A DNA stretch of 64,000 nucleotides from Acidobacteriota bacterium (GTDB lineage Bacteria; Acidobacteriota; Blastocatellia; Chloracidobacteriales; Chloracidobacteriaceae). How positions within the stretch are numbered: the stretch's first letter is position 1; the number at the start of each line of letters is the position of its first letter. The translations under genes and the position numbers were made by a program. Of the stretch, positions 1-64,000 are shown piece by piece. The stretch is from positions 1-64,000 of the forward strand of contig JACQXX010000083.1 in assembly GCA_016208495.1 (NCBI GenBank), written 5' to 3'. The notes under the pieces were generated by a model. It saw nothing but the letters and a program-made list of their open reading frames with translations, did not search any database and was not told the DNA's origin.

Positions 1-304
1 GCAATAAATCGTTGAGTGATGGACTTATCTGCTTGCGGTAATTGACATAATACCCGGTCAATTCCTTGAGCGTCCAATCGTCGAATGGTTCTTGTAACGA
101 CTTGTAACTCACCAGGTTATGATCCGCCAGATTCTCTAAACCATCAGGCAATGGCTGCTCCCACTGCCCATCACCCCGCCGAATGATCACAATATCGAGC
201 AGTTGCCGCTTCACCGACAGGTCTTTTTCCAACTCCACCTCATATGGCGACCCTCGGAAGAAATCCATCAACGCTATCCCAAACAACCGATGCCAGTTGA
301 TCAT
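1..304 (-). CDS. Conserved hypothetical protein, 3' end cut by window edge
   Basis: The reverse strand is open from an ATG at 304 to the window edge, giving 101 codons without a stop. The start is preceded by AGGAA about 11 nt upstream. The protein begins MINWHRLFGIALMDFF and continues with EVELEKDLSVKRQLLDIVII and a later DDWTLKELTGYYVNYRKQ. From memory this resembles a family of unnamed proteins frequent in cyanobacteria and planctomycetes. The charged ELEKDLSVKRQLLD stretch could belong to a restriction-endonuclease-like (Rpn/PD-(D/E)xK) fold, but that is only a guess. No signal peptide is visible, so it is probably cytoplasmic. The kinase gene at 381-4139 lies upstream on the same strand with 76 bp between them. 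Confidence 0.7.
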   Translation of the reverse strand, partial: MINWHRLFGIALMDFFRGSPYEVELEKDLSVKRQLLDIVIIRRGDGQWEQPLPDGLENLADHNLVSYKSLQEPFDDWTLKELTGYYVNYRKQISPSLNDLL

Positions 305-341
305 GTCGGGTACAATTCCTTATCTGGGTGATACTGACCAG

Positions 342-371
342 AAAAGCGGCGTCAAGCCGCCGCACTCCAGA
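342..371. repeat. Dispersed GC-rich repeat (GCGGCGGCTTGACGCCGC type)
   Basis: On the minus strand this reads GAGTGCGGCGGCTTGACGCC followed by GCTTT. Close copies occur at 56001-56030 and, degenerate, at 15783-15811. It lies between the kinase stop codon (381) and the partial gene at 1-304. CGGCTTGACGCCG is partly self-complementary, so it could fold in RNA. Confidence 0.7.
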
Positions 372-380
372 GGCAACTCC

Positions 381-3300
381 TTATGCGGGCGGCACTGAAC
401 CAACGATTTGAGGCTGTGCACCAGTACTCGATGCCACATTGACCGGCGCCGATGGAATCACCACGTGCAAGGTACTGCCTTCACCTTTTCCTTTGGATTC
501 GGCCCAAATCTGACCGCCGTGGGCGTCAACATAACTTTTGGCAATTGCCAGCCCGAGCCCCGTGCCGCGAGCTGAAAACTCATACCGCCCGGAACTATGC
601 GTCGAAGGATCCGGCGTCGTGTAAAACTTGTCGAAGATGCGCTCTAACTCGCTGGCGTCAATCCCGATCCCGGAATCAGTCACCCGAATGTGGGCTGACT
701 CCCCTTCACGCTCCAGCGAAATTTGAATCGTGCCGGTGTCCTGGGTGAATTTGATGGCGTTTTGCACCACATTGAGTAAAACCAGGCCAAATTTTTCCCG
801 ATCAACCGTCGCCATTACATCCGGCCCGACAATTGTCAGTGTTTGCTTTCGTTTTTCAACAAAGGGCTGGAGTTCTTCCAAAACCGCCTGAACCAGGTCC
901 TTGATATTGGCGGGCTCTCGCTTGAGCGTAAACTGGCCTTCGTTGATCTTGAGCATTTCCAGGATGTCATTGAAACTATTGACCATCCGGTCAATCATCC
1001 GCTGGGTGACCGAAAGCGATTTGTGCTGCATCGGATTTAATTCACCAAAAAATTCACCCAGGAGCGCTTCGTTATAGCCGCGAATGACCGTCAATGGTGT
1101 CCGCATTTCGTGCGAAGTAACCACGATGAAGTTGGTCTTCATCTGGTTGAGTTCCTGTAGCGTGCGCGAAACTTCCTGCTCCTGTTGATAGAGGCGTTCC
1201 AATTCGCGAAACGATTCGGCAATCATCAAATTCTTTTCTTCCAGTTCGCCATACAAACTGGCATTTTCAATCGCCACGGCGGCCTGACTCGCCAGCGATT
1301 CAATCAGGTTGATGTCTTCGTTGGTAAACGGAGGTCGCCCTGGTCGGTGACGAATATCCAGAACCGCCGCGACTTCACCGGTTCGGGTCAGAATCGGCAC
1401 ATCCATCCATCCGTCAGATGCGCTTTTTCGGGCTTGCTCAGGAACAAAACTGACAGGCTCATCATCCGGGTTGTTAACAATAATTGCTTTGGCTGACCTG
1501 GCGACTTTTCCCGGAGTTCCTTCCCCAAATTGGAAGGAAACATCACCCGCCTGCCAGCTTCCATTGACCCACTGCCGTTTAAACACCACCCGATCATCCT
1601 GAACCAGTCCAATGCCGCCGGGTTTGCCATCCACCAGCCGCGCGCTTTCTTCAGCGATATTTTGCAGTACAGCCGTGGTTTCCAGTTGTGAATTGATCAC
1701 CTGGATGCTTTCGAGCAATTGCCGCATGACCATCATTCGCTGTTCCTGCAATTGCCGCAAATGCTCAAGTTTCTGTTGTTGCCGCTGATTGAGGGTATGA
1801 ATTCGCCAGGTATAGAGCGCCGAAACCAGGGCGATGAACACAATCGCACTCAGGGCACGAAACCACCAGGTTTGCCAGAAAGGAGGGCGAATGGTGATTT
1901 CGAAATACTGTGGGTCGCTCCAGGTTTCCTGGACCGAACAGGCTTTAATCGCAAAGCGATAGCGGCCAGGCGGCAGATTGGTAAACCGGGCGGTGCGCTC
2001 TGAACCTGGCGCCGACCACTCCTGGTCAAATGGTTCAAGCCGATACGTGTACCGAACCGCCGTTTCATCAAGAAAGGTCAGGCCCAGAAATTCAAACGTC
2101 AGACTATTCTGGTCATAATCAAGAGTTGGGAGTGGTGGTGATTGTTCTTCACCTGGCGCCACCAGATTGGGGGCACCCGCGCCCGTCACGCGAATCCCGG
2201 TCAGGTGAACTTTGGGAGGCATCGGGCGCGCAATTTCCCGCGCAACTCGATATCGAACGACGCCTTCGGTCGTGCCAAACCAGACACTGCCATCCCGTCG
2301 CTGGAGACAGGCATTATTGACAATTTCATCATTGACCAACCCATCCCGAACCGAGTACACCCGTACCACGTGCTGTCCATCAAATTCGGCAATGCCCCGC
2401 TGGGTTCCAATCCACAGGTTTTTGTCAAAACGCTGGATGGTCCGAATCAGACTCCCCGGTAAGCCTTCTTTTTCCTTGAAGATCTGAGTCACCCGCGTCC
2501 CGTCGAACCGGCATAGACCATCGGTGGTCCCAACCCAGTATGTACCGTCTTGATCCTGGTAGAGGGTCCTGACACGGCGTGAAGGAAGCCCATCTTTTTG
2601 GGTAAACGTCTGAAACCGCTGTCCGTCATAGCGGGTCAATCCATTTTCGGTACAAAACCAGACATCTCCTTTCTGATCAAGCCGAATCCCCGAGACCTGA
2701 TTGCTGCTGAGTCCATCCTGGTCAGTAAATCGTTGAAAGGTTTGCCCGTCATAGCGCACCACGCCATTGCTGGTGCTGGTGGCTGAACCAAACCAGATAT
2801 GACCCTGGCGATCTTCGGCAATCGCGGTAATTCGATCTTGAGCCCCCATCTTTTCGCGCGGAAACTGGACAAACCGCTGGCCGTCAAAACAGGAAACTCC
2901 CTGGTATCCGCCAACCCACACTCGATTTCGATGGTCAACCAGAAGACACCACAAGTTGTTTTCTTCCAAAATGCCATCTTTGCTTGTATAGCGGCGCATT
3001 TCCCCAGATGGACCGAGCGATGACAGCCCGGTGGTCATTGAGGCAACCCACAACGTTCCATCCGAGGCTTCGCCAACCCCGGTCACCATGCCACGGGTCA
3101 AACCAGAGGTGTTATAGCTGGCAAATAACTCGCTACTGAACCGAAAAACCCCGTTGAGCAGTGTTCCGCACCAGAGATTTCCTTCTGTGTCTTCCAGGAG
3201 TGTCGTCAGGTAATTGCTTGGCAACCCATTGATATCATTAAAGTTGATAAACCGGTCATTTTCCAGCCGCGACAATCCACCGCCAAATGTCCCGCACCAG

Positions 3301-4139
3301 ACGCGTCCGTGGCGGTCAACAATCACGCTACTGACCAATGGGCTCGAAAGTCCGTGTTCAGTTGAATATATCTTGATCTTCAATCCATCAAAAAAACACA
3401 ACCCGCCACTGGTTGCAATCCACATTCCTTGATTGGGGTCTTCGGCAAAATCAAAGACATTGGCATCTGGCAAGCCCTGTTCACGACCCCAGGCAGTAAA
3501 GGTCAAATCATCTGGATACGCACGGTCCACAAAACGTTCAGCTCTGACAAACCCACCGCCGCGAATGCCGATCCAGAGGACTCCGGCACGGTCTTCGAGC
3601 AGTGTCCATACCCGGCCTGGTGGCAGCTTCCCAGCCCCATAGGAAAGAAAGCGCTGACCGTCAAACCGACTGATGCCCGTGGCGGTGGCAATCCAGACGG
3701 TTCCGTCACGTGCACAGAGCCCGGCGTAGGTTTCATTGCTGCCAAGGCCAGACTCCGCACGAAACGTCCGGGTGGTATCCCCGGCAATGCAATTCACCCC
3801 GCCCTGGGTTGCAACCCACCGACGCCCCTGATGGTCCTCAAAAACCGACCGAATGCTTGGGTCAGCCAGTCCATGCTCAACACTTTTCACCACGTAGTTC
3901 ACCCCATCGTACCGACAGGCACCACTCCCGGTTGAAAACCAGAGATATCCTTTCTGATCCTGATACAGGTGATAAATGGCATTACTGGGCAGACCGGCAC
4001 TGGAAGTGTAGGTTTTAAACCGATACACCTGCCCCTGCCCGCCAACTGTCAGAAACAGCCAGCAAACGGCTGTCAATACCCAATTTGCGCACAGAACTTT
4101 CCAATTTCGTCCCAACAGCGACGAATTACGGTGGCGCAT
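381..4139 (-). CDS. Two-component propeller sensor histidine kinase
   Basis: Membrane sensor kinase of 1252 aa. A hydrophobic signal segment (about 10-36) is followed by a long extracytoplasmic beta-propeller (about 38-645) built from Reg_prop repeats of the type LWIGT/WFGT..GL.RFDG. Then come a Y_Y_Y-type Ig domain (about 675-750), one membrane helix (about 758-778), a GAF domain (about 815-960) and a coiled coil. The HisKA domain has the H-box SHEMRTPLT (His1010), and the ATPase domain has the N-box QNAIKF and glycine boxes DSGIGID and GTGLGLAI (to about 1232). There is no receiver or output domain and no response regulator nearby, so the partner is unknown. The start MRH is supported by AAGG seven nt upstream and by the paralogue at 4702-6501, which starts alike. 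The ligand sensed by the propeller cannot be read from sequence. Confidence 0.95.
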   Translation of the reverse strand: MRHRNSSLLGRNWKVLCANWVLTAVCWLFLTVGGQGQVYRFKTYTSSAGLPSNAIYHLYQDQKGYLWFSTGSGACRYDGVNYVVKSVEHGLADPSIRSVFEDHQGRRWVATQGGVNCIAGDTTRTFRAESGLGSNETYAGLCARDGTVWIATATGISRFDGQRFLSYGAGKLPPGRVWTLLEDRAGVLWIGIRGGGFVRAERFVDRAYPDDLTFTAWGREQGLPDANVFDFAEDPNQGMWIATSGGLCFFDGLKIKIYSTEHGLSSPLVSSVIVDRHGRVWCGTFGGGLSRLENDRFINFNDINGLPSNYLTTLLEDTEGNLWCGTLLNGVFRFSSELFASYNTSGLTRGMVTGVGEASDGTLWVASMTTGLSSLGPSGEMRRYTSKDGILEENNLWCLLVDHRNRVWVGGYQGVSCFDGQRFVQFPREKMGAQDRITAIAEDRQGHIWFGSATSTSNGVVRYDGQTFQRFTDQDGLSSNQVSGIRLDQKGDVWFCTENGLTRYDGQRFQTFTQKDGLPSRRVRTLYQDQDGTYWVGTTDGLCRFDGTRVTQIFKEKEGLPGSLIRTIQRFDKNLWIGTQRGIAEFDGQHVVRVYSVRDGLVNDEIVNNACLQRRDGSVWFGTTEGVVRYRVAREIARPMPPKVHLTGIRVTGAGAPNLVAPGEEQSPPLPTLDYDQNSLTFEFLGLTFLDETAVRYTYRLEPFDQEWSAPGSERTARFTNLPPGRYRFAIKACSVQETWSDPQYFEITIRPPFWQTWWFRALSAIVFIALVSALYTWRIHTLNQRQQQKLEHLRQLQEQRMMVMRQLLESIQVINSQLETTAVLQNIAEESARLVDGKPGGIGLVQDDRVVFKRQWVNGSWQAGDVSFQFGEGTPGKVARSAKAIIVNNPDDEPVSFVPEQARKSASDGWMDVPILTRTGEVAAVLDIRHRPGRPPFTNEDINLIESLASQAAVAIENASLYGELEEKNLMIAESFRELERLYQQEQEVSRTLQELNQMKTNFIVVTSHEMRTPLTVIRGYNEALLGEFFGELNPMQHKSLSVTQRMIDRMVNSFNDILEMLKINEGQFTLKREPANIKDLVQAVLEELQPFVEKRKQTLTIVGPDVMATVDREKFGLVLLNVVQNAIKFTQDTGTIQISLEREGESAHIRVTDSGIGIDASELERIFDKFYTTPDPSTHSSGRYEFSARGTGLGLAIAKSYVDAHGGQIWAESKGKGEGSTLHVVIPSAPVNVASSTGAQPQIVGSVPPA

Positions 4140-4319
4140 GATCTTACCTTGAAACGCAGGCGGCTGCCGGGACCGGGATTTGGTTGCTGATCACGCAAGC
4201 CTGCGTATGGTGTTGTTTGGATTGTGGTTGAGAGCGTTGATGAGGAATGAGCGCCCTAGACTGCTTTATTGTTCTTATGAGTTGTAGCCAACCAGTATCC
4301 CACGGCCCGATGAAACGTG

Positions 4320-4420
4320 CAAGATGCAAGGTGACTGAATGACAAAATGACAAGGGGACAAGGTGGGGAGGGAGAGACGGAAATACCGGGACAACCGACA
4401 GGGAGACACAGGGGCACAAG
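4320..4420 (+). repeat. Degenerate GACAAG tandem repeat
   Basis: Part of the 562-bp gap 4140-4701 between the two kinase genes. Units such as AATGACAAAATGACAAGGGG resemble the 8-bp GGTGACAA arrays at 17107, 17396, 54352 and 54589. The short reverse-strand ORF read here is an artefact of the repeat. The 5' part of the gap (4140-4260) shares sequence with the region upstream of the second kinase, supporting tandem duplication. Confidence 0.6.
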
Positions 4421-4554
4421 AGCCATATGTGCCAAGATCAGAACTCACGTCCTAAATTGGACACACAGGTTATGAGCCGCATAAGCCCAGGATAAGGAAG
4501 AATCGGTCTTTCCGTTGTTTTTGAATGATGTGATGGTGAGACGCTGGGTTCGAT

Positions 4555-4646
4555 CTGACCGAGACTGTGGGCTTCGCACCACGGCTATCCCCGACGACGA
4601 CTCCGCAGGTCTGGAACCCTTATCTTGGCGACTATGGTGTTTCACC
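4555..4646 (+). repeat. Dispersed repeat with GTGGGCTTCGCACCACGGCT core
   Basis: One of three copies. The other two (27049-27089 reverse, 54474-54514 forward) are identical over 41 bp. The core GTGGGCTTCGCACCACGGCT is an imperfect hairpin. In this copy similarity to the 54490-54560 copy continues through a block ending CCTTATCTTGGCG. Confidence 0.7.
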
Positions 4647-4701
4647 CGAGGCGTTTCCTGGGCTCTCAATCAATTCGATGCCTGAGTTTTAGGATAGACT
4701 C

Positions 4702-6501
4702 TCAGGCATCTTCCGCCCGGCACTGATTGGCTCCTGCGGGGATTGGGTTCAATTTGGGTTCGGTCGGGATAACCAGATGGAGGGTGCATCCTTTATCTTT
4801 GCCGTCAGAACTGGCCCAAATTCGCCCACCGTGCGCGATAACGTAGCTTTTGGCAATCGCGAGGCCCAATCCCGATCCGCGAGTTGAAAATTCATAGTAT
4901 CCAGAACGGTGTGTGGAAGGATCAGAGGTGGTGTAAAACCGGTCGAAAATCCGATCTAATTCATTCGCTTCAATGCCAATCCCGGTATCTCTAATCTGAA
5001 CGTGAATTGATTTTTCCTCACACTCCAAAGAAATTTGAATGGTGCCGTAGTCCGGCGTGAACTTGATGGCATTCTGCACCACATTGAGCAACACCAGGCC
5101 AAATTTCTGACGATCCACACTGGCCACAAAATCAGCTCCAAGGACTGTCACCGTTTGTTTCCGTTTCTCGACAAAGGGACCCAGTTCTTCCTGGACTTCC
5201 TGGATCAACTCTTTCAGAGACGTTGGTTCTGGGCAGAGTGTGAACTTCCCCTCATTGATCTTGAGCATCTCCAGGATGTTATTAAAGTTATCAATCATCC
5301 GGTCAACCGTGCGTTGGGTCACTGAAAGCGAGTGGTGTTGAACCGGGTTTAATTCGCCGAAAAATTCACTCAACAATGCCTCCGTGTAACCGCGAATCAC
5401 GGTCAGCGGCGTCCGCATTTCGTGTGAGGTGACCACGATGAAGTTGGTCTTCATCTGGTTGAGTTCCTTCAGCGCACGCGAGACCTCCTGTTCCTGTTGA
5501 TAGAGCCGCTCCAATTCGCGGAACGATTCGGCAATCATCAAATTCTTTTCTTCCACCTCACCATATAAACTGGCGTTTTCAATCGCCACCGCCGCCTGAC
5601 CAGCCAGTAACTCGATCAGGCTGATGTCTTCACCGGTAAAGGGAGGTCGCCCAGGGCGATGACGGATATTCAGCACTGCGGTTACTTCACCTGACCGGGT
5701 CAGGATTGGCACATCCATCCATCCCTGGGGTGCGCTTTTTCGAGCCTGTTCCGGAGCAAAACTAATGGGCTCATCCTCCGGGTTGTTGACAATTATCGCG
5801 GTGGCGGATTTGGCGACTTTCCCCGGCGTTCCCTCCCCAAACTCGAAAGAAACGTTGCCAGGTTGCCATCCGTCATTGAGCCACTGGCGTTGAAAAACCA
5901 CCCGATTTCCTTGAACCAGCCCAATGCCGCCTGGCTTGCCGTCCACCAGCCGGGCACTTTCTTCGGCGATGTTTTGCAAAACAGCCGTGATGTCCAGTTG
6001 TGAATTGATCACCTGAATGCTCCCCAGTAACTGCCGCATCGTAATCAGGCGCTGGTTCTGTAACTGCTTGAGATGCCTCAGTTTTTGTTGTTGCCGTGCA
6101 TCCAGGGCCTGGATGCGCCAGGTGTACAGGGCATACACCGTGGAAAGAATCAGAAGTCCAGTCAGTAGCTGAAACCACCAGTTGTGCCAGAAGTGTGGTC
6201 GAATGGTGATTTCAAAGGATGGAGGTTCCCCCCAGGGTTCTGGCACCGTACGGGTTTTGACCGCAACCTGATAGTACAGGGTGGTAAAGCCCTTGGCCTG
6301 ATCGAAAAAGGTAGCTTTGAGCGCATCAAGTGTCGGTAACAATGTCGCTCGTCGGTTACGCGTGGTCACCGGATTAGGGGCACGAGTTCCGATTGCGTGA
6401 ATGCCAGCCACGGTTGTCAGCAGCCACATCATCACCACCAGTACCCTTTTGGCATACAGCAGTTCTCCACGTCGAATTTGCGACGAATCGCAATGGCGCA
6501 T
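4702..6501 (-). CDS. Sensor histidine kinase, propeller-less paralogue
   Basis: 599 aa from the MRH start (GGAAAG seven nt upstream); an in-frame ATG 15 nt further upstream is less likely. The cytoplasmic half (membrane helix, GAF, coiled coil, HisKA with SHEMRTPLT at about His360, HATPase with QNAIKF, DTGIGIE and GSGLGLAI) is nearly the same as the kinase at 381-4139. The N-terminus is a signal segment joined directly to a short remnant. GIHAIGTRAPNP..LLPTLD matches GIRVTGAGAPNL..PLPTLD of the neighbour (its residues 648-674). This is followed by an eroded Y_Y_Y remnant ending in FEITIRP. About 610 residues of propeller are absent while the frame stays open. Catalytic boxes are intact, so it is probably a functional kinase with changed or lost ligand sensing. 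No response regulator is adjacent. Confidence 0.93.
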   Translation of the reverse strand: MRHCDSSQIRRGELLYAKRVLVVMMWLLTTVAGIHAIGTRAPNPVTTRNRRATLLPTLDALKATFFDQAKGFTTLYYQVAVKTRTVPEPWGEPPSFEITIRPHFWHNWWFQLLTGLLILSTVYALYTWRIQALDARQQQKLRHLKQLQNQRLITMRQLLGSIQVINSQLDITAVLQNIAEESARLVDGKPGGIGLVQGNRVVFQRQWLNDGWQPGNVSFEFGEGTPGKVAKSATAIIVNNPEDEPISFAPEQARKSAPQGWMDVPILTRSGEVTAVLNIRHRPGRPPFTGEDISLIELLAGQAAVAIENASLYGEVEEKNLMIAESFRELERLYQQEQEVSRALKELNQMKTNFIVVTSHEMRTPLTVIRGYTEALLSEFFGELNPVQHHSLSVTQRTVDRMIDNFNNILEMLKINEGKFTLCPEPTSLKELIQEVQEELGPFVEKRKQTVTVLGADFVASVDRQKFGLVLLNVVQNAIKFTPDYGTIQISLECEEKSIHVQIRDTGIGIEANELDRIFDRFYTTSDPSTHRSGYYEFSTRGSGLGLAIAKSYVIAHGGRIWASSDGKDKGCTLHLVIPTEPKLNPIPAGANQCRAEDA

Positions 6502-6684
6502 AATCTTGCTTTCCAATGCAGGCTATTGCCAGGGCTGAGCCTGAGCTTCCGGGAATACCAGAACCTGCCTATCATGTTGTTTCAATTAAGGTTGGAAGGG
6601 CGAATATAGGGCAACTTTTGAAATGAACGGTGAGCGGGAATGGATGAACGATGAAAATTCAATCACCCCTCAAACCCTCTTGGT

Positions 6685-6996
6685 TCAGTGGTTTGATTGA
6701 AAACCGGCGGAGTTTCTATTTTCAACATCACCTGAGTGCGGCACATAATCCTGAATCAGCCGCGATACCTCACCAATTCGTTCGATTTGTTGAATAACCA
6801 GTCTGTAATCTTGCAGTTGCTTAGATTTGAAGAAATGAGGAAGGAAGTAAATCGAAAGCTGTAAACTCGAGATTGGATACCAATAGCACTCTTTTTCTGA
6901 AAAAAACCTCAATAAAAGATCATTTTCCTCAAAATTGAGAGGTTTTGACACGTACGGGCTCTGTTTCTTGAGAATCTTGAGAAGCACTTGAGACAA
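6685..6996 (-). CDS. Doubtful ORF, 103 aa
   Basis: Open frame beginning with TTG, rich in Leu, Phe and Tyr, with no family I recognise. The putative start lies in the T-tract of the strong hairpin at 6998-7033 that ends the upstream gene. No ribosome-binding site is visible, and the local AT content is higher than in neighbouring genes. It may be a gene remnant or chance. The rest of the gap 6502-7110 shows nothing else recognisable. Confidence 0.2.
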   Translation of the reverse strand: MSQVLLKILKKQSPYVSKPLNFEENDLLLRFFSEKECYWYPISSLQLSIYFLPHFFKSKQLQDYRLVIQQIERIGEVSRLIQDYVPHSGDVENRNSAGFQSNH

Positions 6997-7034
6997 AAAA
7001 TACCTGGATTGAGTTCACTCAATCCAGGTATTTG
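6994..7034 (-). terminator. Intrinsic terminator of the CARDB/beta-helix gene
   Basis: Perfect 16-bp stem (6998-7013 with 7018-7033, arms ATACCTGGATTGAG and complement), 4-nt loop. On the minus strand it is followed by a T-rich tract. It lies about 78 nt downstream of the stop of the gene at 7111-11367. Confidence 0.9.
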
Positions 7035-7110
7035 CTTTTGGTAGGTTGTGACGCGTGAAATCGCACCCGTTTCGGGATTTTTCCTGGGTGCGTTCACTCA
7101 GGTTATGGTG

Positions 7111-10100
7111 CTATGGAACGATAAACTGAAATGGGGCTGAGGTGACTCCGTTCGGATTGACCACAACCCAGGTTGACGTGGTACCGCTTGGCAGAAATTC
7201 TTTTGGCGTCCGGTTGCCCGGTGTACTGCGGGCACTGGCTTTCACCAAAATCTTCCCGTTGACGGTGTTGTTGGTAATATCAAATGTTTCAGTCACCGAA
7301 CCAACCGTGATGCGGAGTTTGGCCCCAGCTTGAATGTTGGAATTGGCGGCCACAAAAACGATTTTTCCAGTGCGTCCAAGTTTTACGCCGGGCTGGATGA
7401 CTGGCGGTGGAGCAATCAGGAAATTAGCGTCGCTGTTGGCGCGGGCAATGTTTCCTGAAGCATCCGTCACAATAATCTGCACCCTGGCGCTGGTGGTATT
7501 CAGTCCACCGGGTACATTCCAGATCAAGCTTCGTGAATCAGCCGGGATGCCCGTCATAATCAGTGTTGAGTAGCTCACTCCGCCGTCGGTTGAGAGCCGG
7601 AGTTCCTGCGCGGTAATGCGGTCATTATCGGTGGCAGTCCACTCGATTGGTCGCTCAAATGGACGACCAGAGGCAATCGCTTCGCCACCGTTGGGCGATA
7701 TGATTTTGACAACTGGCACAATGGTGTCAACCACAACAATCGCGGTGGATCGCGTGTTATTGGTTTCAACCGCTTCAGTCACCGTATTGGTGGCGTCGGC
7801 AATCACACCAATAAATTTGTTCCCAACTGTGGCATTGGTTGGAATTGGAATCGTCACAGTAATGGTTGCCGTGGCACCTGGTGTCAGCGACCCGGTTGGT
7901 CGGCTGATGAGAAAGACGTCTTCGCCGTTGCGGATGACTTCGTCATTTGACAGCACCACATCGTGGGTTGCACCGTCAGCCGTGGTCCCGCCCTGATTGC
8001 GAATTATGAACGTGAGCGTCACGTTGTTGCCAGGAATGACCTGGGTCGGTGAGACTTCCAGGCTGGTCACAACCAGGTCTGGCAATCCAGAAACTGAAAA
8101 TGCCTGGGTCGCCGTGTTGTTGTCTTCCGCCGATTCATCAACCGCATTGGTGGCATCCACCAGTGCCCCGATAAAGTAATTTCCGGGTGGGACATTGGCG
8201 GCAATCGTGACATTGGCTGTTAACGGCAATGCCGATCCACCAGCGATGGAACCAGTGTTGATACTCATCAAAACGGTGTCGCCAGTTCCAATGACAGCAT
8301 CTGTTGAAAGGACAATGCGTGTAATTGATGCTCCGGCATTGCCGGAACCAGCATTGCTCACCGTCACATTCACCGTCAGACTACCGCCCGGAGGTGTGGC
8401 TGAAGCCGACAAGGTCAGCGCCCCAACCACCAGATCGGGTTGCGGTGCCGCAATTGTCAGGTTATCGGTGGCGGTGTTGTTGTTTTCATTCGACTCGGTA
8501 ATTGCATTTCCAGAATCAGCCCGAATCCCGATGAATCTGGCCCCAGGTGTCGCCGAAGCCGGAATGGTGACATTATTGGCGGTCAAATTGACCGATCCTG
8601 CCGCTGCCAGCGGTTGCGTCGAAACGGTGGCCAGAACCTGGTCTTCGGCATCAACCGTGTTGTCATTGGACAACACGATGGTTGCAGTGCTGGTCACCGA
8701 CGTCGGCGCACTCCCCTGGTTGCGAACCGTGAACGTTACGGTGACGGTACCCCCAGCCACAACTGAAGTTGGCGTGACATTCGGAGTTTGAACAATCAGA
8801 TCCGGCAGGGCCGTGACCGTCGCCGCATCCCCAAATTCAGAAGTATTCCCCTGGGCATCAGTCGAGGTGCCCGTGATGGTAAAGCTTCCAGATGGCGCCG
8901 GGACCGTCTTTGAGAAATCGCCGTCGGTTTCAGGCGTCACTGAATCCAGATACAGTTGGGTTGGCTGGCTCGCTGGCTGGGTGCTTGCGGCAATGTTGGC
9001 AAACAGTTCAACAATCGCCGTGTTTGGAGTGGTTCCATCCAGCTTTCCGACAATCACAATGTTGCTGCCATTGACAGTGACACTGTTGATCTTCGGACGC
9101 GGTTGGAGAGCATTGGGCCCGCTGCCGGTGGCATTCGTCGCTCCGTTGTTGGCCAAATCAATCCCCAGTTTATCGTTGGCATAAATTGAATTTCGTCGAA
9201 GGCTATTGCGAACGGTGCCGGTGTCCTGCAGGTTGATCCCAATCGTCACCCCATTACCACCATTAAACGCAATGCCATTGGCGGCATTGTCAGCCGTTCC
9301 ACCAACCAGGTTGAGCGACGAATCATTGATGATTCGGATACCGTCTCCGCCATTCCCCAGGTCGGCCCGGCTGGCGTTGGTGCCAATCAAGTTTCCCTGA
9401 ATCGTGTTGGAGATTGATCCATCCAGCGTGATACCGGTGCTGTTGGCACCAGTATTGCCACCGATCAGGTTTCCATCCGAGATTCCAGTTCCGCCGATGA
9501 CGTTATTTGAAGCACCGGTGCGAATGGTAATTCCGTTGCCACCATTTCCAACGGCGGCAGTCGCGGTTCGATTCAGTCCAATCAGGTTGTTGCGAATGAT
9601 GTTATTGGTCGTGCCGATCCCTTCGATCAGGATCCCGCCGTCATTGTTTCCGGAAATGATGTTTCGGACAGCCGCCGTGCTTCCACCGATGGTATTGACA
9701 GCCGCCGTGCTCCGGATCGCAATCCCCAGATCGTTCGGGTTGTCGTCAGTCGCATCGGCATTGGTGCCGATATAGCAGGACTCGATCCGGTTGTTGGTGG
9801 CCCCAGCGCCACTAATTTCAATCCCAACTGATGATGCCCCAACAATGCCCAGATTGTGGACCACGTTGTTTCCGGCTGAAATAATCCGGAGCCCGGTTGC
9901 CACGCCGGCATTGCTGGCATCAATAAAAATTTCTGGGCCGTTTGGATTGGTGTTTGATGTAGCCGCTTGTGAGTCGCCATTGATGGTAATGCCATTTTTA
10001 TCAAGTGGCGGAAGCGGCGCACTGGCGGGCGGTTTGATAATGAAAATATTGCCGGTCACCTGAGCGCCAGGAATCGCAAACACAATTGAATCACCCGCCT

Positions 10101-11367
10101 GGGCAGCCAGCAACGCGGCGCGAAGCGAACCAGCCGTGGGGGATTCATTGTCGCCGTTATCCTGGGTTGTGGTCACGGTGCGGGCGGTTTGCTGGGTCAC
10201 AAAGGTTCGAGTGGCGCCCGACTCAAGGCTGATCACATCGGCCATTGCATCCAGATTCATTCGACCGGTTTCCCAGGCAGTGGCACCGCTGGCTGGCAAC
10301 CCTTGTGGTTGACCAAACCCGCCGTCACCTGTACCAGCGAGCACGACCAGTTGCCCGGTGCTGTCATTCATCACCACATCAAGTGTCCCATCAACATTCA
10401 TCTGAGCAACTTCGAGGTGAGTACTTCCGGCCACGGCTGGAAATAACTGAATGCCGCCAAAGCCACCCTGGTTGATGCCCATCAGGACAGCCAGGGCGCC
10501 ATCAGAGGTGGCAGCCAGCACATCCAGATGATGATCCAGGTTCAGATCAGCCACAGTGAGGGCTGAGACTGAAACATTCATTGGAAACGTCGAGGTAACG
10601 ACCATCTGGCCGCCCTGCCATTCCCAGGTCAATAATTGCTGGGAAGCCGTGTCAACCGTCCAGACCTTTGCCGATGCGGGTGACGCCGCAAGAAATTGCA
10701 CTGTGGCACCGGCAGGCGCGGCACTATGTTGTCCGGCAGCCAGTCCGTCACGTGTGCCTGAGCACAGGACAATTCCCTGGGCAGCACTGACAACCACATC
10801 CTGGATCTCATCCTGGTTGACATCGGCCACGGCCAGACCGGTGGCATCAGGTAAAACCGGCTGGATGGCCAGGATGGAAAGCGGTGACAGATTGGCTTCA
10901 CCACGGACAGTCTGACTCTGGTCAACCTGCCCCCAGACGGTGACTGTGGCATTGCTGGCGCTGAGGGCCAGCAGTTCCGAATACCCGTCACCATTGACAT
11001 CTGCAACCGCCAGCGCGGTGGCAGCAGAACCCGTTTCCAGCAGTTCAGGAAGACCAAACTCGGCGACTCCCTGACCACGTCGAAGCTGTAAGCTTCCATC
11101 TTTCAATGAGATCAAATCCCACACTCCATCCCCGTCAACGTCGGCATACTTCACGGCGGAAGGTTGGGCTGCGACGGTGGCAATGTCTGAAGCAGCTTCC
11201 AGATCAAGTGCAGCATATTGGGGGAGCGAAACAGCAACCTGACGTGATTTCTGCCAGACAGGTTGGGTTGCCGTAGAGTTGGCGGTTACAGAAAAACGAC
11301 TACCTGCGGCGACAGCAAGTAGCGCTATAAACACCGATAACGCAATAAAATTGTTCCTTTTCTTCAT
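7111..11367 (-). CDS. Secreted FG-GAP / parallel beta-helix / CARDB multidomain protein
   Basis: About 1418 aa from the ATG at 11367 (AAGGG eight nt upstream); a GTG three codons earlier is also open. A signal peptide (about 1-30) precedes an FG-GAP/VCBS-like propeller (about 35-385) with motifs DVDGDGVWDLI, DVNGDGYSELL and DVNQDEIQDVV. Next is a CSLREA-like lead-in (GSLRAALLAAQAGDSIVF), then a right-handed parallel beta-helix of N-rich repeats such as NNIIRNNLIGLN (about 430-760). Three CARDB domains follow, each starting PDL[IV]V and ending with an E..NNTA motif (about 860-1195). The C-terminus has an Ig-like module with SPNGGE and a small TIG-like domain. It is probably an exported or surface adhesin or matrix protein; no enzyme residues are seen. 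It stands alone with its own terminator. Confidence 0.9.
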   Translation of the reverse strand: MKKRNNFIALSVFIALLAVAAGSRFSVTANSTATQPVWQKSRQVAVSLPQYAALDLEAASDIATVAAQPSAVKYADVDGDGVWDLISLKDGSLQLRRGQGVAEFGLPELLETGSAATALAVADVNGDGYSELLALSASNATVTVWGQVDQSQTVRGEANLSPLSILAIQPVLPDATGLAVADVNQDEIQDVVVSAAQGIVLCSGTRDGLAAGQHSAAPAGATVQFLAASPASAKVWTVDTASQQLLTWEWQGGQMVVTSTFPMNVSVSALTVADLNLDHHLDVLAATSDGALAVLMGINQGGFGGIQLFPAVAGSTHLEVAQMNVDGTLDVVMNDSTGQLVVLAGTGDGGFGQPQGLPASGATAWETGRMNLDAMADVISLESGATRTFVTQQTARTVTTTQDNGDNESPTAGSLRAALLAAQAGDSIVFAIPGAQVTGNIFIIKPPASAPLPPLDKNGITINGDSQAATSNTNPNGPEIFIDASNAGVATGLRIISAGNNVVHNLGIVGASSVGIEISGAGATNNRIESCYIGTNADATDDNPNDLGIAIRSTAAVNTIGGSTAAVRNIISGNNDGGILIEGIGTTNNIIRNNLIGLNRTATAAVGNGGNGITIRTGASNNVIGGTGISDGNLIGGNTGANSTGITLDGSISNTIQGNLIGTNASRADLGNGGDGIRIINDSSLNLVGGTADNAANGIAFNGGNGVTIGINLQDTGTVRNSLRRNSIYANDKLGIDLANNGATNATGSGPNALQPRPKINSVTVNGSNIVIVGKLDGTTPNTAIVELFANIAASTQPASQPTQLYLDSVTPETDGDFSKTVPAPSGSFTITGTSTDAQGNTSEFGDAATVTALPDLIVQTPNVTPTSVVAGGTVTVTFTVRNQGSAPTSVTSTATIVLSNDNTVDAEDQVLATVSTQPLAAAGSVNLTANNVTIPASATPGARFIGIRADSGNAITESNENNNTATDNLTIAAPQPDLVVGALTLSASATPPGGSLTVNVTVSNAGSGNAGASITRIVLSTDAVIGTGDTVLMSINTGSIAGGSALPLTANVTIAANVPPGNYFIGALVDATNAVDESAEDNNTATQAFSVSGLPDLVVTSLEVSPTQVIPGNNVTLTFIIRNQGGTTADGATHDVVLSNDEVIRNGEDVFLISRPTGSLTPGATATITVTIPIPTNATVGNKFIGVIADATNTVTEAVETNNTRSTAIVVVDTIVPVVKIISPNGGEAIASGRPFERPIEWTATDNDRITAQELRLSTDGGVSYSTLIMTGIPADSRSLIWNVPGGLNTTSARVQIIVTDASGNIARANSDANFLIAPPPVIQPGVKLGRTGKIVFVAANSNIQAGAKLRITVGSVTETFDITNNTVNGKILVKASARSTPGNRTPKEFLPSGTTSTWVVVNPNGVTSAPFQFIVP

Positions 11368-11482
11368 AGAACACACCCTTATTTAATCCCCTTAATTTCT
11401 TCCCAATAGATCGCTCAAACTATAAAATATTGATTTCAAATAAATTATCAGATTAAGCAAACCTATCGAAAAAGCTCAATAG

Positions 11483-11659
11483 CAAATCACCCACCCCATA
11501 ACGAGTGGGGTGTGGGCACGGGTAAGGCTCAGGTTTGATGAAACGTATGCGGAAAAACCCTATCCAGTGCAGGGTTTTGTGATCGTTGATTTCGGTGGAA
11601 GTGCGCGTACGCGAGATGCCGATGATGAAGATATCCAGCATCTGAAAAATGATTCTTGA
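11483..11659 (+). pseudogene. Possible gene remnant
   Basis: In the 385-bp gap 11368-11752 a forward frame is open for 58 codons without a usable start, ending at TGA 11657-11659. Its second half (DETYAEKPYPVQGFVIVDFG, then DADDEDIQHL) reads like real protein sequence, so this may be the 3' end of a decayed gene. I do not recognise the family. Nothing else is evident in this gap. Confidence 0.25.
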
Positions 11660-11752
11660 AATTCAATAGAATTGTGAATTGGTCTGCCAGCTTGGTTGAA
11701 TAATCCAGATGATATGTTGGTTTTCAAATGCCGGAAGAATAACGAATTGCGC

Positions 11753-12307
11753 CTACGGCTGAGGCTTAAATGACTGGAAAAACTGGTTAATCGCTGGTTT
11801 TTCAATTTCCGCCCGATTTCCTGAAACACAGGCAATCTGATAGAGCCGGGGTCTGGCAACAATATAGACATAGCGGCCATAGATCTTTTGGCCGGCTTTG
11901 GTTGCGGAAAAGAGCACCGAAGACGCCGGAAACCCCTGAATGACCAGTGCTTCCTGTCGTTCCACCACGCCGTCGAGTTGTCCAATCGCGCCATTGAGCA
12001 CGCTTTCCATCACCGATTGCGGATCCATCAGGTCAAAGAGCTGGGGAGGATAATCGCTGTAGGCCACCAGGCACACACTTTCCTGCGATTCAACTGCAAC
12101 CGTATGCAACGGCAGAGGTTGACCGTCTTCCGTTAAAGCCTTCATTTCATATTTCGGAGGTTGAAATCCTGGCGGGAACCACACGGAAAACCGTCCTTCA
12201 GCCGACTTGACTTCAACTGGGCGAGCTGATTGGCAGGCGATTCCAAACACGCCAAAGCTCATAATCAACACCCAGGTTGTGAGACGTGCTTGCCGCAGAA
12301 GATCCAT
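11753..12307 (-). CDS. Putative lipoprotein of unknown function
   Basis: 184 aa. An N-terminal hydrophobic segment ends in FGIACQSA; the Cys at about residue 25 could be a lipidation site although the lipobox is atypical (Gly at -3). The mature part (SAEGRFSVWFPPGFQPPKYE ... INQFFQSFKP) has the look of small DUF1795/PsbP-like beta-sheet proteins: a 'RFSV.FP' opening and a terminal 'F..SF' motif. No catalytic residues are visible. The gene stands alone between the beta-helix gene and the repeat-filled gap 12308-12968. It is probably anchored to an envelope membrane. Confidence 0.75.
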   Translation of the reverse strand: MDLLRQARLTTWVLIMSFGVFGIACQSARPVEVKSAEGRFSVWFPPGFQPPKYEMKALTEDGQPLPLHTVAVESQESVCLVAYSDYPPQLFDLMDPQSVMESVLNGAIGQLDGVVERQEALVIQGFPASSVLFSATKAGQKIYGRYVYIVARPRLYQIACVSGNRAEIEKPAINQFFQSFKPQP

Positions 12308-12465
12308 CCGTCAGCTCCTGGCACAACTTCACACGTGCAGTTTCAATTTTTCGGGAAAACAGTGACTTGCAATGAGGTGGGACAAAAGATTCGTTCAGAC
12401 GTGAACTGTCTTGGCACTCTAACGACCCGACACTGTCGTGTCAAACCAGAGAAGGCAGAACCAGG

Positions 12466-12968
12466 AATGAAGAATGTGGTTAGTGATTAGTGGTTAGTGG
12501 TTAGTGGTTAGTTCTTGGGGTTCTTTGAAAGTATTGATTTCTAAGCACTAAGTACAAGTCCCCATAAAAGAGGAATGAAATTCAACCACTCGCTGGGAGA
12601 ACCATTGGTTTTCGCCCGGATGGGCGCTGGAAAATAGCCGGTGGCCAGTGTCGCTTTGGACACGCGGCCACCGGACAGAGCCGCCATCACGGGTTCGCGC
12701 CCGGATGGGCGCTGGAACAGGAGTCGTGAGCCAGAAGCCGAAAATTCGACGAAAACCGGGACCCGAACCAGCTTTCAGCGCCCATCCGGGCGCGAACCAC
12801 TGCGGACCGAAGCTCCGGTGGTGTGCCCAAAGCGGCAAACCACCGGCTATTGTCCGGCGCCCATCCGGGCGAAAGCCAATTCAGAGTAACCGAATTTCCA
12901 CCCCTTATTTATGGGGACTTGTACTAACCACTAACCACTAACCACTAAATGGTTTCTTCATTCTTCAT
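12466..12968. repeat. Composite stop-rich inverted-repeat element interrupted by a MITE
   Basis: Outer arms are GAATGAAGAATG (12466 on) and TTCTTCATTCTTCATT (to 12968). Inner arms are GTGGTTAGTGGTTAGT tandem units (12473-12514) and CCACTAACCACTAACC (12926-12949). The core TTCTTTGAAAGTATTGATTT (12521-12540) recurs, slightly changed, at 27168-27183 and 63920-63943. A 373-bp element is inserted at 12552-12924. The minus-strand FG-GAP gene stop (12969-12971) abuts the outer arm. The remaining gap sequence 12308-12465 shows nothing recognisable. Confidence 0.8.
12552..12924. mobile_element. MITE-like palindromic element with 17-bp terminal inverted repeats
   Basis: Ends are GTACAAGTCCCCATAAA and its exact inverse, flanked by a direct TAA (12549-12551 and 12925-12927). 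Inside are four copies of CGCCCGGATGGGCG in nested inverted arrangement (12613-12626 and 12698-12711 forward; 12779-12792 and 12858-12871 reverse), so most of the element could fold into a long hairpin. It encodes no transposase; ORFs read through it are artefacts of palindromic GC-rich DNA. A 3-bp TAA duplication fits the TNA targets known for part of the IS5 family, so an IS5-type transposase elsewhere may mobilise it (inference). Insertion is confirmed by uninterrupted relatives of the target sequence at 27180-27205 and 63940-63973. Confidence 0.8.
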
Positions 12969-15773
12969 TTACAGCGGATAAACCCGCAACTGGCCGTCAC
13001 CAGTTGAAAAAATCAGACACAGCGTTTTCGAAGCGCCAACCTGAGCAATAATGGGTGAAGTGGCAAAGGCGCCAAGCGGTAGCTGCCAGACGGTATCGCC
13101 GGTGTCAGCTCGAACGGCCACCATCTGCCCATCCGCCGTACCAAAAACAAACCAGTTGAGGCCCTCGGTTGGGTCGCTTTCACGTGAGCCAAGCACGGTC
13201 ACGATGTCGGTGCTGGTCCACCAGCCAGTGCGCTTGACCAGAAAACCATCGCTCATTCGATAGATCGAAAATGTGCCTTCAGGGCCATAATTGGCACCGA
13301 TAAAGACATCCGCCGAACCAAACCCGGCGGGTGCCACACCGGGCAAGGCCGCCCGATTGATCCGCATGACGGCTTCGGTTCCAATGATTTTGGCAAAATC
13401 CCAGACGCGTTTGTTGTCTTTCGCCAGTCGAACCACACGCGCCGGACCAGCCAGCAATACCTCACTTGCCGGCAGCAAAAGAGCAGATGAATACAAATCA
13501 CCTTTCAATGTCCGGGCATCAACCGGACCAAACAGCGCTTTGCCCGTGGCACCATCGCGAATGCTGTATTTGTCATTCGAAACGATATAAATGTCATCGT
13601 CTCCGTCACCATCATAGTCGCGAACGCTCACCGCATTGCTGAAGAAAAAGGCTTCGTTGGTACGCCAGATGGTGTTGCCCTGGGCTCCGCTGAGCAGCAA
13701 GCTGCCGGTTCGTGAAATGCTGATAAAAACACCAGCGGCCTGCGCTGCCCCGAGGAACTTCCCAGTGACCATGGTGAGTGCCGTGTCTGATGGGTATTCT
13801 GGAAATGTGATTCCCCACCGCTCACGCAGGGCAAAGGTTCCACCCGTAAACGTCCCGCTCGATTCCAGGACACTGATTCGCAGTCGCCCGGCATCATTGC
13901 GTGTCACCAGGATTTCCGGACGATTGCCGGTGGTCGCGGGGATGTCGAGGTCATTGATTACCGGGATCGAAGTACCTTCAAACATTGTCAGGCTTTGCGT
14001 GGTCCCGGTCAACGGATCACAACTAAACACCCCGATCCGCCGTGAAGGTAACCGCAACAGGATTTCATTGATTCCGTCGCCATCCAGATCCGCTACCCGT
14101 GATTCAAGTTGAGACGCGGGTGCTGCCACAAATGATGAAGTCGCCGGCAGAGCTTTGCGGCGGCTCTGGGGTTCATAAAACCCGACTTTGCCGGTCAATG
14201 CACCGTTGACTTCTTCAGCCACCAGAAATTTGAGCGCGCCAGTCACCGGATCACGCCAGATGGTTCGAACATTGCCTGACCGAACCAGTGATAAATCAAC
14301 GGTAATTCCTTCCAACGTCGGCGTGGCTGTCGTGAGCCGGACTTTCCCGTTTCGCTTTTGCTGAAAATAAGAAAAGAAGAGCGGTGCCCGATTTGGTACC
14401 AGCAGACCGATTCGGGTTTCATTTGAGGCCCCAATCAGCGGCAAATCCGGAATGGACACACTACGCAGCAAATACTGTGACTGAGTGAGTGTTTTTCCAT
14501 AAAGCTGAAGGACACCGCTGTTCCCAATAAGTGAAAACGCATACACCTCAAGTGCCGAAGCCAGCGTCATCGAAGGGAATTCTTCGGTGGCCTGTGAGGT
14601 ATAGAGTTCGGGAACGCCATCACCGTTTATATCACGAATGTCCCACACATAATGGTTGGCCAGCCGGACCAGCAACACCGCATTTCCATTTGCATCCCCG
14701 GTCCCATTGTAAATGCGAATGTTTTGGGTGGTTTTGTCCCAAACATTCAGCACAATTTCGGCCCGTCCATCGGCGTTGAGATCAACAACGCTGTTTAAAC
14801 AAGCGCGCGGGTTTTCATTGGGAAAGGTTCCACCCCACAAACGGGTTGGGGTCGGGGTTAACTTAAAGACTGTAATTGCCTGCAGTTTCCCATTTCCAGC
14901 CAAAACCGGGATTTCGTCACCGATCACCACAACTTCCAGGTCTTTCGGGTCAGCATCAACATTGGCCAGGGTCATCAACCCATAGTGGCGGCCTTCGGGG
15001 TCACCTTCGCGGAATTCGGTCTGGCTACGCAACGTTCCATCCACGTTGTAAATGAGCAGCCACGGACGGCCAACCACCACCACATCCAGCACCCCGTTGG
15101 TATCCACATCCCCGATTGCCAGTTGTGGCGAGTTGAGTTGCCCTCCGTTGAGGTTTTTGACAACTGGCGTGGCATAGGTCTGGAGCTGGGAATCAAAAAA
15201 ATATCCCATCGCATCGCCTTCGGTCGCGGTGTGATCGGGAAAAACCACGATTTCCTTCCCTGGTCGCGTCGGAATCAGGTCGGCAACCTTAATAAAAGGT
15301 GCCGCCAGCAGAGTGAATTCCGGAAACCGGAAGCTGCGGCGAATCCCACCATCGGACTGAATGATCATCAGGTCCTGGGTTATAGTACTAAAGCCAATGA
15401 TCTCAGCCGGTCCGTCTCCATCGAGGTCGGTAATCGTGGCGATATCCGTCATTCCATAGAAGTTATCAAAAATCAGTTGACCGTTTCGGGTGGCTGAAAT
15501 CCGGCCATTGCGGATCATCACAATGTCAGCCGTGCCGGTTCCTGACAGGTCGCCAACCGTTGATGCGGCTGGGGACCCACCAGTGTTAATCGCGAAAAAC
15601 GTCCCTGGTGGACGTGGGGGAGTTGGCAACGGATCCACCCGCGCCGCCAGCGTGTTTTCCTTGCGATATTGCGGCCAACCCTGGGCTGGCGCCGGGGTCT
15701 GTGCCCCCACCGAAAACGTGACCAAAAACAACCACACCACACCACACACAACAGCCAATGGTTTCATAAGCAT
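12969..15773 (-). CDS. Secreted FG-GAP/VCBS repeat protein with PQQ-like C-terminus
   Basis: 934 aa with a signal peptide (1-24, cut near VGAQ). The body is one or two beta-propellers with calcium-loop FG-GAP motifs spread over the chain: DLDGDGPAEII, DVDTNGVLDVVV, DLNADGRAEIV, DINGDGVPELY, DLDGDGINEIL and DYDGDGDDDIYIV. The last 60 residues (FGTADGQMVAVRADTGDTVW) look like a PQQ/quinoprotein-type blade. It is probably extracellular or periplasmic; no catalytic residues are evident. The annotated ATG has only a weak AAAGAA upstream; an ATG two codons later (MKPL) is equally possible. The stop codon is followed immediately by the ATGAAGAATGAAGAAACC repeat. Confidence 0.88.
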   Translation of the reverse strand: MLMKPLAVVCGVVWLFLVTFSVGAQTPAPAQGWPQYRKENTLAARVDPLPTPPRPPGTFFAINTGGSPAASTVGDLSGTGTADIVMIRNGRISATRNGQLIFDNFYGMTDIATITDLDGDGPAEIIGFSTITQDLMIIQSDGGIRRSFRFPEFTLLAAPFIKVADLIPTRPGKEIVVFPDHTATEGDAMGYFFDSQLQTYATPVVKNLNGGQLNSPQLAIGDVDTNGVLDVVVVGRPWLLIYNVDGTLRSQTEFREGDPEGRHYGLMTLANVDADPKDLEVVVIGDEIPVLAGNGKLQAITVFKLTPTPTRLWGGTFPNENPRACLNSVVDLNADGRAEIVLNVWDKTTQNIRIYNGTGDANGNAVLLVRLANHYVWDIRDINGDGVPELYTSQATEEFPSMTLASALEVYAFSLIGNSGVLQLYGKTLTQSQYLLRSVSIPDLPLIGASNETRIGLLVPNRAPLFFSYFQQKRNGKVRLTTATPTLEGITVDLSLVRSGNVRTIWRDPVTGALKFLVAEEVNGALTGKVGFYEPQSRRKALPATSSFVAAPASQLESRVADLDGDGINEILLRLPSRRIGVFSCDPLTGTTQSLTMFEGTSIPVINDLDIPATTGNRPEILVTRNDAGRLRISVLESSGTFTGGTFALRERWGITFPEYPSDTALTMVTGKFLGAAQAAGVFISISRTGSLLLSGAQGNTIWRTNEAFFFSNAVSVRDYDGDGDDDIYIVSNDKYSIRDGATGKALFGPVDARTLKGDLYSSALLLPASEVLLAGPARVVRLAKDNKRVWDFAKIIGTEAVMRINRAALPGVAPAGFGSADVFIGANYGPEGTFSIYRMSDGFLVKRTGWWTSTDIVTVLGSRESDPTEGLNWFVFGTADGQMVAVRADTGDTVWQLPLGAFATSPIIAQVGASKTLCLIFSTGDGQLRVYPL

Positions 15774-16134
15774 TTCTTTGGAGGGCGGCCCACTTGACGC
15801 CGCTTTGAGCCTTAGGATTGAAGAGAATTTGCAGGATTTTGAATACGGCTATGACTAATGCTTGCAGCAACAGGTTGTATCAGCGAGGATTGCATCCAAT
15901 CATAGCCCGCAAATCATACCAGTTTGTGGTCAGTAGTCAGTAGTCAATAGTCAATAGCTCGCTAAACCTATTTGATTGAACTACCAGGCTGCTTTCTTAC
16001 ACGAGTGCCTCATTGCCAAATGGTATCAGCTTACGGGCAGAGCTTGTCGCAACCTCTGTGATTCGGGCATCATCAGACGCCTGCTGACACGCACCAATTT
16101 AATACACAATATCCCAAACAATTGACCTCATTTT
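15774..16134. other. Divergent intergenic region with two repeat fragments
   Basis: Separates the divergent FG-GAP gene and DUF3108 gene. It holds a degenerate copy of the GCGGC..TTGACGCCGCTTT repeat (15783-15811) and a tandem GTCAGTAGTCAGTAGTCAAT tract (15926-15962) related to one at 29905-29962. Both promoters should lie here but no convincing -35/-10 pair was found. Confidence 0.6.
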
Positions 16135-17106
16135 ATGAAAAATCGGCTGAAGTTTTTGTGCATTCTTTTTTTCCTGGTTATACCAACCTTGCTGGCGGCG
16201 CCAGATCTTCCACTCGTCGTCTCAGCCTGGCAGCAAGTCGCCACAACTGAAGCGGCAATTGAAACGGTTGTTCACTCAAAACCAAAAACCACCAGTGGGT
16301 CCAAAGTTGACCAGGTAGTTGTCACCCATCCTTTTCCGTTTCAAGTTGGCGAAAGCCTGACCTTTGAATTTAAGTTTTCCCGATTTCCCATCTATGGCAC
16401 CATCGGCCAGCTCAACATGAATGTGGTTCCACTCGAAAGCCTCACCGATGAAGTTAAAAAAGAAGACCCTGCCCAAATTCCAGCCAGCAAGTCCGCTGCG
16501 CAAGAAACGCGATTCGGATTGCGTGCCCTGGCCGAATCCAAAGGGTTTATTCCCGCGCTGTTTGGGCTCAAAGTGCGCGACACCTTTACTTCGATTGTGG
16601 ATCTCACTGATTTTTCAAGTCTTTACATGCGAAAAGACATTGATGAGGGCAAGAAACACAAAAAACAGGTTTCCTTGTTTCAGCGTGAAAAACCCGAAGT
16701 TCAGTTTTTAGAAACTGATTTATCCGTGGCCAATGCCCAGCCGGCTGTCCGAACGATTGAAGGCGTTCCCTGGACCACTGATCTGGTGTCTTTCTGGTAT
16801 ATGTTGCGAATGCAGCCGTTCAAAGAAGGCCAGACAATTCCAATGGTCCTCTATGACGACGGTAAAATCTTTAATGTAGACGTTGTGGTTGGAAAAAGTG
16901 AAAAAATCTCGGTCGAAGCCGGAAAATACACTGCCCGCAAACTGACCATTAAAGCCCACGAAGCCCAGTTCATTCGCCGCAAAGGCGAGTATCTCATCTG
17001 GATTTCAGAAGATAAAAACCGGCTTCCACTCAAAGTTCGTTTCCGCACCAGCAGCGGTACGTTAACGGCGGAACTGGTCAAAAAGAACATTCCCAGCCTG
17101 AAGTGA
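16135..17106 (+). CDS. DUF3108 domain-containing exported protein
   Basis: 323 aa. A signal peptide (MKNRLKFLCILFFLVIPTLL) is followed by a linker and a DUF3108-type beta-rich domain (about 65-320). It opens with PFQVGESLTFEFKFSRFPIY and has the family's later blocks VPWTTDLVSFWYMLR, DDGKIFNVDVVV, VEAGKYTARKLTI and RRKGEYLIWISEDKNRLPLKVRF. DUF3108 proteins are periplasmic or outer-membrane-associated proteins of unclear role with lipocalin-like barrels. No function is assigned here. It is transcribed convergently with mltG, and its TGA stop lies at the first unit of the GGTGACAA array. Confidence 0.88.
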   Translation: MKNRLKFLCILFFLVIPTLLAAPDLPLVVSAWQQVATTEAAIETVVHSKPKTTSGSKVDQVVVTHPFPFQVGESLTFEFKFSRFPIYGTIGQLNMNVVPLESLTDEVKKEDPAQIPASKSAAQETRFGLRALAESKGFIPALFGLKVRDTFTSIVDLTDFSSLYMRKDIDEGKKHKKQVSLFQREKPEVQFLETDLSVANAQPAVRTIEGVPWTTDLVSFWYMLRMQPFKEGQTIPMVLYDDGKIFNVDVVVGKSEKISVEAGKYTARKLTIKAHEAQFIRRKGEYLIWISEDKNRLPLKVRFRTSSGTLTAELVKKNIPSLK

Positions 17107-17202
17107 CTGGTGACAAGGTGACAAAGTGACAAGGTGACAAAGTGACAAAGTGACAAGGTGACTGGGTGACAAGGTGACAAGGTGACTGGGTGACAAGGTG
17201 AC
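17107..17202 (+). repeat. GGTGACAA 8-bp tandem array, forward arm
   Basis: About eleven units of RGTGACAA with occasional GGTGACTG variants, starting directly at the DUF3108 stop. Eight is not a multiple of three, so the TGA in each unit appears in all three forward frames. It is paired with the inverse array at 17396-17457; the 193-bp stretch between them holds no gene and is AT-rich. Confidence 0.9.
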
Positions 17203-17395
17203 AATAGATCATTCTGTCACTGAGGACTGTCCAAATTTTTCTGTAACCAGTCAATTCAACCTGGAAAAACCAGGTGATCGGCTCTTTCTTTAGTCACTAA
17301 ATATTGAATACAAACAGTTTATCTAAACTTAAAAACGAGCTAAAAATCCAGTCTAGCCATTTACACAAAAAACTAAAAAGTCTCTGCACTGTGTC

Positions 17396-17457
17396 AGATG
17401 TCACCTTGTCACCCAGTCCCCTTGTCACCTTGTCATTTGGTCACTTTGTCACCGTCT
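17396..17457 (-). repeat. GGTGACAA 8-bp tandem array, reverse arm
   Basis: Inverse complement of the array at 17107-17202. The mltG stop codon (TGA, 17449-17451) is inside its first unit as read on the minus strand. The two arms can pair to a long imperfect hairpin between the convergent DUF3108 and mltG genes, which may also act as a two-way terminator. Confidence 0.9.
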
Positions 17458-18498
17458 TCCCTGAAGTCGTCGATACTCAGCCACCGCTGCCGCATGTTCG
17501 GCTTCGTTTCGGGAAAAACGATGCTTCCCACCTTCATTCAAAACAAAGTAAATATATTCACTTTCAGCCGGATAGAGCGCGGCCTGGATTGATTTCAACC
17601 CTGGTGAGGCAATTGGTCCGGGAGGCAAACCCGGCGCCAGGTAGGTGTTATAAGGCGAGAGCGAACGCCGATGCTGAGGGTTATTGACATTTCCATCCCA
17701 GGTTCCGTCCAGCATCGCGGCATACATAAATGTTGGGTCACAATCCAGTCTCATGCCGCGTTTGAGCCGGTTGTGAAAGACACTGGAAATGAGCGCCCGG
17801 TCCTCGTCCACTTTTCCTTCTTTCTCAACCAGCGATGCCAGTGTCATCACCTGACGCACCGACATCCCAAGCTCTTTGGCACGCGCCTGAAACTGTGGCG
17901 AGAATACATCGCGAAACCGGCGTACCATCCGGGTCACAAGCTGGGCGCTGGTGGTATTTCCTGCGTAGACGTAAGTATCTGGAAATAAATACCCTTCCAG
18001 GTTTGAAGCCGACGGGTCGAGATCCCGGATCAAGGTAATATCGCGTAATTCGGCGACCACCGCCGGGCCATTGACAGGAGTTGATGAGTCACGATTTTTG
18101 AGCAACTCTTCAACTTCAAAGATATTCAAGCCTTCAGGAATCGTGAGTTCCCGAGTAACAACCTGCCCACGTTGGATCTTCTCAATCACCCTGAGCGGCG
18201 TAATCGGTGATTCAAACTGGTATTCGCCAGCCTGGAGCGGTCGTTGACTTCGATTGAGCGTCAGATACACCAGCAATGGAAACCGACTTGAAATAACCCC
18301 TTCCTGCCAGAGGCGAATCAGGATTCCTCGGGTACCCATACCGGATTCAATTTCAATAATGCGGTCCGCGGCCTCGTGCGTCAGGGGTGTTGTTAACGAG
18401 GAATACACCCAGTAGGCGAAGCCTCCACACAAAGCAATGATAATGCCGAGTCCAATCAGAACTGGCCTGATGCGGGCAAGAAATGGTTTTTTGGTCAT
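17449..18498 (-). CDS. mltG: Endolytic murein transglycosylase MltG
   Basis: 349 aa from the ATG at 18498; a GTG four codons earlier is also open. One N-terminal membrane helix (about 11-33) anchors it in the inner membrane with the catalytic domain outside. The YceG/MltG domain follows: LQAGEYQFE, LTIPEGLNIFEVEELL, LEGYLFPDTYVY, then the active-site segment LASLVEKEG with catalytic Glu225. HNRLKRGMRLDCDPTFMYA, SPYNTYLAPGLPPGPIASPG and FVLNEGGKHRFS complete the fold. MltG cleaves nascent glycan strands within the peptidoglycan and sets strand length. The upstream region is filled with GGGCTGA-type repeats, so the ribosome-binding site is unclear. The stop codon lies in a GGTGACAA repeat unit. 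Confidence 0.95.
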   Translation of the reverse strand: MTKKPFLARIRPVLIGLGIIIALCGGFAYWVYSSLTTPLTHEAADRIIEIESGMGTRGILIRLWQEGVISSRFPLLVYLTLNRSQRPLQAGEYQFESPITPLRVIEKIQRGQVVTRELTIPEGLNIFEVEELLKNRDSSTPVNGPAVVAELRDITLIRDLDPSASNLEGYLFPDTYVYAGNTTSAQLVTRMVRRFRDVFSPQFQARAKELGMSVRQVMTLASLVEKEGKVDEDRALISSVFHNRLKRGMRLDCDPTFMYAAMLDGTWDGNVNNPQHRRSLSPYNTYLAPGLPPGPIASPGLKSIQAALYPAESEYIYFVLNEGGKHRFSRNEAEHAAAVAEYRRLQGRR

Positions 18499-18809
18499 GA
18501 GTGAGTGCACTAGGGCTCAGGGCTGAAAAATCCTCGGGCTGAGGGCTTGGGGCTGAAGAAGTCGGGCTGAAAACATCGGGCTGAAGACATTGGGCTGAAG
18601 ACATTGGTTTTATACTATTTTGGGCTGAGGGTATCGGGCTAAGGGCTGAGGGAAATACAATTCTTTCAATAATTTAGCCTTCCCATAACAAGAGAGGTTC
18701 ATTCCAAAATGGTATTATTTCATCCCTCATCCTTCATCCCTCATCCCTTCCTTTGCTCCGAGCTTGCGAGTCTTCAGCCCCAAGCCCTGAGCCCTGGTTT
18801 TCTCAGCTC
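18499..18809. repeat. GGGCTGA-family inverted repeat pair
   Basis: Forward-strand copies GGGCTGAAGACATCGGGCTG and variants fill 18515-18660. An inverted set ending CCAAGCCCTGAGCCCTGG occupies 18766-18806, just after the minus-strand stop of the winged-helix/YggX gene. Short CATCCCTCATCC repeats lie between. Related copies are at 26818-26857, 58389-58595 and 59156-59281. No gene is present. Confidence 0.85.
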
Positions 18810-19271
18810 TTATTCGTGCTTGATAGTTCCCTGCAACGAAAGGTCAACCATCATGGGTGGTGTTCCATCGCCAAAGAAAAATGAATCCATGGCGCCAAAC
18901 AAAAACTTTTGGGCCTGTGGATCAATCGGATTCAGCCCGAAATGATTCATGAGGACAGTCTGCTGGCCAATCCACTTTTTCCAGCATTCGGTACAGGTTG
19001 ACTGCTGTACCTTGCGACCTAAGTCGTTGTTGAACGGTGCTTTTTGCATTTGCTGCATTTCGCTCAGGCAACAGTACCGATAGGCCGCCCCGTCAGCCTT
19101 GGTGACTAACTTCATTTTTTCGAGTTCCGGAATGACCTTGCGGACTTCCTTTTCCGGATAGCCTGTTTCTTTCACGAGCGCCTCAACCGTGAGCGGGCCT
19201 TTTTCTTTGAGTAATTGAACAATGATGCGGGGAGTGCCTTTCAAAAGCACGCACAATGTCTCGACTGCCAT
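18810..19271 (-). CDS. Winged-helix protein with C-terminal YggX-like (iron-traffic) domain
   Basis: 153 aa from the ATG at 19271, preceded by GGAG at eight nt; the longer frame to 19355 lacks such a site. Residues about 5-65 look like a winged helix (IIVQLLKEKG, LTVEALVKETGYPEKEVRKV, LEKMKLVTKADGAAYRY). Residues about 66-135 align with YggX/Fe(2+)-trafficking proteins. CC at 67-68 sits where YggX has its conserved Cys, then NDLGRKVQ (YggX GELGKRI), CWKKWIGQQTVLMNHFGLNP (YggX AWAQWQHKQTMLINEKKLN) and a final MDSFFFGDG (MVNFLFEGK). YggX protects Fe-S enzymes from oxidative damage. The fusion suggests a redox- or iron-linked regulator, which is inference. Its stop is followed by GGGCTGA-type repeats. 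Confidence 0.75.
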   Translation of the reverse strand: MAVETLCVLLKGTPRIIVQLLKEKGPLTVEALVKETGYPEKEVRKVIPELEKMKLVTKADGAAYRYCCLSEMQQMQKAPFNNDLGRKVQQSTCTECWKKWIGQQTVLMNHFGLNPIDPQAQKFLFGAMDSFFFGDGTPPMMVDLSLQGTIKHE

Positions 19272-19405
19272 AGGTTGTACTCCACAATGGAAATTCAAAC
19301 TGGTTTTGCGAACAGGAAGGATTTTCTGCACCCCTTTCAATAGCAAGGGTGGCAAAGGTGATGCAAGCAGTCTTTGGCGGGCAATTGGGTATCTGCCGGC
19401 ATTGA

Positions 19406-21574
19406 CTATCCGCCAGCGTCATAAAGAGGAGCGGCCTGACGGAGCCGTTTCAGGAACTCTTCATCAAGCTCGGTCGCTGGATTTTGATTGATCGGAGATT
19501 TTGAAGTGTCGGTTGGCACAATGGTTTTTCCCTGGAACCGGACGGCGGCGCTATAGGCTTCATTGGCACCGTTGAGATCTCCGGTTCGATACAGCACGCG
19601 CCCCAAATCTTGATAGGCTTCGGAATAGTTTCCTCCACGCTGCTCAATCGCGGTGCGGTAAGCAGCGATGGCGGCGGTTGGATTTCCCTGCTGCGAATAA
19701 ATCCGCCCCAACCGATAATAGGCTTCGGGATATTTGCCTTTGCGCTGTTCAATCGCGGTTCGAAAGACCTGAGTGGCATCAAGCCCGTTTCCGGCTCGAA
19801 CCAGCAACATCCCCAGTTCATAGTGACCTTCCGGAAACAGTTGTCCAAGTTGCTCAATGGCAGTCCGGAGCGATTGAATGGCTGCCGGGAACTGGCTGAG
19901 GGCGGCCTGGGAATGACTGAGTTGATAGTGGGCTCGCCAGTACACCCCGCCCATTTCCGTGATAGTTAATTGAAATGACTTACAGGCCGCTTCGTGATCT
20001 CCCTGGGCAGCCTGGACCCGTCCCAAATCATATTGAGCTTCCGGATAGCGTCCGCCGCGCCGATGGATTGCAGTCGTCAATGCCTGATGAGCTTGAGAGA
20101 GTTGACCATTTAATAAACTCGCCAATCCGACCCCACGCCAACTTTCAGCATCAGTGGTTCGCTGCGCGACCGCCTTTTCAAATGCCTGGGTCGCTTCAGC
20201 GTATTTTTTCTGGCGCAGGAGCAAGATCCCCAGGTTGTGGTAGGCAGCCACATCGGTATCCCCATGCGTCAGGGCCAGTTGCAGGTGTTGGTGGGCTTGA
20301 TCAAGTTTGTTTTGGCGAGCCAGCGCATTACTGAGGTTGCGATGGGCAAAAGCAAAATCCGGTTGAGCCTCAATCGCCTGGCGATAGGCTTCGGCGGCCT
20401 TTTCGATATTTCCCTGGGCGTAATAAAAATTTCCAAGATTGAAATAGGCTTTTGGATATGGCTGATCTGAATATTCGATGGCCCGCTGGATTGCTTCAAG
20501 GGGTTCCTGGGTGCGACGGGTTTCAAAATATTTCCCCTGCTCAAACAAGACGACCGCCAGATTATGATGGGCCCGGGGCAGTCTCGGTTCAATCGAGAGT
20601 GCCTCGCGAAAGGCTTCGGCGGCTTCCTCCAATTTGCCAAAATCCCGCAAGGCAATCCCCAAATCCAGATAGGCACTGGTCAAATCAGGATCAGACTTGA
20701 CTGCGGTTTCAAATTCCTGGACGGCTGCCGCAACATTCCCGCTTTCATAAAACACCATGCCAAGTTCTTGATGGAGCTGGGCTCGACGTGGGTCAAGTTG
20801 GAGTGCCGCCTGGAAGCTGGCCACGGCCCTTCCCCAATCACCCAGCAACCGGGAAGCCTGTCCCAGACCAACCCAACCATCAATGGCCTGGGGTTGTGCA
20901 TCAACCGCTGCCTGAAAACAGACCAGTGCGTCGAGATAATCTTTTTGCCCAAGCGCAATCTGGCCAAGCGTCAAGTGGCCAGCTAAAAATTCAGGCTGTT
21001 GAGCTAACAGGTCACGCAATATTTCGCGAGCCCGGTCTGGATTTCCGAGCTCATACCAGATGGTGGCCAGATGGATATAAGACCAGGGCTGCTGTGGTGC
21101 CGAGCGAATGGCTTCCTGAAAGGCGGTTTTGGCTTCGGCTGGGCGATGGAGTTGTTTGAGCAGTGCGCCGCGGCTGTAGTGGGCAGCAGCCAAATCAGGT
21201 TGCAGCCTCAGCGCCTGTTCAATTTCACTCAGCCCGGCATCGAGCCGCCCCAACTGGGCCAGGGTTAAACCGAGATTATGATGGGCTTCAGGATACGGTG
21301 TTGCAGATCGGGAGATCGCCTTCTGATAGGCATCAACAGCCTGTTCGAGCTTTCCCTGGCTGATCAAGGCGATTCCCAGAAAGTACCAGGCTTCAGCCGA
21401 CTGGGATGGATAGGTGGTGATGACTGATTGAAAAGTGGCAATTGCGTCGGCAATTTCCCCCTGAGCAAACGCCTCTTTGCCGACCTGTAACAGCTCAGCC
21501 GCCGTTTCCCCCTCTTGACGCCCACCGCTGGACTCGACTGTGTTTGATAAACTTCCGGTGTTGCGCACAGCCAT
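19406..21574 (-). CDS. Large tetratricopeptide-repeat protein
   Basis: 722 aa composed almost entirely of TPR units (roughly 17-18 consecutive copies) from about residue 25 to 700, with signatures such as AEAWYFLGIALISQGKLEQA, YSEAYQDLGRVLYRTG and AYYRLGRIYSQQGNPTAAI. There is no signal peptide or membrane helix, so it is probably a cytoplasmic scaffold for protein-protein contacts. A G-rich AAGGGGGG precedes the ATG. The C-terminal 40 residues are unstructured and acidic. It lies 134 bp upstream of the winged-helix/YggX gene on the same strand, so co-transcription is possible. The partner or pathway cannot be deduced. Confidence 0.92.
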   Translation of the reverse strand: MAVRNTGSLSNTVESSGGRQEGETAAELLQVGKEAFAQGEIADAIATFQSVITTYPSQSAEAWYFLGIALISQGKLEQAVDAYQKAISRSATPYPEAHHNLGLTLAQLGRLDAGLSEIEQALRLQPDLAAAHYSRGALLKQLHRPAEAKTAFQEAIRSAPQQPWSYIHLATIWYELGNPDRAREILRDLLAQQPEFLAGHLTLGQIALGQKDYLDALVCFQAAVDAQPQAIDGWVGLGQASRLLGDWGRAVASFQAALQLDPRRAQLHQELGMVFYESGNVAAAVQEFETAVKSDPDLTSAYLDLGIALRDFGKLEEAAEAFREALSIEPRLPRAHHNLAVVLFEQGKYFETRRTQEPLEAIQRAIEYSDQPYPKAYFNLGNFYYAQGNIEKAAEAYRQAIEAQPDFAFAHRNLSNALARQNKLDQAHQHLQLALTHGDTDVAAYHNLGILLLRQKKYAEATQAFEKAVAQRTTDAESWRGVGLASLLNGQLSQAHQALTTAIHRRGGRYPEAQYDLGRVQAAQGDHEAACKSFQLTITEMGGVYWRAHYQLSHSQAALSQFPAAIQSLRTAIEQLGQLFPEGHYELGMLLVRAGNGLDATQVFRTAIEQRKGKYPEAYYRLGRIYSQQGNPTAAIAAYRTAIEQRGGNYSEAYQDLGRVLYRTGDLNGANEAYSAAVRFQGKTIVPTDTSKSPINQNPATELDEEFLKRLRQAAPLYDAGG

Positions 21575-21920
21575 GTGCCCCCCTTTGCGTCAGAATACAA
21601 TGTTTGGGATTTCCCTGGCCTGTGAAAATTCCACATCTCAGCTTTCTCAACTCACAAACCAGGGTGGACCCTGGTGTTGAGAAAGCTGCTCGGGTGACTA
21701 TCATTGGGTGATAGCACGCCGAAGAATAATTGCTGGTTGTGTGCTCCGCGAGGGGATAAGCGGGGACAAAAACCTGCCTGAGGTTGGAATGGGACTCCAG
21801 TTCAGAGGTGTTTGTCGCTGAGTACCAGGTGCGGAACCGACGCTGCCAGTTGGTCGGGCTCAAGGCATCGGGCTGAGTCAATCCAAATCCGTTTCCGCCC
21901 GCTCAGTACTGAGCCGGGAA
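21575..21920. other. Intergenic region with nested hairpin
   Basis: No gene seen. A 13-bp stem (21639-21651 with 21676-21688, CAGCTTTCTCAAC) encloses a second 6-bp stem (CCAGGG/CCCTGG). It lacks a T-tract, so it is not a classical terminator and may be a dispersed repeat. A GGGCTCAAGGCATCGGGCTG fragment lies near 21858-21877, just downstream of the hpt stop. Confidence 0.5.
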
Positions 21921-22463
21921 TCAGGACTCTTCGAGTTGCAAGATGGCAATATACGGCAGATTGCGATACCGTTCGGCATAGTCAAGACCATAGCCGACCA
22001 CAAATTCATTGGGAATGGTGAAGCCGGTGTATGCCACATCAACCTGCGCCAGTCGCCGTTCCGGTTTGTCCAATAGTGCGGCAACTTGAACGGATGCCGC
22101 ATCCCGGCGGCGGAAATTGTCAAGCAGATAGTTGAGGGTCAACCCTGTATCCACAATGTCTTCCACCACAAGCACGTCACGCCCTTTGAGACTGGTGTCG
22201 AGATCTTTCAAAATTCGCACTTCACCAGACGACTTGGCCGCTGCTCCATAGCTTGATACGGCAATAAAATCAACGGTTAAGGGCAGGTCTACACATCGCA
22301 TCAGGTCAGAGGTAAAGAGACTGGCCCCTTTGAGAACACTGATCAGCGCCAGCGATTTCCCGCGATAATCGGTTGTAATTTGATTGCCCAGTTGCTGGAT
22401 GCGCTCCTGAATTTGAGCACGGTCAATTAAAACTTTGAGATTGGGTTGGATAAATTCTGACAC
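21921..22463 (-). CDS. hpt: Hypoxanthine phosphoribosyltransferase
   Basis: 180 aa, normal length for bacterial Hpt. The PRPP-binding signature is VLVVEDIVDTGLTL (about residues 97-110). Other family blocks are LALISVLKGASLFTSDLMR, VDFIAVSSYG, LLDKPERR and FVVGYGLDYAERYRNLPYI. It salvages hypoxanthine and guanine to IMP and GMP in the cytoplasm using PRPP. It is not next to tilS or ftsH, its usual neighbours in Firmicutes; here it stands between a PilZ gene and a TPR gene. Confidence 0.95.
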   Translation of the reverse strand: MSEFIQPNLKVLIDRAQIQERIQQLGNQITTDYRGKSLALISVLKGASLFTSDLMRCVDLPLTVDFIAVSSYGAAAKSSGEVRILKDLDTSLKGRDVLVVEDIVDTGLTLNYLLDNFRRRDAASVQVAALLDKPERRLAQVDVAYTGFTIPNEFVVGYGLDYAERYRNLPYIAILQLEES

Positions 22464-22617
22464 AATACCTGTCCAAAAAAGAAAGAATGTGATTTAAACA
22501 CAAGCAGATCAGCCAGTGCCTGATCTCTGATTGGGGGCTTGCTCGACCACGACCGTCACAAGTTCTGTCCAGAAGGAAACCGCGATCAGATATCAGAGAT
22601 GGCCAGGTGGTGGCAGC

Positions 22618-22944
22618 TCAGGAAATGACATCTTCCCCAAACATGACATGGGTTTCTTCGTCAACTGGGCCAAGCCCAAGGTGGCGCTCGCCATTGATGT
22701 CGCGGATCCAGACCACGTTCATCAATTCCCGTCGTTCAGGGTTGATTGCCGGAACAACCAGCGCCAGTTGATCTCCCACTTCAACCTGAATGGCGGAAAT
22801 GACACAGGCCCCTTTCCGGCTGATAGAGATACATTCCCCGGTGCTGTTAAAGAATTCACCGTCTTTGGCAATACCCTCCACCACAGCCGTCAGGCTACAA
22901 GGTAATCGTTTCTCTCGACGCGTTGATTCAAAATCCTCACTCAT
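22618..22944 (-). CDS. PilZ domain protein (putative c-di-GMP receptor)
   Basis: 108 aa from the ATG at 22944, chosen for the strong AAGGAGGG six nt upstream; the frame stays open 13 codons further. The PilZ domain spans most of the chain: RREKRLPCSL carries the RxxxR motif, and GECISISRKGACV corresponds to the (D/N)xSxxG motif with Ser in place of the first Asp/Asn. Later strands are GDQLALVVPA and LMNVVWIRDINGERHLGLGP. PilZ proteins bind c-di-GMP and act on motility, pili or exopolysaccharide. The degenerate second motif leaves ligand binding uncertain. It is a single-domain cytoplasmic protein with no clear operon partner. Confidence 0.85.
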   Translation of the reverse strand: MSEDFESTRREKRLPCSLTAVVEGIAKDGEFFNSTGECISISRKGACVISAIQVEVGDQLALVVPAINPERRELMNVVWIRDINGERHLGLGPVDEETHVMFGEDVIS

Positions 22945-23414
22945 CGAACCCTCCTTGGGCTTCGCACATGAATTGAAAGACACCCCATTTTCTCAACTGG
23001 GAAACACAGCCATCGCTCAGTTAAGGACCGGCTTCTTCTATCGTAGCTAGGATTTGTAAGGTTGTTTACTTGGAAAAATGAGTACTTCTTCAGTATTCAT
23101 GATGTTTTCGTGAAGTGCAAGACCAAACTGTGACTTCAGAACTTCCAACTCAAGACCGAAAGAATTTTTGGGAGGTGGAAATCAGCAGGAAAACTGGGAT
23201 TTTGGAAACAAAAAAGCTCTGAAGCATGCATTCGACTTCAGAGCCAAAGTGAGGAGACGACCGTGAAAAATGTTCCAAATTCAACTTCACGCCTACACCA
23301 AATTGTTTTGCGACAAAGAGGCGGAAAAACAAATCGGTGAAGTCCAGGAACTATATGTCATTGCTGGTGAAACTGCCAAACGATTTTTTACAAGTCCAGG
23401 CAGGTTACACAAAC
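22945..23414. other. Intergenic region containing a terminator
   Basis: No convincing gene. Short open frames on both strands cross the terminator hairpin at 23208-23245 and were discarded. The rest probably holds the PilZ gene promoter but no clear -35/-10 pair was found. Confidence 0.5.
23208..23245 (-). terminator. Intrinsic terminator downstream of the Spy-like gene
   Basis: 9-bp stem GCTCTGAAG (23216-23224) with CTTCAGAGC (23236-23244), 11-nt loop, followed on the minus strand by six or more T. It lies about 170 nt after the stop at 23415. Confidence 0.85.
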
Positions 23415-23972
23415 TCAAAGCTTTCGCATCTGCTTTTGGAGTTGTTTATCAAATCGTCGAGGGCCTTCATCGTGACGTAATTCCATAAACTTGTGGAGTT
23501 GATCGGTGGTCAAAATCTGGCGGAGTTGGGATTGAACTTTGGTTTGGATCATCAACAACTGGGTTTGGGCTTCAGCCAGATCTTTGGCCCGTTGATTCAC
23601 AGCCGCTTCGTTAAATTCATCGCTAAACAATGCATCATCCAGCGCAAACCGCCTGGCCCGCATATCCTTGAAGGCGCTGGCCATCGCCAGCCCATGTTGG
23701 CGATAAACCTGGCGAATCCGTATCTGCTGGTCTTCAGTGAGTCCAAGGGCCGCCGCCAGCAATCTGGATTCATACGGATTGCGCAACAATGATTCAAAAA
23801 CCGGCTGGCGGCTGTTATAGGGCTCTGATTCGGCCTGATCAGCTTTTGGCCGGACCTGAGATGCGGGTGGCTGTTGGGCCAGCGCACTTGACGTTGCAAC
23901 AACCATCACGATTCCAAGGACCGACCCGACCAGAAGATAGTTAAGGTTCAACGAGTAACTCACGTTCGTCAT
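23415..23972 (-). CDS. Spy/CpxP-family periplasmic protein (LTxxQ motif)
   Basis: 185 aa from the ATG at 23972, chosen because a signal peptide starts there (LLVGSVLGIVMVVATSSALA); the frame is open 41 codons further upstream. The mature protein is mostly alpha-helical and carries two LTxxQ-type motifs, LGLTEDQQIRIRQVY and ILTTDQLHKFMEL, as in Spy/CpxP/ZraP periplasmic proteins. These act as ATP-independent chaperones or stress modulators. The C-terminus is basic (FDKQLQKQMRKL). No sensor kinase or metal-resistance gene is adjacent, so the physiological role is open. Confidence 0.75.
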   Translation of the reverse strand: MTNVSYSLNLNYLLVGSVLGIVMVVATSSALAQQPPASQVRPKADQAESEPYNSRQPVFESLLRNPYESRLLAAALGLTEDQQIRIRQVYRQHGLAMASAFKDMRARRFALDDALFSDEFNEAAVNQRAKDLAEAQTQLLMIQTKVQSQLRQILTTDQLHKFMELRHDEGPRRFDKQLQKQMRKL

Positions 23973-24095
23973 ATGGAGTGTTTGATCCTTCAAGCCTGGT
24001 GAAACTGTACCAATCTTTTCAGTGACTGGATTCTTTGCCAGGGTTAGAGCCTGAGCGAGATTAAAAAGTTTGTCAAAAATCAGGTAAAACCACAA

Positions 24096-24424
24096 TGAAA
24101 GAGAAATGAGAGAACCACAAATCCATTTCAGTCCCTAAAGGAGGTTCGGCGAAACTTTTTTGAAACTGGTTGGCTTGCTTCAAATCAGCGGCATAATCCA
24201 CAAAATTGATCTCGGAAGGTTGGTTTGCTTTTCGGTCAATCAGCGATATAGGTTGAGGACCACAAGCATAACGCGATTCGTTTTGGTTCTTTTTTCTCTC
24301 CCGTTTTCCATCCTGGAACGGTACTGATCCGGTTGTCCTTCCTACTATTTACGGCCCTGGCTCTTGTTGCCGGATGGGAAACGTCGTTACGTCCCGTTGT
24401 TGGGAAGAAAGCGCATTTCCTGGT
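24096..24424. other. Intergenic region upstream of cydAB
   Basis: Separates the divergent Spy-like gene and cydA and should hold both promoters. No clear operator (FNR/ArcA-like) or hairpin was recognised. Confidence 0.4.
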
Positions 24425-25795
24425 ATGGACGACGCCCTGGCCATCAACCGATGGCAATTTACCTTTACCATTACCTTTCATTACCTGTTTCCTCAACTGA
24501 CGATGGGGCTGGCGCTGCTAATTGTCATGCTCAAAAGCCTGGCGGTGTGGAAAAACGACGACCGTTTCAACCGGGCCGCGCAGTTTTGGGGAAAAGTCTT
24601 TGGAATCAGCTTTTTCTTTGGCGTGATTACCGGCATTCCCATGGAATTCCAGTTTGGCACCAACTGGGCACGGTTTGCCCGCTTTGCCGGAGGTGTCATC
24701 GGCCAGACACTGGCCATGGAAGGCGTATTTGCCTTTTTCCTGGAATCCTCATTTCTGGGGCTGTTTCTGTTTGGCGAAAAACGACTTGGCCGGTGGGGGC
24801 ACTGGCTGGCGTCGGTGCTGGTTTTTCTGGGTTCGTGGCTGTCGGGCTATTTCATCATCGTGACCAATGCCTGGATGCAGCATCCGGTCGGGTACATTGT
24901 CGCCAGCGATGGATCGGTTCACCTCTCCAGTTTTTGGGCCCTCCTGTTAAACCCCTGGGCCATCTGGCAATACCTGCACAATATGAATGGTTCGGTGGTC
25001 ACCGCCTCGCTTGTCATGACATCAGTGGGTGCCTATTACCTGTTATCACGTGAACAAGTCGAGTACGGTCAAATGTTTCTGAAACTGGGCGTCATCACCG
25101 CCTGTATCGCCAGTTTTTTGCAGGCCATGCCAACCGGAGATATGCAGGCTAAACTGGTCGCCCGCCATCAGCCAGCCGCATTTGCCGCCATGGAAGGGTT
25201 GTTCAAAACCGAGCAGGGCGCCGCCATGGTGATCATCGGCCAACCGGATGTTGAAAACCAACGGTTGGACAACCCCATCATGATTCCCAATATGCTCAGT
25301 TTTTTGACCTATCAGCGATGGGGAGCGGAAGTGAAAGGACTCGAAGCCTTCCCACGTGAAGAATGGCCCGACCATATTCCTCTGCTCTACTACAGCTATC
25401 ACATCATGATTGGGCTGGGCACCATCTTTATTGGGATTACCAGCATCGCTGTATTCCTACTCTGGCGGGGATGGCTTTTCCAGTCCCGGTGGATGCTCTG
25501 GATTTTAATGCTCAGTTTTCCATTTCCCTTCATCGCCAACACCGCCGGATGGGTCACCGCCGAAGTCGGACGGCAACCCTGGCTGGTGTATGGATTGCTG
25601 CGCACCAGTCAAGGCACGTCTCCACTTGTGTCAGCCGGCAATGGACTCTTTACCTTGCTCGGGTTTATGGGGATGTACACGATCCTGGCAATCTTATTTT
25701 TGTTTTTGATGTGGCGTGAAATTGACCACGGGCCGAAAGCGCTCGAATCAACTCATGATCAGAGCCAACCAGAACAGGAAGGGGGGAAAGCCTGA
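24425..25795 (+). CDS. cydA: Cytochrome bd ubiquinol oxidase subunit I
   Basis: 456 aa from the ATG at 24425, placed by alignment with the usual CydA N-terminus (MDDALAINRWQF...FHYLFP); the frame is open 17 codons upstream. About nine membrane helices are visible. His19 in TFHYLFPQLTMG is the expected haem b595 ligand and the His in QYLHNMNGSVVTASL corresponds to the b558 ligand; GWVTAEVGRQPWLVYGLLRT is the conserved quinol-side signature. The Q-loop is short, as in the cyanide-insensitive CioA-like group. It oxidises quinol and reduces oxygen at the inner membrane. The stop overlaps the cydB start (TGATG), indicating translational coupling. Confidence 0.95.
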   Translation: MDDALAINRWQFTFTITFHYLFPQLTMGLALLIVMLKSLAVWKNDDRFNRAAQFWGKVFGISFFFGVITGIPMEFQFGTNWARFARFAGGVIGQTLAMEGVFAFFLESSFLGLFLFGEKRLGRWGHWLASVLVFLGSWLSGYFIIVTNAWMQHPVGYIVASDGSVHLSSFWALLLNPWAIWQYLHNMNGSVVTASLVMTSVGAYYLLSREQVEYGQMFLKLGVITACIASFLQAMPTGDMQAKLVARHQPAAFAAMEGLFKTEQGAAMVIIGQPDVENQRLDNPIMIPNMLSFLTYQRWGAEVKGLEAFPREEWPDHIPLLYYSYHIMIGLGTIFIGITSIAVFLLWRGWLFQSRWMLWILMLSFPFPFIANTAGWVTAEVGRQPWLVYGLLRTSQGTSPLVSAGNGLFTLLGFMGMYTILAILFLFLMWREIDHGPKALESTHDQSQPEQEGGKA

Positions 25796-26841
25796 TGCAA
25801 CCGGTGTGGTTTGTGCTTGTGGCATTGATGCTCACAGTGTATGTGGTACTGGATGGGTTTGACCTCGGCGCCGGAATCATCCACCTCCTGGTCGGAAAAA
25901 CCGACCGCGAACGCCGGACTGTCCTCCGCTCAATCGGGCCGGTCTGGGATGGAAACGAAGTGTGGCTGCTGGCGACGGGAGGAACACTTTATTGCATGTT
26001 TCCAGTTCTGTATGCCGCCAGCTTTAGTGGATTTTACCTGCCCTTGATGATGGTTTTGTGGTTGTTAATGCTGCGCGGGATGGGGATTGAACTCCGTGGT
26101 CATATCGAGAACCCAATGTGGCATTCGTTCTGGGATGTAGTGTTTGCCGCATCAAGTGCTCTGTTAGCCATCTTTCTGGGAGCAGCACTTGGAAATGTCA
26201 TCCGTGGCGTACCACTGAACGCAGAAGGGTATTTCTTTGAACCATTGTGGACCAATTTCCAACCGGGTCCACATCCCGGCATTCTCGACTGGTACACAGT
26301 GCTGGCTGGTCTGGTAGCACTCGTTGCTCTGACCACACACGGTGCGGCCTATGTTGCCGCCAAAACCCTTGAGACAGTGAATGAACGGGCCCGTCAGGCT
26401 GGCTTGCTCTCAAGCCGAATACTTATTTTGTTGACACCAATCAGCTTAGCGGCCACGCTCGTGGTACGACCCGCCATGCTCGATAATTACCGGGCACACT
26501 GGTGGGGGCTGGTCTTTCCACTGCTGGTTGTGGGCGGGCTCATCGGACTGGAATTCTTTTGGAGGACCGGAAAAGATGGAATGGTATTCCTGTCTTCGAC
26601 AACTTATCTGGTGGGAATGCTTGGGGGTGCCGCCTTTGGACTCTTTCCGACAGTGCTACCCGCCAGTACTGATACAACGCACAGCCTGACAATTTACAAC
26701 GCTTCAACTGGCGAATATGGCCTCAGTATCGGATTAACCTGGTGGTGTGTCGGAATGCTCCTTGCCACGGGGTACTTTACCTATCTCTACCGTTCATTTC
26801 AGGGCAAGGTTTTGGTTGAAGACTCGCAGGCTCAGGGCTGA
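25795..26841 (+). CDS. cydB: Cytochrome bd ubiquinol oxidase subunit II
   Basis: 348 aa with about eight membrane helices. Family features are YVVLDGFDLGAG near the N-terminus, IGPVWDGNEVWLLATGG, HGAAYVAAKT and the final helix TWWCVGMLLATGYF. It forms the bd oxidase heterodimer with CydA; together they give high-affinity terminal oxidase activity. The ATG shares one base with the cydA stop. The last residues (EDSQAQG and stop) are encoded by a GACTCGCAGGCTCAGGGCTGA unit of the GGGCTGA repeat family, so the natural C-terminus was probably altered when the repeat arrived. No cydX, cydC or cydD is in the window. Confidence 0.95.
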   Translation: MQPVWFVLVALMLTVYVVLDGFDLGAGIIHLLVGKTDRERRTVLRSIGPVWDGNEVWLLATGGTLYCMFPVLYAASFSGFYLPLMMVLWLLMLRGMGIELRGHIENPMWHSFWDVVFAASSALLAIFLGAALGNVIRGVPLNAEGYFFEPLWTNFQPGPHPGILDWYTVLAGLVALVALTTHGAAYVAAKTLETVNERARQAGLLSSRILILLTPISLAATLVVRPAMLDNYRAHWWGLVFPLLVVGGLIGLEFFWRTGKDGMVFLSSTTYLVGMLGGAAFGLFPTVLPASTDTTHSLTIYNASTGEYGLSIGLTWWCVGMLLATGYFTYLYRSFQGKVLVEDSQAQG

Positions 26842-27222
26842 AAACCAGGGCTAAGGGACTGTAAAAATACAACTTCCCGTTTTTATCGAAAGTCACCCGG
26901 AGAGATCGAATTTCAGAACAGGAAACCACGAAATACACGAAAAACACGAAAAAGAAATCCAAAGACTTCAATGGGGTCTGAGCTTTTGTCAGGGAAAGTG
27001 CCACCGAACTCAAAAGAAAATGGCTTCGACCCAAATGAAAATCGGGAAGTAATAGCCGTGGTGCGAAGCCCACGGTCACGGCCAGGACGCGCCCAATCCC
27101 GATAAAAGCATTGTTCAATTTTCTTTTTAGGGCTGAAGAAGACGGCTGAAGAAGCTTGACTGATTCGAAAGCGTTGATTTCTAACCACTAACCACTAACC
27201 ACTCTTTAGTTTCTTCATTCCA
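26842..27222. repeat. Repeat-filled gap between cydB and the DUF445 gene
   Basis: Contains in order: GGGCTGA-type copies (to 26857); ACCACGAAATACACGAAAAA (26926-26945), also near 46332; the 41-bp dispersed repeat (27049-27089, reverse of 54474-54514); more GGGCTGA units (27127-27150); and a half-element with TTGATTTCTAACCACTAACC (27174-27193) then TTTCTTCATTC abutting the minus-strand stop at 27223. No gene is seen. Confidence 0.8.
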
Positions 27223-28104
27223 TCAGGGCCAACGACTGGCAATCACCAGAAATCCCTGTACCAGTCCAATCACAAACCCAACCACTGCCCCAAATCGAAT
27301 AATCATCCGGAGTTCGCGACCAGCCGCCTGGTACACCAGGTCTTCGATCATTTCATCCGAGAACGCCATCAGTTGCTCTTTTAAAATCCGCTCCATATCC
27401 AATCGCTGGCTCAGTGTGATGACAAACCGATCAACCGCCGATAGATCCGGTGTTGCAATCGGAGTTCCATCCGGTTCATCCTGAGCCTCGCGAGTTGGAA
27501 AAATCTGATGACCCGCAGCGGCAATCGCTTCCAGCAAAGCGGCCCGCGAAAGCGGGTTTTGACTGATTTCGCTGGCTAAATCCCGAAGCGATGCAGCCAA
27601 AACTTTGCGCACCAATCCAGCTTCAACCAGAATTTTCGCCACGGTTTGCCCAAGTAATCCATATTTTTCGTCAATGGCGGCAATCACTCCGCGAGCGACA
27701 GACACATCCAGCCGTTCGGCTACGTGGCGATTATTGCCGGAATCCTCAATGACCTGAACCAGTCGTTCAGCAATATCGTGCAAAAAGGCATCGCTTCCGG
27801 TTTGTTCGGCATACTGCCTGGCGGATACCACTTCCATTTCCCGCCGGATACCCATCCGAAATAATTCATCGGCAATTGTTTCAACCGTCAAGACACGTTC
27901 AGCAATCACCTGGGCAAATGTGGTCAAGAAACGTTCGCGTTCGGCAGGGATCATGCCTGGAGTAAAGGGCAGTTGAATTCCCCACACCAGGATTGCTTTC
28001 CGCGGTCGAAAGACCATTCGGACGGCGAGCCAGGCTCCAAAAAAACCGTGGAGCGTGGCAATCACTAACTGGAAAAGCGCTGCCCAAATGACTGTGTCGG
28101 CCAT
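27223..28104 (-). CDS. DUF445 family membrane protein
   Basis: 293 aa. The N-terminal segment ALFQLVIATLHGFFGAWLAVRMVFRP followed by GIQLPFTPGMIPAERERF is the DUF445/YheB signature. The middle is a long helical region and the C-terminus a second membrane helix (AVVGFVIGLVQGFLVIA). The family is membrane-bound and of unknown function. It stands 54 bp downstream of the RNase D gene on the same strand, so the two may be co-transcribed. Its TGA stop is immediately followed by the GGAATGAAGAAAC repeat. Confidence 0.88.
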   Translation of the reverse strand: MADTVIWAALFQLVIATLHGFFGAWLAVRMVFRPRKAILVWGIQLPFTPGMIPAERERFLTTFAQVIAERVLTVETIADELFRMGIRREMEVVSARQYAEQTGSDAFLHDIAERLVQVIEDSGNNRHVAERLDVSVARGVIAAIDEKYGLLGQTVAKILVEAGLVRKVLAASLRDLASEISQNPLSRAALLEAIAAAGHQIFPTREAQDEPDGTPIATPDLSAVDRFVITLSQRLDMERILKEQLMAFSDEMIEDLVYQAAGRELRMIIRFGAVVGFVIGLVQGFLVIASRWP

Positions 28105-28158
28105 AAACCTTTTATGCCTGATTCTTCGCTCTTGGTTTCGAAAATCCGGAACCCGGTT

Positions 28159-29340
28159 CTATACTTCGGGAAGTTCAAGCATTGCGAGGCTGCCTGGGTT
28201 TCGGCGATCTACGCGAATTCCAACTTTGCCCCGCAAAATATCAACCAGTAAGTTACCGACCACGGCAGCACGCCATCCTCGCAGCAAATTCAGGTCAGGG
28301 AGGGGGGATTGCGGATCCTGGGTGGCGGCCCAGTTGGCCAGCCGAACTAACTCGTCACGGGTGCTGACCAGTGCCGGAGCCAGTTCCAACCGGGTGGCCT
28401 GTGCGCGGACCACGGCACCGAGCAGTGAAGCAATCGTGTCGGCATCGGCATCATTTTCACGTGGTTGAAATGGCTCGGGTAATTCTGATTCCGGCAAGGC
28501 CAGCCCGCTCCGGATGGCCGCCAAAATTTCCTCCCGTAAACTGGGCGGGAGGTTTGGTTTAAATCCACGAATCTGGCGCAGTTCGGCATCTGTTTTCGGC
28601 AGGACATAACACAACTGGCGCATGACATCCTCGCCTAAAATTGTGGTTACCGGACGCGATTCGGCACGCGCGGTGTACTCACGCCACGCAGCCAGTTCAC
28701 GCAAGACTCCCAGTTCTCGACGGGACAACCCGGCCAGCTTCCCAAAGCGAAGGTACGCCTGTTCCGGAGTCCGGGTCTGAAGGGCCTGTGTCACCATTTC
28801 CGCACAGGCTTCAGCGACCCAATCCCACCGTTGCCGCTGCTCGAGTTGCTCAACCAGTAATTGCGATAATGACAACAGATAGCGAACATCATTGAGGGCA
28901 TAATCAACCTGTTCGCGATTGAGAGGCCGTCGCGTCCAATCGGTGAATTGCTGTCGCTTGCTCAAAAAAACTTTCAAACATCGCGAGACCAGCGCCACAT
29001 AGCCGACCGATTCCCCAAACCCAAGAAATGCCGCTGCAATCTGGGTATCAAACACCCCAACCGGCGTGATGCCCGTCTCACGTTGCAAAATGGCGATATC
29101 CTGGGTGCCGGCATGGAATATTTTTTGAACCTCAGGTGAGGCCAGAATCGGTCCCAGCGGGGCAATATTGACTCGAAATGGATCAACCGCCACGATTTTG
29201 CTCGGCGTGGCAATTTGCACCAGACAAAGCTGCGGGACATAACGGCCCTCGCCCTGAAACTCCAGATCAATTCCAATCTGGGGCGATTCGGCAGCTTCAT
29301 TGCAAAAGGTAGTAAAGGCACGATCTGAATCTATCCACAT
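28159..29340 (-). CDS. rnd: Ribonuclease D
   Basis: 393 aa. The DEDDy 3'-5' exonuclease domain (1-170) shows all acidic residues: Asp25 and Glu27 in IGIDLEF, Asp81 in FHAGTQDIAIL, Tyr147 and Asp151 in DYALNDVRYLL. An HRDC domain follows (about 205-285: LAGLSRRELGVLRELAAWRE ... PKTDAELRQIRGFKP). A C-terminal extension (290-393) resembles the second HRDC-like region. It trims 3' ends of tRNA precursors and other stable RNAs in the cytoplasm. The start is the first ATG of the domain (MWIDSDRAF). Confidence 0.93.
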   Translation of the reverse strand: MWIDSDRAFTTFCNEAAESPQIGIDLEFQGEGRYVPQLCLVQIATPSKIVAVDPFRVNIAPLGPILASPEVQKIFHAGTQDIAILQRETGITPVGVFDTQIAAAFLGFGESVGYVALVSRCLKVFLSKRQQFTDWTRRPLNREQVDYALNDVRYLLSLSQLLVEQLEQRQRWDWVAEACAEMVTQALQTRTPEQAYLRFGKLAGLSRRELGVLRELAAWREYTARAESRPVTTILGEDVMRQLCYVLPKTDAELRQIRGFKPNLPPSLREEILAAIRSGLALPESELPEPFQPRENDADADTIASLLGAVVRAQATRLELAPALVSTRDELVRLANWAATQDPQSPLPDLNLLRGWRAAVVGNLLVDILRGKVGIRVDRRNPGSLAMLELPEV

Positions 29341-29576
29341 TCTTCCGTCACACTTTCTATCGTGGAAATTGGGGTCCGAAGACCCATGGGTCTACTTTTT
29401 ATTGGCAATCGCCTGCCCATCAAAGACAATTTTGATCAGTTCTTTGATCAGAAATGAAATCTGAAAGCCCCTAAGCGGCGTCGAGACTTCCTGAAATTCC
29501 ACTCGTCATCACTGAGGTTCACAGGTACAATCCCGACTGATCCCAGCATGTCACTCCTCTTGGCGAGAAGCTTCCC

Positions 29577-29885
29577 ATGGCCAGTGCGCAAGACTTTGAA
29601 TCAATCCCCTGTACCTGTTGCGGTAAACCACTGATGCTCGGTTCACTTTACTACAATGTCAGCCTCCGCGTCGAAGCCGCCTTTGATGGATATTTAAACG
29701 TTGATGAGGTGTTGGGCGATGGTGAGTCAAGCCAGTCGCAAATGAACAAGATGCTCAATTTGATCCAACATTCCTCCGCCGAAACCCTGCAACGTGAAGT
29801 CAGTCAGGTTGTGACCGCTCAACTCTGTGTCATGTGCAAAAATGCACTCCTGGGATTGGTTTTTGGCCATCTTCCTTCTGTGTAG
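29577..29885 (+). CDS. Small cysteine-rich (zinc-ribbon-like) protein
   Basis: 102 aa, no family recognised. Two cysteine pairs, CTCCGKPL near residue 12 and CVMC near residue 85, could bind one zinc. The middle is acidic and helical (VLGDGESSQSQMNKMLNLIQ). There is no signal peptide. It stands alone, divergent from the rnd gene, and its stop codon is followed within about 30 nt by stop-rich GAGTGAGTAGTGAGTGGCGA repeats. The coding call rests on the paired cysteines and the lack of a better frame. Confidence 0.6.
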   Translation: MASAQDFESIPCTCCGKPLMLGSLYYNVSLRVEAAFDGYLNVDEVLGDGESSQSQMNKMLNLIQHSSAETLQREVSQVVTAQLCVMCKNALLGLVFGHLPSV

Positions 29886-29904
29886 TGTGAGCCAATTCTG
29901 AGCA

Positions 29905-29962
29905 AGTAGCGAATCCTGAGTGAGTAGTGAGTGGCGAGTAGCCAGTAGCCAGTAGTCAATCC
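29905..29962 (+). repeat. GTAGTGAGTGGCGAGTAGCC-type tandem tract
   Basis: Imperfect tandem units GAGTAGTGAGTGGCGAGTAG and CAGTAGCCAGTAGTCAATCC, related to 15926-15962. TAG and TGA occur repeatedly in the forward direction, just after the stop of the 102-aa gene. Confidence 0.7.
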
Positions 29963-30077
29963 AAAAAAGGTGAAAGAGTACTAACATTTTCGACTAAATC
30001 CCTCATATTAGCCGATATTTAAACAATTCAATCAAATAAACTTAGTGAACCATTAACTGCTGACTGGCCTAAGACAC

Positions 30078-30125
30078 AAAAGCCCGCCACCAATGGTTTT
30101 TTCAAACCAGAGAGAGCAGGCTTTT
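30078..30125 (-). terminator. Terminator-like hairpin downstream of thiG
   Basis: Outer arms AAAAGCCCGC/GCAGGCTTTT (one G-T pair) and inner TGGTTT/AAACCA. The minus-strand product ends in GGCTTTT. It lies about 24 nt beyond the thiG stop. Confidence 0.75.
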
Positions 30126-30148
30126 AGGGTGTTTTTGAGGAATCCCCC

Positions 30149-30940
30149 TTAGCGGACCAACCCGTCAAGAGGGCTGCTGGCACTGGCATAGAGGCGTCGA
30201 GGCATGCGTCCGGCCAGGTAGGCAAGTCGCCCAGCTTCAATGCCCAGCTTCATTGCTTCAGCCATTTTGACTGGATCTTGGGCCGTGGCAACCGCCGTGT
30301 TTAATAAAACACCGTCCATGCCCAGTTCCATTGCCAGCGCCACATCTGAAGCCGTTCCGACACCGGCATCCACAATAATTGGCACCGTCGTGATCAATTC
30401 GCGCAAAATGCGCATGGTGGTGAGGTTCTGAATGCCCAGTCCGGAACCAATTGGTGCGGCCAGGGGCATAATCGCCACGGCACCGGCATCAATGAGCTTT
30501 CGGGCAGTGATCAAATCATCATTAAAATAAGGCAGAACAATAAAGCCCTCTTTGGCCAGAACGCGTGTTGCTTCAACCAGTCCCTCGTTATCGGGGAACA
30601 AAGTTTTTTCATCGCCAATGACTTCGAGCTTCACCCAGGGGGTTTGCAAAACTTCGCGCGCCAGTCGAGCCGTTCGGATCGCTTCTTCGGCGGTGTAACA
30701 CCCGGCTGTATTTGGAAGCAACAGAAACCGATTGGCATCAATGTAATCAAGCAGTGATTCCTGTGAACGGTCGGTTAAGTTCACCCGTCGAACGGCAACG
30801 GTGACAACTTCGGCACCAGATCGCACATGAGCGTCGCGCATGATTTCAAAACTGGGATATTTTCCAGTTCCAATCAACAAGCGGGAGCTGAATTCACGTC
30901 CCGCAATTACCAGCTTGTCATTTTCCAGAAGTGTACTCAT
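30149..30940 (-). CDS. thiG: Thiazole synthase
   Basis: 263 aa from the ATG at 30940, matching the usual family start ([20 protein letters not shown]). An upstream ATG at 31009 overlaps the thiS stop (TGATG) and would add 23 atypical residues. TIM-barrel signatures: [32 protein letters not shown], the Schiff-base lysine in [49 protein letters not shown] and [14 protein letters not shown]. It condenses deoxyxylulose phosphate, dehydroglycine and ThiS thiocarboxylate to the thiazole of thiamine. It follows thiS in the same transcript. No TPP riboswitch was found upstream. Confidence 0.96.
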
Positions 30941-31008
30941 AAAAACTCGATGGAGAGGAAAAACGGAAAAGAATCCCGACTCAGGCCCTTTGCCCTCCGT
31001 GGCTACCA

Positions 31009-31215
31009 TCAGGACTCGCCGCCACCGACAAAATGGACGATTTCAACCCGGTCAGCTTCCTGCATGCAGGTCGTGGCCCACAGCGCACGGGGACAGATCG
31101 AACCATTTAACTCAATTGCAAGTCGCTCGGGCTTTAAACCGAGATAAACCACTAACTCACTGAGGGAAATGGGGTTGTCAAAGGTGTGAGATTCTCCGTT
31201 GAGTGTAACGTGCAT
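31009..31215 (-). CDS. thiS: Sulfur carrier protein ThiS
   Basis: 68 aa with a ubiquitin-like beta-grasp fold: [29 protein letters not shown] and the C-terminal [12 protein letters not shown]. ThiS normally ends at Gly-Gly, whose carboxylate is adenylated and thiolated. Here two extra residues, Glu67 and Ser68, follow GGG. They would have to be removed, or the third Gly is not terminal; this may be a sequence quirk. It is directly upstream of thiG with overlapping stop/start and 22 bp downstream of a hypothetical gene. Confidence 0.92.
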
Positions 31216-31237
31216 GGGGAGGAAGATCGTTGAAAAA

Positions 31238-32521
31238 TCATCGGCGGCGAATCAACTGCTTAATTTCAGCTTCGCCCGCATCGGAAGATGTCTGGACCAC
31301 AATGGCCGCGCTCCCTGCTGTGAAATTTGGCAGGGTGATCGTGGTCATGGCCATGCCATCGGGGCCAGTCATCATGGAGTGGGTTTGGGGTTTGAACGAA
31401 GTACCGAGCACTTTCACAATCACCGGGGCGGCGCCTAACGGGGCTCGGGTTTGGCCGCGGGTGACTTCAACTTGAAGGACCACGGTTTCGCCCGCATAAA
31501 ACGCGGTGTTTCCAAGCAGACGGACTTCAACCTTTTCTTCTTTTGATTCGGTTTGCAGGTAATCGGAAATAATTCGATCCAGGTCAAATTCCCGAAATGC
31601 CTGTGTTTTTCCAAAACTCAGGCTTCCGGTTTCTGGACGCCCACCTGATTCACCCGGACGGATTGGCTGGGGCTGCATTTGGTTTTGGTCCGGAACTGAA
31701 AGATCAGTCGTGACCTGCCCTGACGAAATAATCTGATGGAGCAAGGCATCGAGCGACGCAGCCGTGTTTCCTTTCGAGGATTCAGCCGAAACAGGAGGCT
31801 CGGAAAGCAACCCGGCAACCAGCGGGGAGAGAACCTGGGTCACCCCCAAGGGCGCTTGCGGCATTGAGGGTGGCGGTGGCGGGAGCTTCCCAGCCGATTC
31901 GCTTGATTCGCCGAGCAAAGCTGAGAGTTCCTCGGAAACACCAACCGATGGAGTTGACTCGATGACTGGCTGTGGAGTTGAAGAAAAACTGGAGAGAAGC
32001 TGTTCAGCCAGTAATGGCGACAGCATTTGGGTGGTGCCAAGGGGAGGTGCCGCTGGGAGTGATTCAGCGCCCGGAAGCGTGATATCCGGCAGAACCTCAG
32101 CCACCGGTTCCGCTTGAACGGGTGAAGGGACTGACCAAACTGGTGCTTCTTGAGCTGGCGGAGGGGGTGAAAAAATGGGTTGCGGCGGCTCAGGAGCGGC
32201 AGGCTCACCACCACTGGTCTGAAGCGCGGCCTCACGCTCAGCCTGAACCTCGCGTTCGCGCATCTTCACCAGCTCATCAATTCGCCCACGACTGATGATG
32301 GCCAGGATTAACTTATGTTGTTTATCCAACTTCGCCTGTAACTCATCCTGGCTAATTCCCTCAACCAGGTCTCTGGCATAGTTGGTTCGTTTGGCAGCCA
32401 GAATATGACCACCAACATAAACCAGAGACAGAAGCAGCGGATTTTCCGGGCCTTTGTCTTCGGTTTGGACGTGATAGACGACACCATTGTATTTGATGTC
32501 GGTGTTAATACCGGTAATCAT
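31238..32521 (-). CDS. Conserved hypothetical with Pro-rich linker and Ig-like C-terminus
   Basis: 427 aa, function unknown. Residues 1-95 form a compact domain: GINTDIKYNGVVYHVQTEDK, LLLSLVYVGGHILAAKRTNY, LQAKLDKQHKLILAIISRGR. I recall similar N-termini in acidobacterial proteins. Residues 100-300 are low-complexity, rich in Pro/Ser/Ala/Glu and contain a repeated motif LGTTQMLSPLLAEQLLS / LGVTQVLSPLVAGLLSE. Residues 310-425 look like a beta-sandwich (VEVRLLGNTAFYAGETVVLQ ... AMTTITLPNFTAGSAAIVVQ) as in bacterial Ig-like modules. No signal peptide. It is the first gene of the thiS-thiG transcript; whether it is related to thiamine synthesis is unknown. Confidence 0.8.
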   Translation of the reverse strand: MITGINTDIKYNGVVYHVQTEDKGPENPLLLSLVYVGGHILAAKRTNYARDLVEGISQDELQAKLDKQHKLILAIISRGRIDELVKMREREVQAEREAALQTSGGEPAAPEPPQPIFSPPPPAQEAPVWSVPSPVQAEPVAEVLPDITLPGAESLPAAPPLGTTQMLSPLLAEQLLSSFSSTPQPVIESTPSVGVSEELSALLGESSESAGKLPPPPPSMPQAPLGVTQVLSPLVAGLLSEPPVSAESSKGNTAASLDALLHQIISSGQVTTDLSVPDQNQMQPQPIRPGESGGRPETGSLSFGKTQAFREFDLDRIISDYLQTESKEEKVEVRLLGNTAFYAGETVVLQVEVTRGQTRAPLGAAPVIVKVLGTSFKPQTHSMMTGPDGMAMTTITLPNFTAGSAAIVVQTSSDAGEAEIKQLIRRR

Positions 32522-32823
32522 GGACGGTTACCACTAAAACCGAAATCAGGTAGATAGGCTGAGTTAGGATCAATCACGAAGAGAGTTCTGGATGTGCTCC
32601 GAAGGTATCGCACCATACCATAGGGGTTGAAAGGGCGTCAACGCTTCGGGATTTGTTGGATTTAGGCAGTTTTCCAAACCATTTCCGTGGTTGGTGCGTC
32701 ATAGGCTGCGTTCCGTCTTTTCAAAAATTTCGAACATTCATTTTATTCCCCATCGAACTCATTCACCCCACCAGGCTTGTGAAAGCCCTAGAGAATAGTA
32801 AGGAAGGGAGACTGCCAAGACCT

Positions 32824-34197
32824 ATGGCACCTGTAGCATGGAATACTTCAAATGCAGCGCATCTGCTTCGCCGGGCAGGGTTTGCCGGCAGCGATGTTGA
32901 GATTGCCGACCTGGTCAAACGCGGCCTTGAAGGCAGTGTTGATTACCTGCTCAATTATGAGTTGATTGACAACAGCGCGTTGGAAAAATTTCTGACTGAA
33001 AACATCAGGTTTGATGTCGAAGACCCGCGCTCGTTTAACCGCAATGAAATCCGACGTTTTTTCCTGTTGCGCATGGCCTACACCCGCCGGCCACTGGAAG
33101 AAAAATTGACTCTTTTCTGGCACGATCATTTTGCCACCGCCTTTTCCAAAGTCGCCGAGTACCCGATGTATCTCCAAAACCTGACCTTGCGCCGGTTTGC
33201 GCTGGCCCGGTTTGATGATCTGCTGCTCAATATTTCCCGTGACCCGGCCATGATTTTGTGGCTGGATAACAACACCAATGTTCGTGGCAACCCAAATGAA
33301 AACTTTGGGCGTGAGTTAATGGAACTCTTTACCTGTGGCGTCACCGACGTGGTCACGGGTGAATCCAATTACACCGAAGATGATGTCAAAGAGGGGGCTC
33401 GGGCGTTTACTGGCTGGACCGTGAAACGGGGCGAGTTTTTTTTCAATGAGAACCAGCACGATTTCGGGGTCAAAACCTTCCGCGGCACCTCAGGGAATTT
33501 TAACGGCGAAGACATCATCGCCAATCTGACCCAGGATCGTTCCACTGCTCGTTTTATTGCCCATAAACTCTTTGAATACTTTATTTATCCTGATCCAGGC
33601 CCGGCGGTCATCGAACGGTTCGCCGATGTGTATTTTGCCAATGACCACAGTATCAAAGCCCTGCTCCGGGCAATTTTCGTCTCTGACGAATTTTATTCGA
33701 ACAAGGCCCGGTTTGCGCTGGTGAAAAGCCCGGTGGAATTTGCCATCGGCGCCATCCGTCAATTGAAAGCCACCGGAGGACTTCGCAATGTGGCCGACAC
33801 TCTCGCGCTTCAAGGACAGGACATTCTGAATCCGCCGGATGTGAGCGGCTGGACCAGTGGGCTGGGCTGGATTGATACATCATCCATGCTCGAACGCTAT
33901 AACTTTGCCAACGATATGCTCACCAACCGTAACCGTGAAATCACGGTCTTGATTGACCCGAAACTGCTGCTCCCCCCTGCTGACAAACAAAATAAGGCTG
34001 ATCTGGTTGATCATTTTTTGAATTTGATGGGACCGCTTGAGGTTTCTTCCAAAACCCGGAAAGAACTTCAGAAATACCTCATCCTGGATGATTCCGGCCA
34101 AAAAGGAAAATTCAAACTCGACGATGCCACCATTGATAAAAAAGTGCGCGGCCTGCTGCATTTGATTATGAGCCTGCCGGAATATCACCTCAATTAA
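32824..34197 (+). CDS. DUF1800 family protein
   Basis: 457 aa from the ATG at 32824 (GGAAGGGAG upstream); the frame is open 57 codons earlier but without family similarity. DUF1800 signatures: NTSNAAHLLRRAGFAGSDVE, RPLEEKLTLFWHDHFATAFS, NPNENFGRELMELFTCGV, YTEDDVKEGARAFTGWTVKR, STARFIAHKLFEYFIYPDP and NPPDVSGWTSGLGWIDTSS. The role of this family is unknown. It is nearly always paired with a DUF1501 gene, as here with a 21-bp gap, suggesting a joint exported function. No clear signal peptide on the chosen start. Confidence 0.92.
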   Translation: MAPVAWNTSNAAHLLRRAGFAGSDVEIADLVKRGLEGSVDYLLNYELIDNSALEKFLTENIRFDVEDPRSFNRNEIRRFFLLRMAYTRRPLEEKLTLFWHDHFATAFSKVAEYPMYLQNLTLRRFALARFDDLLLNISRDPAMILWLDNNTNVRGNPNENFGRELMELFTCGVTDVVTGESNYTEDDVKEGARAFTGWTVKRGEFFFNENQHDFGVKTFRGTSGNFNGEDIIANLTQDRSTARFIAHKLFEYFIYPDPGPAVIERFADVYFANDHSIKALLRAIFVSDEFYSNKARFALVKSPVEFAIGAIRQLKATGGLRNVADTLALQGQDILNPPDVSGWTSGLGWIDTSSMLERYNFANDMLTNRNREITVLIDPKLLLPPADKQNKADLVDHFLNLMGPLEVSSKTRKELQKYLILDDSGQKGKFKLDDATIDKKVRGLLHLIMSLPEYHLN

Positions 34198-34218
34198 GGT
34201 CACAGGGAGGAACAACCT

Positions 34219-35484
34219 ATGTTTTCAAAACACATCAATCGCAGAAATTTTCTTAAACAAGGGTTTGGCTTTGTGACCGCTGGGGTGGTTCTGCCGCACC
34301 TGGGGCTTTCCGGATTTGCCCAAACGCCGTCTTTTGCCCCATCGGATCGGCGGATTCTGGTTGTCATCGAATTTGCCGGTGGCAATGACGGGCTCAACAC
34401 AGTAATTCCATATACTGACCCGGCTTATCTCAAAGCCCGACCAACCATTGGGTTAACGGACAAAGACGGGATTTTATCAATCAGCGACACCTATGCCCTC
34501 CACCCAGAACTGGCTGAACTGAAAACATTTTATGACGCTGGCAATCTGGCGATTATCCAGAGCGTTGGCTATCCAGACTCAACCTTGTCGCATTTCCGCT
34601 CACGTGATATCTGGCACACAGCAGATCCGGTCAAGATTTCGGGTGAAGGATGGCTTGGGAAAGCAGCCGAACAACTCTATGGCAGTAATGTCGGCCTCAA
34701 AGCCCTGAGCGTCGGCAATGGACTTCCAAAAACGCTGCAAAGCTCAGTGGCCGTGGTCCCAGCCATCGTGAAATTTCCACGTTACGACTACCAAACTGAC
34801 TCCAAACATGCGGCAGATGGTAAAAACCAGGAGAAAACCTTTACCAATATTTATGGTCAGACACGTACCAAAGGCGCGCTTGATCAATCAATTGCCTCGG
34901 TTGGACTTGATGCACTTGAGGGGGCTGATACATTACAGGCAGGCATTGCGCAGTACCAATCCAATGTGGAATATCCGGCGAATAATCCACTCTCCGAAGG
35001 ATTGAAAATGCTGGCTCAAATCATCACCACAATTCCCGAATCGCAAATCCTCTATGTCACGCTGGGCGGATTTGACAACCACAGCCAGCAAATTGCAGCG
35101 GCAGACCAAAAACTAAGCGGCGACCATGCGGCCCTGCTCAAATATTTCTCTGAAGGCGTGGATGCTTTTTATAAGGATCTGGCAGGTCATGGTCTCGCCG
35201 AGCAGGTGGTGGTGATGCAATGGTCGGAATTTGGCCGGCGACCAAATGAAAATGGCAGTCTCGGCACCGATCACGGGACCGCCTCTTCCCTCTTTGTCAT
35301 TGGAAACCCAGTGAAAGGCGGTATTTACGGGATGCATCCCAATCTTACATCACTTGACCGGGCTGGAAATGTGACCTTCGATATTGATTTCCGCTCAGTG
35401 TACGGCACCATTCTGGACGGCTGGCTCAATGTGTCTTCCAGCCAGGTGCTGGGCGCGTCGTTTGAAAATATCGGCTTTTTTTGA
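34219..35484 (+). CDS. DUF1501 family Tat-exported protein
   Basis: 421 aa with an N-terminal twin-arginine signal (NRRNFLKQGFGFVTAGVVLP). The fold belongs to the alkaline phosphatase/sulfatase superfamily: VVIEFAGGNDGLNTVIPY, HPELAELKTFYDAGNLAIIQ, SHFRSRDIWHTADP, VTLGGFDNHSQQ and VVVMQWSEFGRRPNENGSLGTDHGTA, with the metal-binding-type histidines in the last two blocks. Substrate unknown. It follows the DUF1800 gene in an apparent two-gene operon. AGGGAGGAAC precedes the ATG, and a hairpin (35497-35527) lies 13 nt after the stop. Confidence 0.93.
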   Translation: MFSKHINRRNFLKQGFGFVTAGVVLPHLGLSGFAQTPSFAPSDRRILVVIEFAGGNDGLNTVIPYTDPAYLKARPTIGLTDKDGILSISDTYALHPELAELKTFYDAGNLAIIQSVGYPDSTLSHFRSRDIWHTADPVKISGEGWLGKAAEQLYGSNVGLKALSVGNGLPKTLQSSVAVVPAIVKFPRYDYQTDSKHAADGKNQEKTFTNIYGQTRTKGALDQSIASVGLDALEGADTLQAGIAQYQSNVEYPANNPLSEGLKMLAQIITTIPESQILYVTLGGFDNHSQQIAAADQKLSGDHAALLKYFSEGVDAFYKDLAGHGLAEQVVVMQWSEFGRRPNENGSLGTDHGTASSLFVIGNPVKGGIYGMHPNLTSLDRAGNVTFDIDFRSVYGTILDGWLNVSSSQVLGASFENIGFF

Positions 35485-35496
35485 TCAGCGAATAAA

Positions 35497-35527
35497 AGAG
35501 CGAACATGCGAGTCGCACGTTCGCTCT
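35497..35527 (+). terminator. Hairpin after the DUF1800-DUF1501 operon
   Basis: AAGAGCGAAC (35497-35506 region) pairs with GTTCGCTCTT (35518-35527); inner TGCGA/TCGCA extends the stem. Only a weak T-tract follows, so it may be a partial terminator. Confidence 0.7.
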
Positions 35528-35558
35528 TCGCCCTTTCACTCGGATTCCAAAAGGATGT

Positions 35559-36731
35559 ATGCAGACTCAAATACCTTTTCTCCGAAAGGTCAAACGGTTG
35601 ATTTTGTTGTGTTTCCTGGCAACGGGCTGGACGGTTGTCGTGGCAGCTTACTCAGGCGGCCCAGATCCGGGGTACACCAGTGCTCCAGGTGATCTTGGCT
35701 CCTGTGTCAGTTGCCATGATTCATTTGAACTCAACTCAGGAAGCGGAGTGGTGACCCTGACCGGGGTTCCACAAATGTATCAACCCGGACAGACCTACCC
35801 ACTGACACTCACGGTCCAACAGGCTGGCCGCCAGCGCTGGGGATTTCAGCTTACAGCGGTGGCATCAACCGGTGAAACCGCAGGCACGTTTGTGGTGACA
35901 GACCCCATCAATACCCAGTTGCGAAGCACCACGTTTGATCAAATCACCCGCACCTACATTGAACATACCCAGACTGGGACCTTTGCTGGAACCCCGCGCA
36001 TGGGACGATGGACTTTTTCCTGGACGGCACCGGCACAAGATCGCGGATCTGTTTCGTTTTACTTCACCGGAAACGCAGCCAACAACGACACCACCAACCA
36101 GCAGGACTTTATCTATTCCGGGGCCGAGATTGCGAACTCCCCCTCAACTCAGCTTGCCGTGCGACTGCTGACTCCGAATGGAGGAGAGAGCTTTGAAGCC
36201 GGTCAACCAGTTGAGGTGAAATGGGAAACAACCAATTTCTCACAGGCTGAAAGTCACGAGGTTCGACTTTCGACCGATGGAGGGCAAACCTTTCCAAGCC
36301 GGATTGCAGCCGCGCTTTCACCAGAAGCACAGGTCTTTCTGTGGACCTCGACCCCAACAATCAACACCAGCACGGCTCGGGTTCGGATCGAAGCCTACCC
36401 CAAAGGCGGACTTCCACCTGTTACTGTATCGAGCGCGGCAAATTTTTCAATTGTGACTTCAAATACAGCCGCACTTACCAGCCTCTCACCCACAAACGGC
36501 CAGCGTGGGACCAAAGTGGTCCTCAGCCTGCTTGGCCGGGGTTTTGTTTCTGGCGCCCAGGTTTTGCTGGGTGATGGAATCAAAGTCAAAAAAGTAGAAC
36601 TGATCAGTTCGACTGAACTCCGGGTCACGATCAAAGTCAAGGCCACGGCCATTCCTGGAACCCGAACCGTTGAAGTGAGCCTGCCTGATGGGTCCAAACT
36701 CTTCAAGGACGCGGCCTTTACCATTCAATAA
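35559..36731 (+). CDS. Choice-of-anchor V-like exported protein with CxxCH motif and TIG domain
   Basis: 390 aa. Signal peptide (about 8-30). The mature protein starts GGPDPGYTSAPGDLGSCVSCHD, with a single CxxCH haem-binding-type motif at about residue 49. A reelin/choice-of-anchor V-like beta-sandwich follows (YQPGQTYPLTLTVQQAGRQR, GRWTFSWTAPAQDRGSVSFY, to about 185). Then comes an Ser-Thr-rich Ig-like module (VRLLTPNGGESFEAGQPVEV) and a TIG/IPT domain (LTSLSPTNGQRGTKVVLSLL). Such proteins are exported; whether the lone CxxCH carries haem is unproved. It may belong with the DUF1800/DUF1501 genes upstream, separated by a hairpin. A strong terminator follows. Confidence 0.82.
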   Translation: MQTQIPFLRKVKRLILLCFLATGWTVVVAAYSGGPDPGYTSAPGDLGSCVSCHDSFELNSGSGVVTLTGVPQMYQPGQTYPLTLTVQQAGRQRWGFQLTAVASTGETAGTFVVTDPINTQLRSTTFDQITRTYIEHTQTGTFAGTPRMGRWTFSWTAPAQDRGSVSFYFTGNAANNDTTNQQDFIYSGAEIANSPSTQLAVRLLTPNGGESFEAGQPVEVKWETTNFSQAESHEVRLSTDGGQTFPSRIAAALSPEAQVFLWTSTPTINTSTARVRIEAYPKGGLPPVTVSSAANFSIVTSNTAALTSLSPTNGQRGTKVVLSLLGRGFVSGAQVLLGDGIKVKKVELISSTELRVTIKVKATAIPGTRTVEVSLPDGSKLFKDAAFTIQ

Positions 36732-36757
36732 GCTTTTTTCTTCCCACATTTGAACCG

Positions 36758-36796
36758 GCACTCTATCTGTGTCTTATGCAGACAGAGTGCTTTTTT
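36758..36796 (+). terminator. Intrinsic terminator
   Basis: GCACTCT..TCTG (36758 on) pairs with CAGA..AGAGTGC (36779-36790), followed by six T. It ends the gene at 35559-36731 and precedes the symporter start, which rules out the longer symporter frame. Confidence 0.88.
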
Positions 36797-36903
36797 GTTG
36801 GTGCTCTCTGGCAAGCAGTGGAGTTTTGCAACTGTTCTCGGGTATTGTTTCTCGCAACACATTTTCTCCCCACCAACCCAACCAAATTTTTGCGAGCATC
36901 CAC

Positions 36904-38334
36904 ATGTCCATGACCGAAAAACCGATTGAGACTCAGCCAACCTCTGGCGCCCAGCCCTCAGCCTCACCCGATTTTCCTGACTCAATGAATAAAAAACATC
37001 ATTCGAAAAAGCTTCCGCTTCACACTCGAATTCTGATTGGACTGGCAGTCGGGGCATCGCTGGGAATTGCGGTCAACAGCTTTGCAAACCGGTTGGGCCC
37101 TGAGATGTTGCAACGGGTTGATTGGGTCGTGATGAATATCACAGAGCCGGTTGGCGCCTTGTTTTTACGGTTACTCCTCATGATTGTGGTGCCGCTGGTT
37201 TTTTCATCGCTGGTGGTTGGCGTTGCCGGCGTAGGCGACATTCGCAAACTTGGGCGAATTGGGCTGAAATCATTTGCCTACACACTTGTGATCTCAGCCA
37301 TTTCGGTGGTGATTGGCCTGGGACTGGCCAACACGATCAAACCAGGGAAACGCATTTCGCCCGCTACCTCCACCCAGCTTCAGGAAAAATATGGCTCTGA
37401 CGCCAAAAAACGGGTTGAGGACATGCAAAAAACCGCGGCGAAAGATTCAGCGGCCATGCAGGTTGTTAAAACCATCGTTCCCTCCAACCCGGCTAATGCC
37501 ATTGCCCTTGAAACTCCAAACATGCTGCACCTGATGTTTTTTGCCCTCGTGGTGGGTGTTGCCATTACACTGATTCCGGCTGAATCAGCCACACCAGTGC
37601 TTCAATTCCTTGAAGGAGCGTTTGCGGTAACCTCGAAAATCGTGGAAATGATTATGTATCTGGCGCCCTATGCGGTGGCCTGCCTGCTTTTCACCAATAC
37701 CGCCCGATTCGGGTTGGAGTTGCTCCAGGCACTGTCCTGGTTTGTGCTGACCGTTTTGCTCGGCCTGAGCTTGCAAATGTTTGGGGTGTATTCGCTTTCG
37801 GTGTATTTTTTATCTGGACTCTCCCCGCTGGATTTCTTTCGTCGAATGGAAGTTGTGATTTTAACAGCGTTTTCGACTTCATCTTCAAACGCCACGCTCC
37901 CAACGGCACTGCGAATTTCAGAAGAAAATTTAGGTGTTCCACGTGACATCAACACCTTTGTGCTGACCATCGGAGCAACCGCCAATCAAAATGGCACCGC
38001 GCTTTATGAAGGTGTTACAGTCCTCTTTCTGGCCCAACTGGCTGGTGTTGACCTCACACTTGGACAACAGTTGCTGGTGGTGTATCTGGCAATTTTGGGC
38101 GGAGTTGGCACCGCAGGCGTTCCGTCAGGTTCAATTCCCTTTATTGTTGCGATTCTGGCCATGATTGGGGTGCCACCGACGTTGATTGCGATTATTCTCG
38201 GCGTAGACCGCATCCTGGACATGTGCCGAACGACCCTCAATGTCGTTGGCGATATCACGGTGGCAACCTATGTGGCCAGATCTGAAGGCTATGAACTGCT
38301 CAAAACGGCACCCGCGAACAATGACCTGTTGTAA
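36904..38334 (+). CDS. Dicarboxylate/amino acid:cation symporter (DAACS family)
   Basis: 476 aa from the ATG at 36904; earlier in-frame codons lie in or next to the upstream terminator. About eight membrane helices plus re-entrant loops as in GltPh/DctA. Signatures: LLLMIVVPLVFSSLVVGV (TM3), the serine-rich loop AFSTSSSNATLPTAL (HP1), TIGATANQNGTALYEG (TM7, NxxxT-type), GGVGTAGVPSGSIPFIVAIL (HP2) and VDRILDMCRTTLNVVGD (TM8 with conserved Asp, Arg and Asn). It imports C4-dicarboxylates or acidic/neutral amino acids with Na+ or H+. The Arg in TM8 suits acidic substrates; exact substrate unknown. The insertion LQEKYGSDAKKRVEDMQKTA between TM4 segments is typical of bacterial members. Single-gene unit. 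Confidence 0.93.
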   Translation: MSMTEKPIETQPTSGAQPSASPDFPDSMNKKHHSKKLPLHTRILIGLAVGASLGIAVNSFANRLGPEMLQRVDWVVMNITEPVGALFLRLLLMIVVPLVFSSLVVGVAGVGDIRKLGRIGLKSFAYTLVISAISVVIGLGLANTIKPGKRISPATSTQLQEKYGSDAKKRVEDMQKTAAKDSAAMQVVKTIVPSNPANAIALETPNMLHLMFFALVVGVAITLIPAESATPVLQFLEGAFAVTSKIVEMIMYLAPYAVACLLFTNTARFGLELLQALSWFVLTVLLGLSLQMFGVYSLSVYFLSGLSPLDFFRRMEVVILTAFSTSSSNATLPTALRISEENLGVPRDINTFVLTIGATANQNGTALYEGVTVLFLAQLAGVDLTLGQQLLVVYLAILGGVGTAGVPSGSIPFIVAILAMIGVPPTLIAIILGVDRILDMCRTTLNVVGDITVATYVARSEGYELLKTAPANNDLL

Positions 38335-38423
38335 AAAACAGGCTTCACAGGTCAGAAGCCATAATCAATCAACCCTGCTGGTAACGAACTGGTACCACAC
38401 AAGTTAAAATTCAGCATCTTCCC

Positions 38424-38457
38424 AGCCGGATGCACTTGCTGATTTTCGCATCCGGCT
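38424..38457 (+). other. Inverted repeat upstream of the hydrolase gene
   Basis: AGCCGGATGC (38424-38433) pairs with GCATCCGGCT (38448-38457), 14-nt loop, no T-tract. Either a weak terminator of the symporter gene or a transcribed structure ahead of 38520. Confidence 0.5.
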
Positions 38458-38519
38458 CACAATGAAATCGTGATAAAATAACTGCTTCTTGTTACTTTCG
38501 GATCGGAGAGACGCTTATT

Positions 38520-39566
38520 GTGAAACGACAGAACCTCATTACCGCATTGGTTGGACTTGGATTGGCAGGTGGCTGGGTATGGCGGTATCAACGCCGTCCG
38601 CGCGATATTCGGTGGATTGATTATGCCGGTGAAATCCATCATCCGATGGCCAGTAATTTTGCCGTGGTGGATGAAGTGAGACTCCATTTTCAGGAAAAAG
38701 GACTGCACAATCCAGACCCCCTGATGCTCCTTCATGGGTTTGGGTCATCCAATTTCACGTGGAAAGATTGTCTCAATCCGTTGGCTGAAGATGGATATCG
38801 AGTAATCGCACCAGATCTGAAAGGATTTGGCTTTTCGGAAAAACCAGCGGATGGGCGCTATCATGTTCAGGATCAGGCACAACTGATGATTGGATTGCTT
38901 GATCAACTTGAAATTGAGCAGGCAACGCTATGTGGGACTTCGTATGGAGCCGCCGTAGCTCTGGCCTGTGCGTTAATGTGGCCAGGTCGGGTCAAACGGC
39001 TGATCTTAATTGATGCGGCTTACAATGATGCTCCGCTCCACCAACCACTTTCGACAGCACATCTTGCCCTGGCCCGAACCTATGGAGTCGCAGAAGCCAC
39101 AATCCCAATCCTTTTTGGTTCCAAGGTTTTTGTGCGCAATAGCGTCAAGACGATGTTTGCCGATCCATCACTGGTTGATGCGGAACGGACACAAGCCTAT
39201 TTCCGACCCGTTCAATCAATCAATTGTCAGCAGGCATTTATGACTGGCGCCCGTCAATGGGATCTGAACTGGCTTGAACTGGAATTAAGCGCCATCACTG
39301 TCCCAACACTGATCCTTTGGGGTGAGCAAGACCGGATCATCCCGCTTCATCTCGGTGGACAACTGCACCTGGCAATTCCACAGTCTGAGTTTTATGTGCT
39401 TCCGAAATGTGGTCACGTTCCACAGGAAGAACGCCCCCTTGAAACTGTTGAACTGATGATCGATTTTTTGCGGCGGACAGATATTCGAACACTTCCTGAA
39501 AAATTTCCTGAAGACGGTCCGGTTTCCGCACCACCCCCCGTCGAATATGGTGATTTAGACAGCTAA
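38520..39566 (+). CDS. Alpha/beta hydrolase
   Basis: 348 aa, GTG start with GGAGAG nine nt upstream. An N-terminal hydrophobic segment (LITALVGLGLAGGWVW) may anchor it in the membrane or serve as a signal. Hydrolase fold: oxyanion motif LLHGFGSS, nucleophile elbow CGTSYGAA (Ser141), acid in LILWGEQDRIIP (Asp271) and His299 in KCGHVPQEERP. A cap domain lies about 175-240. It resembles esterases and epoxide or haloalkane hydrolases; substrate unknown. The C-terminus is Pro-rich and acidic (SAPPPVEYGDLDS). The next gene starts 27 bp later, so co-transcription is likely. Confidence 0.9.
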   Translation: MKRQNLITALVGLGLAGGWVWRYQRRPRDIRWIDYAGEIHHPMASNFAVVDEVRLHFQEKGLHNPDPLMLLHGFGSSNFTWKDCLNPLAEDGYRVIAPDLKGFGFSEKPADGRYHVQDQAQLMIGLLDQLEIEQATLCGTSYGAAVALACALMWPGRVKRLILIDAAYNDAPLHQPLSTAHLALARTYGVAEATIPILFGSKVFVRNSVKTMFADPSLVDAERTQAYFRPVQSINCQQAFMTGARQWDLNWLELELSAITVPTLILWGEQDRIIPLHLGGQLHLAIPQSEFYVLPKCGHVPQEERPLETVELMIDFLRRTDIRTLPEKFPEDGPVSAPPPVEYGDLDS

Positions 39567-39593
39567 ATACCTCTGAAAGTTGAGGTTTTGTTT

Positions 39594-40754
39594 ATGGCAA
39601 TACAACGCAACGACTGGAGTCTGCAGCGGAAAGGCATCATGGACCAGGAACGCCACGCTGAGCGTGTCCGTGAAGCAATCAAAAAAAATCTGGGCTCAAT
39701 TGTGTCAAATGAATCCATCATCCTGTCGGATGGGAAGAAGTCAGTGAAGATTCCGCTTCGATCTCTGGATGAGTACAAATTCCGCTTTGACTATCGCAAA
39801 CAAAAACAGGTCGCCCAGGGCGATGGTCATTCGCAGGTTGGAGATGTGGTGGCTCGGGAAGGAAAACCAGGGAAAGGACAGGGAAAAGGACAGGCTGGGA
39901 ATCAGGAAGGACAGGAATTCTACGAAGCCGAAGTAAACATTGACGAAATCGCGGCTTTGATTTTTGAAGATCTGGCCTTGCCCTTTCTTGAGGAAAAAGC
40001 CAAACAGGCGGTGCCCTCCCGCTCGACCCGGTTCACTGAAATCCGACGGACTGGGATTATGTCCAATTTAGATAAAAAGCGGACGGTTCTTGAAAATATC
40101 AAGCGCAATGCAATGGAAAAAAAGCGGGTTGGCGTTGGAGGATTTCGCAAAGAAGACCTGCGTTTTAAAAGCTGGGAAGAAACGGTTCGCTATGAATCAA
40201 ATGCGGTTGTCATTGCCATGATGGACGTTTCTGGATCAATGGGCGAGTTCAAAAAATATATCGCCCGCAGTTTTTACTTCTGGATGGTGCGGTTTCTTCG
40301 GACGAAATACGATACCGTCAAAATCGTATTCATCAGCCATCATACCGAAGCAAAAGAAGTGACAGAGGAGCAGTTTTTTACGCAAGGTGAATCAGGTGGA
40401 ACAGTTGTCTCAAGTGCCTACAAACTGGCTCTCGAAATCATCAAGGATCGGTTTCCACCCCGTGACTGGAATATCTACCCGTTTCATTTCTCTGATGGGG
40501 ATAACTACTACTCAGACAATGATGAAGCGGTTCGCCTGGCGGACGAGCTCATCAAAACCTGCAATCTGTTTGGGTATGGGGAAATTGGGGATGAAGGTGT
40601 CTCAAGCTATCGCCGTTCCTCAGGGGCACTTCTTTCAGTTTTTAAGGAGCACCTCAAAAACAAAGCCCGATTTATCGGTGTTCGCATTGATAATAAAGAG
40701 GATGTTTATCCGGCTTTAAAGGAATTTTTTGGGGTTCGGGGGATCAAAGTGTAA
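39594..40754 (+). CDS. YhbH/DUF444 family von Willebrand-type protein
   Basis: 386 aa from the ATG at 39594 (TGAGG eight nt upstream). DUF444/UPF0229 signatures: HAERVREAIKKNLGSIVSNE, SIILSDGKKSVKIPLRSLDE, YKFRFDYRKQKQVAQGDG, EFYEAEVNIDEIAALIFEDL and FKSWEETVRYESNAVVIAMM, followed by the MIDAS-like DVSGSMG of a vWA domain and HTEAKEVTEEQFF. In B. subtilis YhbH is a sporulation protein; in proteobacteria YeaH works with the kinase YeaG/PrkA under nitrogen and stress control. Here neither prkA nor spoVR is adjacent, so the usual partners, if present, are elsewhere. A bidirectional hairpin follows. Confidence 0.93.
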   Translation: MAIQRNDWSLQRKGIMDQERHAERVREAIKKNLGSIVSNESIILSDGKKSVKIPLRSLDEYKFRFDYRKQKQVAQGDGHSQVGDVVAREGKPGKGQGKGQAGNQEGQEFYEAEVNIDEIAALIFEDLALPFLEEKAKQAVPSRSTRFTEIRRTGIMSNLDKKRTVLENIKRNAMEKKRVGVGGFRKEDLRFKSWEETVRYESNAVVIAMMDVSGSMGEFKKYIARSFYFWMVRFLRTKYDTVKIVFISHHTEAKEVTEEQFFTQGESGGTVVSSAYKLALEIIKDRFPPRDWNIYPFHFSDGDNYYSDNDEAVRLADELIKTCNLFGYGEIGDEGVSSYRRSSGALLSVFKEHLKNKARFIGVRIDNKEDVYPALKEFFGVRGIKV

Positions 40755-40784
40755 CGAAACTTAACCCGACTTTAATTTCGAGTC

Positions 40785-40831
40785 ACAAACGGGCAACTGG
40801 TAGAACCATTTTTTCACCGTTGCCCGTTTGT
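40785..40831. terminator. Bidirectional intrinsic terminator
   Basis: 13-bp stem ACAAACGGGCAAC (40785-40797) with GTTGCCCGTTTGT (40819-40831). T-tract on the plus side; it separates the convergent YhbH and zinc-ribbon genes. Confidence 0.85.
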
Positions 40832-40851
40832 TTTCTGCAAATCGTTTGAAA

Positions 40852-41259
40852 TTAAAGTGCCGACGCGCTATCCGATGAGGAGGAAAGCTGAGGGTCGGTG
40901 CCAAAGAGAAGTTGGGCTTCCAGAGGTGTTTCCACCTTTTCGTGGGCAAAGGAAAGAATCATTTTGAGATGATCGTCATTCAGTACCCGGTGAGCAATTT
41001 CCAGGTCAAGGGGTTTGGTATAACAATCCGGGCAGGAAATGACCTGGACGATTCCCCGGCGCAGGTAAGTGAGGTCAGATGGGGCGCCACAAAAGGAACA
41101 ATGGGTCACAAGGTAAGAAAGGACTTCTTCCACAACCTGAAAATTGATTCCAGACGGTTGTTCTGTAAGCGTTAATGCAAGTTTTGCCAGCAAAAGATAG
41201 GACTCAGTGTAGTGTTTTTTTAAACACTGAGTTGATTGATCAGAAGAAACAAACTGCAT
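40852..41259 (-). CDS. Hypothetical protein with CxxC zinc-ribbon
   Basis: 135 aa, no named family. A four-cysteine ribbon (HCSFCGAP at about 53 and SCPDCY at about 75) probably binds zinc. N-terminal half is helical (YTESYLLLAKLALTL); the C-terminus is Ser-rich. No signal peptide. It lies 97 bp downstream of lexA on the same strand and may be read from the lexA promoter, but no SOS role can be inferred. Confidence 0.65.
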   Translation of the reverse strand: MQFVSSDQSTQCLKKHYTESYLLLAKLALTLTEQPSGINFQVVEEVLSYLVTHCSFCGAPSDLTYLRRGIVQVISCPDCYTKPLDLEIAHRVLNDDHLKMILSFAHEKVETPLEAQLLFGTDPQLSSSSDSASAL

Positions 41260-41356
41260 ATTTCACTTCTCTTTTTTTCAAATATGGCAGTTCCCAGTGT
41301 TACCCTGGATGGAACTGACATTGGGTTCCCCTGGCCAAATTAAGCGCATCAGATCA

Positions 41357-41962
41357 CTACCGTTGATATTTTCGAATTAAACCAATTACCACACCTTGAA
41401 CCTGAACTCGTTCAGGCGCAACCACGATTGATTGATATTCTGGATTGGCTGGTTCAAGCCGAACCTGATCAAGTTCCGAATAAAATCGTTTCACAGTTGC
41501 CTCCTGATGGTCAATCAAGGCAACCACAGTCTGTCCATTCTCTGCGGTCGAGCGTGAATCAACGACGATCAAGTCGCCATTACAGATTTGCTCGCCAATC
41601 ATTGAATTTCCGCGAACTCGAAGGGCAAATGTCTTTTGGCGACCCAATAGGGAACGTGGAATCGAAATGGTCTCCTGATTTAATACGGCTTCAATCGGAT
41701 ACCCTGCCGCAATGACCCCTAAGAGAGGAATCTCGCATTCGGAATCATTTCCACTCGGGGAAACAAGCTCAATTCCTCGCCGGGCATTGGGAATCCGGCG
41801 AATACATCCATCTTTTTCCAATTCAGAAAGTAAATGATGAACCGAAGCCGGTGACCGCAATCCTAATTGCTCTTGAATCTCACTGATTGTCGGAGCAAAA
41901 CCATGGGTTTCAACAAATCGGCGAATGCTCGTGAGGAGTTCTTGCTGACGTGGAGTTATCAC
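41357..41962 (-). CDS. lexA: LexA repressor
   Basis: 201 aa, GTG start with AGGG six nt upstream. N-terminal winged helix (1-65: PTISEIQEQLGLRSPASVHH LLSELEKDG). The self-cleavage site is Ala86-Gly87 in VIAAGYP, with catalytic Ser120 (RGNSMIGE) and Lys158 (EATVKRFY). All elements for RecA-stimulated autocleavage are present, so it should repress the SOS regulon. The upstream region carries three phased TTCGAA sites that may be its own operator (see 42007-42043). Divergent from the pilin gene. Confidence 0.96.
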   Translation of the reverse strand: MITPRQQELLTSIRRFVETHGFAPTISEIQEQLGLRSPASVHHLLSELEKDGCIRRIPNARRGIELVSPSGNDSECEIPLLGVIAAGYPIEAVLNQETISIPRSLLGRQKTFALRVRGNSMIGEQICNGDLIVVDSRSTAENGQTVVALIDHQEATVKRFYSELDQVRLEPANPEYQSIVVAPERVQVQGVVIGLIRKYQR

Positions 41963-42006
41963 AATTCACCCTATTAAACCATAACTTCAATTTCTCAAAA
42001 ACAATT

Positions 42007-42053
42007 TTCGAAAACAATAGAAATATATTCGAAAATATTCGAAAAAAAGTCAA
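42007..42053 (-). promoter_or_regulatory. Candidate lexA promoter and operator (TTCGAA sites)
   Basis: Three TTCGAA palindromes at 42007-42012, 42028-42033 and 42038-42043, spaced 21 and 10 bp, i.e. on the same helix face. On the minus strand a TTGACT (-35-like, complement of 42048-42053) and TATATT (complement of 42022-42027) bracket the two closest sites with a longish 20-bp spacer. Position between -35 and -10 is typical for LexA autoregulation; the motif itself is unverified. Confidence 0.5.
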
Positions 42054-42100
42054 GTAAAAAGCTAGTCGTCAATAAGTTACATTTTGCGGCACTACCTGCT

Positions 42101-42115
42101 TGACAATATTTGTCA
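42101..42115. promoter_or_regulatory. Operator-like dyad TGACAATATTTGTCA
   Basis: TGACAA and TTGTCA arms around a 3-bp centre in the lexA-pilin intergenic region, about 235 bp before the pilin start. It could bind a dimeric regulator of either gene; no family assigned. Confidence 0.35.
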
Positions 42116-42350
42116 CCAACTCATCATCTATGATGTAAGGGCTGAATCAATAAAAATTTAAATGTTCAGTATAAAGCACTTAGCAAACTTCATAAAACAT
42201 CACAGGTTTGGCACGCCATTTGATTCAAGGGAAGTCACAATTCAAGCACTCAATTTCAAGGGGATTAGTTCATTTTCCAACATTTCATCCCCTTATTCAC
42301 AACACACATTTGGGGTTGACCCATCAACCAAACATAGGGAGAGACTGAGC

Positions 42351-42848
42351 ATGAAGAAGCAAAAGGGATTTTCACTTATCGAATTGCTGATCGTGGTTGC
42401 GATCATTGGTATTATCGCCGCTATCGCCATTCCAAACCTGCTGGCCGCCCGTCGTTCAGCCAACACGGCTTCCGCCATTCAAACAATTCGTAACCTCCAT
42501 AGCGCCAACGTTGTATACCAGACCAGCCTGGGCAAAGGCAGCTTTGGTCCTTCGATTTCAGATTTGGGCGGAACAGGCGACAACCAGGCAGGCTTCCTTG
42601 ACAACACCATTACCCAATCAGATTCTGCTGGCCCAGCCACTGCCAAGAGCGGATATCTGCTCACCTACACTCAGATGGCAGCCATGGCAGGCGCAGCGCC
42701 GACATATACCGTCACCAACACCCCGGTTACACAAAGCGGTGTTACCCGCACTGGAAATGATCAATTCTTTTGTGATGAAACAGGCGTGATTCGGCATTCA
42801 GCGGCTCCAGCTACTGCCGCTACTTCCGCGAGTGACCCAATTGAGTAA
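42351..42848 (+). CDS. pilA: Type IV major pilin (prepilin)
   Basis: 165 aa from the ATG at 42351 with AGGGAGAG seven nt upstream; the upstream open frame is spurious. Short basic leader MKKQKG, then the class IVa prepilin motif with cleavage before Phe: FSLIELLIVVAIIGIIAAIA and the conserved Glu5. A helical spine is followed by a beta-rich globular domain ending FFCDETGVIRH. PilD methylates and cleaves it; it assembles into type IV pili or a type II pseudopilus. No assembly genes are nearby. Strong terminator downstream. Gene symbol is by motif; a pseudopilin is possible. Confidence 0.88.
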   Translation: MKKQKGFSLIELLIVVAIIGIIAAIAIPNLLAARRSANTASAIQTIRNLHSANVVYQTSLGKGSFGPSISDLGGTGDNQAGFLDNTITQSDSAGPATAKSGYLLTYTQMAAMAGAAPTYTVTNTPVTQSGVTRTGNDQFFCDETGVIRHSAAPATAATSASDPIE

Positions 42849-42887
42849 GCTTTCATCAAATTTGACTATTGCTTATCAATAGCAACC

Positions 42888-42926
42888 AAAAGGCAGGAGA
42901 AAATTTCTCCTGCCTTTTGTATTTTT
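42888..42926 (+). terminator. Intrinsic terminator of the pilin gene
   Basis: 15-bp perfect stem AAAAGGCAGGAGAAA (42888-42902) with its complement (42904-42918), followed by GTATTTTT. Confidence 0.93.
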
Positions 42927-43093
42927 AGCCATCACTTCAGCTCTGACTTTACACCTCGTCAAATCTCCAATAACATCGGTAATCTGTTGTGCCAGCTACT
43001 TTTAAGTTTCTCTGTAAATCGCTGTTACAACAGGCTCTTCATTCATACCGAACCCACCACTTCAATCTTTACTGCACTTATTACGAGGTTGTT

Positions 43094-44305
43094 ATGTCAA
43101 CAGGTCCATCCAAAGAAACTGAAGCTTTTGCACGCCCCAACTCCAAACGGCTCGCCCACCGATTTGATGAAGTTGGTTTCTCGGAAATTGTCAGGATTCG
43201 CAATCGGGTCATGGAACTCAAAGCCACAGGTGAAACCATCTTCCAGTTTGAAGGCGGCGAACCCTATATGAACACGCCTGATTTTGTGAAGGAAGCCGCA
43301 ATCCAGGCCCTTCACGAAAATAAAACCCGCTATGCTCCGTCAAGTGGAATCAAACCTTTAGTTGATGCCATTACCGAAAAACTCCGCACGAAAAATAAAA
43401 TTCCCGCCCAATCTGAACACGTTATCGTGGGCAATGGCGGGATGCAGGGACTCTATGGTGCCTTCAATTCCATTTTGGACCCAGGGGATGAAGTTCTTTT
43501 ATTCTCTCCACATTGGACTCCGACCCGCGATCTGATTTATATGTCAGGCGGTCAGGTCGTCAGTATTAACACGTTCCAGGCCCGACAAACCGGAATTTCC
43601 CAGACGTTGCAGGCGCATCTCAGCCCAAAAAGCCGGGCCATCCTCCTCAATACCCCACAAAATCCAACTGGAATTGTTTTTACCCGTGCTGAAATTGAAG
43701 AAGTGGCTGCCTTTGCCCAAACACACGATCTGGTAGTCATTGCCGATGAAGCATATGAAGACCTGGTGTATGAGCAGGAACACATTTCAATTGCATCACT
43801 GCCTGGCATGTATGAACGCACGATCAGTGTGTATACACTTTCGAAAAGTTATGCCATGACAGGATGGCGGCTCGGATATGCGATTGCCGCCGAACCATTT
43901 ATCACCGGGTTGAAAAAATCCATATTATATTCTTCGAATGGAGTCAGTACCCCAACTCAGTGGGCCGCCGTGGCAGCACTCTCAACACCTTCGGACTTTA
44001 TCGAAAAAGCCTTTGAAGGATATCAATACCGCCGCTCATTGATGGTGGACGGACTCAATGCCCTGGGATTTCGCTGTAGTCCACCTCCGGCTGGGGCGTT
44101 TTATGCGTTTCCAGATATTTCCTCAATCGCCGCTGACAGCACGGCTTTTTCCCGCGAGCTTTTAGATAAAGCGCATATCGCCACGGTTCCAGGCGTCGTT
44201 TTTGGGAAAGAAGGCGAAGGACATCTTCGGTTTAGTTACTCGCTGGCTCCAGAAGTTATTGAAAAAGGGCTTGAGTCCCTCGGTACCTACCTTAAAAACC
44301 GCTAA
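43094..44305 (+). CDS. Pyridoxal phosphate-dependent aminotransferase (class I/II)
   Basis: 403 aa from the ATG at 43094 (GAGG six nt upstream). Fold-type I features: FQFEGGEPYMNTPDFVKEAA, TRYAPSSGIKPLVDAI, NTPQNPTGIVF (Asn contacting PLP), IADEAYEDLVYE, the Schiff-base lysine in YTLSKSYAMTGWRLGY and GEGHLRFSYS with the C-terminal Arg that binds substrate carboxylate. It resembles aspartate/tyrosine-type transaminases of the I-gamma group; exact amino acid unknown. It is followed after 20 bp by a methyltransferase gene, probably in one transcript. Confidence 0.93.
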   Translation: MSTGPSKETEAFARPNSKRLAHRFDEVGFSEIVRIRNRVMELKATGETIFQFEGGEPYMNTPDFVKEAAIQALHENKTRYAPSSGIKPLVDAITEKLRTKNKIPAQSEHVIVGNGGMQGLYGAFNSILDPGDEVLLFSPHWTPTRDLIYMSGGQVVSINTFQARQTGISQTLQAHLSPKSRAILLNTPQNPTGIVFTRAEIEEVAAFAQTHDLVVIADEAYEDLVYEQEHISIASLPGMYERTISVYTLSKSYAMTGWRLGYAIAAEPFITGLKKSILYSSNGVSTPTQWAAVAALSTPSDFIEKAFEGYQYRRSLMVDGLNALGFRCSPPPAGAFYAFPDISSIAADSTAFSRELLDKAHIATVPGVVFGKEGEGHLRFSYSLAPEVIEKGLESLGTYLKNR

Positions 44306-44325
44306 CTTCAGGAAATCCTGTCGCT

Positions 44326-45312
44326 TTGCCATCTGACACTATGCACGCTTCACCACCTCCGGCAGCCTCGTCATCGCCACCAGCGAATCACCCTGAATGG
44401 AAGTTTCTCTATCAGAGCGAAGGCTGCCCAATTTTTTTCGACCCAACCAGTCATCTCTTTCATTCGATTGTCCTGCTTGAAGAAACCACATCCTTGTACC
44501 AGGAACAGTTCTATGAAGCTGGTTCCGCAGCCCGTTTTTTTTCGCCGATTGAAGTGGTAACCCGCTTCTTTCGGCGGTGGCGAGCTGCCTACATCGCACG
44601 GTTTGTTCAATCAACCGGCGGTGTACTTGATATTGGCTGTGGAAATGCCTATGTACTCTACTATCTTCGTGAAGATCACAAGGTTCCAGTGGTGATAGGT
44701 ACCCAGGTCTCTGCAACGGCTCAAGCCTTTGCCCGCGAGAAACTCGGAATTGACGTTCGACTCGGGGAACTCCCAGTCCTGCGGCCTGACCTTCCTACTT
44801 TTTCAGTCATCACGGCCTGGCATGTTTTTGAACATGTGGCCGACTATGAAAATTACTTCAAGGAAAGCTGGGAGATGTTGGCACCTGGCGGACATTTGAT
44901 TCTTGAGGTTCCAAATGCCCAAAGCTGGACAGTTGGATTTTCCGGCCCAGGTTGGATGGGGTGGGACCCGCCTCACCATGTAGTTCATTTCACACCCGAT
45001 GGGTTGGATAAACTCTTGAAAAAACATGGGTTTCAACCTGTTGCAAGGTCCACGTTTTCACTTGAATACAGCGTCTTTACTTCGCTTCAATCTATTTGCA
45101 ACCGATTTTCACGGCTGCGAAATGCATTTTACGATGGGTTGCGACGTGTTGGTGGAAATCGTCCCCCTCTCTGGTTGATCCTGTTTCAGGGAGTATGCTT
45201 TTCCATTCTGTTTTTTCCAGTTCTTCTGATCAATCTACTACTTACCCCAACACCGTGGGGTGAAGTTCTCCATGTCATTGCCCAAAAGCCAGCACGCACT
45301 GCGTCAAACTGA
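44326..45312 (+). CDS. Class I SAM-dependent methyltransferase
   Basis: 328 aa with a TTG start that has AGGAAA nine nt upstream; an ATG five codons in (44341) is the alternative. Motif I GGVLDIGCGNAYVLYYL (SAM binding), then FSVITAWHVFEHV, MLAPGGHLILEVPNAQSWTV and DPPHHVVHFTPDGLDKLLKK, as in Methyltransf_23-type enzymes acting on sugars, lipids or ubiquinone-like substrates. A C-terminal hydrophobic segment (LILFQGVCFSILFFPVLLIN) suggests membrane association. Substrate unknown; its position after an aminotransferase suggests surface polysaccharide or lipid modification (inference). Confidence 0.88.
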   Translation: MPSDTMHASPPPAASSSPPANHPEWKFLYQSEGCPIFFDPTSHLFHSIVLLEETTSLYQEQFYEAGSAARFFSPIEVVTRFFRRWRAAYIARFVQSTGGVLDIGCGNAYVLYYLREDHKVPVVIGTQVSATAQAFAREKLGIDVRLGELPVLRPDLPTFSVITAWHVFEHVADYENYFKESWEMLAPGGHLILEVPNAQSWTVGFSGPGWMGWDPPHHVVHFTPDGLDKLLKKHGFQPVARSTFSLEYSVFTSLQSICNRFSRLRNAFYDGLRRVGGNRPPLWLILFQGVCFSILFFPVLLINLLLTPTPWGEVLHVIAQKPARTASN

Positions 45313-45453
45313 CCCAACTCACCTGGGTACCACGACTGCATTTTTTACTTGACCCGACCAATCACTCAAAGTCAGACTGTCTGGTATCTTCATAGGTTCC
45401 TATTTTTTCCAAGATCACCTATCCCCCAATTCTTTTTGTACACGAGTGTCACC

Positions 45454-46293
45454 ATGTCAGAACAAGCCCTCTCCAGCCAAACCTATTGGCGCGAAGTTGA
45501 TGTTGCCTGCCGACTGGCGCAGGAAGCTGGTAAATTGATCCTTGAATATTATGACCGCACAACCAGGGTCAGTTACAAAGCAGGGGATGAACCAGTTACC
45601 GAAGCTGATCAGGCAGCCAGTGATCATATTCTGGCGGGCCTCCATGAAGCATTTCCCGATGATGTTTTGGTTTCTGAAGAAGAACCAGACAATCCGCTCA
45701 GACGTGAAGATGCACGATTGTGGGTAATTGACCCACTTGATGGAACCAAAGAGTTTATTGCCCGCAACGGAGAATTTTCCGTTATGATCGGGTTTGTGGT
45801 TGGCGAACGCCCGGTGGTTGGTGTGGTGTATCAACCCACCCGTGACCGGCTGTGGTGGGCGGCACACGATCAGGCATTTTTGCGAATTGGTGGTGAACAA
45901 AAATCCATGAAAGTATCCTCGACGACCGACTATGCAGCCATGCGAATGGTCGTCAGTCGGTCACATCGCAATGCCCTGGTTGACCAGATGGCAACCCGGC
46001 TTGGAATGACCCAGGAAATTGTCTCCGGTAGCGGCGGCATCAAAGTTGGCCTGATTGCTGATGGTGATGCTGAAATTATGTTTAGTCCGAACCCGTATAC
46101 AAAAATCTGGGATATGTGCGCCTGTGATGTGATTTTGCACGCCGCTGGAGGGAAAGTGACTGACTTGCAGGGGAACCTTTTGGCCTATCGTGGTGAAGAG
46201 CTTTTTAATTTGAAAGGGGTGCTCGCCACCAATGGTACTCGCCACGACGATATTATTCAGGCCGTGGCTGGAATTTATGTTCCACCGGTGTAG
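45454..46293 (+). CDS. cysQ: 3'(2'),5'-bisphosphate nucleotidase / inositol monophosphatase family
   Basis: 279 aa from the ATG at 45454, where family similarity begins; the frame is open 35 codons upstream. Metal-site motifs: EPVTEADQAASDHI, VSEEEPD, WVIDPLDGTKEFIARNGEFS (the DPLDGT motif) and the C-terminal TKIWDMCACDVILHAAGGKV (WD-x-A-x2-D). The DGTKEF variant and overall order fit CysQ-type PAP/PAPS phosphatases better than IMPase. It recycles 3'-phosphoadenosine 5'-phosphate in sulfur assimilation; substrate assignment is by family. Confidence 0.85.
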   Translation: MSEQALSSQTYWREVDVACRLAQEAGKLILEYYDRTTRVSYKAGDEPVTEADQAASDHILAGLHEAFPDDVLVSEEEPDNPLRREDARLWVIDPLDGTKEFIARNGEFSVMIGFVVGERPVVGVVYQPTRDRLWWAAHDQAFLRIGGEQKSMKVSSTTDYAAMRMVVSRSHRNALVDQMATRLGMTQEIVSGSGGIKVGLIADGDAEIMFSPNPYTKIWDMCACDVILHAAGGKVTDLQGNLLAYRGEELFNLKGVLATNGTRHDDIIQAVAGIYVPPV

Positions 46294-46469
46294 GCTTCTT
46301 CATTGGGGGAACGATAGATTTTCAGAATAAGAAACCACGAAATACACGAAAAAAATAAATCTTTTTCTTTCAATAATTTCTGTAATTTCAACAACTTACT
46401 CGCAGGGAAATCTTTATCTGATCTCTAACTGGATTACACAACATCTGACCTTTTGGCATCCTTCCATCT
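46294..46469. repeat. Gap between cysQ and kdsA with ACCACGAAATACACGAAAAA copy
   Basis: ACCACGAAATACACGAAAAA at 46332-46351 repeats the tract at 26926-26945. No gene or clear promoter; the 3' part is AT-rich and precedes kdsA. Confidence 0.6.
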
Positions 46470-47300
46470 ATGAACAGTACTTTTTTTCCGAAACCACCAG
46501 AGTCATTTTTCCTGATTGCTGGTCCTTGTGTCATTGAATCCCAGGACCATGCCCTGTTTATGGCCGAGGCAATTCAAAAAGAGGCGGTTGAACTCGGAAT
46601 CCCTTACATCTTCAAAGCTTCGTTTGATAAAGCCAACCGGTCGTCAATTCATTCATTTCGGGGCCCAGGGTTGGAAGCCGGGTTGCGAGTTCTGGAATAC
46701 ATCAAAAAACAGACCGGGTTGCCGGTCATTACGGATGTCCATGAGATTGACCAGGCCCAAAGTGCGGCTGAAATTGTTGATGTTCTTCAAATTCCGGCCT
46801 TCTTGTGCCGCCAAACCGACCTTTTGGTAGCTGCCGCCCGCACTGGCCGAACCGTAAACGTGAAAAAAGGGCAGTTTTTGGCCCCAGGCGATATGAAAAA
46901 TGTGGTGGAAAAAATACGCGAAGCTGGAGGGAAAGAACTCTGGTTGACTGAGCGCGGCGCATCCTTTGGCTACAATAACCTGGTGGTTGATATGCGGTCA
47001 TTTCCAATCATGCATGAGTTTGGCTGCCCCGTGGTGTTTGATGTCACCCATAGCTTGCAACGTCCGGGAGGACTTGGAACTGCAACTGGCGGAGATTCAC
47101 AGTTTATTGAGCCTCTGGCTCGGGCCGGAGTTGCGTGCGGGGTGGATGGATTGTTTATGGAAGTTCACGAGAACCCGGCCAAAGCCTTGAGCGATGGTCC
47201 AAATGCGTTGCCATTAAAGCGACTTCGTTCCCTGTTGCACCAACTCCATGCCCTGGATCAAATCCGAAGGCAGTATCCGATTTTGGCGAACAAGGAATAG
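46470..47300 (+). CDS. kdsA: 3-deoxy-8-phosphooctulonate synthase
   Basis: 276 aa. TIM-barrel of the DAHP synthase family: [94 protein letters not shown] and [20 protein letters not shown]. The Cys in AGPC marks the metal-dependent class. It condenses PEP with arabinose 5-phosphate to KDO 8-phosphate, so this organism makes KDO-containing lipopolysaccharide, i.e. has an outer membrane. Its 3' end faces the propeller kinase with only 10 bp between. Confidence 0.96.
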
Positions 47301-47310
47301 GAGCGTGTGG

Positions 47311-50300
47311 TTATCCAGAGTGAACACTATCTTGGGCAACTTCAACCTCGCGTGGCAGATTAGCCAGGGGAAATTTAATGTGGAAACTACTGCCCTGCCC
47401 TTTCCCTTTCGATTCGGCCCAAATTTTCCCGCCGTGGGCTTCGACATAACTTTTGGCAATGGCCAGGCCAAGTCCAGTGCCACGAGCCGAAAATTCATAC
47501 CGACCCGAAGTATGCGTTGATGGATCAGATGTTGTGTAAAACTTTTCGAAAATCCGTTCGAGGTCACTTGGTTCAATTCCAATTCCGGTATCTTCAACCG
47601 TCAAATGCGCCATATTGACTTCAGTGGTGATGGTAATGCGAATGAACCCTTCGTCGGGGGTAAATTTGATCGCGTTTTGAATTACATTCACCAGGACGAG
47701 CTGGATTTTTTCTGGGTCCGCCGCAATGAAAATATCTTCGGGAGATTCGACCTCAATCGTTTGCTGACGGCGTTCGATAAAGGTGGCCAGTTCAGAAAGA
47801 ACTTCAGCCACTGTTCCGCGCAGGTTGAGTGCGGTATGTTTGAGCGTCATTTGGCCTTCATTGATTTTAAGCATTTCCAGAATGTCGTTAAAACTTGTGA
47901 CCAGACGATCAATCATCCGCCGGCAGGTGGTCATTGATTGCTGCTGTCCCTTGCTGAGTGGCCCTAAATATTCTTCGGAAATGGCTTCGATATATCCCTT
48001 GAGCACGGTGAGCGGCGTTCGCATTTCGTGCGAAGTGACAATCAGAAAATTGGTTTTCATCTGATTGAGTTCTTGCAACGTGTGTGAAATCTCCTGCTCG
48101 CTCTTATAGAGCTTTTCAAGTTCCTGCATTGATTCAACGATAATCAGGTTTTTTTCTTCAAGTTCGGTCTTTTTCTTCTCCAATTCCCCATACAAAGCTG
48201 CGTTTTCAATGGCCACGGCGGCTTGATTTGCCAGTGATTCCAACAATTTCTGGTCGGTTTCAGTAAAAGGACCACGCATTGCCGGACGCCTGACATCAAG
48301 CACTCCAACCACATTCCCGGTCCGCGTAAAGATCGGAATATTGATAAAACCGTGGACATAGTATTTTTCCAGGATCTCGGGAAAAACAATCTCCGATGAC
48401 GAGGCCGGATGATTGACGATCATCGGATTTCCAGTACTGGCAACCTGACCCGCCACACCTTCGCCCAACCGAAAAACAACGGGTGTTTCATCCCAATGAT
48501 CACGACACCAGAGTCGTTTAAAGACGACGTGGTTTGCAATCACCAGACCGATACCACCCGGTTCACCCTCGATCAACTGAGCGCTTTCCTCAGCAATATT
48601 TTGCAACACCGTGGTTAAATCAAGCTGTGAGTTAATGATCCGAGTACTGTCGAGTAAATGGCGGAGGTAACGGATGCGTTCTTCCTGACGGCGTTTGATC
48701 CGGCGGATTCGTTCAGCATACAACTGATATCCGGCTGTACCGAGGATTGCCAGATACACCAGATACGCCCACCAGGTTCGCCATGGCGCCGGGCGCACGG
48801 CAAAGGCCATCCGGACTGGACCGCTGATGTTCCCGGCGTAATCACGGGCCCATAGTCGAAACTCATATGACCCTTCAGACAGATTGGTATACTCCTTCTT
48901 ATAATCACTGGTCCAATCCGATGGCTGCGCTTCAAATCCAATCAATTGGGTGCGGTACCGGGTATCAGACTCACGAAAATAGTTGAGTAGCGCATATTCA
49001 AATATCAAGTTATTTTCGTCATAGGCGAGCGATGCGTGTTCAAACCCAGCCGTCGTTTCCTGCCATTTCCCATTGACCCTGACTCGTTCAATAAATAAGG
49101 GTTTGGCTGCTGTGTCATTTTCCTCAGTGCCCAAATCATAGATGGCCGCACCTTGAATGGTGCCAGCATACATTCGCCCCTGTTGATCAACCAGTGCGGC
49201 ACCTTCAAGGCACTCGTTGCTGGGGAGCCCATCTTCAGAAGTAAATGAAAATACTGAGAATGGTGACGGGTCATCAGGTGTGACCTGACGAGGCGAGAGC
49301 CGTGCAACACCTTTATTGGTGAATAAATACAGCCGATGTTGATTGTCTTCACAAATTTTTTGAATGCAGTTATTGGGGAGCGCTGGCTGTGTCAGATCAG
49401 AAAAAACTTCCCACTGGATTGTCGGTTGATCAAGTCGGGCACGGGCAACGCCACCACTTTTGGTGCCAACCCACAGCCAGCGGCTTCCATCCATTGCCTG
49501 CGTTTCGTGCAAGCTGATAATGATGTTGTTTGGTAACCCTGAGGCAATGTCATAGGTTGTCCAAACTCCTTTTTCAAAGCGCGAAAGCCCTCCTCCATAG
49601 GTGCCAGCCCACACGGTTTGCGTTCCATCACCAGCTTTTGTGACGAGCAAACAATTGACTCCATTGTTTTTCAGCGTCTCGTTTCGTTTGCTGTAAGCTG
49701 TCCAAACACCATTTTGAAATCGCCCGAGACTGTCATAGGTGCCTACCCAGAGGGTCGTTGCGTTGTCGGGTTCGGTTGTGGCTGCCAGGCATCGAATTTC
49801 GCGATGAATTCCCGACCGGCTGAGGTCAACTTTGACCATTCGACCGTTTTCAAATTTGCTTAGCCCATCATCCGTTCCAATCCAGACGGTGGAGTCACCA
49901 CCTGCTGTCCGTGTTTCAAATAAAGACCGCACTCGATTTCCTAAGAGACCGTCGCCAACCGTCAGTTTTTTCCATTGTCCGTCGGTCAATTGCATCAACC
50001 CGCTTCCCATGGTGCCGGCCCAAATCACTGGCGATCCCGTGGCCGAACGGGTTTCTAAAAAACAACGGGCTAAATGGTCAGCATTTGAAACTGGGAGATC
50101 AAGATTGGCCCAACGACCGTTTTCGACCCGCACCAACCCGTGCCCATTCGTACCAATCCAAATTGTTCGACGCCCTGAAGGAGAAACAGTCTCGGCCAGG
50201 CTGGCAATGTCATTTCCGGGCAGGCCCGTTGTGTCATCCAGTCGCAGCCAGTTTCCATTTTCAAGGCAAGTGACGCCGGCATCAGTTCCTACCCACAAAC

Positions 50301-51189
50301 AGCTTTTTCCATCTGGAAGTTGGGTTATGGCCAGGGTTTGAACATTGTTGCTGGGCAAAATGGTTGGTGACGTGAAGGTTGAAAAAGTATCCCCTTCAAA
50401 CTTGACCAACCCGCCGCCAATCGTGCCAGCCCAAATGATTGGCTCGCCGTTTGATCCTGGCATCAGTGCCAGAGACTCGACCTGATTGCTCACAAAACCA
50501 TTGCTGGTTCGGTAGGAACGCCACTGACCATTCCTGAGCACAGCAAGTCCATAGTCGCGGGTGGCGACCCATAGACTCTTGCTTCCATCCGGTGAGAGGA
50601 CAGGCAAAATGCTCAATACAATCGAATCTGCCGGGACTTCAGGTGATGAAACCTGGGTCCAGGTGTTGTTTTCAAACCGGGCCAGGCCGCCGCCATACAT
50701 CCCCAACCAGAGAATCGAGTGGCCGTCCGAGGCAATTTCTTCAGCCAAACTAAAGACAGGGTTGGTTGGCAATCCAGAAGTTTGATCAAAAGTCCGCCAC
50801 TGCCCATCTTTCAAATGTGATACCCCACCGCCATTGGTCCCAAACCAGAGGCTGCCGTCCTTTGCTGCCAACAGAGCACTGACGTCGTTGGAGCGGACTC
50901 GATTGGGCATATTCACCAGTGTCCAGACCCGTCCGTTATAATAAGCAGCTCCATCCAGTGTTCCCACCCATAAATATCCCCGCTGGTCAAACACGATTTT
51001 GTGCACCGTATTTTCCGGGAGCCCATCTCGATCAGTGAAGACGCGAAAGGCCGGGCGCCCAACAGGCCCAGATGCGGAGGCAAGGTGAGAGAGTGGATTG
51101 GACGCCGCCCCTAAGACAGACACACAAAAGCACTTACCGCCAGGCAGCAGAGTGAGGAGAAATAACAAGACCGTGACAAACTGACGCAT
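47311..51189 (-). CDS. Two-component propeller sensor histidine kinase
   Basis: 1292 aa. Signal peptide (about 1-29), propeller of WFGTNGGGVSHL / VWAGTMGSGLMQL type Reg_prop repeats (about 45-680), Y_Y_Y domain (about 715-785), a membrane helix (TWWAYLVYLAILGTAGYQLY), GAF domain (about 855-1000), coiled coil, HisKA (SHEMRTPLT, His1054) and HATPase (QNAIKF, EDTGIGIE, GTGLGLAI). Architecture and kinase half match the two kinases at 381-6501, so three paralogues occur in 51 kb; this one is more divergent. No receiver domain or adjacent response regulator. Convergent with kdsA. Confidence 0.95.
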   Translation of the reverse strand: MRQFVTVLLFLLTLLPGGKCFCVSVLGAASNPLSHLASASGPVGRPAFRVFTDRDGLPENTVHKIVFDQRGYLWVGTLDGAAYYNGRVWTLVNMPNRVRSNDVSALLAAKDGSLWFGTNGGGVSHLKDGQWRTFDQTSGLPTNPVFSLAEEIASDGHSILWLGMYGGGLARFENNTWTQVSSPEVPADSIVLSILPVLSPDGSKSLWVATRDYGLAVLRNGQWRSYRTSNGFVSNQVESLALMPGSNGEPIIWAGTIGGGLVKFEGDTFSTFTSPTILPSNNVQTLAITQLPDGKSCLWVGTDAGVTCLENGNWLRLDDTTGLPGNDIASLAETVSPSGRRTIWIGTNGHGLVRVENGRWANLDLPVSNADHLARCFLETRSATGSPVIWAGTMGSGLMQLTDGQWKKLTVGDGLLGNRVRSLFETRTAGGDSTVWIGTDDGLSKFENGRMVKVDLSRSGIHREIRCLAATTEPDNATTLWVGTYDSLGRFQNGVWTAYSKRNETLKNNGVNCLLVTKAGDGTQTVWAGTYGGGLSRFEKGVWTTYDIASGLPNNIIISLHETQAMDGSRWLWVGTKSGGVARARLDQPTIQWEVFSDLTQPALPNNCIQKICEDNQHRLYLFTNKGVARLSPRQVTPDDPSPFSVFSFTSEDGLPSNECLEGAALVDQQGRMYAGTIQGAAIYDLGTEENDTAAKPLFIERVRVNGKWQETTAGFEHASLAYDENNLIFEYALLNYFRESDTRYRTQLIGFEAQPSDWTSDYKKEYTNLSEGSYEFRLWARDYAGNISGPVRMAFAVRPAPWRTWWAYLVYLAILGTAGYQLYAERIRRIKRRQEERIRYLRHLLDSTRIINSQLDLTTVLQNIAEESAQLIEGEPGGIGLVIANHVVFKRLWCRDHWDETPVVFRLGEGVAGQVASTGNPMIVNHPASSSEIVFPEILEKYYVHGFINIPIFTRTGNVVGVLDVRRPAMRGPFTETDQKLLESLANQAAVAIENAALYGELEKKKTELEEKNLIIVESMQELEKLYKSEQEISHTLQELNQMKTNFLIVTSHEMRTPLTVLKGYIEAISEEYLGPLSKGQQQSMTTCRRMIDRLVTSFNDILEMLKINEGQMTLKHTALNLRGTVAEVLSELATFIERRQQTIEVESPEDIFIAADPEKIQLVLVNVIQNAIKFTPDEGFIRITITTEVNMAHLTVEDTGIGIEPSDLERIFEKFYTTSDPSTHTSGRYEFSARGTGLGLAIAKSYVEAHGGKIWAESKGKGQGSSFHIKFPLANLPREVEVAQDSVHSG

Positions 51190-51756
51190 AATGCGCCTCC
51201 AGATTGTCGGTTGATGTGCATTGTTCGGAAGGAAAATGTGGGGCCTCGACCTTCAAGTAAACACCATGAAACCTGGAGTTACAAGCACCTTTCTAGTTTT
51301 ATGAACTGCTCATGGTTCATCCGAATAAGCACCTGAAGCTCCAGGGAAACTTCAAGTTTAACCAGTTTCGGCTGTGCCGATCTGTCATTTTGTAACTTTC
51401 TGCTCACATCGCTGTAACGCAAGGCTCACAGACCCTGGATAAGAATCCCTGTTTTCATTTCTGTCATGACTTCCCTCTAAAATCTTTATTTGTGCACGCT
51501 GGCGCAAGCCATTGATCTGGCTTATTCGCAGCAAGTGTGTGGCAACAAATAACTAAGGGAGTCGGATGGAAATATCATACCACCAGGGTTCAGGGTTCAG
51601 GGCCAGATACTCCACGTTGCGTGGTACCCGCCAGTTCCCCAGTCTTCATCTTGAGTGGGATCAGTCAACTCATCGCCGAAACCCTGAACCCTGAACCCTG
51701 AACCCGATTTCAGTGGGATTTTATGCTTTTCGCGATATGTTCGAATTTGTTTTCTG
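51190..51756. other. Intergenic region between propeller kinase and surface protein
   Basis: Divergent promoters expected. No gene seen. Contains a palindromic pair of heptamer tracts: GGGTTCAGGGTTCAGGG (51586-51602) and CCCTGAACCCTGAACCCTGA (51682-51701), about 80 bp apart. Sequence upstream (51240-51560) shows nothing recognisable. Confidence 0.55.
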
Positions 51757-54351
51757 TTGTGTCTGATGGGGATTTTTGGCACAGGATCCTGGTCACTGGC
51801 CAGGTTTCAGACCGCATCCCAGGCAGCAGGTCAAGTGACTGGTGCACCAGCAGCCGTTCCAACCCCAACCCCGAATATTTCATTGACTCAAATCGGAACC
51901 TTCCGAACTGGCAAATTTGCCGTCAGCGCGGCTGAAATCGTGGTCCATGACCCAATTTCCCAGCGCTTGTTTCTGGTCAATAGCGACGAAACGGCACCCA
52001 GCGTTTATGTGCTGGATCTTTCGGATCCGACCAATCCAACCGAAGTGATGCAACTCACATTTTCATCCGGCCCAGTGATTGGCGACCCAAACAGCGTGGC
52101 CGTGAAGAACGGTGTTTTAGCTGTGGCGCTGGCCTCCGATCCCAAAACCGACAATGGAACAGTGGCTTTTTATAACACCAGCACACTCAACTTCTTAACC
52201 TCAGTCACCGCCGGGGCGCTCCCCGATATGGTGACTTTCACGCCGGATGCCACCAAAGTTCTGGTCGCCAATGAAGGCGAACCAGACGGCGTCAATCCTC
52301 CAGGTTCGGTCACGATTATCCCGGTTTCTTACCCAGGCGGCCCAGGTTCGCTTTCCGTTGGCTCGGTGACAACCGCCACGTTTACCGCATTTAATGGTCA
52401 GGAAACCACCCTGCGCACCCAGGGCGTGCGAATCCAATCCGGCGTGGCTGCCACTGACGATTTCGAACCGGAATACATTGCCGTTTCCTCTGATTCAACC
52501 ACGGCCTGGGTCACTTTGCAGGAAAATAATACCGTTGCGGTGGTGAATCTCGGCACCAGTACCGTCACGTCATTGCTCCCGTTAGGTCTGAAGGATCACA
52601 GTCTGACAGGCAATGGCCTGGATACCAGTGATCGCGATCTGACCTCATCAACCGGGAAAATCAATATTCAAAACTGGCCTGTGTTTGGCATGTACATGCC
52701 TGATGCAATTGCCACCATGAATTTCAACGGTCAGACCTACTTTCTGACCGCCAACGAAGGCGATGCCCACGACGGTGAAGAAGTTCGGGTTTCATCCGGA
52801 TCCTATGTGCTTGATCCCGTGGTGTTTCCGAATGCTTCAACCCTGAAAATGAACGCCAATCTGGGACGCCTCACAGTGTCAAATCGGGATGGCCAGTTGG
52901 AAGCCGATGGTGACACCCAATATGAAAAAATCTATGTGTATGGCAGCCGGTCATTTTCGGTGTGGACGGCCACCGGCACCCAGGTTTTTGACAGCGGCGA
53001 TGCGTTTGAGCAAATCACAGCCATGCTCTTCCCTGCTGATTTCAATGCCAACAATGATGAAAACGGTACATTTGACACCCGAAGCGACAATAAGGGCCCT
53101 GAGCCTGAAGGTCTGACGCTCGGAGTCGTGAATGGTCGCACCTACGCGTTTATCGGATTGGAACGCATCAGTGGGATTATGGTGTATGACGTCACCAACC
53201 CACTCAGTCCGGTGTTTGTACAGTACCTTTCAAACCGTGATTTTGCCGGTGACCCCGAAGCTGACACTGCCAGCGACCTGGGACCGGAAGGCATCACCTT
53301 TATTTCTTCAGCCGACAGCCCAACCGGGAACCCATTACTGGTCATCGGGAATGAAATCAGCGGCAGCACGACGATTTTTGAAATTCGAACGTCAGAACAA
53401 TCCGTCATTTATGTGGCTGACACGCTCAATAATCGAATTCAGACATTTGATGGCGACCAGTGGTCAATCTTTACCGGGGCTTCAGTTTCGCGTGAACTGG
53501 GAGCTGAAAAGAGCATCCGAGCCGCAGCCGGTTCCAGCAATGGCCAGTTCCGGTCGCCAGAAGCCGTTACCTCAAACAATGCTGGTGGTGAAAACCTCCG
53601 CGTCTATGTTGCCGATACTGGAAACAATCGCATTCACTGGTTTGATGGAGTTCAATGGCAGGATTTTGCCACCTTTGGTTCTGGGTTCAATCAAGTGCGG
53701 GCTCCGCAAGGCGTAGTCCTTGATGCCAGCGGACAGTTTCTTTTTGTGGCTGATACCGGCAACAATCGAATCCTGCGTTTTGATGCCCTGACACCATTTT
53801 CAAATGCCACCGTGGTGGCAACCACCGGCATCGGTGCTGGTCAGGTTCGTGCTCCACAAGGACTGGCAATTGATCTCAATAACACACTCTATGTGGCTGA
53901 TACTGGCAACAATCGGATCATTAAATTTGACACGGCGACAACAACCCCTGTTTTTCAGGTGATTGCGACATCCGGTACCTCACTCAATCGCGTGCGTGGA
54001 CCACAAGGGCTGGCGGTTGATAACGAATTAAATCTTTATATCGCTGACACAGCCAATAGCCGGGTGCTGTTCTTCCCGCTTGGAACCACTGCTGGCGCGC
54101 AGGCAATTGCCACTGTGGGTTCAGGTCCAGGCCAGGTTCGGTTGCCGGAAGGTATCACGGTCGTGACCGGACCCGAAGGCAAACGACTGGTGATCAGTGA
54201 TACCGGAAATAACCGAATCCAAAGTACATCGCTCACTGATACCACCCCACTGACACTTGGAACCTGGAGCCTGGTGAATGGGCCGGGGACTCAAACCGGT
54301 GCCATCGGCTCGTTGATTGGGCAATTCAGAAGCCCAGGGAAGATCAGATAA
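51757..54351 (+). CDS. Choice-of-anchor I / NHL-repeat secreted protein
   Basis: About 864 aa. The first two-thirds (about 40-545) match choice-of-anchor I/LVIVD-type propellers: DPISQRLFLVNSDETAPSVY, PDMVTFTPDATKVLVANEGE, FEPEYIAVSSDSTTAWVTLQ, YFLTANEGDAHDGEEVRV, NKGPEPEGLTLG and LVIGNEISGSTTIFEI. The last third (about 555-864) is a six-bladed NHL propeller with repeated VADTGNNRI. The TTG start is doubtful: the same frame extends upstream into RYVRICFLLCLMGIFGTGSW, which reads like a signal peptide, but no standard start codon is in frame. Either a rare start or a frameshift near 51723-51757 is possible. Exported, function unknown. A GATGACA repeat array follows the TAA directly. Confidence 0.8.
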   Translation: MCLMGIFGTGSWSLARFQTASQAAGQVTGAPAAVPTPTPNISLTQIGTFRTGKFAVSAAEIVVHDPISQRLFLVNSDETAPSVYVLDLSDPTNPTEVMQLTFSSGPVIGDPNSVAVKNGVLAVALASDPKTDNGTVAFYNTSTLNFLTSVTAGALPDMVTFTPDATKVLVANEGEPDGVNPPGSVTIIPVSYPGGPGSLSVGSVTTATFTAFNGQETTLRTQGVRIQSGVAATDDFEPEYIAVSSDSTTAWVTLQENNTVAVVNLGTSTVTSLLPLGLKDHSLTGNGLDTSDRDLTSSTGKINIQNWPVFGMYMPDAIATMNFNGQTYFLTANEGDAHDGEEVRVSSGSYVLDPVVFPNASTLKMNANLGRLTVSNRDGQLEADGDTQYEKIYVYGSRSFSVWTATGTQVFDSGDAFEQITAMLFPADFNANNDENGTFDTRSDNKGPEPEGLTLGVVNGRTYAFIGLERISGIMVYDVTNPLSPVFVQYLSNRDFAGDPEADTASDLGPEGITFISSADSPTGNPLLVIGNEISGSTTIFEIRTSEQSVIYVADTLNNRIQTFDGDQWSIFTGASVSRELGAEKSIRAAAGSSNGQFRSPEAVTSNNAGGENLRVYVADTGNNRIHWFDGVQWQDFATFGSGFNQVRAPQGVVLDASGQFLFVADTGNNRILRFDALTPFSNATVVATTGIGAGQVRAPQGLAIDLNNTLYVADTGNNRIIKFDTATTTPVFQVIATSGTSLNRVRGPQGLAVDNELNLYIADTANSRVLFFPLGTTAGAQAIATVGSGPGQVRLPEGITVVTGPEGKRLVISDTGNNRIQSTSLTDTTPLTLGTWSLVNGPGTQTGAIGSLIGQFRSPGKIR

Positions 54352-54842
54352 AAATGACAAGATGACAGGGTGACAGGATGACAAGGTGACAAGATGACAA
54401 GATGATAAGGTGACAGAATGACAAGGTGACAAATTTGTTTATTTTCAACCTTGTCACCTTGTTGGGTTTGGGTCGTCCTGGCCGTGACCGTGGGCTTCGC
54501 ACCACGGCTATTACACGATGACCCTCCGGGCCTGAAATCCTTATCCTGGCGCTTATGGGGGGCAGGGTTTTCGAAGAAATGTCGCCCTGTCACCTTGTCA
54601 CCTTGTCATCTTGTCATCTTGTCACCGTGTCACCCTCTCTCCTTGTCATCTTCACCGCTTTTTTTCTTCCCTCCATTGCCAATTCCTGACTAACTCATAT
54701 AATCGGGGCACGTCTTTATTTTCTTTTTCCTCAGCACCTTTCATCGCATTTTTTCTTCAGCATGCATCCTGGCATTTCTCAAGACTGACCAGATCAAATC
54801 GAAGGTGCCGTCTTCTTTTTTCGTTCAACCGAGGGCCCTGAT
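54352..54842. repeat. GACAAG arrays flanking a copy of the 41-bp repeat
   Basis: Forward GGTGACAA-type array (54354-54432), short inverse TTGTCACCTTGTTG (54461-54474), the 41-bp dispersed repeat (54474-54514), then an inverse CCTTGTCACC array (54589-54655). The segment 54656-54842 upstream of the acyl-CoA dehydrogenase start is pyrimidine-rich and holds no recognised promoter. Confidence 0.85.
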
Positions 54843-55997
54843 ATGTCAATTATGAATTTCGATCTGACCGAAGAACAGCTTCAGGTAAAGTATTCCGTTC
54901 GTGAGTTTGCCGAGGCTGAAATCAAGCCGCATATTATGGAGTGGGATGAAGAACAAATCTTCCCGCTCGACCTGCAACCCAAACTGGCGGACCTCGGGTT
55001 GCTGGGCATTATTATCCCGGAAGACCTTGGCGGTGCCGGAATGGGCTATGTCGAGTACGCCACGATTCTTGAAGAGCTTGCCCGCGTGGATCCATCCATC
55101 ACCCTGAGTGTGGCCGCACATAACTCATTGTGCACCAACCATATCTACCAGATGGGCAATAAACAGCAGCGGGAAGAATTTGTGCCGCCGTTGGCACGTG
55201 GCGAACAAATGGGCGCCTGGGCGCTGACTGAGCCAGGCTCCGGAAGTGATGCAGCGGGAATGCGCACTCTGGCCGTGCGTGAAAATGGCTCGTGGGTTAT
55301 TAATGGAAGCAAAAATTTTATTACCAATGCTTCACATGCCGCAGTCACCGTCGTGATGGCCATTACCGACAAATCCAAAGGAAATCATGGGGTTTCGGCT
55401 TACATTGTGAAAAATGACACGCCTGGATTTACCGTCGGCAAGAAAGAAAACAAACTCGGGATGCGCGCCTCAAACACGGCCAGCCTGAGCTTTGAGGATT
55501 GCCATGTTCCTGCTGAAAGCATGCTTGGCGAATACAACCACGGGTTTGTTGACAGCTTGAAAATTCTGGATGGTGGACGCATTTCAATTGCGGCTCTGTC
55601 ACTGGGTATTGCCCAAGGCGCCTATGAATCCGCGCTGAAATATGCCAAACAACGTCAGGCTTTTGGCCGGGTGATTGCCGAATATCAAGCGATCCAATGG
55701 AAACTGGCGGATATGGCCACCCAAATCGAGGCCGCCCGACTTCTGCTGTATCAAGCCGCCGTGTCGAAAGACCGGGGCAAAATCACCACCCGTCAATCAG
55801 CGATGGCCAAACTGTATGCCTCAGAAGTGGCCGTGAAGGTCTCGGAAGAAGCCATTCAAATTCATGGCGGATACGGCTACACCAAAGACTATCCACCTGA
55901 AAAATTCTGGCGGGATTCCAAACTCTGCACCATCGGCGAAGGAACTTCCGAAGTCCAACGCCTGGTGATTGCCCGCGAAATTTTGCGCGCCAGCTAA
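54843..55997 (+). CDS. Acyl-CoA dehydrogenase
   Basis: 384 aa, normal length; ATG with GAGGG upstream. Family signatures: [37 protein letters not shown] (FAD/substrate), [74 protein letters not shown] and the end [18 protein letters not shown], whose Glu is the expected catalytic base. It is an FAD enzyme dehydrogenating acyl-CoA, most like short/branched-chain or butyryl-CoA dehydrogenases. No ETF or thiolase genes nearby. A 14-bp-stem hairpin follows. Confidence 0.95.
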
Positions 55998-56000
55998 ATG

Positions 56001-56056
56001 TGGAGTGCGGCGGCTTGACACCGCTTTGGTTTTGATAAGCCGCCGCACTCTAAAAA
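56001..56056 (+). repeat. GCGGCGGCTTGACACCGCTTT repeat forming a hairpin after acd
   Basis: Arms GAGTGCGGCGGCTT (56003-56016) and AAGCCGCCGCACTC (56037-56050) form a perfect 14-bp stem followed by TAAAAATTT. It is a copy of the repeat at 342-371 and probably works as a terminator. Confidence 0.75.
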
Positions 56057-56071
56057 TTTCAGTGGATTGCC

Positions 56072-56566
56072 TTGTCAGAACTCCCTCTCTCCAAACGACT
56101 GCTTTATCTGGCACTCCCACTTGGTTGGATGGCCTGCCTGTTTTTCTTCTCAACCGATGTCCTGTCATCCAATCAAACGGGCTCGGTGATTGAACCCCTG
56201 ATTCATAAAGTTGTTCGCACCATTGATCCAACGGCTTCGCCAAAAGCGGTCTGGCTGGGTCATCTCTTGCTTCGCAAACTTGGCCATCTCACGGAATATG
56301 CCTGTCTGGCAATTCTGTGGGCAGTTGTATTGCGGAAAGTCAGCGGGTGGTCACATCGCAGTGTGCTGTTGATGGCACTGATCTTTTCGGTGGGATATGC
56401 CGTGATTGATGAATGGCACCAGACCTTTACTTTGGAGCGATCTGGAACCATTCAAGATGTCATTATTGATGGGATGGGAGCACTTATTGGACTTGGAATC
56501 CTGAGTCTGATCTGGTGGTGGAAAATCAGGCGCGAACAATCGGTTTCGTTTCGCCGAACCATTTGA
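56072..56566 (+). CDS. VanZ family membrane protein
   Basis: 164 aa, TTG start (no in-frame ATG before residue 20). Four membrane helices. VanZ signatures: WMACLFFFSTD, RKLGHLTEYACLAILWAVVL and YAVIDEWHQTFTLERSGTIQ DVIIDGMGALIGLG. VanZ proteins confer low-level teicoplanin resistance in enterococci; most homologues have no known role. It stands alone, convergent with the RNase J gene. The 76-bp gap holds GAATGAAGAATGAAGAAA directly after the stop and an inverse-like CATTCATCATTCTC. Confidence 0.88.
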   Translation: MSELPLSKRLLYLALPLGWMACLFFFSTDVLSSNQTGSVIEPLIHKVVRTIDPTASPKAVWLGHLLLRKLGHLTEYACLAILWAVVLRKVSGWSHRSVLLMALIFSVGYAVIDEWHQTFTLERSGTIQDVIIDGMGALIGLGILSLIWWWKIRREQSVSFRRTI

Positions 56567-56642
56567 CTACAGAATGAAGAATGAAGAAATAAAGCGGGTA
56601 CCACCTTTTTTCGACATTCATCATTCTCAATTCTTTATTCCC

Positions 56643-58307
56643 TCAGACTTGCATAATGACTGGTAGAATCGTCGGACGCTGTTTGGTTAACTTTTGAATG
56701 TAGCGTTTGAGGCCGAGTCGGATTTTCTCTTTAAACGCTGACATATCGGAACGTTCGTCATACGGCACGGTGGTCAGTGTTTGATTGATCACTTCCTTGA
56801 GTTCATCCATCCACTCTTCATTCCCATCAAGCAGCATATATCCGCAGGTGGCAATTTCCGGATCGGTCTTCATTTCACCGGTTTCTTTATTGACCACCAG
56901 CACTGGGATAATGATTCCATCATACGCCAGATGCTTTCGGTCACGCATCACCGCCTCATCCACAATGACTGAGCGGCTGTCATCCATGTAAATCTTGCCC
57001 ACCTGAATCTTATCTGAAATCAGCGCTCGCTCTCCGTCAAGGGCCAGGACTTCTCCGCTCTGCATCAGAATGACATTCTCTGGCTCATAATCAAGCTCCT
57101 GACAGGCATAGAGTTTGTGCCGATAAAGCTGGCGATATTCGCCATGAATCGGGATGAAATACCGTGGCCGGGTTGATTCGATCATCAAGCGCAAATCTTC
57201 CTGGGCACCGTGGCCTGAGACGTGGATACGTGCCGAGGAAGAGTCATACACAAAAGCATTGCGCTTGTAACATTCATTGATCAACCGGGAAATTGATTTT
57301 TCATTGCCTGGAATCTGGCGCGCTGAGAGGATGACCGTGTCACCGGCTTCAATAATCGCCTGTTTGTGGTTTTGATTGGCCATGCGCGACATCGCCGCCA
57401 TTGGCTCGCCCTGACAGCCAGTGGCCAACACCACCACATCTTCTGAATTGGTTTGCTTGTATTCCGAAGCCGTGAGCAAAAGCCCGTCTGGAATGCGCAA
57501 AAATCCATTCTGGTCAGCCGTTTCCAGCGAACGCAACATTCCGCGCCCAACCGGAAAAACCGAGCGACCGAAATCATCGGCCAGATCCAGAATAATCTGA
57601 ATCCGATGGATGCTCGACGCAAAACAACTGACGAAAATTCGCCCATCCGTTTGATCAAAGATATCTTCAAGCGCTGGAATCACTGCCCGCTCAGACGGCA
57701 TTCGCCCAGGTCGTTCGACATTGGTGGAATCAGAAAGTAAAGCAAGCACGCCCCGGCGACCATATTCTTTCAATCGCTCGATATTAATTGCATCGCCACA
57801 GACTGGGGTTTCGTCAAATTTATAGTCGCCGGTATGAATAATCACCCCCACCGGCGTTGTCACAGCCAGCGCGACACAATCAACGGTTGAATGGGAAACC
57901 CGGATAAATTCAACTGTGAAAGGGCCAACCGTAAATGATTCTCCGGCATGGATGGTATGGGTTTGAGTGCAATCCGTCAGCTTATGTTCATCAAGCTTAC
58001 GGTCGGCGACACTGAGTGTGTAGGGGGTGCCATAGACGGGTACATTTACCGCCTGAAGCAAAAACGGAAGCGCTCCGATATGGTCTTCGTGGCTATGAGT
58101 CAGCACAACCGCGAGCAGTTCGTCACGATGTTCTTCCACATAGGAAAAATCCGGGATCATGATGTCTACCCCATAGTGCCCAACTTCAGAAAACATCAAG
58201 CCCACATCAATAATAATCATTGAACCATCATAGCGAAGCGCCAGACAGTTCATTCCAAATTCACCTAACCCACCAAGAGGAATAATTTCAACCGGGGTAT
58301 TTATCAC
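56643..58307 (-). CDS. rnj: Ribonuclease J
   Basis: 554 aa. Metallo-beta-lactamase/beta-CASP RNase: IIPLGGLGEFGMNCLALRYD, metal motif LTHSHEDHIGALPFLL, VSHSTVDCVALAV, HTGDYKFD, the beta-CASP segment with ALLSDSTNVERPGRMPSE and VSCFASSIHRIQ, ATGCQGEPMAAMSRMA, HVSGHGAQEDLRLMI and PIHGEYRQLYRH; the C-terminal domain mediates dimerisation. It is an endo- and 5'-3' exoribonuclease in mRNA decay and rRNA maturation, usual in organisms with limited or no RNase E function. Monocistronic, divergent from bcp. Confidence 0.96.
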   Translation of the reverse strand: MINTPVEIIPLGGLGEFGMNCLALRYDGSMIIIDVGLMFSEVGHYGVDIMIPDFSYVEEHRDELLAVVLTHSHEDHIGALPFLLQAVNVPVYGTPYTLSVADRKLDEHKLTDCTQTHTIHAGESFTVGPFTVEFIRVSHSTVDCVALAVTTPVGVIIHTGDYKFDETPVCGDAINIERLKEYGRRGVLALLSDSTNVERPGRMPSERAVIPALEDIFDQTDGRIFVSCFASSIHRIQIILDLADDFGRSVFPVGRGMLRSLETADQNGFLRIPDGLLLTASEYKQTNSEDVVVLATGCQGEPMAAMSRMANQNHKQAIIEAGDTVILSARQIPGNEKSISRLINECYKRNAFVYDSSSARIHVSGHGAQEDLRLMIESTRPRYFIPIHGEYRQLYRHKLYACQELDYEPENVILMQSGEVLALDGERALISDKIQVGKIYMDDSRSVIVDEAVMRDRKHLAYDGIIIPVLVVNKETGEMKTDPEIATCGYMLLDGNEEWMDELKEVINQTLTTVPYDERSDMSAFKEKIRLGLKRYIQKLTKQRPTILPVIMQV

Positions 58308-58690
58308 GATACAAACGGCATCCTTTCAACATGTTGATCGAAACAGGCATATTACCACGCATCGGCCTCGGCGACACCCGAAGTACCGGTTTGGGGCTGA
58401 AGAAGCCAGGCTAAAGACATTGGGCTCAGGGCTTGGGGCTGAAGAAGACAGGTTGCAGAATTGGTTTTATTTCATCCCTCATCCCTTTGATCACCCCGAG
58501 CTTGCGAGTCTTCCACTCCAAGCCCTGAGCCTGACTTCTTCAGTCCGTTGTCTTCCGCCCGTCGTCTTCCGCCCGATGTCTTCCGCCCCAGAACAAGGGA
58601 TAATCGCTTGCCGCATAACGGGTTTGCGCTTACCCTGGCGGTATTCCCGTTTTATCTTCAACCAGTCAATTTTTCAGAGGAGTCTTTCCA
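58308..58690. repeat. GGGCTGA-family inverted repeat pair upstream of bcp
   Basis: Forward-strand units GGGCTGAAGAAGCCAGGCTA and GGGCTCAGGGCTTGGGGCTG (58392-58445), then the inverse set (GAGCTTGCGAGTCTTCCACT at 58498 on, and CGTCTTCCGCCCGATGTCTT at 58562 on). Short ORFs read through it are repeat artefacts. The promoters of rnj and bcp must be at its edges. Confidence 0.8.
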
Positions 58691-59149
58691 ATGCCCAACG
58701 TCGGAGATCTCGCACCAGACTTTTCAACCAAAGATGCGTTTGGCAACACCATCACGCTTTCCGCCCTGCGCGGCCAGAAGGTCGTGCTGTTTTTCTACCC
58801 GAAAGACGATACCCCAGGCTGCACCAAAGAAGCCTGCAGTTTCCGGGATGCCAACTCGACGTATGCCGATAAAGGGATCCGAGTCCTTGGCGTATCGCTC
58901 GATGATGAAACCTCACACCAGGCATTTGCCACCAAATACTCGCTCCCCTTCACCTTGCTCGCCGATACCGATCACACCGTTTCTGAAGCCTATGGTGTTT
59001 ATGGCGAACAGGAGTGGAAAGGCCATAAATTTTTAGGTGTCGCCCGCAAGACCTTCCTCATTGACGAAAATGGCGTTCTCAAGCAGGTTTTCGATACCGT
59101 CAATGTCGAAATTCACGCCCAGGAAGTTCTTGACGCGTTTGAAGCCTGA
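58691..59149 (+). CDS. bcp: Thioredoxin-dependent peroxiredoxin (Bcp/PrxQ)
   Basis: 152 aa. ATG with GAGGAG nine nt upstream. Peroxiredoxin fold with VVLFFYPKDDTPGCTKEACS: peroxidatic Cys44 and resolving Cys49 five residues later, as in the atypical 2-Cys PrxQ type. Later FLIDENGVLKQVF. It reduces hydrogen and organic peroxides with thioredoxin in the cytoplasm. Repeats of the GGGCTGA family lie on both sides; the TGA stop is followed by GGGGGCTGAGAAAACCAGGG. Confidence 0.96.
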   Translation: MPNVGDLAPDFSTKDAFGNTITLSALRGQKVVLFFYPKDDTPGCTKEACSFRDANSTYADKGIRVLGVSLDDETSHQAFATKYSLPFTLLADTDHTVSEAYGVYGEQEWKGHKFLGVARKTFLIDENGVLKQVFDTVNVEIHAQEVLDAFEA

Positions 59150-59286
59150 TTGCTTTGGGGGCTGAGAAAACCAGGGCTCAGGGCAATCGAAGGGATGAGG
59201 GATGAAAGAAAACCAATTCTTCAGCCCTCAGCCCCAAGCCCTCAGCCCTGGTTTTCCCAGCCCAATGTCTTCAGCCCCAGATTCCT
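59150..59286. repeat. GGGCTGA-family inverted pair between bcp and coaE
   Basis: GGGCTGAGAAAACCAGGGCT (59159-59178) and GGGATGAGGGATGAAAG, then the inverse CAGCCCTGGTTTTCCCAGCC (59242-59261). The arms are almost exact complements and can fold. The coaE start is only a few bases beyond, with no clear ribosome-binding site. Confidence 0.85.
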
Positions 59287-59907
59287 ATGCTTAAAGTCGG
59301 TCTCACCGGAAGCATCGCCGTTGGCAAGTCCCACGTTTCGAGCTATTTGCGCGAACTTGGCTGCCAGGTGCTCGATTCTGACCAGATTGCCCGTGTCGTG
59401 GTTGAACCGGGAACACCAGCGCTGGCAGACATCGCGGAAACATTTGGCCCGGAAGTCCTCAATGACGACGGCACGCTCAACCGTCAGCGGCTCGGGACCA
59501 TCATTTTTGGCCATGACAAACTCCGGCAAAAGCTCAATGCGATTGTTCATCCACGGGTTCATGCCGAGCAGGAACGCCAGTTTGCTGAAATCGCCAGCCG
59601 TGATCCGAAGGCCATTGTGATTGTGGATGCCGCCTTGTTGATTGAATCAGGCGGATATCGGCGGTTTGATAAAATCGTCGTGGTCTGGTGTCCGAAAAAA
59701 TTGCAGGTCAACCGGCTTCGCAAGCGCAATCAACTCTCGCGAGCCGAGGCATTACAGCGCATCAACGCGCAAATGTCATCGCAAGAAAAGCGAAAATTTG
59801 CTGACTTTGAGATCAACTCGGCTGGAACTTTCGAAGAAACGCGCCACAAAACCGAAGAAGTCTACCATCAGCTTCGCGCCTTAGCCGATCAGACACCTGT
59901 AACGTAA
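59287..59907 (+). CDS. coaE: Dephospho-CoA kinase
   Basis: 206 aa. P-loop GLTGSIAVGKSHV, then LDSDQIARVVVEPGTPAL (with the catalytic Asp-Asp region), LNRQRLGTIIFGH, VHPRVHAEQ, VIVDAALLIESGGYRRFDKI, VVWCPKKLQVNRLRKRNQLS (lid) and FEINSAGTFEETR. It phosphorylates dephospho-CoA, the last step of coenzyme A synthesis. The gene begins right after the repeat pair. Downstream is the nrdA control region. Confidence 0.95.
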   Translation: MLKVGLTGSIAVGKSHVSSYLRELGCQVLDSDQIARVVVEPGTPALADIAETFGPEVLNDDGTLNRQRLGTIIFGHDKLRQKLNAIVHPRVHAEQERQFAEIASRDPKAIVIVDAALLIESGGYRRFDKIVVVWCPKKLQVNRLRKRNQLSRAEALQRINAQMSSQEKRKFADFEINSAGTFEETRHKTEEVYHQLRALADQTPVT

Positions 59908-59944
59908 TCCACAACTTACCGACTTTTCCACAGACTTTTCCACA
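59905..59944 (+). promoter_or_regulatory. DnaA-box-like 9-mers upstream of nrdA
   Basis: TAATCCACA (59905-59913), TTTTCCACA (59924-59932) and TTTTCCACA (59936-59944) in the same orientation. The two TTTTCCACA fit the TTWTNCACA consensus. E. coli nrdAB is also controlled by DnaA boxes upstream of its promoter. Function here is inferred. Confidence 0.5.
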
Positions 59945-59958
59945 GGCCGTTTTGGTCG

Positions 59959-60005
59959 AAACTACGGCTTGTAGCTAGAAAAATCCAGCCCACAATATCT
60001 AGTAT
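59959..60005 (+). promoter_or_regulatory. Candidate NrdR boxes
   Basis: The sequence at 59990-60005 (CCACAATATCTAGTAT) matches the NrdR box consensus ACACAATATCTTGTGT at about 13-14 of 16 positions. A weak partner at 59959-59974 (AAACTACGGCTTGTAG) is 31 bp upstream, the spacing known for paired NrdR boxes. Both lie just before the -35 element. Confidence 0.55.
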
Positions 60006-60023
60006 TTTTCCTTCTTGAAAACC

Positions 60024-60052
60024 TTGACAGGTTCGCCCTGGCTGAGTAGATT
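60024..60052 (+). promoter_or_regulatory. Sigma70-type promoter of nrdA
   Basis: TTGACA (60024-60029), 17-bp spacer, TAGATT (60047-60052). It would give a leader of about 270 nt before the nrdA start at 60329. Confidence 0.65.
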
Positions 60053-60261
60053 CAGGACATCAAACACAACTCCCAAGGACATACAAAATCCCCAAAAAGC
60101 TTCATCTGCGTTCACCAAAAAACCCAGGATGAGGTTTGCGTGTGCCTGCGTCGTTTTATTTTTTTCAGAGCACACACGTCGTTTTCATTTATTCAAGGGA
60201 AACAATTTTTTTGATCAAGGGGTTTGCTACGGGATACGTGTGACCATTTTGCAGCGGGACC

Positions 60262-60284
60262 AAGGCCAGGACGGCCTTTTTTTT
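60262..60284 (+). terminator. Terminator-like hairpin in the nrdA leader
   Basis: AAGGCC (60262-60267), 5-nt loop, GGCCTT (60273-60278) running into eight T. It lies 45 nt before the nrdA ATG and downstream of the predicted promoter, so it may be an attenuator. No B12 box or other known riboswitch was recognised in 60053-60261. Confidence 0.55.
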
Positions 60285-60328
60285 GTCCTCACGCAAGGCT
60301 TCGAACTTCAAATCTGGGAGAACTCACC

Positions 60329-63300
60329 ATGAAAGCTGCCGAATCAAAGCACCCCCACGCTGATGCACCAGCCGGGATCGGAATGCGCGTGCGGAAACGG
60401 AATGGATCGTTTGAGCCGGTTGACGTCAATAAAATTGTGCGCGCGGTCAGCCGCTGCTGCCATGGACTGTATTATGTTGACGCCCTGCGCGTTGCGACCA
60501 AGACCATCAGCGGTCTCTATGACGGAGCAACCACCAAGGAACTCGATCAACTTTCGATCCAAACCGCCGCGTCGCTGATTGTCGAAGAACCTGAATACTC
60601 ACGCCTCGCCGCCCGGTTGCTGGGCACCTACATTGATAAAGAGGTCACCAATCAGGAAATTCACTCGTTTTCACAGTCCATCACGGCTGGTCACAAACTT
60701 GGGCTCTTTTCAGACCGGCTGGCCGAATTTGTGTCCGCCAATAGCCGCAAACTCAATGCCGCCATTACTGGGCAACGAACTGAATTATTTGAATTTTTTG
60801 GGATTCGCACCCTCTATGACCGCTATCTGGTCAAACATCCGACCAAACGCGATGTGATTGAAACACCACAATATTTCTTCATGCGCGTGGCCTGTGGACT
60901 GGCGGAAACCGTCAAGGATGTGATTGATCTGTATCATCTTTTTTCATCACTGTCCTATGTCCCGAGTTCTCCGACCCTGTTTAATTCCGGCACCAAACAC
61001 GAGCAGCTTTCATCGTGCTTTCTGCTTGATTCACCCGAAGACGACCTCGAAGCAATTTATAAGAAATACACCGACGTGGCCCTGCTGTCGAAATTCTCAG
61101 GCGGTATCGGCATTGCCTATTCACGAGTGCGCAGCCAGGGGTCATTGATTCGCGGAACGAATGGCCACTCCCAGGGCATCGTCCCGTGGCTCAAGACCTT
61201 AGACGCTTCGGTGGCAGCCGTGAACCAGTGCTTTGCTCCGGAAACGCTGGTTTATACCGCGAATGGCGTGAAAGAAATCAAAGACATCAAAGTTGGAGAT
61301 CTGGTCCTTGGCCAGCGTGGAAAATACCGCGAAGTCCTCAAGCATATGACCTATTTCCAACACGACCCAATGGTTGAAATCAAGGTCAAACACTCAATTT
61401 CCCCGATTAAGGTCACGGCTGGTCACCCAATGTGGGCGATTCAGGGCATTCCAATGGAACAATCCCTTGAGCGCACGATGTCACAGTTGGAGCGTGAAAA
61501 ATTTGTTCCAGCCTGGGTTGAAGCTGGTCAACTCCGAAAAGGCGACTATGTGGCACAAGTTATTCCAACTGAGGTGGTTCCAGTTCAAGGATTCACTGAA
61601 GACGATGCCCGGATGTATGGAATTTTGCTGGGAGATGGTCATCTTGCAAAAGATAATGATGAATGGGGAGTTTCTGGAAACCCATTAACCGACACACACC
61701 TGGAGTTTGTTCGCCAATACCTCAACAATGCCAATATTCACTACTGGCAAACGAGTCGGGGTGAGAATTACCTGCAAATTCGGTGGGCAGCAGGACGTGG
61801 GGTCGTTCGGGAAGCAACCACTGGACGATTTCTCAGCAGTGGAGCGTCAACGTTGCCCTTCACACGAGAAGACATGTATGACGAAAACGGCCAAAAACAT
61901 ATTGCCCGCCGGTTTTCGCATCTGCCCCCGCAACAAACCCGCGCACTTATTCAAGGTCTGATTGAAACTGATGGCGGCGTAAGTCGTGGTAAAGAAATTT
62001 ACTTCACCAACACTTCGCAAAAACTGGTTGAAGGGCTGCGCTATCAATTGCTGCGGCTGGGTATTCCAGCGGCGGGTCAATATCGCGAACGTGAAAATGC
62101 GCATCAGGGAATTCGGTCAGATGGATCAACCGCCCACTTCACAGGCGTGACCAAAGCCTTTGACTTGCGAATCCCAGCCGTTCCTGGAATTGCTGAACTC
62201 GTTGATTGTCATCCAGTTACAAAGAAGAACTGGTTTATTTGGGATGGCTGCGTCTGGTCTCGGATTACCAAACAAAAAGAAATTACACCCGTGGTTAAAG
62301 TCCATGACTTAAAGGTTGAAGGCGACGAAACTTATTTAACTTCCGCTGTTTTGGTGAGGAATGGTGGAAAAAGGAAGGGGGCGTGTTGCGTTTACCTCGA
62401 AACCTGGCATGCGGATATCGAGCAATTTCTTGAACTTCGCGACAACACCGGTGATGAAGCCCGCCGCACGCACAACCTGAATCTGGCCAACTGGGTGCCC
62501 GATCTATTTATGCAGCGGGTTGAAAAAGATGAGCTGTGGTCGCTGTTTGATCCAAAGGTTGTGCCGCACTTTACGGACCTGTTTGGCGAGGAATTTGAAT
62601 CCGCCTATGCCAAAGCCGAAGAAGAAAAGCTGTACAACAAACAGGTTCGCGCCCGTGACCTCTATGGCCGGATGATGCGCACGCTGGCCCAGACCGGAAA
62701 CGGCTGGATGACCTTTAAAGACAAGTCCAACAAAGCCTGCAACCAGACCGCCAAACCCGGCGCCGTGGTTCACCTGTCAAACCTCTGCACGGAAATCCTC
62801 GAAGTCACGTCCGCAAGTGAAACCGCCGTCTGCAATCTGGGTTCAGTCAATCTTGCCCGGCACGTGGTGGATGGTAAATTTGATTTTGAAAAACTGGCAA
62901 CGACGGTTCGGCTGGCCGTGAAACAGCTTGATCGGGTGATTGATATCAACTTCTATCCGATTCGGAGCACGGCTGACTCCAACGCCCGCTGGCGTCCGGT
63001 GGGGCTGGGCGTGATGGGGCTGCACGACGTGTTCTTCCAGCTTAAACTGGCCTTTGATGCGCCCGAAGCCCGTGCCCTGTCGCGCAAAATTCAGGAAGAA
63101 ATTTACTACACAGCGCTTTCAACCTCGTGCGATCTGGCGACCAAACTCGGAGCGCACAAGGCATTTCCTGAAACCCGCGCGGCCAAAGGTGAGCTGCAAT
63201 TTGATGCCTGGGGCGTTGTTCCGGAAAACACCGAACGCTGGGACACACTCCGCGAGCGAATCAAAAAGCACAGCTTGCGCAACTCGCTGCTGCTGGCGAT

Positions 63301-63853
63301 TGCTCCGACAGCCACAATTGCTTCAATTGCTGGATGTTATGAGTGTATCGAACCGCAAGTTTCAAACCTGTTCAAACGTGAAACGCTTTCTGGCGATTTC
63401 CTGCAAATCAACAAGTACCTGGTCAACGACCTGAAAGAACTGGGCATGTGGAATGAAGCCATGCGTTCCAGGGTCAAAATGAGTGAAGGTTCGATTCAGG
63501 ACATTGAGGAAATCCCGGCCAACGTCCGCGAAATTTATCGCACGGCGTGGGAAATCCCGATGCGGTCGCTGATTGATATGGCGGCTGACCGAGGACCGTT
63601 CATTGACCAGAGCCAGTCGCTCAACCTGTTTGTCGAAAACCCGACCATCGGCAAGGTCTCGTCAATGTATTTCTATGCGTGGCAGAAAGGTCTGAAGACG
63701 ACCTACTACCTGCGTTCACGCCCGGCAACGCGCATCGCCAAGACAACGGTTTCAACGACAACCGAAGCAGTAGCACCACCGCAACCGGTCAGCGAATCAA
63801 AGGCCATTGCCTGCTCGCTTGAAAACCCGGAATCGTGCGAAGCGTGCCAGTAA
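60329..63853 (+). CDS. nrdA: Class Ia ribonucleotide reductase large subunit with an intein
   Basis: 1174 aa as translated, from the ATG at 60329 (GGGAG eight nt upstream). N-terminal ATP-cone (about 18-110, MRVRKRNGSFEPVDVNKIVR). Catalytic residues are all in the exteins: Cys230 (LSSCFLL), Asn818-Cys820-Glu822 (SNLCTEI), Cys835 (TAVCNLGSVN) and the C-terminal shuttle pair Cys1170/Cys1173 (ESCEAC). An intein (residues 301-678) interrupts specificity loop 2: AAVNQ before and GGKRKGACC after, where E. coli has CSQ then GGVRGGA (Gln294/Gly295). Without the intein the protein would be 796 aa, a normal NrdA. It reduces NDPs to dNDPs with a radical-bearing NrdB. NrdB is not in the window and may lie to the right, beyond the repeats. 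Confidence 0.96.
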   Translation: MKAAESKHPHADAPAGIGMRVRKRNGSFEPVDVNKIVRAVSRCCHGLYYVDALRVATKTISGLYDGATTKELDQLSIQTAASLIVEEPEYSRLAARLLGTYIDKEVTNQEIHSFSQSITAGHKLGLFSDRLAEFVSANSRKLNAAITGQRTELFEFFGIRTLYDRYLVKHPTKRDVIETPQYFFMRVACGLAETVKDVIDLYHLFSSLSYVPSSPTLFNSGTKHEQLSSCFLLDSPEDDLEAIYKKYTDVALLSKFSGGIGIAYSRVRSQGSLIRGTNGHSQGIVPWLKTLDASVAAVNQCFAPETLVYTANGVKEIKDIKVGDLVLGQRGKYREVLKHMTYFQHDPMVEIKVKHSISPIKVTAGHPMWAIQGIPMEQSLERTMSQLEREKFVPAWVEAGQLRKGDYVAQVIPTEVVPVQGFTEDDARMYGILLGDGHLAKDNDEWGVSGNPLTDTHLEFVRQYLNNANIHYWQTSRGENYLQIRWAAGRGVVREATTGRFLSSGASTLPFTREDMYDENGQKHIARRFSHLPPQQTRALIQGLIETDGGVSRGKEIYFTNTSQKLVEGLRYQLLRLGIPAAGQYRERENAHQGIRSDGSTAHFTGVTKAFDLRIPAVPGIAELVDCHPVTKKNWFIWDGCVWSRITKQKEITPVVKVHDLKVEGDETYLTSAVLVRNGGKRKGACCVYLETWHADIEQFLELRDNTGDEARRTHNLNLANWVPDLFMQRVEKDELWSLFDPKVVPHFTDLFGEEFESAYAKAEEEKLYNKQVRARDLYGRMMRTLAQTGNGWMTFKDKSNKACNQTAKPGAVVHLSNLCTEILEVTSASETAVCNLGSVNLARHVVDGKFDFEKLATTVRLAVKQLDRVIDINFYPIRSTADSNARWRPVGLGVMGLHDVFFQLKLAFDAPEARALSRKIQEEIYYTALSTSCDLATKLGAHKAFPETRAAKGELQFDAWGVVPENTERWDTLRERIKKHSLRNSLLLAIAPTATIASIAGCYECIEPQVSNLFKRETLSGDFLQINKYLVNDLKELGMWNEAMRSRVKMSEGSIQDIEEIPANVREIYRTAWEIPMRSLIDMAADRGPFIDQSQSLNLFVENPTIGKVSSMYFYAWQKGLKTTYYLRSRPATRIAKTTVSTTTEAVAPPQPVSESKAIACSLENPESCEACQ
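61229..62362 (+). mobile_element. Intein with LAGLIDADG homing endonuclease inside NrdA
   Basis: 378 aa, NrdA residues Cys301 to Asn678. Block A: CFAPETLVYTANG..IKVGD with nucleophile Cys. Block B: VTAGHPMW with the TxxH pair Thr363/His366. Two dodecapeptide motifs, YGILLGDGHL (430-439) and LIQGLIETDGGV (540-551), both keep the catalytic Asp, so the endonuclease may be active. Block F: VKVHDLKVEGDETYLTSAVL. Block G is aberrant: Arg-Asn followed by Gly where His-Asn followed by Cys, Ser or Thr is expected. The boundaries are fixed by the NrdA extein sequence NQ/GGKRKG on either side. Confidence 0.9.
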
Positions 63854-64000
63854 AAGAAGAACTGAAGAATGAAGAAACCATTTAGTGGTTAGTGGCTAGT
63901 GATTAGTTCTTGGCTTCTGACTTTTCTTCGAAAGTATTGATTTCTAACCACTAACCACTAACCACTAACCACTTTTTTCATTCTTCATTCTCAATTCTTC
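63854..64000. repeat. Uninterrupted GAATGAAGAA/GTGGTTA inverted-repeat element
   Basis: Starts right after the nrdA stop with AAGAAGAACTGAAGAATGAA, then TTAGTGGTTAGTGGCTAGTG, core TTCGAAAGTATTGATTTCTA, then ACCACTAACCACTAACCACT and TTCATTCTTCATTCTC at the right edge. It is the intact counterpart of the element at 12466-12968 and shows the MITE empty site there. Confidence 0.85.

Follow-up and report, generated by a model that had tools for sequence, protein, structure and literature searches.

A palindromic MITE family with TNA target-site duplications and a modular hairpin interior in an Acidobacteriota genome

Element, flanks and genomic setting

The window (the whole stretch of DNA analysed, 64,000 nucleotides long) carries a 373-bp palindromic element between two minus-strand ORFs. 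A gene encoding a 934-aa FG-GAP-repeat protein (12969-15773) stops 44 bp before the element begins, and a 184-aa ORF (11753-12307), which has no Pfam match, starts 244 bp downstream of the element; no ORF of at least 100 aa in the ORF list overlaps the element. The initial annotation had placed a palindromic MITE at 12549-12927, including a TAA on each side, with perfect 17-bp TIRs and four CGCCCGGATGGGCG motifs in nested inverted order. These coordinates proved exact, the TIRs match with 0 mismatches, and both TAA copies and all four motifs were found at the positions collected in Table 1. At up to three mismatches, the TIR occurs twice in the window against an expected mean of 0.12 (2 of 100 shuffles reach two), and CGCCCGGATGGGCG, at up to two mismatches, occurs four times, always inside the MITE, for a chance mean of 0.75 (one of 100 shuffles reaches four). 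Folded as a single RNA strand, the element yields -234.2 kcal/mol compared with -131.6 +/- 6.6 kcal/mol for 100 shuffles (z -15.5).

The element interrupts an intergenic repeat built of TAGTGGT heptamers. This insertion, previously read from the uninterrupted form of the repeat at the far end of the window, is real, and a third copy of the repeat lies at approximately 27164-27220. The accompanying claim that the duplication is also readable from the window stood in part. The flank of the window copy is a 7-bp tandem repeat (..CTAACCACTAACC..) that fits a register of 3 bp, or of 10 bp with one mismatch; hence, the register cannot be fixed from this copy alone, and it is taken as 3 bp because other copies of the family fix it. 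Tandem repeats of 8 bp (GTGACAAG; 17083-17236 and 54327-54456) and of 14 bp (GGGCTGAAGACATT; 18516-18615 and 58388-58459) are also present in the window.

Table 1. Positions of the element, its parts and the interrupted host repeat in the window
Feature	Position	Strand	Basis
373-bp palindromic MITE (family 1)	12552..12924	.	copies, coordinates, fold
TAA target-site duplication, left copy	12549..12551	.	3-bp TNA rule from 38 copies
TIR, left, GTACAAGTCCCCATAAA	12552..12568	+	TIR search
Motif 1, CGCCCGGATGGGCG	12613..12626	+	motif search
Hairpin module, left, TAGCCGGTGG..CCACCGG	12635..12674	+	pattern present in 13/118 class genomes
Motif 2, CGCCCGGATGGGCG	12698..12711	+	motif search
Central spacer	12712..12778	.	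inverted vs arms in full-length C28, C91, C43 and short C93
Motif 3	12779..12792	-	motif search
Hairpin module, right, CCGGTGG..CCACCGGCTA	12815..12849	-	sequence and pattern search
Motif 4	12858..12871	-	motif search
TIR, right	12908..12924	-	TIR search
TAA target-site duplication, right copy	12925..12927	.	read from sequence
Interrupted host repeat, left part (TAGTGGT heptamers)	12462..12548	.	repeat search
Interrupted host repeat, right part	12928..12970	.	repeat search
Host repeat, uninterrupted copy	63854..64000	.	repeat search

Copies in the genome and the CTNAG target

The genome to which the window belongs (hereafter the own genome) is a draft assembly of 8.4 Mb in 177 contigs. BLAST of the element against it returned 97 matches, a palindromic copy counting twice through its two orientations, with 40 of 229 first-look candidates scored. 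The 15-bp MITE end, at up to two mismatches, occurs 98 times in the own genome against 12 for a reversed control. When the ends in the fetched loci were paired, 38 two-ended copies resulted, 31 to 486 bp long, and 19 ends, three of them weak, stayed single. The further TNA-flanked copies that the initial annotation had proposed to look for are therefore present. TNA is found on both flanks in 36 of the 38 copies; the flanks are identical in 29 (20 TAA, 7 TTA, 1 TGA and 1 TCA) and unequal or altered in nine. When right flanks were shuffled among the 36 TNA copies, a mean of 16.9 were identical and only 1 of 100,000 shuffles reached 29 (p 1e-5). Of the 38 copies, 32 have C at position -4, 35 have G at position +4 and 29 have both, which identifies the target as CTNAG. 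The element is a member of a MITE family with 3-bp TNA duplications, as had been claimed from the window copy.

Among full-length copies, the closest pair is 97.9% identical and the median over 180 pairs is 90.6%. As the closest pair has different flanks, transposition is favoured over segmental duplication. A common variant interior is found in three copies of 359 bp, each at a site of its own; these are 89-93% identical to one another and on average 83% identical to the other long copies. The heptamer host repeat was found in or adjoining 6 of the 38 copies and another tandem repeat beside 9 (motif search, 40-bp flanks), while inspection by eye added a seventh copy with heptamers (C76:3807). 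Thirteen of the 19 single ends were examined by eye, leaving out one that is nearly whole (C110), two cut by contig starts (C121 and C93:178) and the three weak ones, which are 4-mismatch matches and probably due to chance. No transposase was seen by eye beside these 13 ends; they run into truncated MITE arms or other sequence, and one (C104) runs into a very short, worn copy.

A second, commoner family of small elements, with ends AGTACCTTGTCATAAGTTTCC / AGTACCTTACCGAAAATTTCC, was observed in the own genome, where these ends give 109 forward and 110 reverse matches against 2 and 4 for the controls. Its sites read TAA in all but one of 100 places listed, which fits a TA duplication. Examples are L083 (C43:59506-59839) and L076 (C130:4748-4862); none lies in the window, and two copies are nested within copies of the 373-bp MITE family.

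As far as searched, the 373-bp family looks confined to its own genome. At up to one mismatch, TNAGTACAAGTCCCCATA was found in 4 of 162 Blastocatellia genomes, the own included: 80 times in the own genome and once in each of three others, exactly in G116 and G129 and with one mismatch in G037. These three matches were taken as chance, because no partner end (at up to three mismatches) was found in their 3-kb loci and they fall inside open frames of 125, 125 and 1006 codons, respectively. BLAST of the element in 58 genomes, again including the own, gave two weak matches among the 57 relatives, both to the interior only (G034 and G026). An exact 18-mer scan of genome_contigs, a set from which the own genome is possibly absent, returned no match, and two matches in viral_contigs (L107 and L108) are single ends with no partner in the stretch examined. 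Neither the plasmid search nor the Rfam search returned a match to the element.

Modular organisation of the interior

Deletions and inversions in the family seem to break at the CGCCCGGATGGGCG motifs. Deletion between motifs predicts sizes of 288, 207, 128, 292, 213 and 294 bp. Of the 14 copies under 340 bp, 9 deviate by at most 2 bp from one of these six sizes, which with their margins occupy 8.4% of the range; the prediction was made after the sizes had been seen, and copies may share one deletion by descent. Three full-length copies (C28, C91 and C43) and a short one (C93) carry the central spacer flipped with respect to their arms, and in copy C45 both ends consist of a left arm. Such deletions and inversions may have arisen by recombination or by replication slippage at the hairpins.

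The core of the element was also found without its outer arms and within other inverted borders at C107:1141-1395 (..GCGGAAAGGTCG / CGACCTTTCCGC..) and, with a shorter form of these borders, at C4:27731-27992. Searching both strands of the own genome, so that perfect palindromes count twice, gave 168 occurrences of the hairpin pattern TAGCCGGTGG..CCACCGG, against 0 for the reversed control. The 13 of 118 class genomes that carry this pattern comprise the own and 12 others, in three families, and by eye its stems vary in sequence yet keep pairing. The module therefore probably predates the MITE and was captured by it. Elsewhere in the class, modules were seen in G002, G015, G026, G054, G131, G160 and others (L251-L270), often as inverted pairs, which stand at a set spacing of approximately 145 bp in G054 and 610 bp in G015. 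These pairs suggest further palindromic elements in the class.

REP-like extragenic palindromes are short, repeated, palindromic modules, like the interior of the MITE. Unlike them, the modules described here are packed in a TIR-bounded element with duplications. Bacterial MITEs, such as QMITE2 (Coxiella) and Chunjie (Geobacter), are reviewed in PMC10969869 and have the following features in common with the present element: they are short and non-coding, with TIRs, direct repeats, a stem-loop structure and size variants. Unlike those MITEs, the present element holds four copies of a short hairpin motif, its modules also occur outside it, and no parent IS was found. In kind this is an ordinary MITE family, whose modular interior is unusual.

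Candidate transposases and the origin of the element

We consider it likely, at a probability of roughly 0.8, that the element is a copy of a non-autonomous DDE-type MITE family with a CTNAG target and a hairpin-cluster interior, driven by either an ISAzo13-type or an IS5/IS1031-type transposase. Both the DDE class and this choice of driver are putative; the lean is to ISAzo13, because its transposase is present in the genome and ISAzo13-like tips adjoin MITEs. A transposase acting in trans would recognise the TIR (GTACAAGTCCCCATAAA..) and insert the element at the 5-bp CTNAG, and the insertion would duplicate the central TNA. Starting with G and ending with C, the element would restore CTNAG at both junctions, so that elements could abut one another. 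The interior would be a cluster of REP-like hairpin modules, present in other wrappings too, and deletions and inversions would have their break points at its four CGCCCGGATGGGCG motifs. Effects on neighbouring genes, if any, are presumably incidental.

The driver transposase may be lost, too diverged or unassembled. An IS with MITE ends was found neither in the own genome (177-contig draft) nor in 161 other class genomes (at up to one mismatch) nor in genome_contigs (exact 18-mer), so the initial annotation's proposal to look for GTACAAGTCCCC ends around an internal transposase returned nothing in these sets. It had named the lack of both a second copy and an IS with matching ends as what would speak against its reading; copies were found, the matching IS was not. 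MITE-like ends at up to four mismatches were also absent from the IS982 locus (C35, cut by a contig start) and the ISAs1 locus (C122) of the own genome.

Movement of the MITE specifically by an ISAzo13-family transposase is a prediction to which we give slightly less than even odds. Generation of 3-bp duplications by ISAzo13 is stated in PMC10045372. From 514 ISAzo13 loci in public genomes we took the best 80 (L137-L216), which belong to the subgroup of L122. An inverted repeat of at least 16/22 is present in 64, the other 16 being excluded before TNA was counted, and 47 of these 64 have a concordant TNA (33-position range), against a mean of 5.1 and a maximum of 13 in 200 for a mispaired control. 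Concordant TNA together with G tips was recorded for 43 loci (21 without), N being A in 24 and T in 19; in this group, 27 loci carry C at -4 and 27 carry G at +4, and AATAA is conserved at end positions 14-18 (82 ends, 43 loci). ISAzo13 elements insert at CTNAG and duplicate TNA, and thus share with the MITE the duplication, the target and the G at the tip.

Alone among the CTNAG/TNA families tried, ISAzo13 is represented in the own genome by a nearly full-length transposase. This single copy (L121) scores 255 bits with NF033519, for which the cut-off is 200. Inverted repeats of 27 bp, flanked by TTA at either end, enclose it, and its identity to L122 is just 30%. Its family-model match, however, begins at position 30 of 387, with an apparently frame-disrupted N terminus, and its ends (GGGAGTCGG..) differ from those of the MITE, which, unlike ISAzo13, has no transposase inside. 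No loci came from a scan of viral_contigs aimed at the subgroup to which the own ISAzo13 copy belongs. Of the 67 MITE flanks that have G at the next position, 3 begin directly with an ISAzo13-like tip, compared with 2 of 1478 window TNAG sites (p 7e-4; the score threshold of 5 was chosen once the data had been seen); one of the three flanks (C41) scores only 9.4, and one of the two null-site matches is itself an ISAzo13-like end. The PWM used, from the L122 subgroup, gives the left tip of the own copy only 1.2.

Two further ends were observed in the window. At 26855, CTAA is followed by an ISAzo13-like end, GGGACTGTAAAAATACAAC, with a score of 16.5, the best of the window TNAG sites, and similar ends adjoin MITE copies C45 and C105. 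At 51556 (one base apart in one count), CTAA is followed by GGGAGTCGGATGGAAATATCATACC, an end that resembles those of the own ISAzo13 (L121) and that the ISAzo13 profile misses (score -10.7). Copy C76:3807 adjoins this same stretch, with a GGGAGTCGGATGG.. tip that resembles the tip of the own ISAzo13.

The initial annotation had read the TNA-type duplication as a sign of mobilisation by an IS5-like transposase. We regard an IS5-family (IS1031-like) driver as possible yet rather unlikely. A TNA preference and 3-bp duplications are described for the IS1031 group in PMC12016507, and a sample of 25 IS5-type loci (21 from the same class) comprised 7 with TNA, 10 with TA and 8 with neither, 4 of the 7 lying within C..G and hence at CTNAG. 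This sample consisted of 30 loci minus nine, plus four from a scan of viral_contigs for more IS5; left out were L221 and L226 (no right side), L229, L230, L236, L240 and L244 (weak) and, by hand as unlike pairs, L228 and L245. Given that CTNAG/TNA is seen in both families, the target cannot separate ISAzo13 from IS5, and the duplication does not single out IS5. The own genome holds an IS5_4-like C-terminal scrap (a 66-aa frame) at a contig start, found by PF13359 and only weakly similar to IS5_4 (20.8 bits vs. a cut-off of 140), but no MITE-like end at up to three mismatches occurs in the 1.6 kb beside it. PF13586 and PF13340 are without a match in this 177-contig draft, and its PF01609 matches are one IS982-family and one ISAs1-family protein only. 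The MITE flank of C117 starts with an IS5-like tip, which amounts to 1 of 67 flanks against 9 of 1478 window sites. With this scrap as the sole yield of the IS5-type models tried in this genome, and no IS with GTACAAGTCCCC ends in the sets searched, the earlier attribution to IS5 was not borne out.

Likeness of the TIRs did not help to choose. The MITE consensus end, with one gap allowed, was scored against 1467 window TNAG sites and 5000 shuffles. It ranks 96/1467 for ISAzo13 ends (GGRNYCGT..AATAA), with a 2-bp insertion (564/5000 shuffles score as well), 240/1467 for IS5-TNA ends, from 14 ends only (1156/5000), and 121/1467 for IS5-TA ends (401/5000), the IS5 ends coming from the 17 of 25 loci with TNA or TA. 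Because neither the window sites nor the shuffles gave support, TIR likeness was discarded as evidence; the MITE TIR is not significantly similar to that of either family. An ISAzo13-like reading of the TIR, on the basis of a common GTCC and ATAAATA, was dropped, as it needs a 2-bp gap and a MITE-end variant that is in the minority. The IS5 subgroup of L219 and L222 is equally TIR-like, but has TA duplications in the two cases seen.

Selective maintenance of the hairpin for a role as an RNA or DNA structure (terminator, mRNA stabiliser or nucleoid site), as opposed to selfish spread, is improbable. The fold is very stable, 6 of 109 predicted pairs are changed on both sides, and the element starts shortly past the stop of the FG-GAP-repeat gene. 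However, the RNAalifold covariation term of +0.22, from an alignment of the 22 two-ended copies, out of 38, that measure 359-381 bp, lends no support, most pairs hardly varying; terminator-like sites are not in excess (1 found, mean 1.3), Rfam gave no match, and transposition accounts for the TNA duplications and the scattered copies. A chance palindrome or assembly artefact has a negligible probability: some matches do lie at contig ends (C121, C93 and C145), but it is already contradicted by the 38 two-ended copies, whose matched duplications greatly exceed those in shuffles.

Returning to the MITE family with a CTNAG target, we tentatively suggest that a Blastocatellia hairpin module may have been captured as cargo by a CTNAG-targeting ISAzo13-type transposon, the motifs making the MITE self-rearranging while its ends stay mobile. 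If so, its interior would be deleted and flipped at set points, and the element would be an ISAzo13-type MITE, of which the parts of the literature on ISAzo13 with TSD or with MITE available to us hold no report. A TNA duplication alone does not indicate IS5, since ISAzo13 elements use the same target, and a regenerating target would let such elements stack. The family would clearly exemplify how a mobile element can wrap, spread and reshuffle small palindromes carried elsewhere in the class in other settings, with a bearing on the origin of REP-like repeats.

Follow-up and report, generated by a model that had tools for sequence, protein, structure and literature searches.

Facing tandem-repeat arrays in a nearly constant G-first order in intergenic gaps of a Chloracidobacteriaceae genome and its relatives

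The window spans 64,000 nt at the start of contig C83 (bases 1-64000) in an 8.38-Mb Acidobacteriota genome (G000). Two convergent ORFs, 16135-17106 on the + strand and 17449-18510 on the - strand, flank a pair of short tandem arrays that face each other across a core, with the left array beginning 2 bp past the end of the + gene. A sequence-only reading of this DNA had described an array and its exact inverse here. The inverted arrays are present, with the refined boundaries given in Table 1, but the arms are 91% complementary across 54 nt and the inverse is thus not exact. Inverted arrays also lie at all seven further sites listed in that reading. The convergent setting that it described applies to the focal site. 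The ORFs around 18515, 54354, 59159 and 12473 are instead co-directional, and those around 51586 and 58392 divergent. An Rfam search of the window gave zero matches.

Table 1. Paired arrays and associated features in the window, and paired arrays in the S10/spc operon of genome G014
Feature	Coordinates or locus	Strand	Details
Left G-rich arm, focal element	17109..17204	+	12 copies of GGTGACAA with variants; TRF, G..C pairing
Core, focal element	17205..17398	.	194 bp, without called gene; a portion is shared with the L109:3703-4023 core (GGACTGTCCAAATTTTTCTGTAACC...)
Right C-rich arm, focal element	17399..17453	-	6.9 copies of TTGTCACC; TRF; extends to the 3' end of the mltG-like ORF 17449-18510
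GGGCTGA-like (left) and TCAGCCC/TCATCCC (right) pair	18515..18806	.	Gap between co-directional ORFs
CAGGGTT ... AACCCTG pair	51586..51705	.	Within a larger dispersed repeat beginning TAAGGGAGTCGG; divergent ORFs; RNA hairpin -55.4 kcal/mol, z -5.2
ATGACAAG/GGTGACAA pair	54354..54652	.	73-nt arms, 85% complementary; core 147 bp; co-directional ORFs
GGGCTGA-type pair	58392..58595	.	Divergent ORFs on either side
GGGCTGA/GGGATGA-type pair	59159..59281	.	Occupies almost all of a 137-bp gap between two + ORFs; hairpin z -6.3
GTGGTTA left arm with GAATGAA outer unit	12476..12512	+	TRF, inverted-repeat evidence
Nested MITE	12552..12924	.	TIR GTACAAGTCCCCATAAA; TAA duplicated at flanks; sits in right arm of GTGGTTA element
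GTGGTTA right arm (ACTAACC)	12923..12948	-	TRF
GTGGTTA element	63880..63973	.	Conserved family core TTCTTCGAAAGTATTGATTT; TTCATTC outer units; hairpin z -6.7
rplW-rplB ATTGCGG; rplB-rpsS AGGACTG; rpsC-rplP GGTAGCC	G014 L156		TRF
rpsQ-rplN ATTGCGG; rplE-rpsN GCAGGCA; rpsN-rpsH AATGAGT	G014 L156		TRF

Other small elements are intermingled with these pairs. The inverted arrays at 12473-12949 are as first described, but most of what had been taken for their core is a separate MITE of 373 bp nested in the right arm, with perfect 17-bp TIRs and REP-like CGCCCGGATGGGCG palindromes. An apparently identical TIR interrupts a GGTGACAA array elsewhere. A small element at 15915-16026, with ends ATACCAGTTTG...CAAATGGTAT, contains an AGTAGTC-type array; its relatives have inserted into elements of the GTGGTTA and AGGGTTC families, and one of them (L115:13337) is flanked by a TTA duplication.

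We sampled 1.23 Mb of G000 as 20-kb stretches, with arrays called by TRF. A further 1.09 Mb came from the relative G001, which belongs to another genus of the same family (MltG identity to G000 66%). Gene calling was ad hoc for both samples. A unit is written G-first by its excess of G over C, and the C-rich array is its inverse; most units are purine-rich as well, with AGTTTTG as one exception. The units of the 545 arrays in the G000 sample (442 per Mb) span 6-10 nt; period 7 accounts for 365 arrays, period 8 for 106 and period 9 for 62. About ten unit families recur, contrary to the initial impression of different units in each element. Long arrays lie at or close to the ends of several G001 contigs (L142, L147, L137 and L146); assembly probably breaks at such arrays, which makes the counts underestimates.

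Pairing greatly exceeds random placement, and the observation thereby survives the refuting test named in the sequence-only reading. Among adjacent same-unit arrays within 800 bp in G000, 70 inverted pairs open with the G-rich array (G..C), one opens with the C-rich array (C..G) and 10 pairs are direct, against approximately 5.5, 5.6 and 10.8 after shuffling of the labels. Taking the next same-unit array within 800 bp gives 89 G..C, 2 C..G and 13 direct. Beyond 800 bp the excess shifts to C..G, as is expected between neighbouring elements. Within 300 bp, 182 of the 354 heptamer and 43 of the 104 octamer arrays (225 of 458 together) have an inverse unit on their inner side, against 7 and 0, respectively, with one on the outer side.

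The polarity is true of every major unit in both genomes. Same-unit pairs in G001 number 111 G..C, 4 C..G and 5 direct, and over the two genomes the G-first polarity has a binomial p of about 2e-51. A strict GTGGTTA pattern across the whole G000 genome yields 25 G..C and 0 C..G. Clusters of 7-8-mer arrays in G000 show the +- order 101 times and the -+ order once, so that neighbours with unlike units follow the polarity too. The main units of G001, ACTGAGG, AGGGTTC, AATTGAG, AGTCTTGGG and AGTTTTG, are mostly other than those of G000. In small samples from other families, the G-first to C-first counts at the standard threshold are 6:0 in G014, 2:0 in G033 and 1:0 in G026 (9:0 summed), and the array-poor G003, G022 and G023 have zero pairs within the sampled sequence. 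The rule thus extends to at least two genera, plus the smaller samples from other families.

Nine-nucleotide units vary in this respect. The 9-mer AGTCTTGGG forms pairs in G001, whereas the 9-mer arrays of G000 have no inverse partner within 300 bp even in a looser partner search. Among the latter, AAAACACGA and AAAAGGACG arrays (26923-26953 of the window and other loci) are never paired. CAGGGTT pairs frequently enclose arrays of the AAAAGGACG type; those of the CGTGTTTTT type carry their own conserved flanks.

Paired 7-8-mer arrays are intergenic in nearly all cases. The G..C pairs assignable to a gap in the G000 sample comprise 56 of 81 in co-directional, 17 in convergent and 8 in divergent gaps, and divergent gaps are used less (30/80 versus 216/407, p=0.014). 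In co-directional gaps the median distance from the stop codon to the start of the array is 5.5 bp in G000 and 3 bp in G001, and that from the end of the array to the next start is 82 and 14 bp, respectively. Where a single array lies no more than 60 bp from a gene, its G-rich strand reads outward in 76 cases and inward in 11 (p=4e-13), alike at 5' and 3' gene ends. Nested shells also occur, in which GAATGAA units often surround GTGGTTA arrays.

Two causes of the G-first order could be set aside. G-quadruplex formation was rejected, as several units are unable to form one; GAATGAA, AATTATG and AGTAGTC, for instance, contain no GG tract but are paired in the usual manner. Protection of translation starts in the 5' UTR was rejected as the whole reason, since convergent gaps, which contain no start codon for a ribosome-binding site to serve, keep the polarity (17:0 in G000 and 24:1 in G001). 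The polarity must be imposed by some mechanism or selective force, which is open to testing. Slippage alone is the usual account of short tandem repeats in bacteria, but here one rule spans hundreds of loci whatever the unit.

Pairs also lie inside the S10/spc operon of G014 (L156; gene names from translations), in which TRF detected them at six junctions (Table 1); a weaker seventh, between rplV and rpsC, was found by eye. Seven same-genome pairs are known from G014, six of them in this one ribosomal operon, with several different units. The operon pairs start at or beside a stop codon and finish right before the next ribosome-binding site, and some of their cores measure just 8-13 bp. Their RNA is predicted to form strong hairpins (z -5 to -11), which an essential transcript evidently tolerates.

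Orthologous gaps differ in content between G000 and G001. The check for presence and absence that the sequence-only reading had proposed was applied to the nineteen conserved adjacent gene pairs common to the two samples, and both empty and filled gaps were seen. At L071:17250 the G000 gap is 307 bp with an AGTCAGT pair and its G001 counterpart is 12 bp and empty; conversely, at L213:17132 the G001 gap is 152 bp with an AGGGTTC pair and the G000 counterpart is 21 bp and empty. Elsewhere both genomes carry arrays with unlike units: GAATGAA/GTGGTTA versus AGTCTTGGG/AGTTTTG, AGCGAGT versus AGTCTTGG, and AATTATG versus AATTGAG. Thus, both gain or loss and unit replacement occur. Visual inspection of a few empty/filled junctions revealed no target-site duplication (TSD), although the relatives are too distant for exact junctions to be placed. 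Nested TIR MITEs do carry TAA/TTA duplications.

Similarity among cores, also proposed as a check, gave a divided answer. Cores in G001 are mostly unrelated: only 4 of 36 ACTGAGG and 2 of 33 AATTGAG cores resemble another of their family, and median core lengths for the five main units are 59-72 bp. The exceptions are in G000, where cores are similar in 17 of 20 GTGGTTA and 11 of 13 AGTAGTC elements. The GTGGTTA core contains ...TTCTTCTTCGAAAGTATTGATTT..., and TCGAAAGTATTGATTT from this core has 35 matches at up to 2 mismatches in the 1.23 Mb, most of them adjoining GTGGTTA arrays at unrelated sites. Near the start of L061 a core of this family (TTGGTTCCTGGTTCTTCTTCGAAAGTATTGATTTCTAACCACTAACCACTC) is itself in tandem with a 52-bp period. 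The CAGGGTT arrays lie in the larger dispersed repeat that begins with TAAGGGAGTCGG, and the core of this repeat differs among copies. A single process or element structure therefore recurs, some versions of which act as dispersed elements. The view that no known MITE class fits stands insofar as the architecture recurs and is unlike that of an ordinary MITE, but the GTGGTTA and AGTAGTC families behave like dispersed MITEs.

The arms themselves are matched locus by locus. Arms are more alike within an element than between elements of the same unit for AGGGTTC (p=0.0005 and 0.001 in two genomes), AAGAATG (p=0.0005) and AAGGTGAC (p=0.0085); the test was not significant for AGTGGTT, AGTAGTC, AGCGAGT and ACTGAGG, and has little power where arms are nearly perfect. 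At L195:19384-19573 an interruption, GACCAATCTCA, is exactly mirrored in both arms and the flanks are unlike. Mirror similarity of the outer flanks, past the arrays, is mostly absent, so the symmetry stops at the array edge. TTCGAA is 5.4-fold enriched in arms relative to the genome average. Such locally matched arms point either to putative arm-to-arm copying by way of a hairpin or to duplication of an entire arm in inverted orientation.

Pairing, G-first polarity, matched arms, and both presence/absence and unit exchange at orthologous gaps are observed. The reading that we tentatively prefer, and to which we give somewhat less than an even chance, is that these are palindromic repeats made through slippage growth and fold-back copying of one arm from the other, in gaps behind stop codons. 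A short G-rich, usually purine-rich, array would arise or be seeded at the edge of a gap, mostly directly behind a stop codon, and lengthen through replication slippage. The nascent strand would then fold back, so that the 5' arm is copied into a C-rich 3' arm by hairpin-templated template switching of the quasipalindrome type. Recurrent slippage and arm-to-arm copying would keep the arms matched at each locus while units diverge among loci and genomes. Selection may restrict the elements to non-coding gaps, with the transcript hairpin keeping the next start site free, and some versions may have turned into dispersed MITE-like families.

The slippage and fold-back steps are what we infer, together with the reason for the G-first order. 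The model explains the matched arms, mirrored interruptions, sharp edges, locus-to-locus differences in unit and unrelated cores. The G-first order follows only on the assumption that a G-rich 5' arm, once made, favours fold-back copying. Fold-back copying alone explains neither the strictness of that order nor how dozens of loci whose cores are unrelated come to carry one exact unit. The spread of a unit to many loci would be explained by ectopic copying out of arrays already present or by an enzyme that adds repeats from a template.

Element dispersal is what the shared GTGGTTA cores indicate for that family, and this counts against the fold-back reading. More broadly, all pairs could be foldback- or MITE-type transposable elements whose TIRs are the tandem arrays and which are moved whole by a transposase encoded elsewhere, as the 35 core matches at mostly unrelated sites, the similar AGTAGTC cores and the empty or filled orthologous gaps would suggest. 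We consider this unlikely as a general account, though a serious one, because the cores of the commonest G001 units are mostly unrelated, unlike units keep the polarity too, the few junctions inspected show no TSD and nearly all units in the G014 ribosomal operon are unlike each other. Selection for functional intergenic hairpins, acting as bidirectional terminators or as elements that process or stabilize mRNA, with the units incidental, would fit the strong predicted RNA hairpins (z -5 to -12), the start of arrays a few base pairs past stop codons and the lower use of divergent gaps. TTTT within 8 nt after the C arm is also about twofold enriched (9.3% versus 3.8%, and 13.2% versus 6.0%). 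About 90% of C arms lack a T-run, however, leaving the hairpin-plus-T-run signature of an intrinsic terminator incomplete, and strong termination would be harmful inside S10/spc, which makes a general terminator function unlikely; a terminator role is possible for a subset and does not account for the whole. Hairpin selection needs neither a tandem unit, a shared unit nor a G-first order, and orthologous gaps may be wholly devoid of pairs, so we regard it as improbable.

The strict G-first order, matched units, unrelated cores and nested shells are what would be predicted if repeats were added from a template to both 3' ends of a chromosome break, in a telomerase- or DRT10-like manner, and the ends then rejoined; a bacterial reverse transcriptase (RT) that makes tandem repeats is known (DRT10, PMC12632851). 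Yet G000 has only two RVT_1 genes for ten or more units, and the mirrored interruptions better suit arm-to-arm copying. The intact RT, of ~520 aa, is of retron type XIII (PADLOC RT_XIII, E 7e-200; L124:961-2511, G000:C70), and its neighbours are a Uma2 protein and an ORF of 180 aa that matched no family. This RT is present in several array-rich genomes, but it was rejected as the array maker because G021 has paired AGGGTTC arrays without an RT_XIII match, and as a general cause also because G071, G085 and G025 have unpaired arrays without one. We therefore hold repeat addition at breaks to be very unlikely. Equally doubtful to us is the wider proposal that a polarity-specific activity in this bacterial class adds tandem 7-9-nt repeats to 3' ends, or to fold-back intermediates, at gene edges; it would use a small lineage-specific set of units with the G-rich strand always out of genes, and would be telomere-like, yet internal and genome-wide. 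Mobilization of REPIN-like units by Y1 (RAYT) transposases is suggested by the inverted pairs behind stop codons, which look REPIN-like, and by nine Y1_Tnp matches in G000. Of 19 genomes sampled, 17 have Y1 genes, G022 and G023 among them, although these two lack pairs in the sampled sequence; Y1 genes were rejected as a discriminating cause for being too widespread. Given also the many unrelated arm units, we attach hardly any probability to this explanation. Searches of plasmids for the elements gave just chance-length matches to CTAACCA runs, some of them in plasmid loci of Fischerella and Pseudoalteromonas that contained no pairs in the sampled 37-40 kb.

Several known systems share parts of this architecture. 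Foldback (FB-type) transposons, of which Tetris from Drosophila virilis is one (PMC4079207), resemble the arrays here in having inverted repeats of tandem units around a variable core. They differ in being eukaryotic, with longer units and dispersal as elements; no transposase was found for the present arrays. The BrickBuilt MITE of Porphyromonas gingivalis is likewise bacterial and intergenic with a tandem repeat inside, but has a single central 23-nt array with small inverted ends and not two facing arrays (PMC4596501). TAACTGA and other heptamer direct repeats are found in Beggiatoaceae, Cyanobacteria and Bacteroidetes (MacGregor 2015, PMC4679880). These are also intergenic, lineage-specific and variable in presence between relatives, but they are almost wholly direct (169 sets against one indirect in one genome) and mostly upstream of start codons.

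The closest match, which contradicts the earlier view that nothing known fits, is in Xanthomonas, where GGGAATC heptamer arrays form 70 (Xcc) and 75 (Xac) convergently oriented intergenic pairs that hug gene ends (Rehm et al. 2015, PMC4692102). That study favoured G-quadruplexes and did not find a function; the GGGGA(C/T)T repeats of Nostoc form few pairs (PMC4692102). Common to both systems are heptamers, intergenic location, a G-rich strand leaving the adjacent gene, scarcity in divergent gaps and convergent inverted pairs, seen here as 89:2:13 for pairing and 76 versus 11 for outward reading at short distance. The arrays described here are accordingly a variant of paired heptamer repeats, a layout already known for one word in Xanthomonas. 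They differ in that the single Xanthomonas unit is capable of forming a G-quadruplex, whereas many of the present units are not, and the nested shells and exchangeable cores are further differences. The combination of features was not found in the literature searched, which covered few subscription journals. What is added here is many 7-9-nt units per genome, many of them unable to form a quadruplex, a polarity common to all major units, unlike units at orthologous gaps, arms matched at each locus, and the examples in the ribosomal operon of G014.
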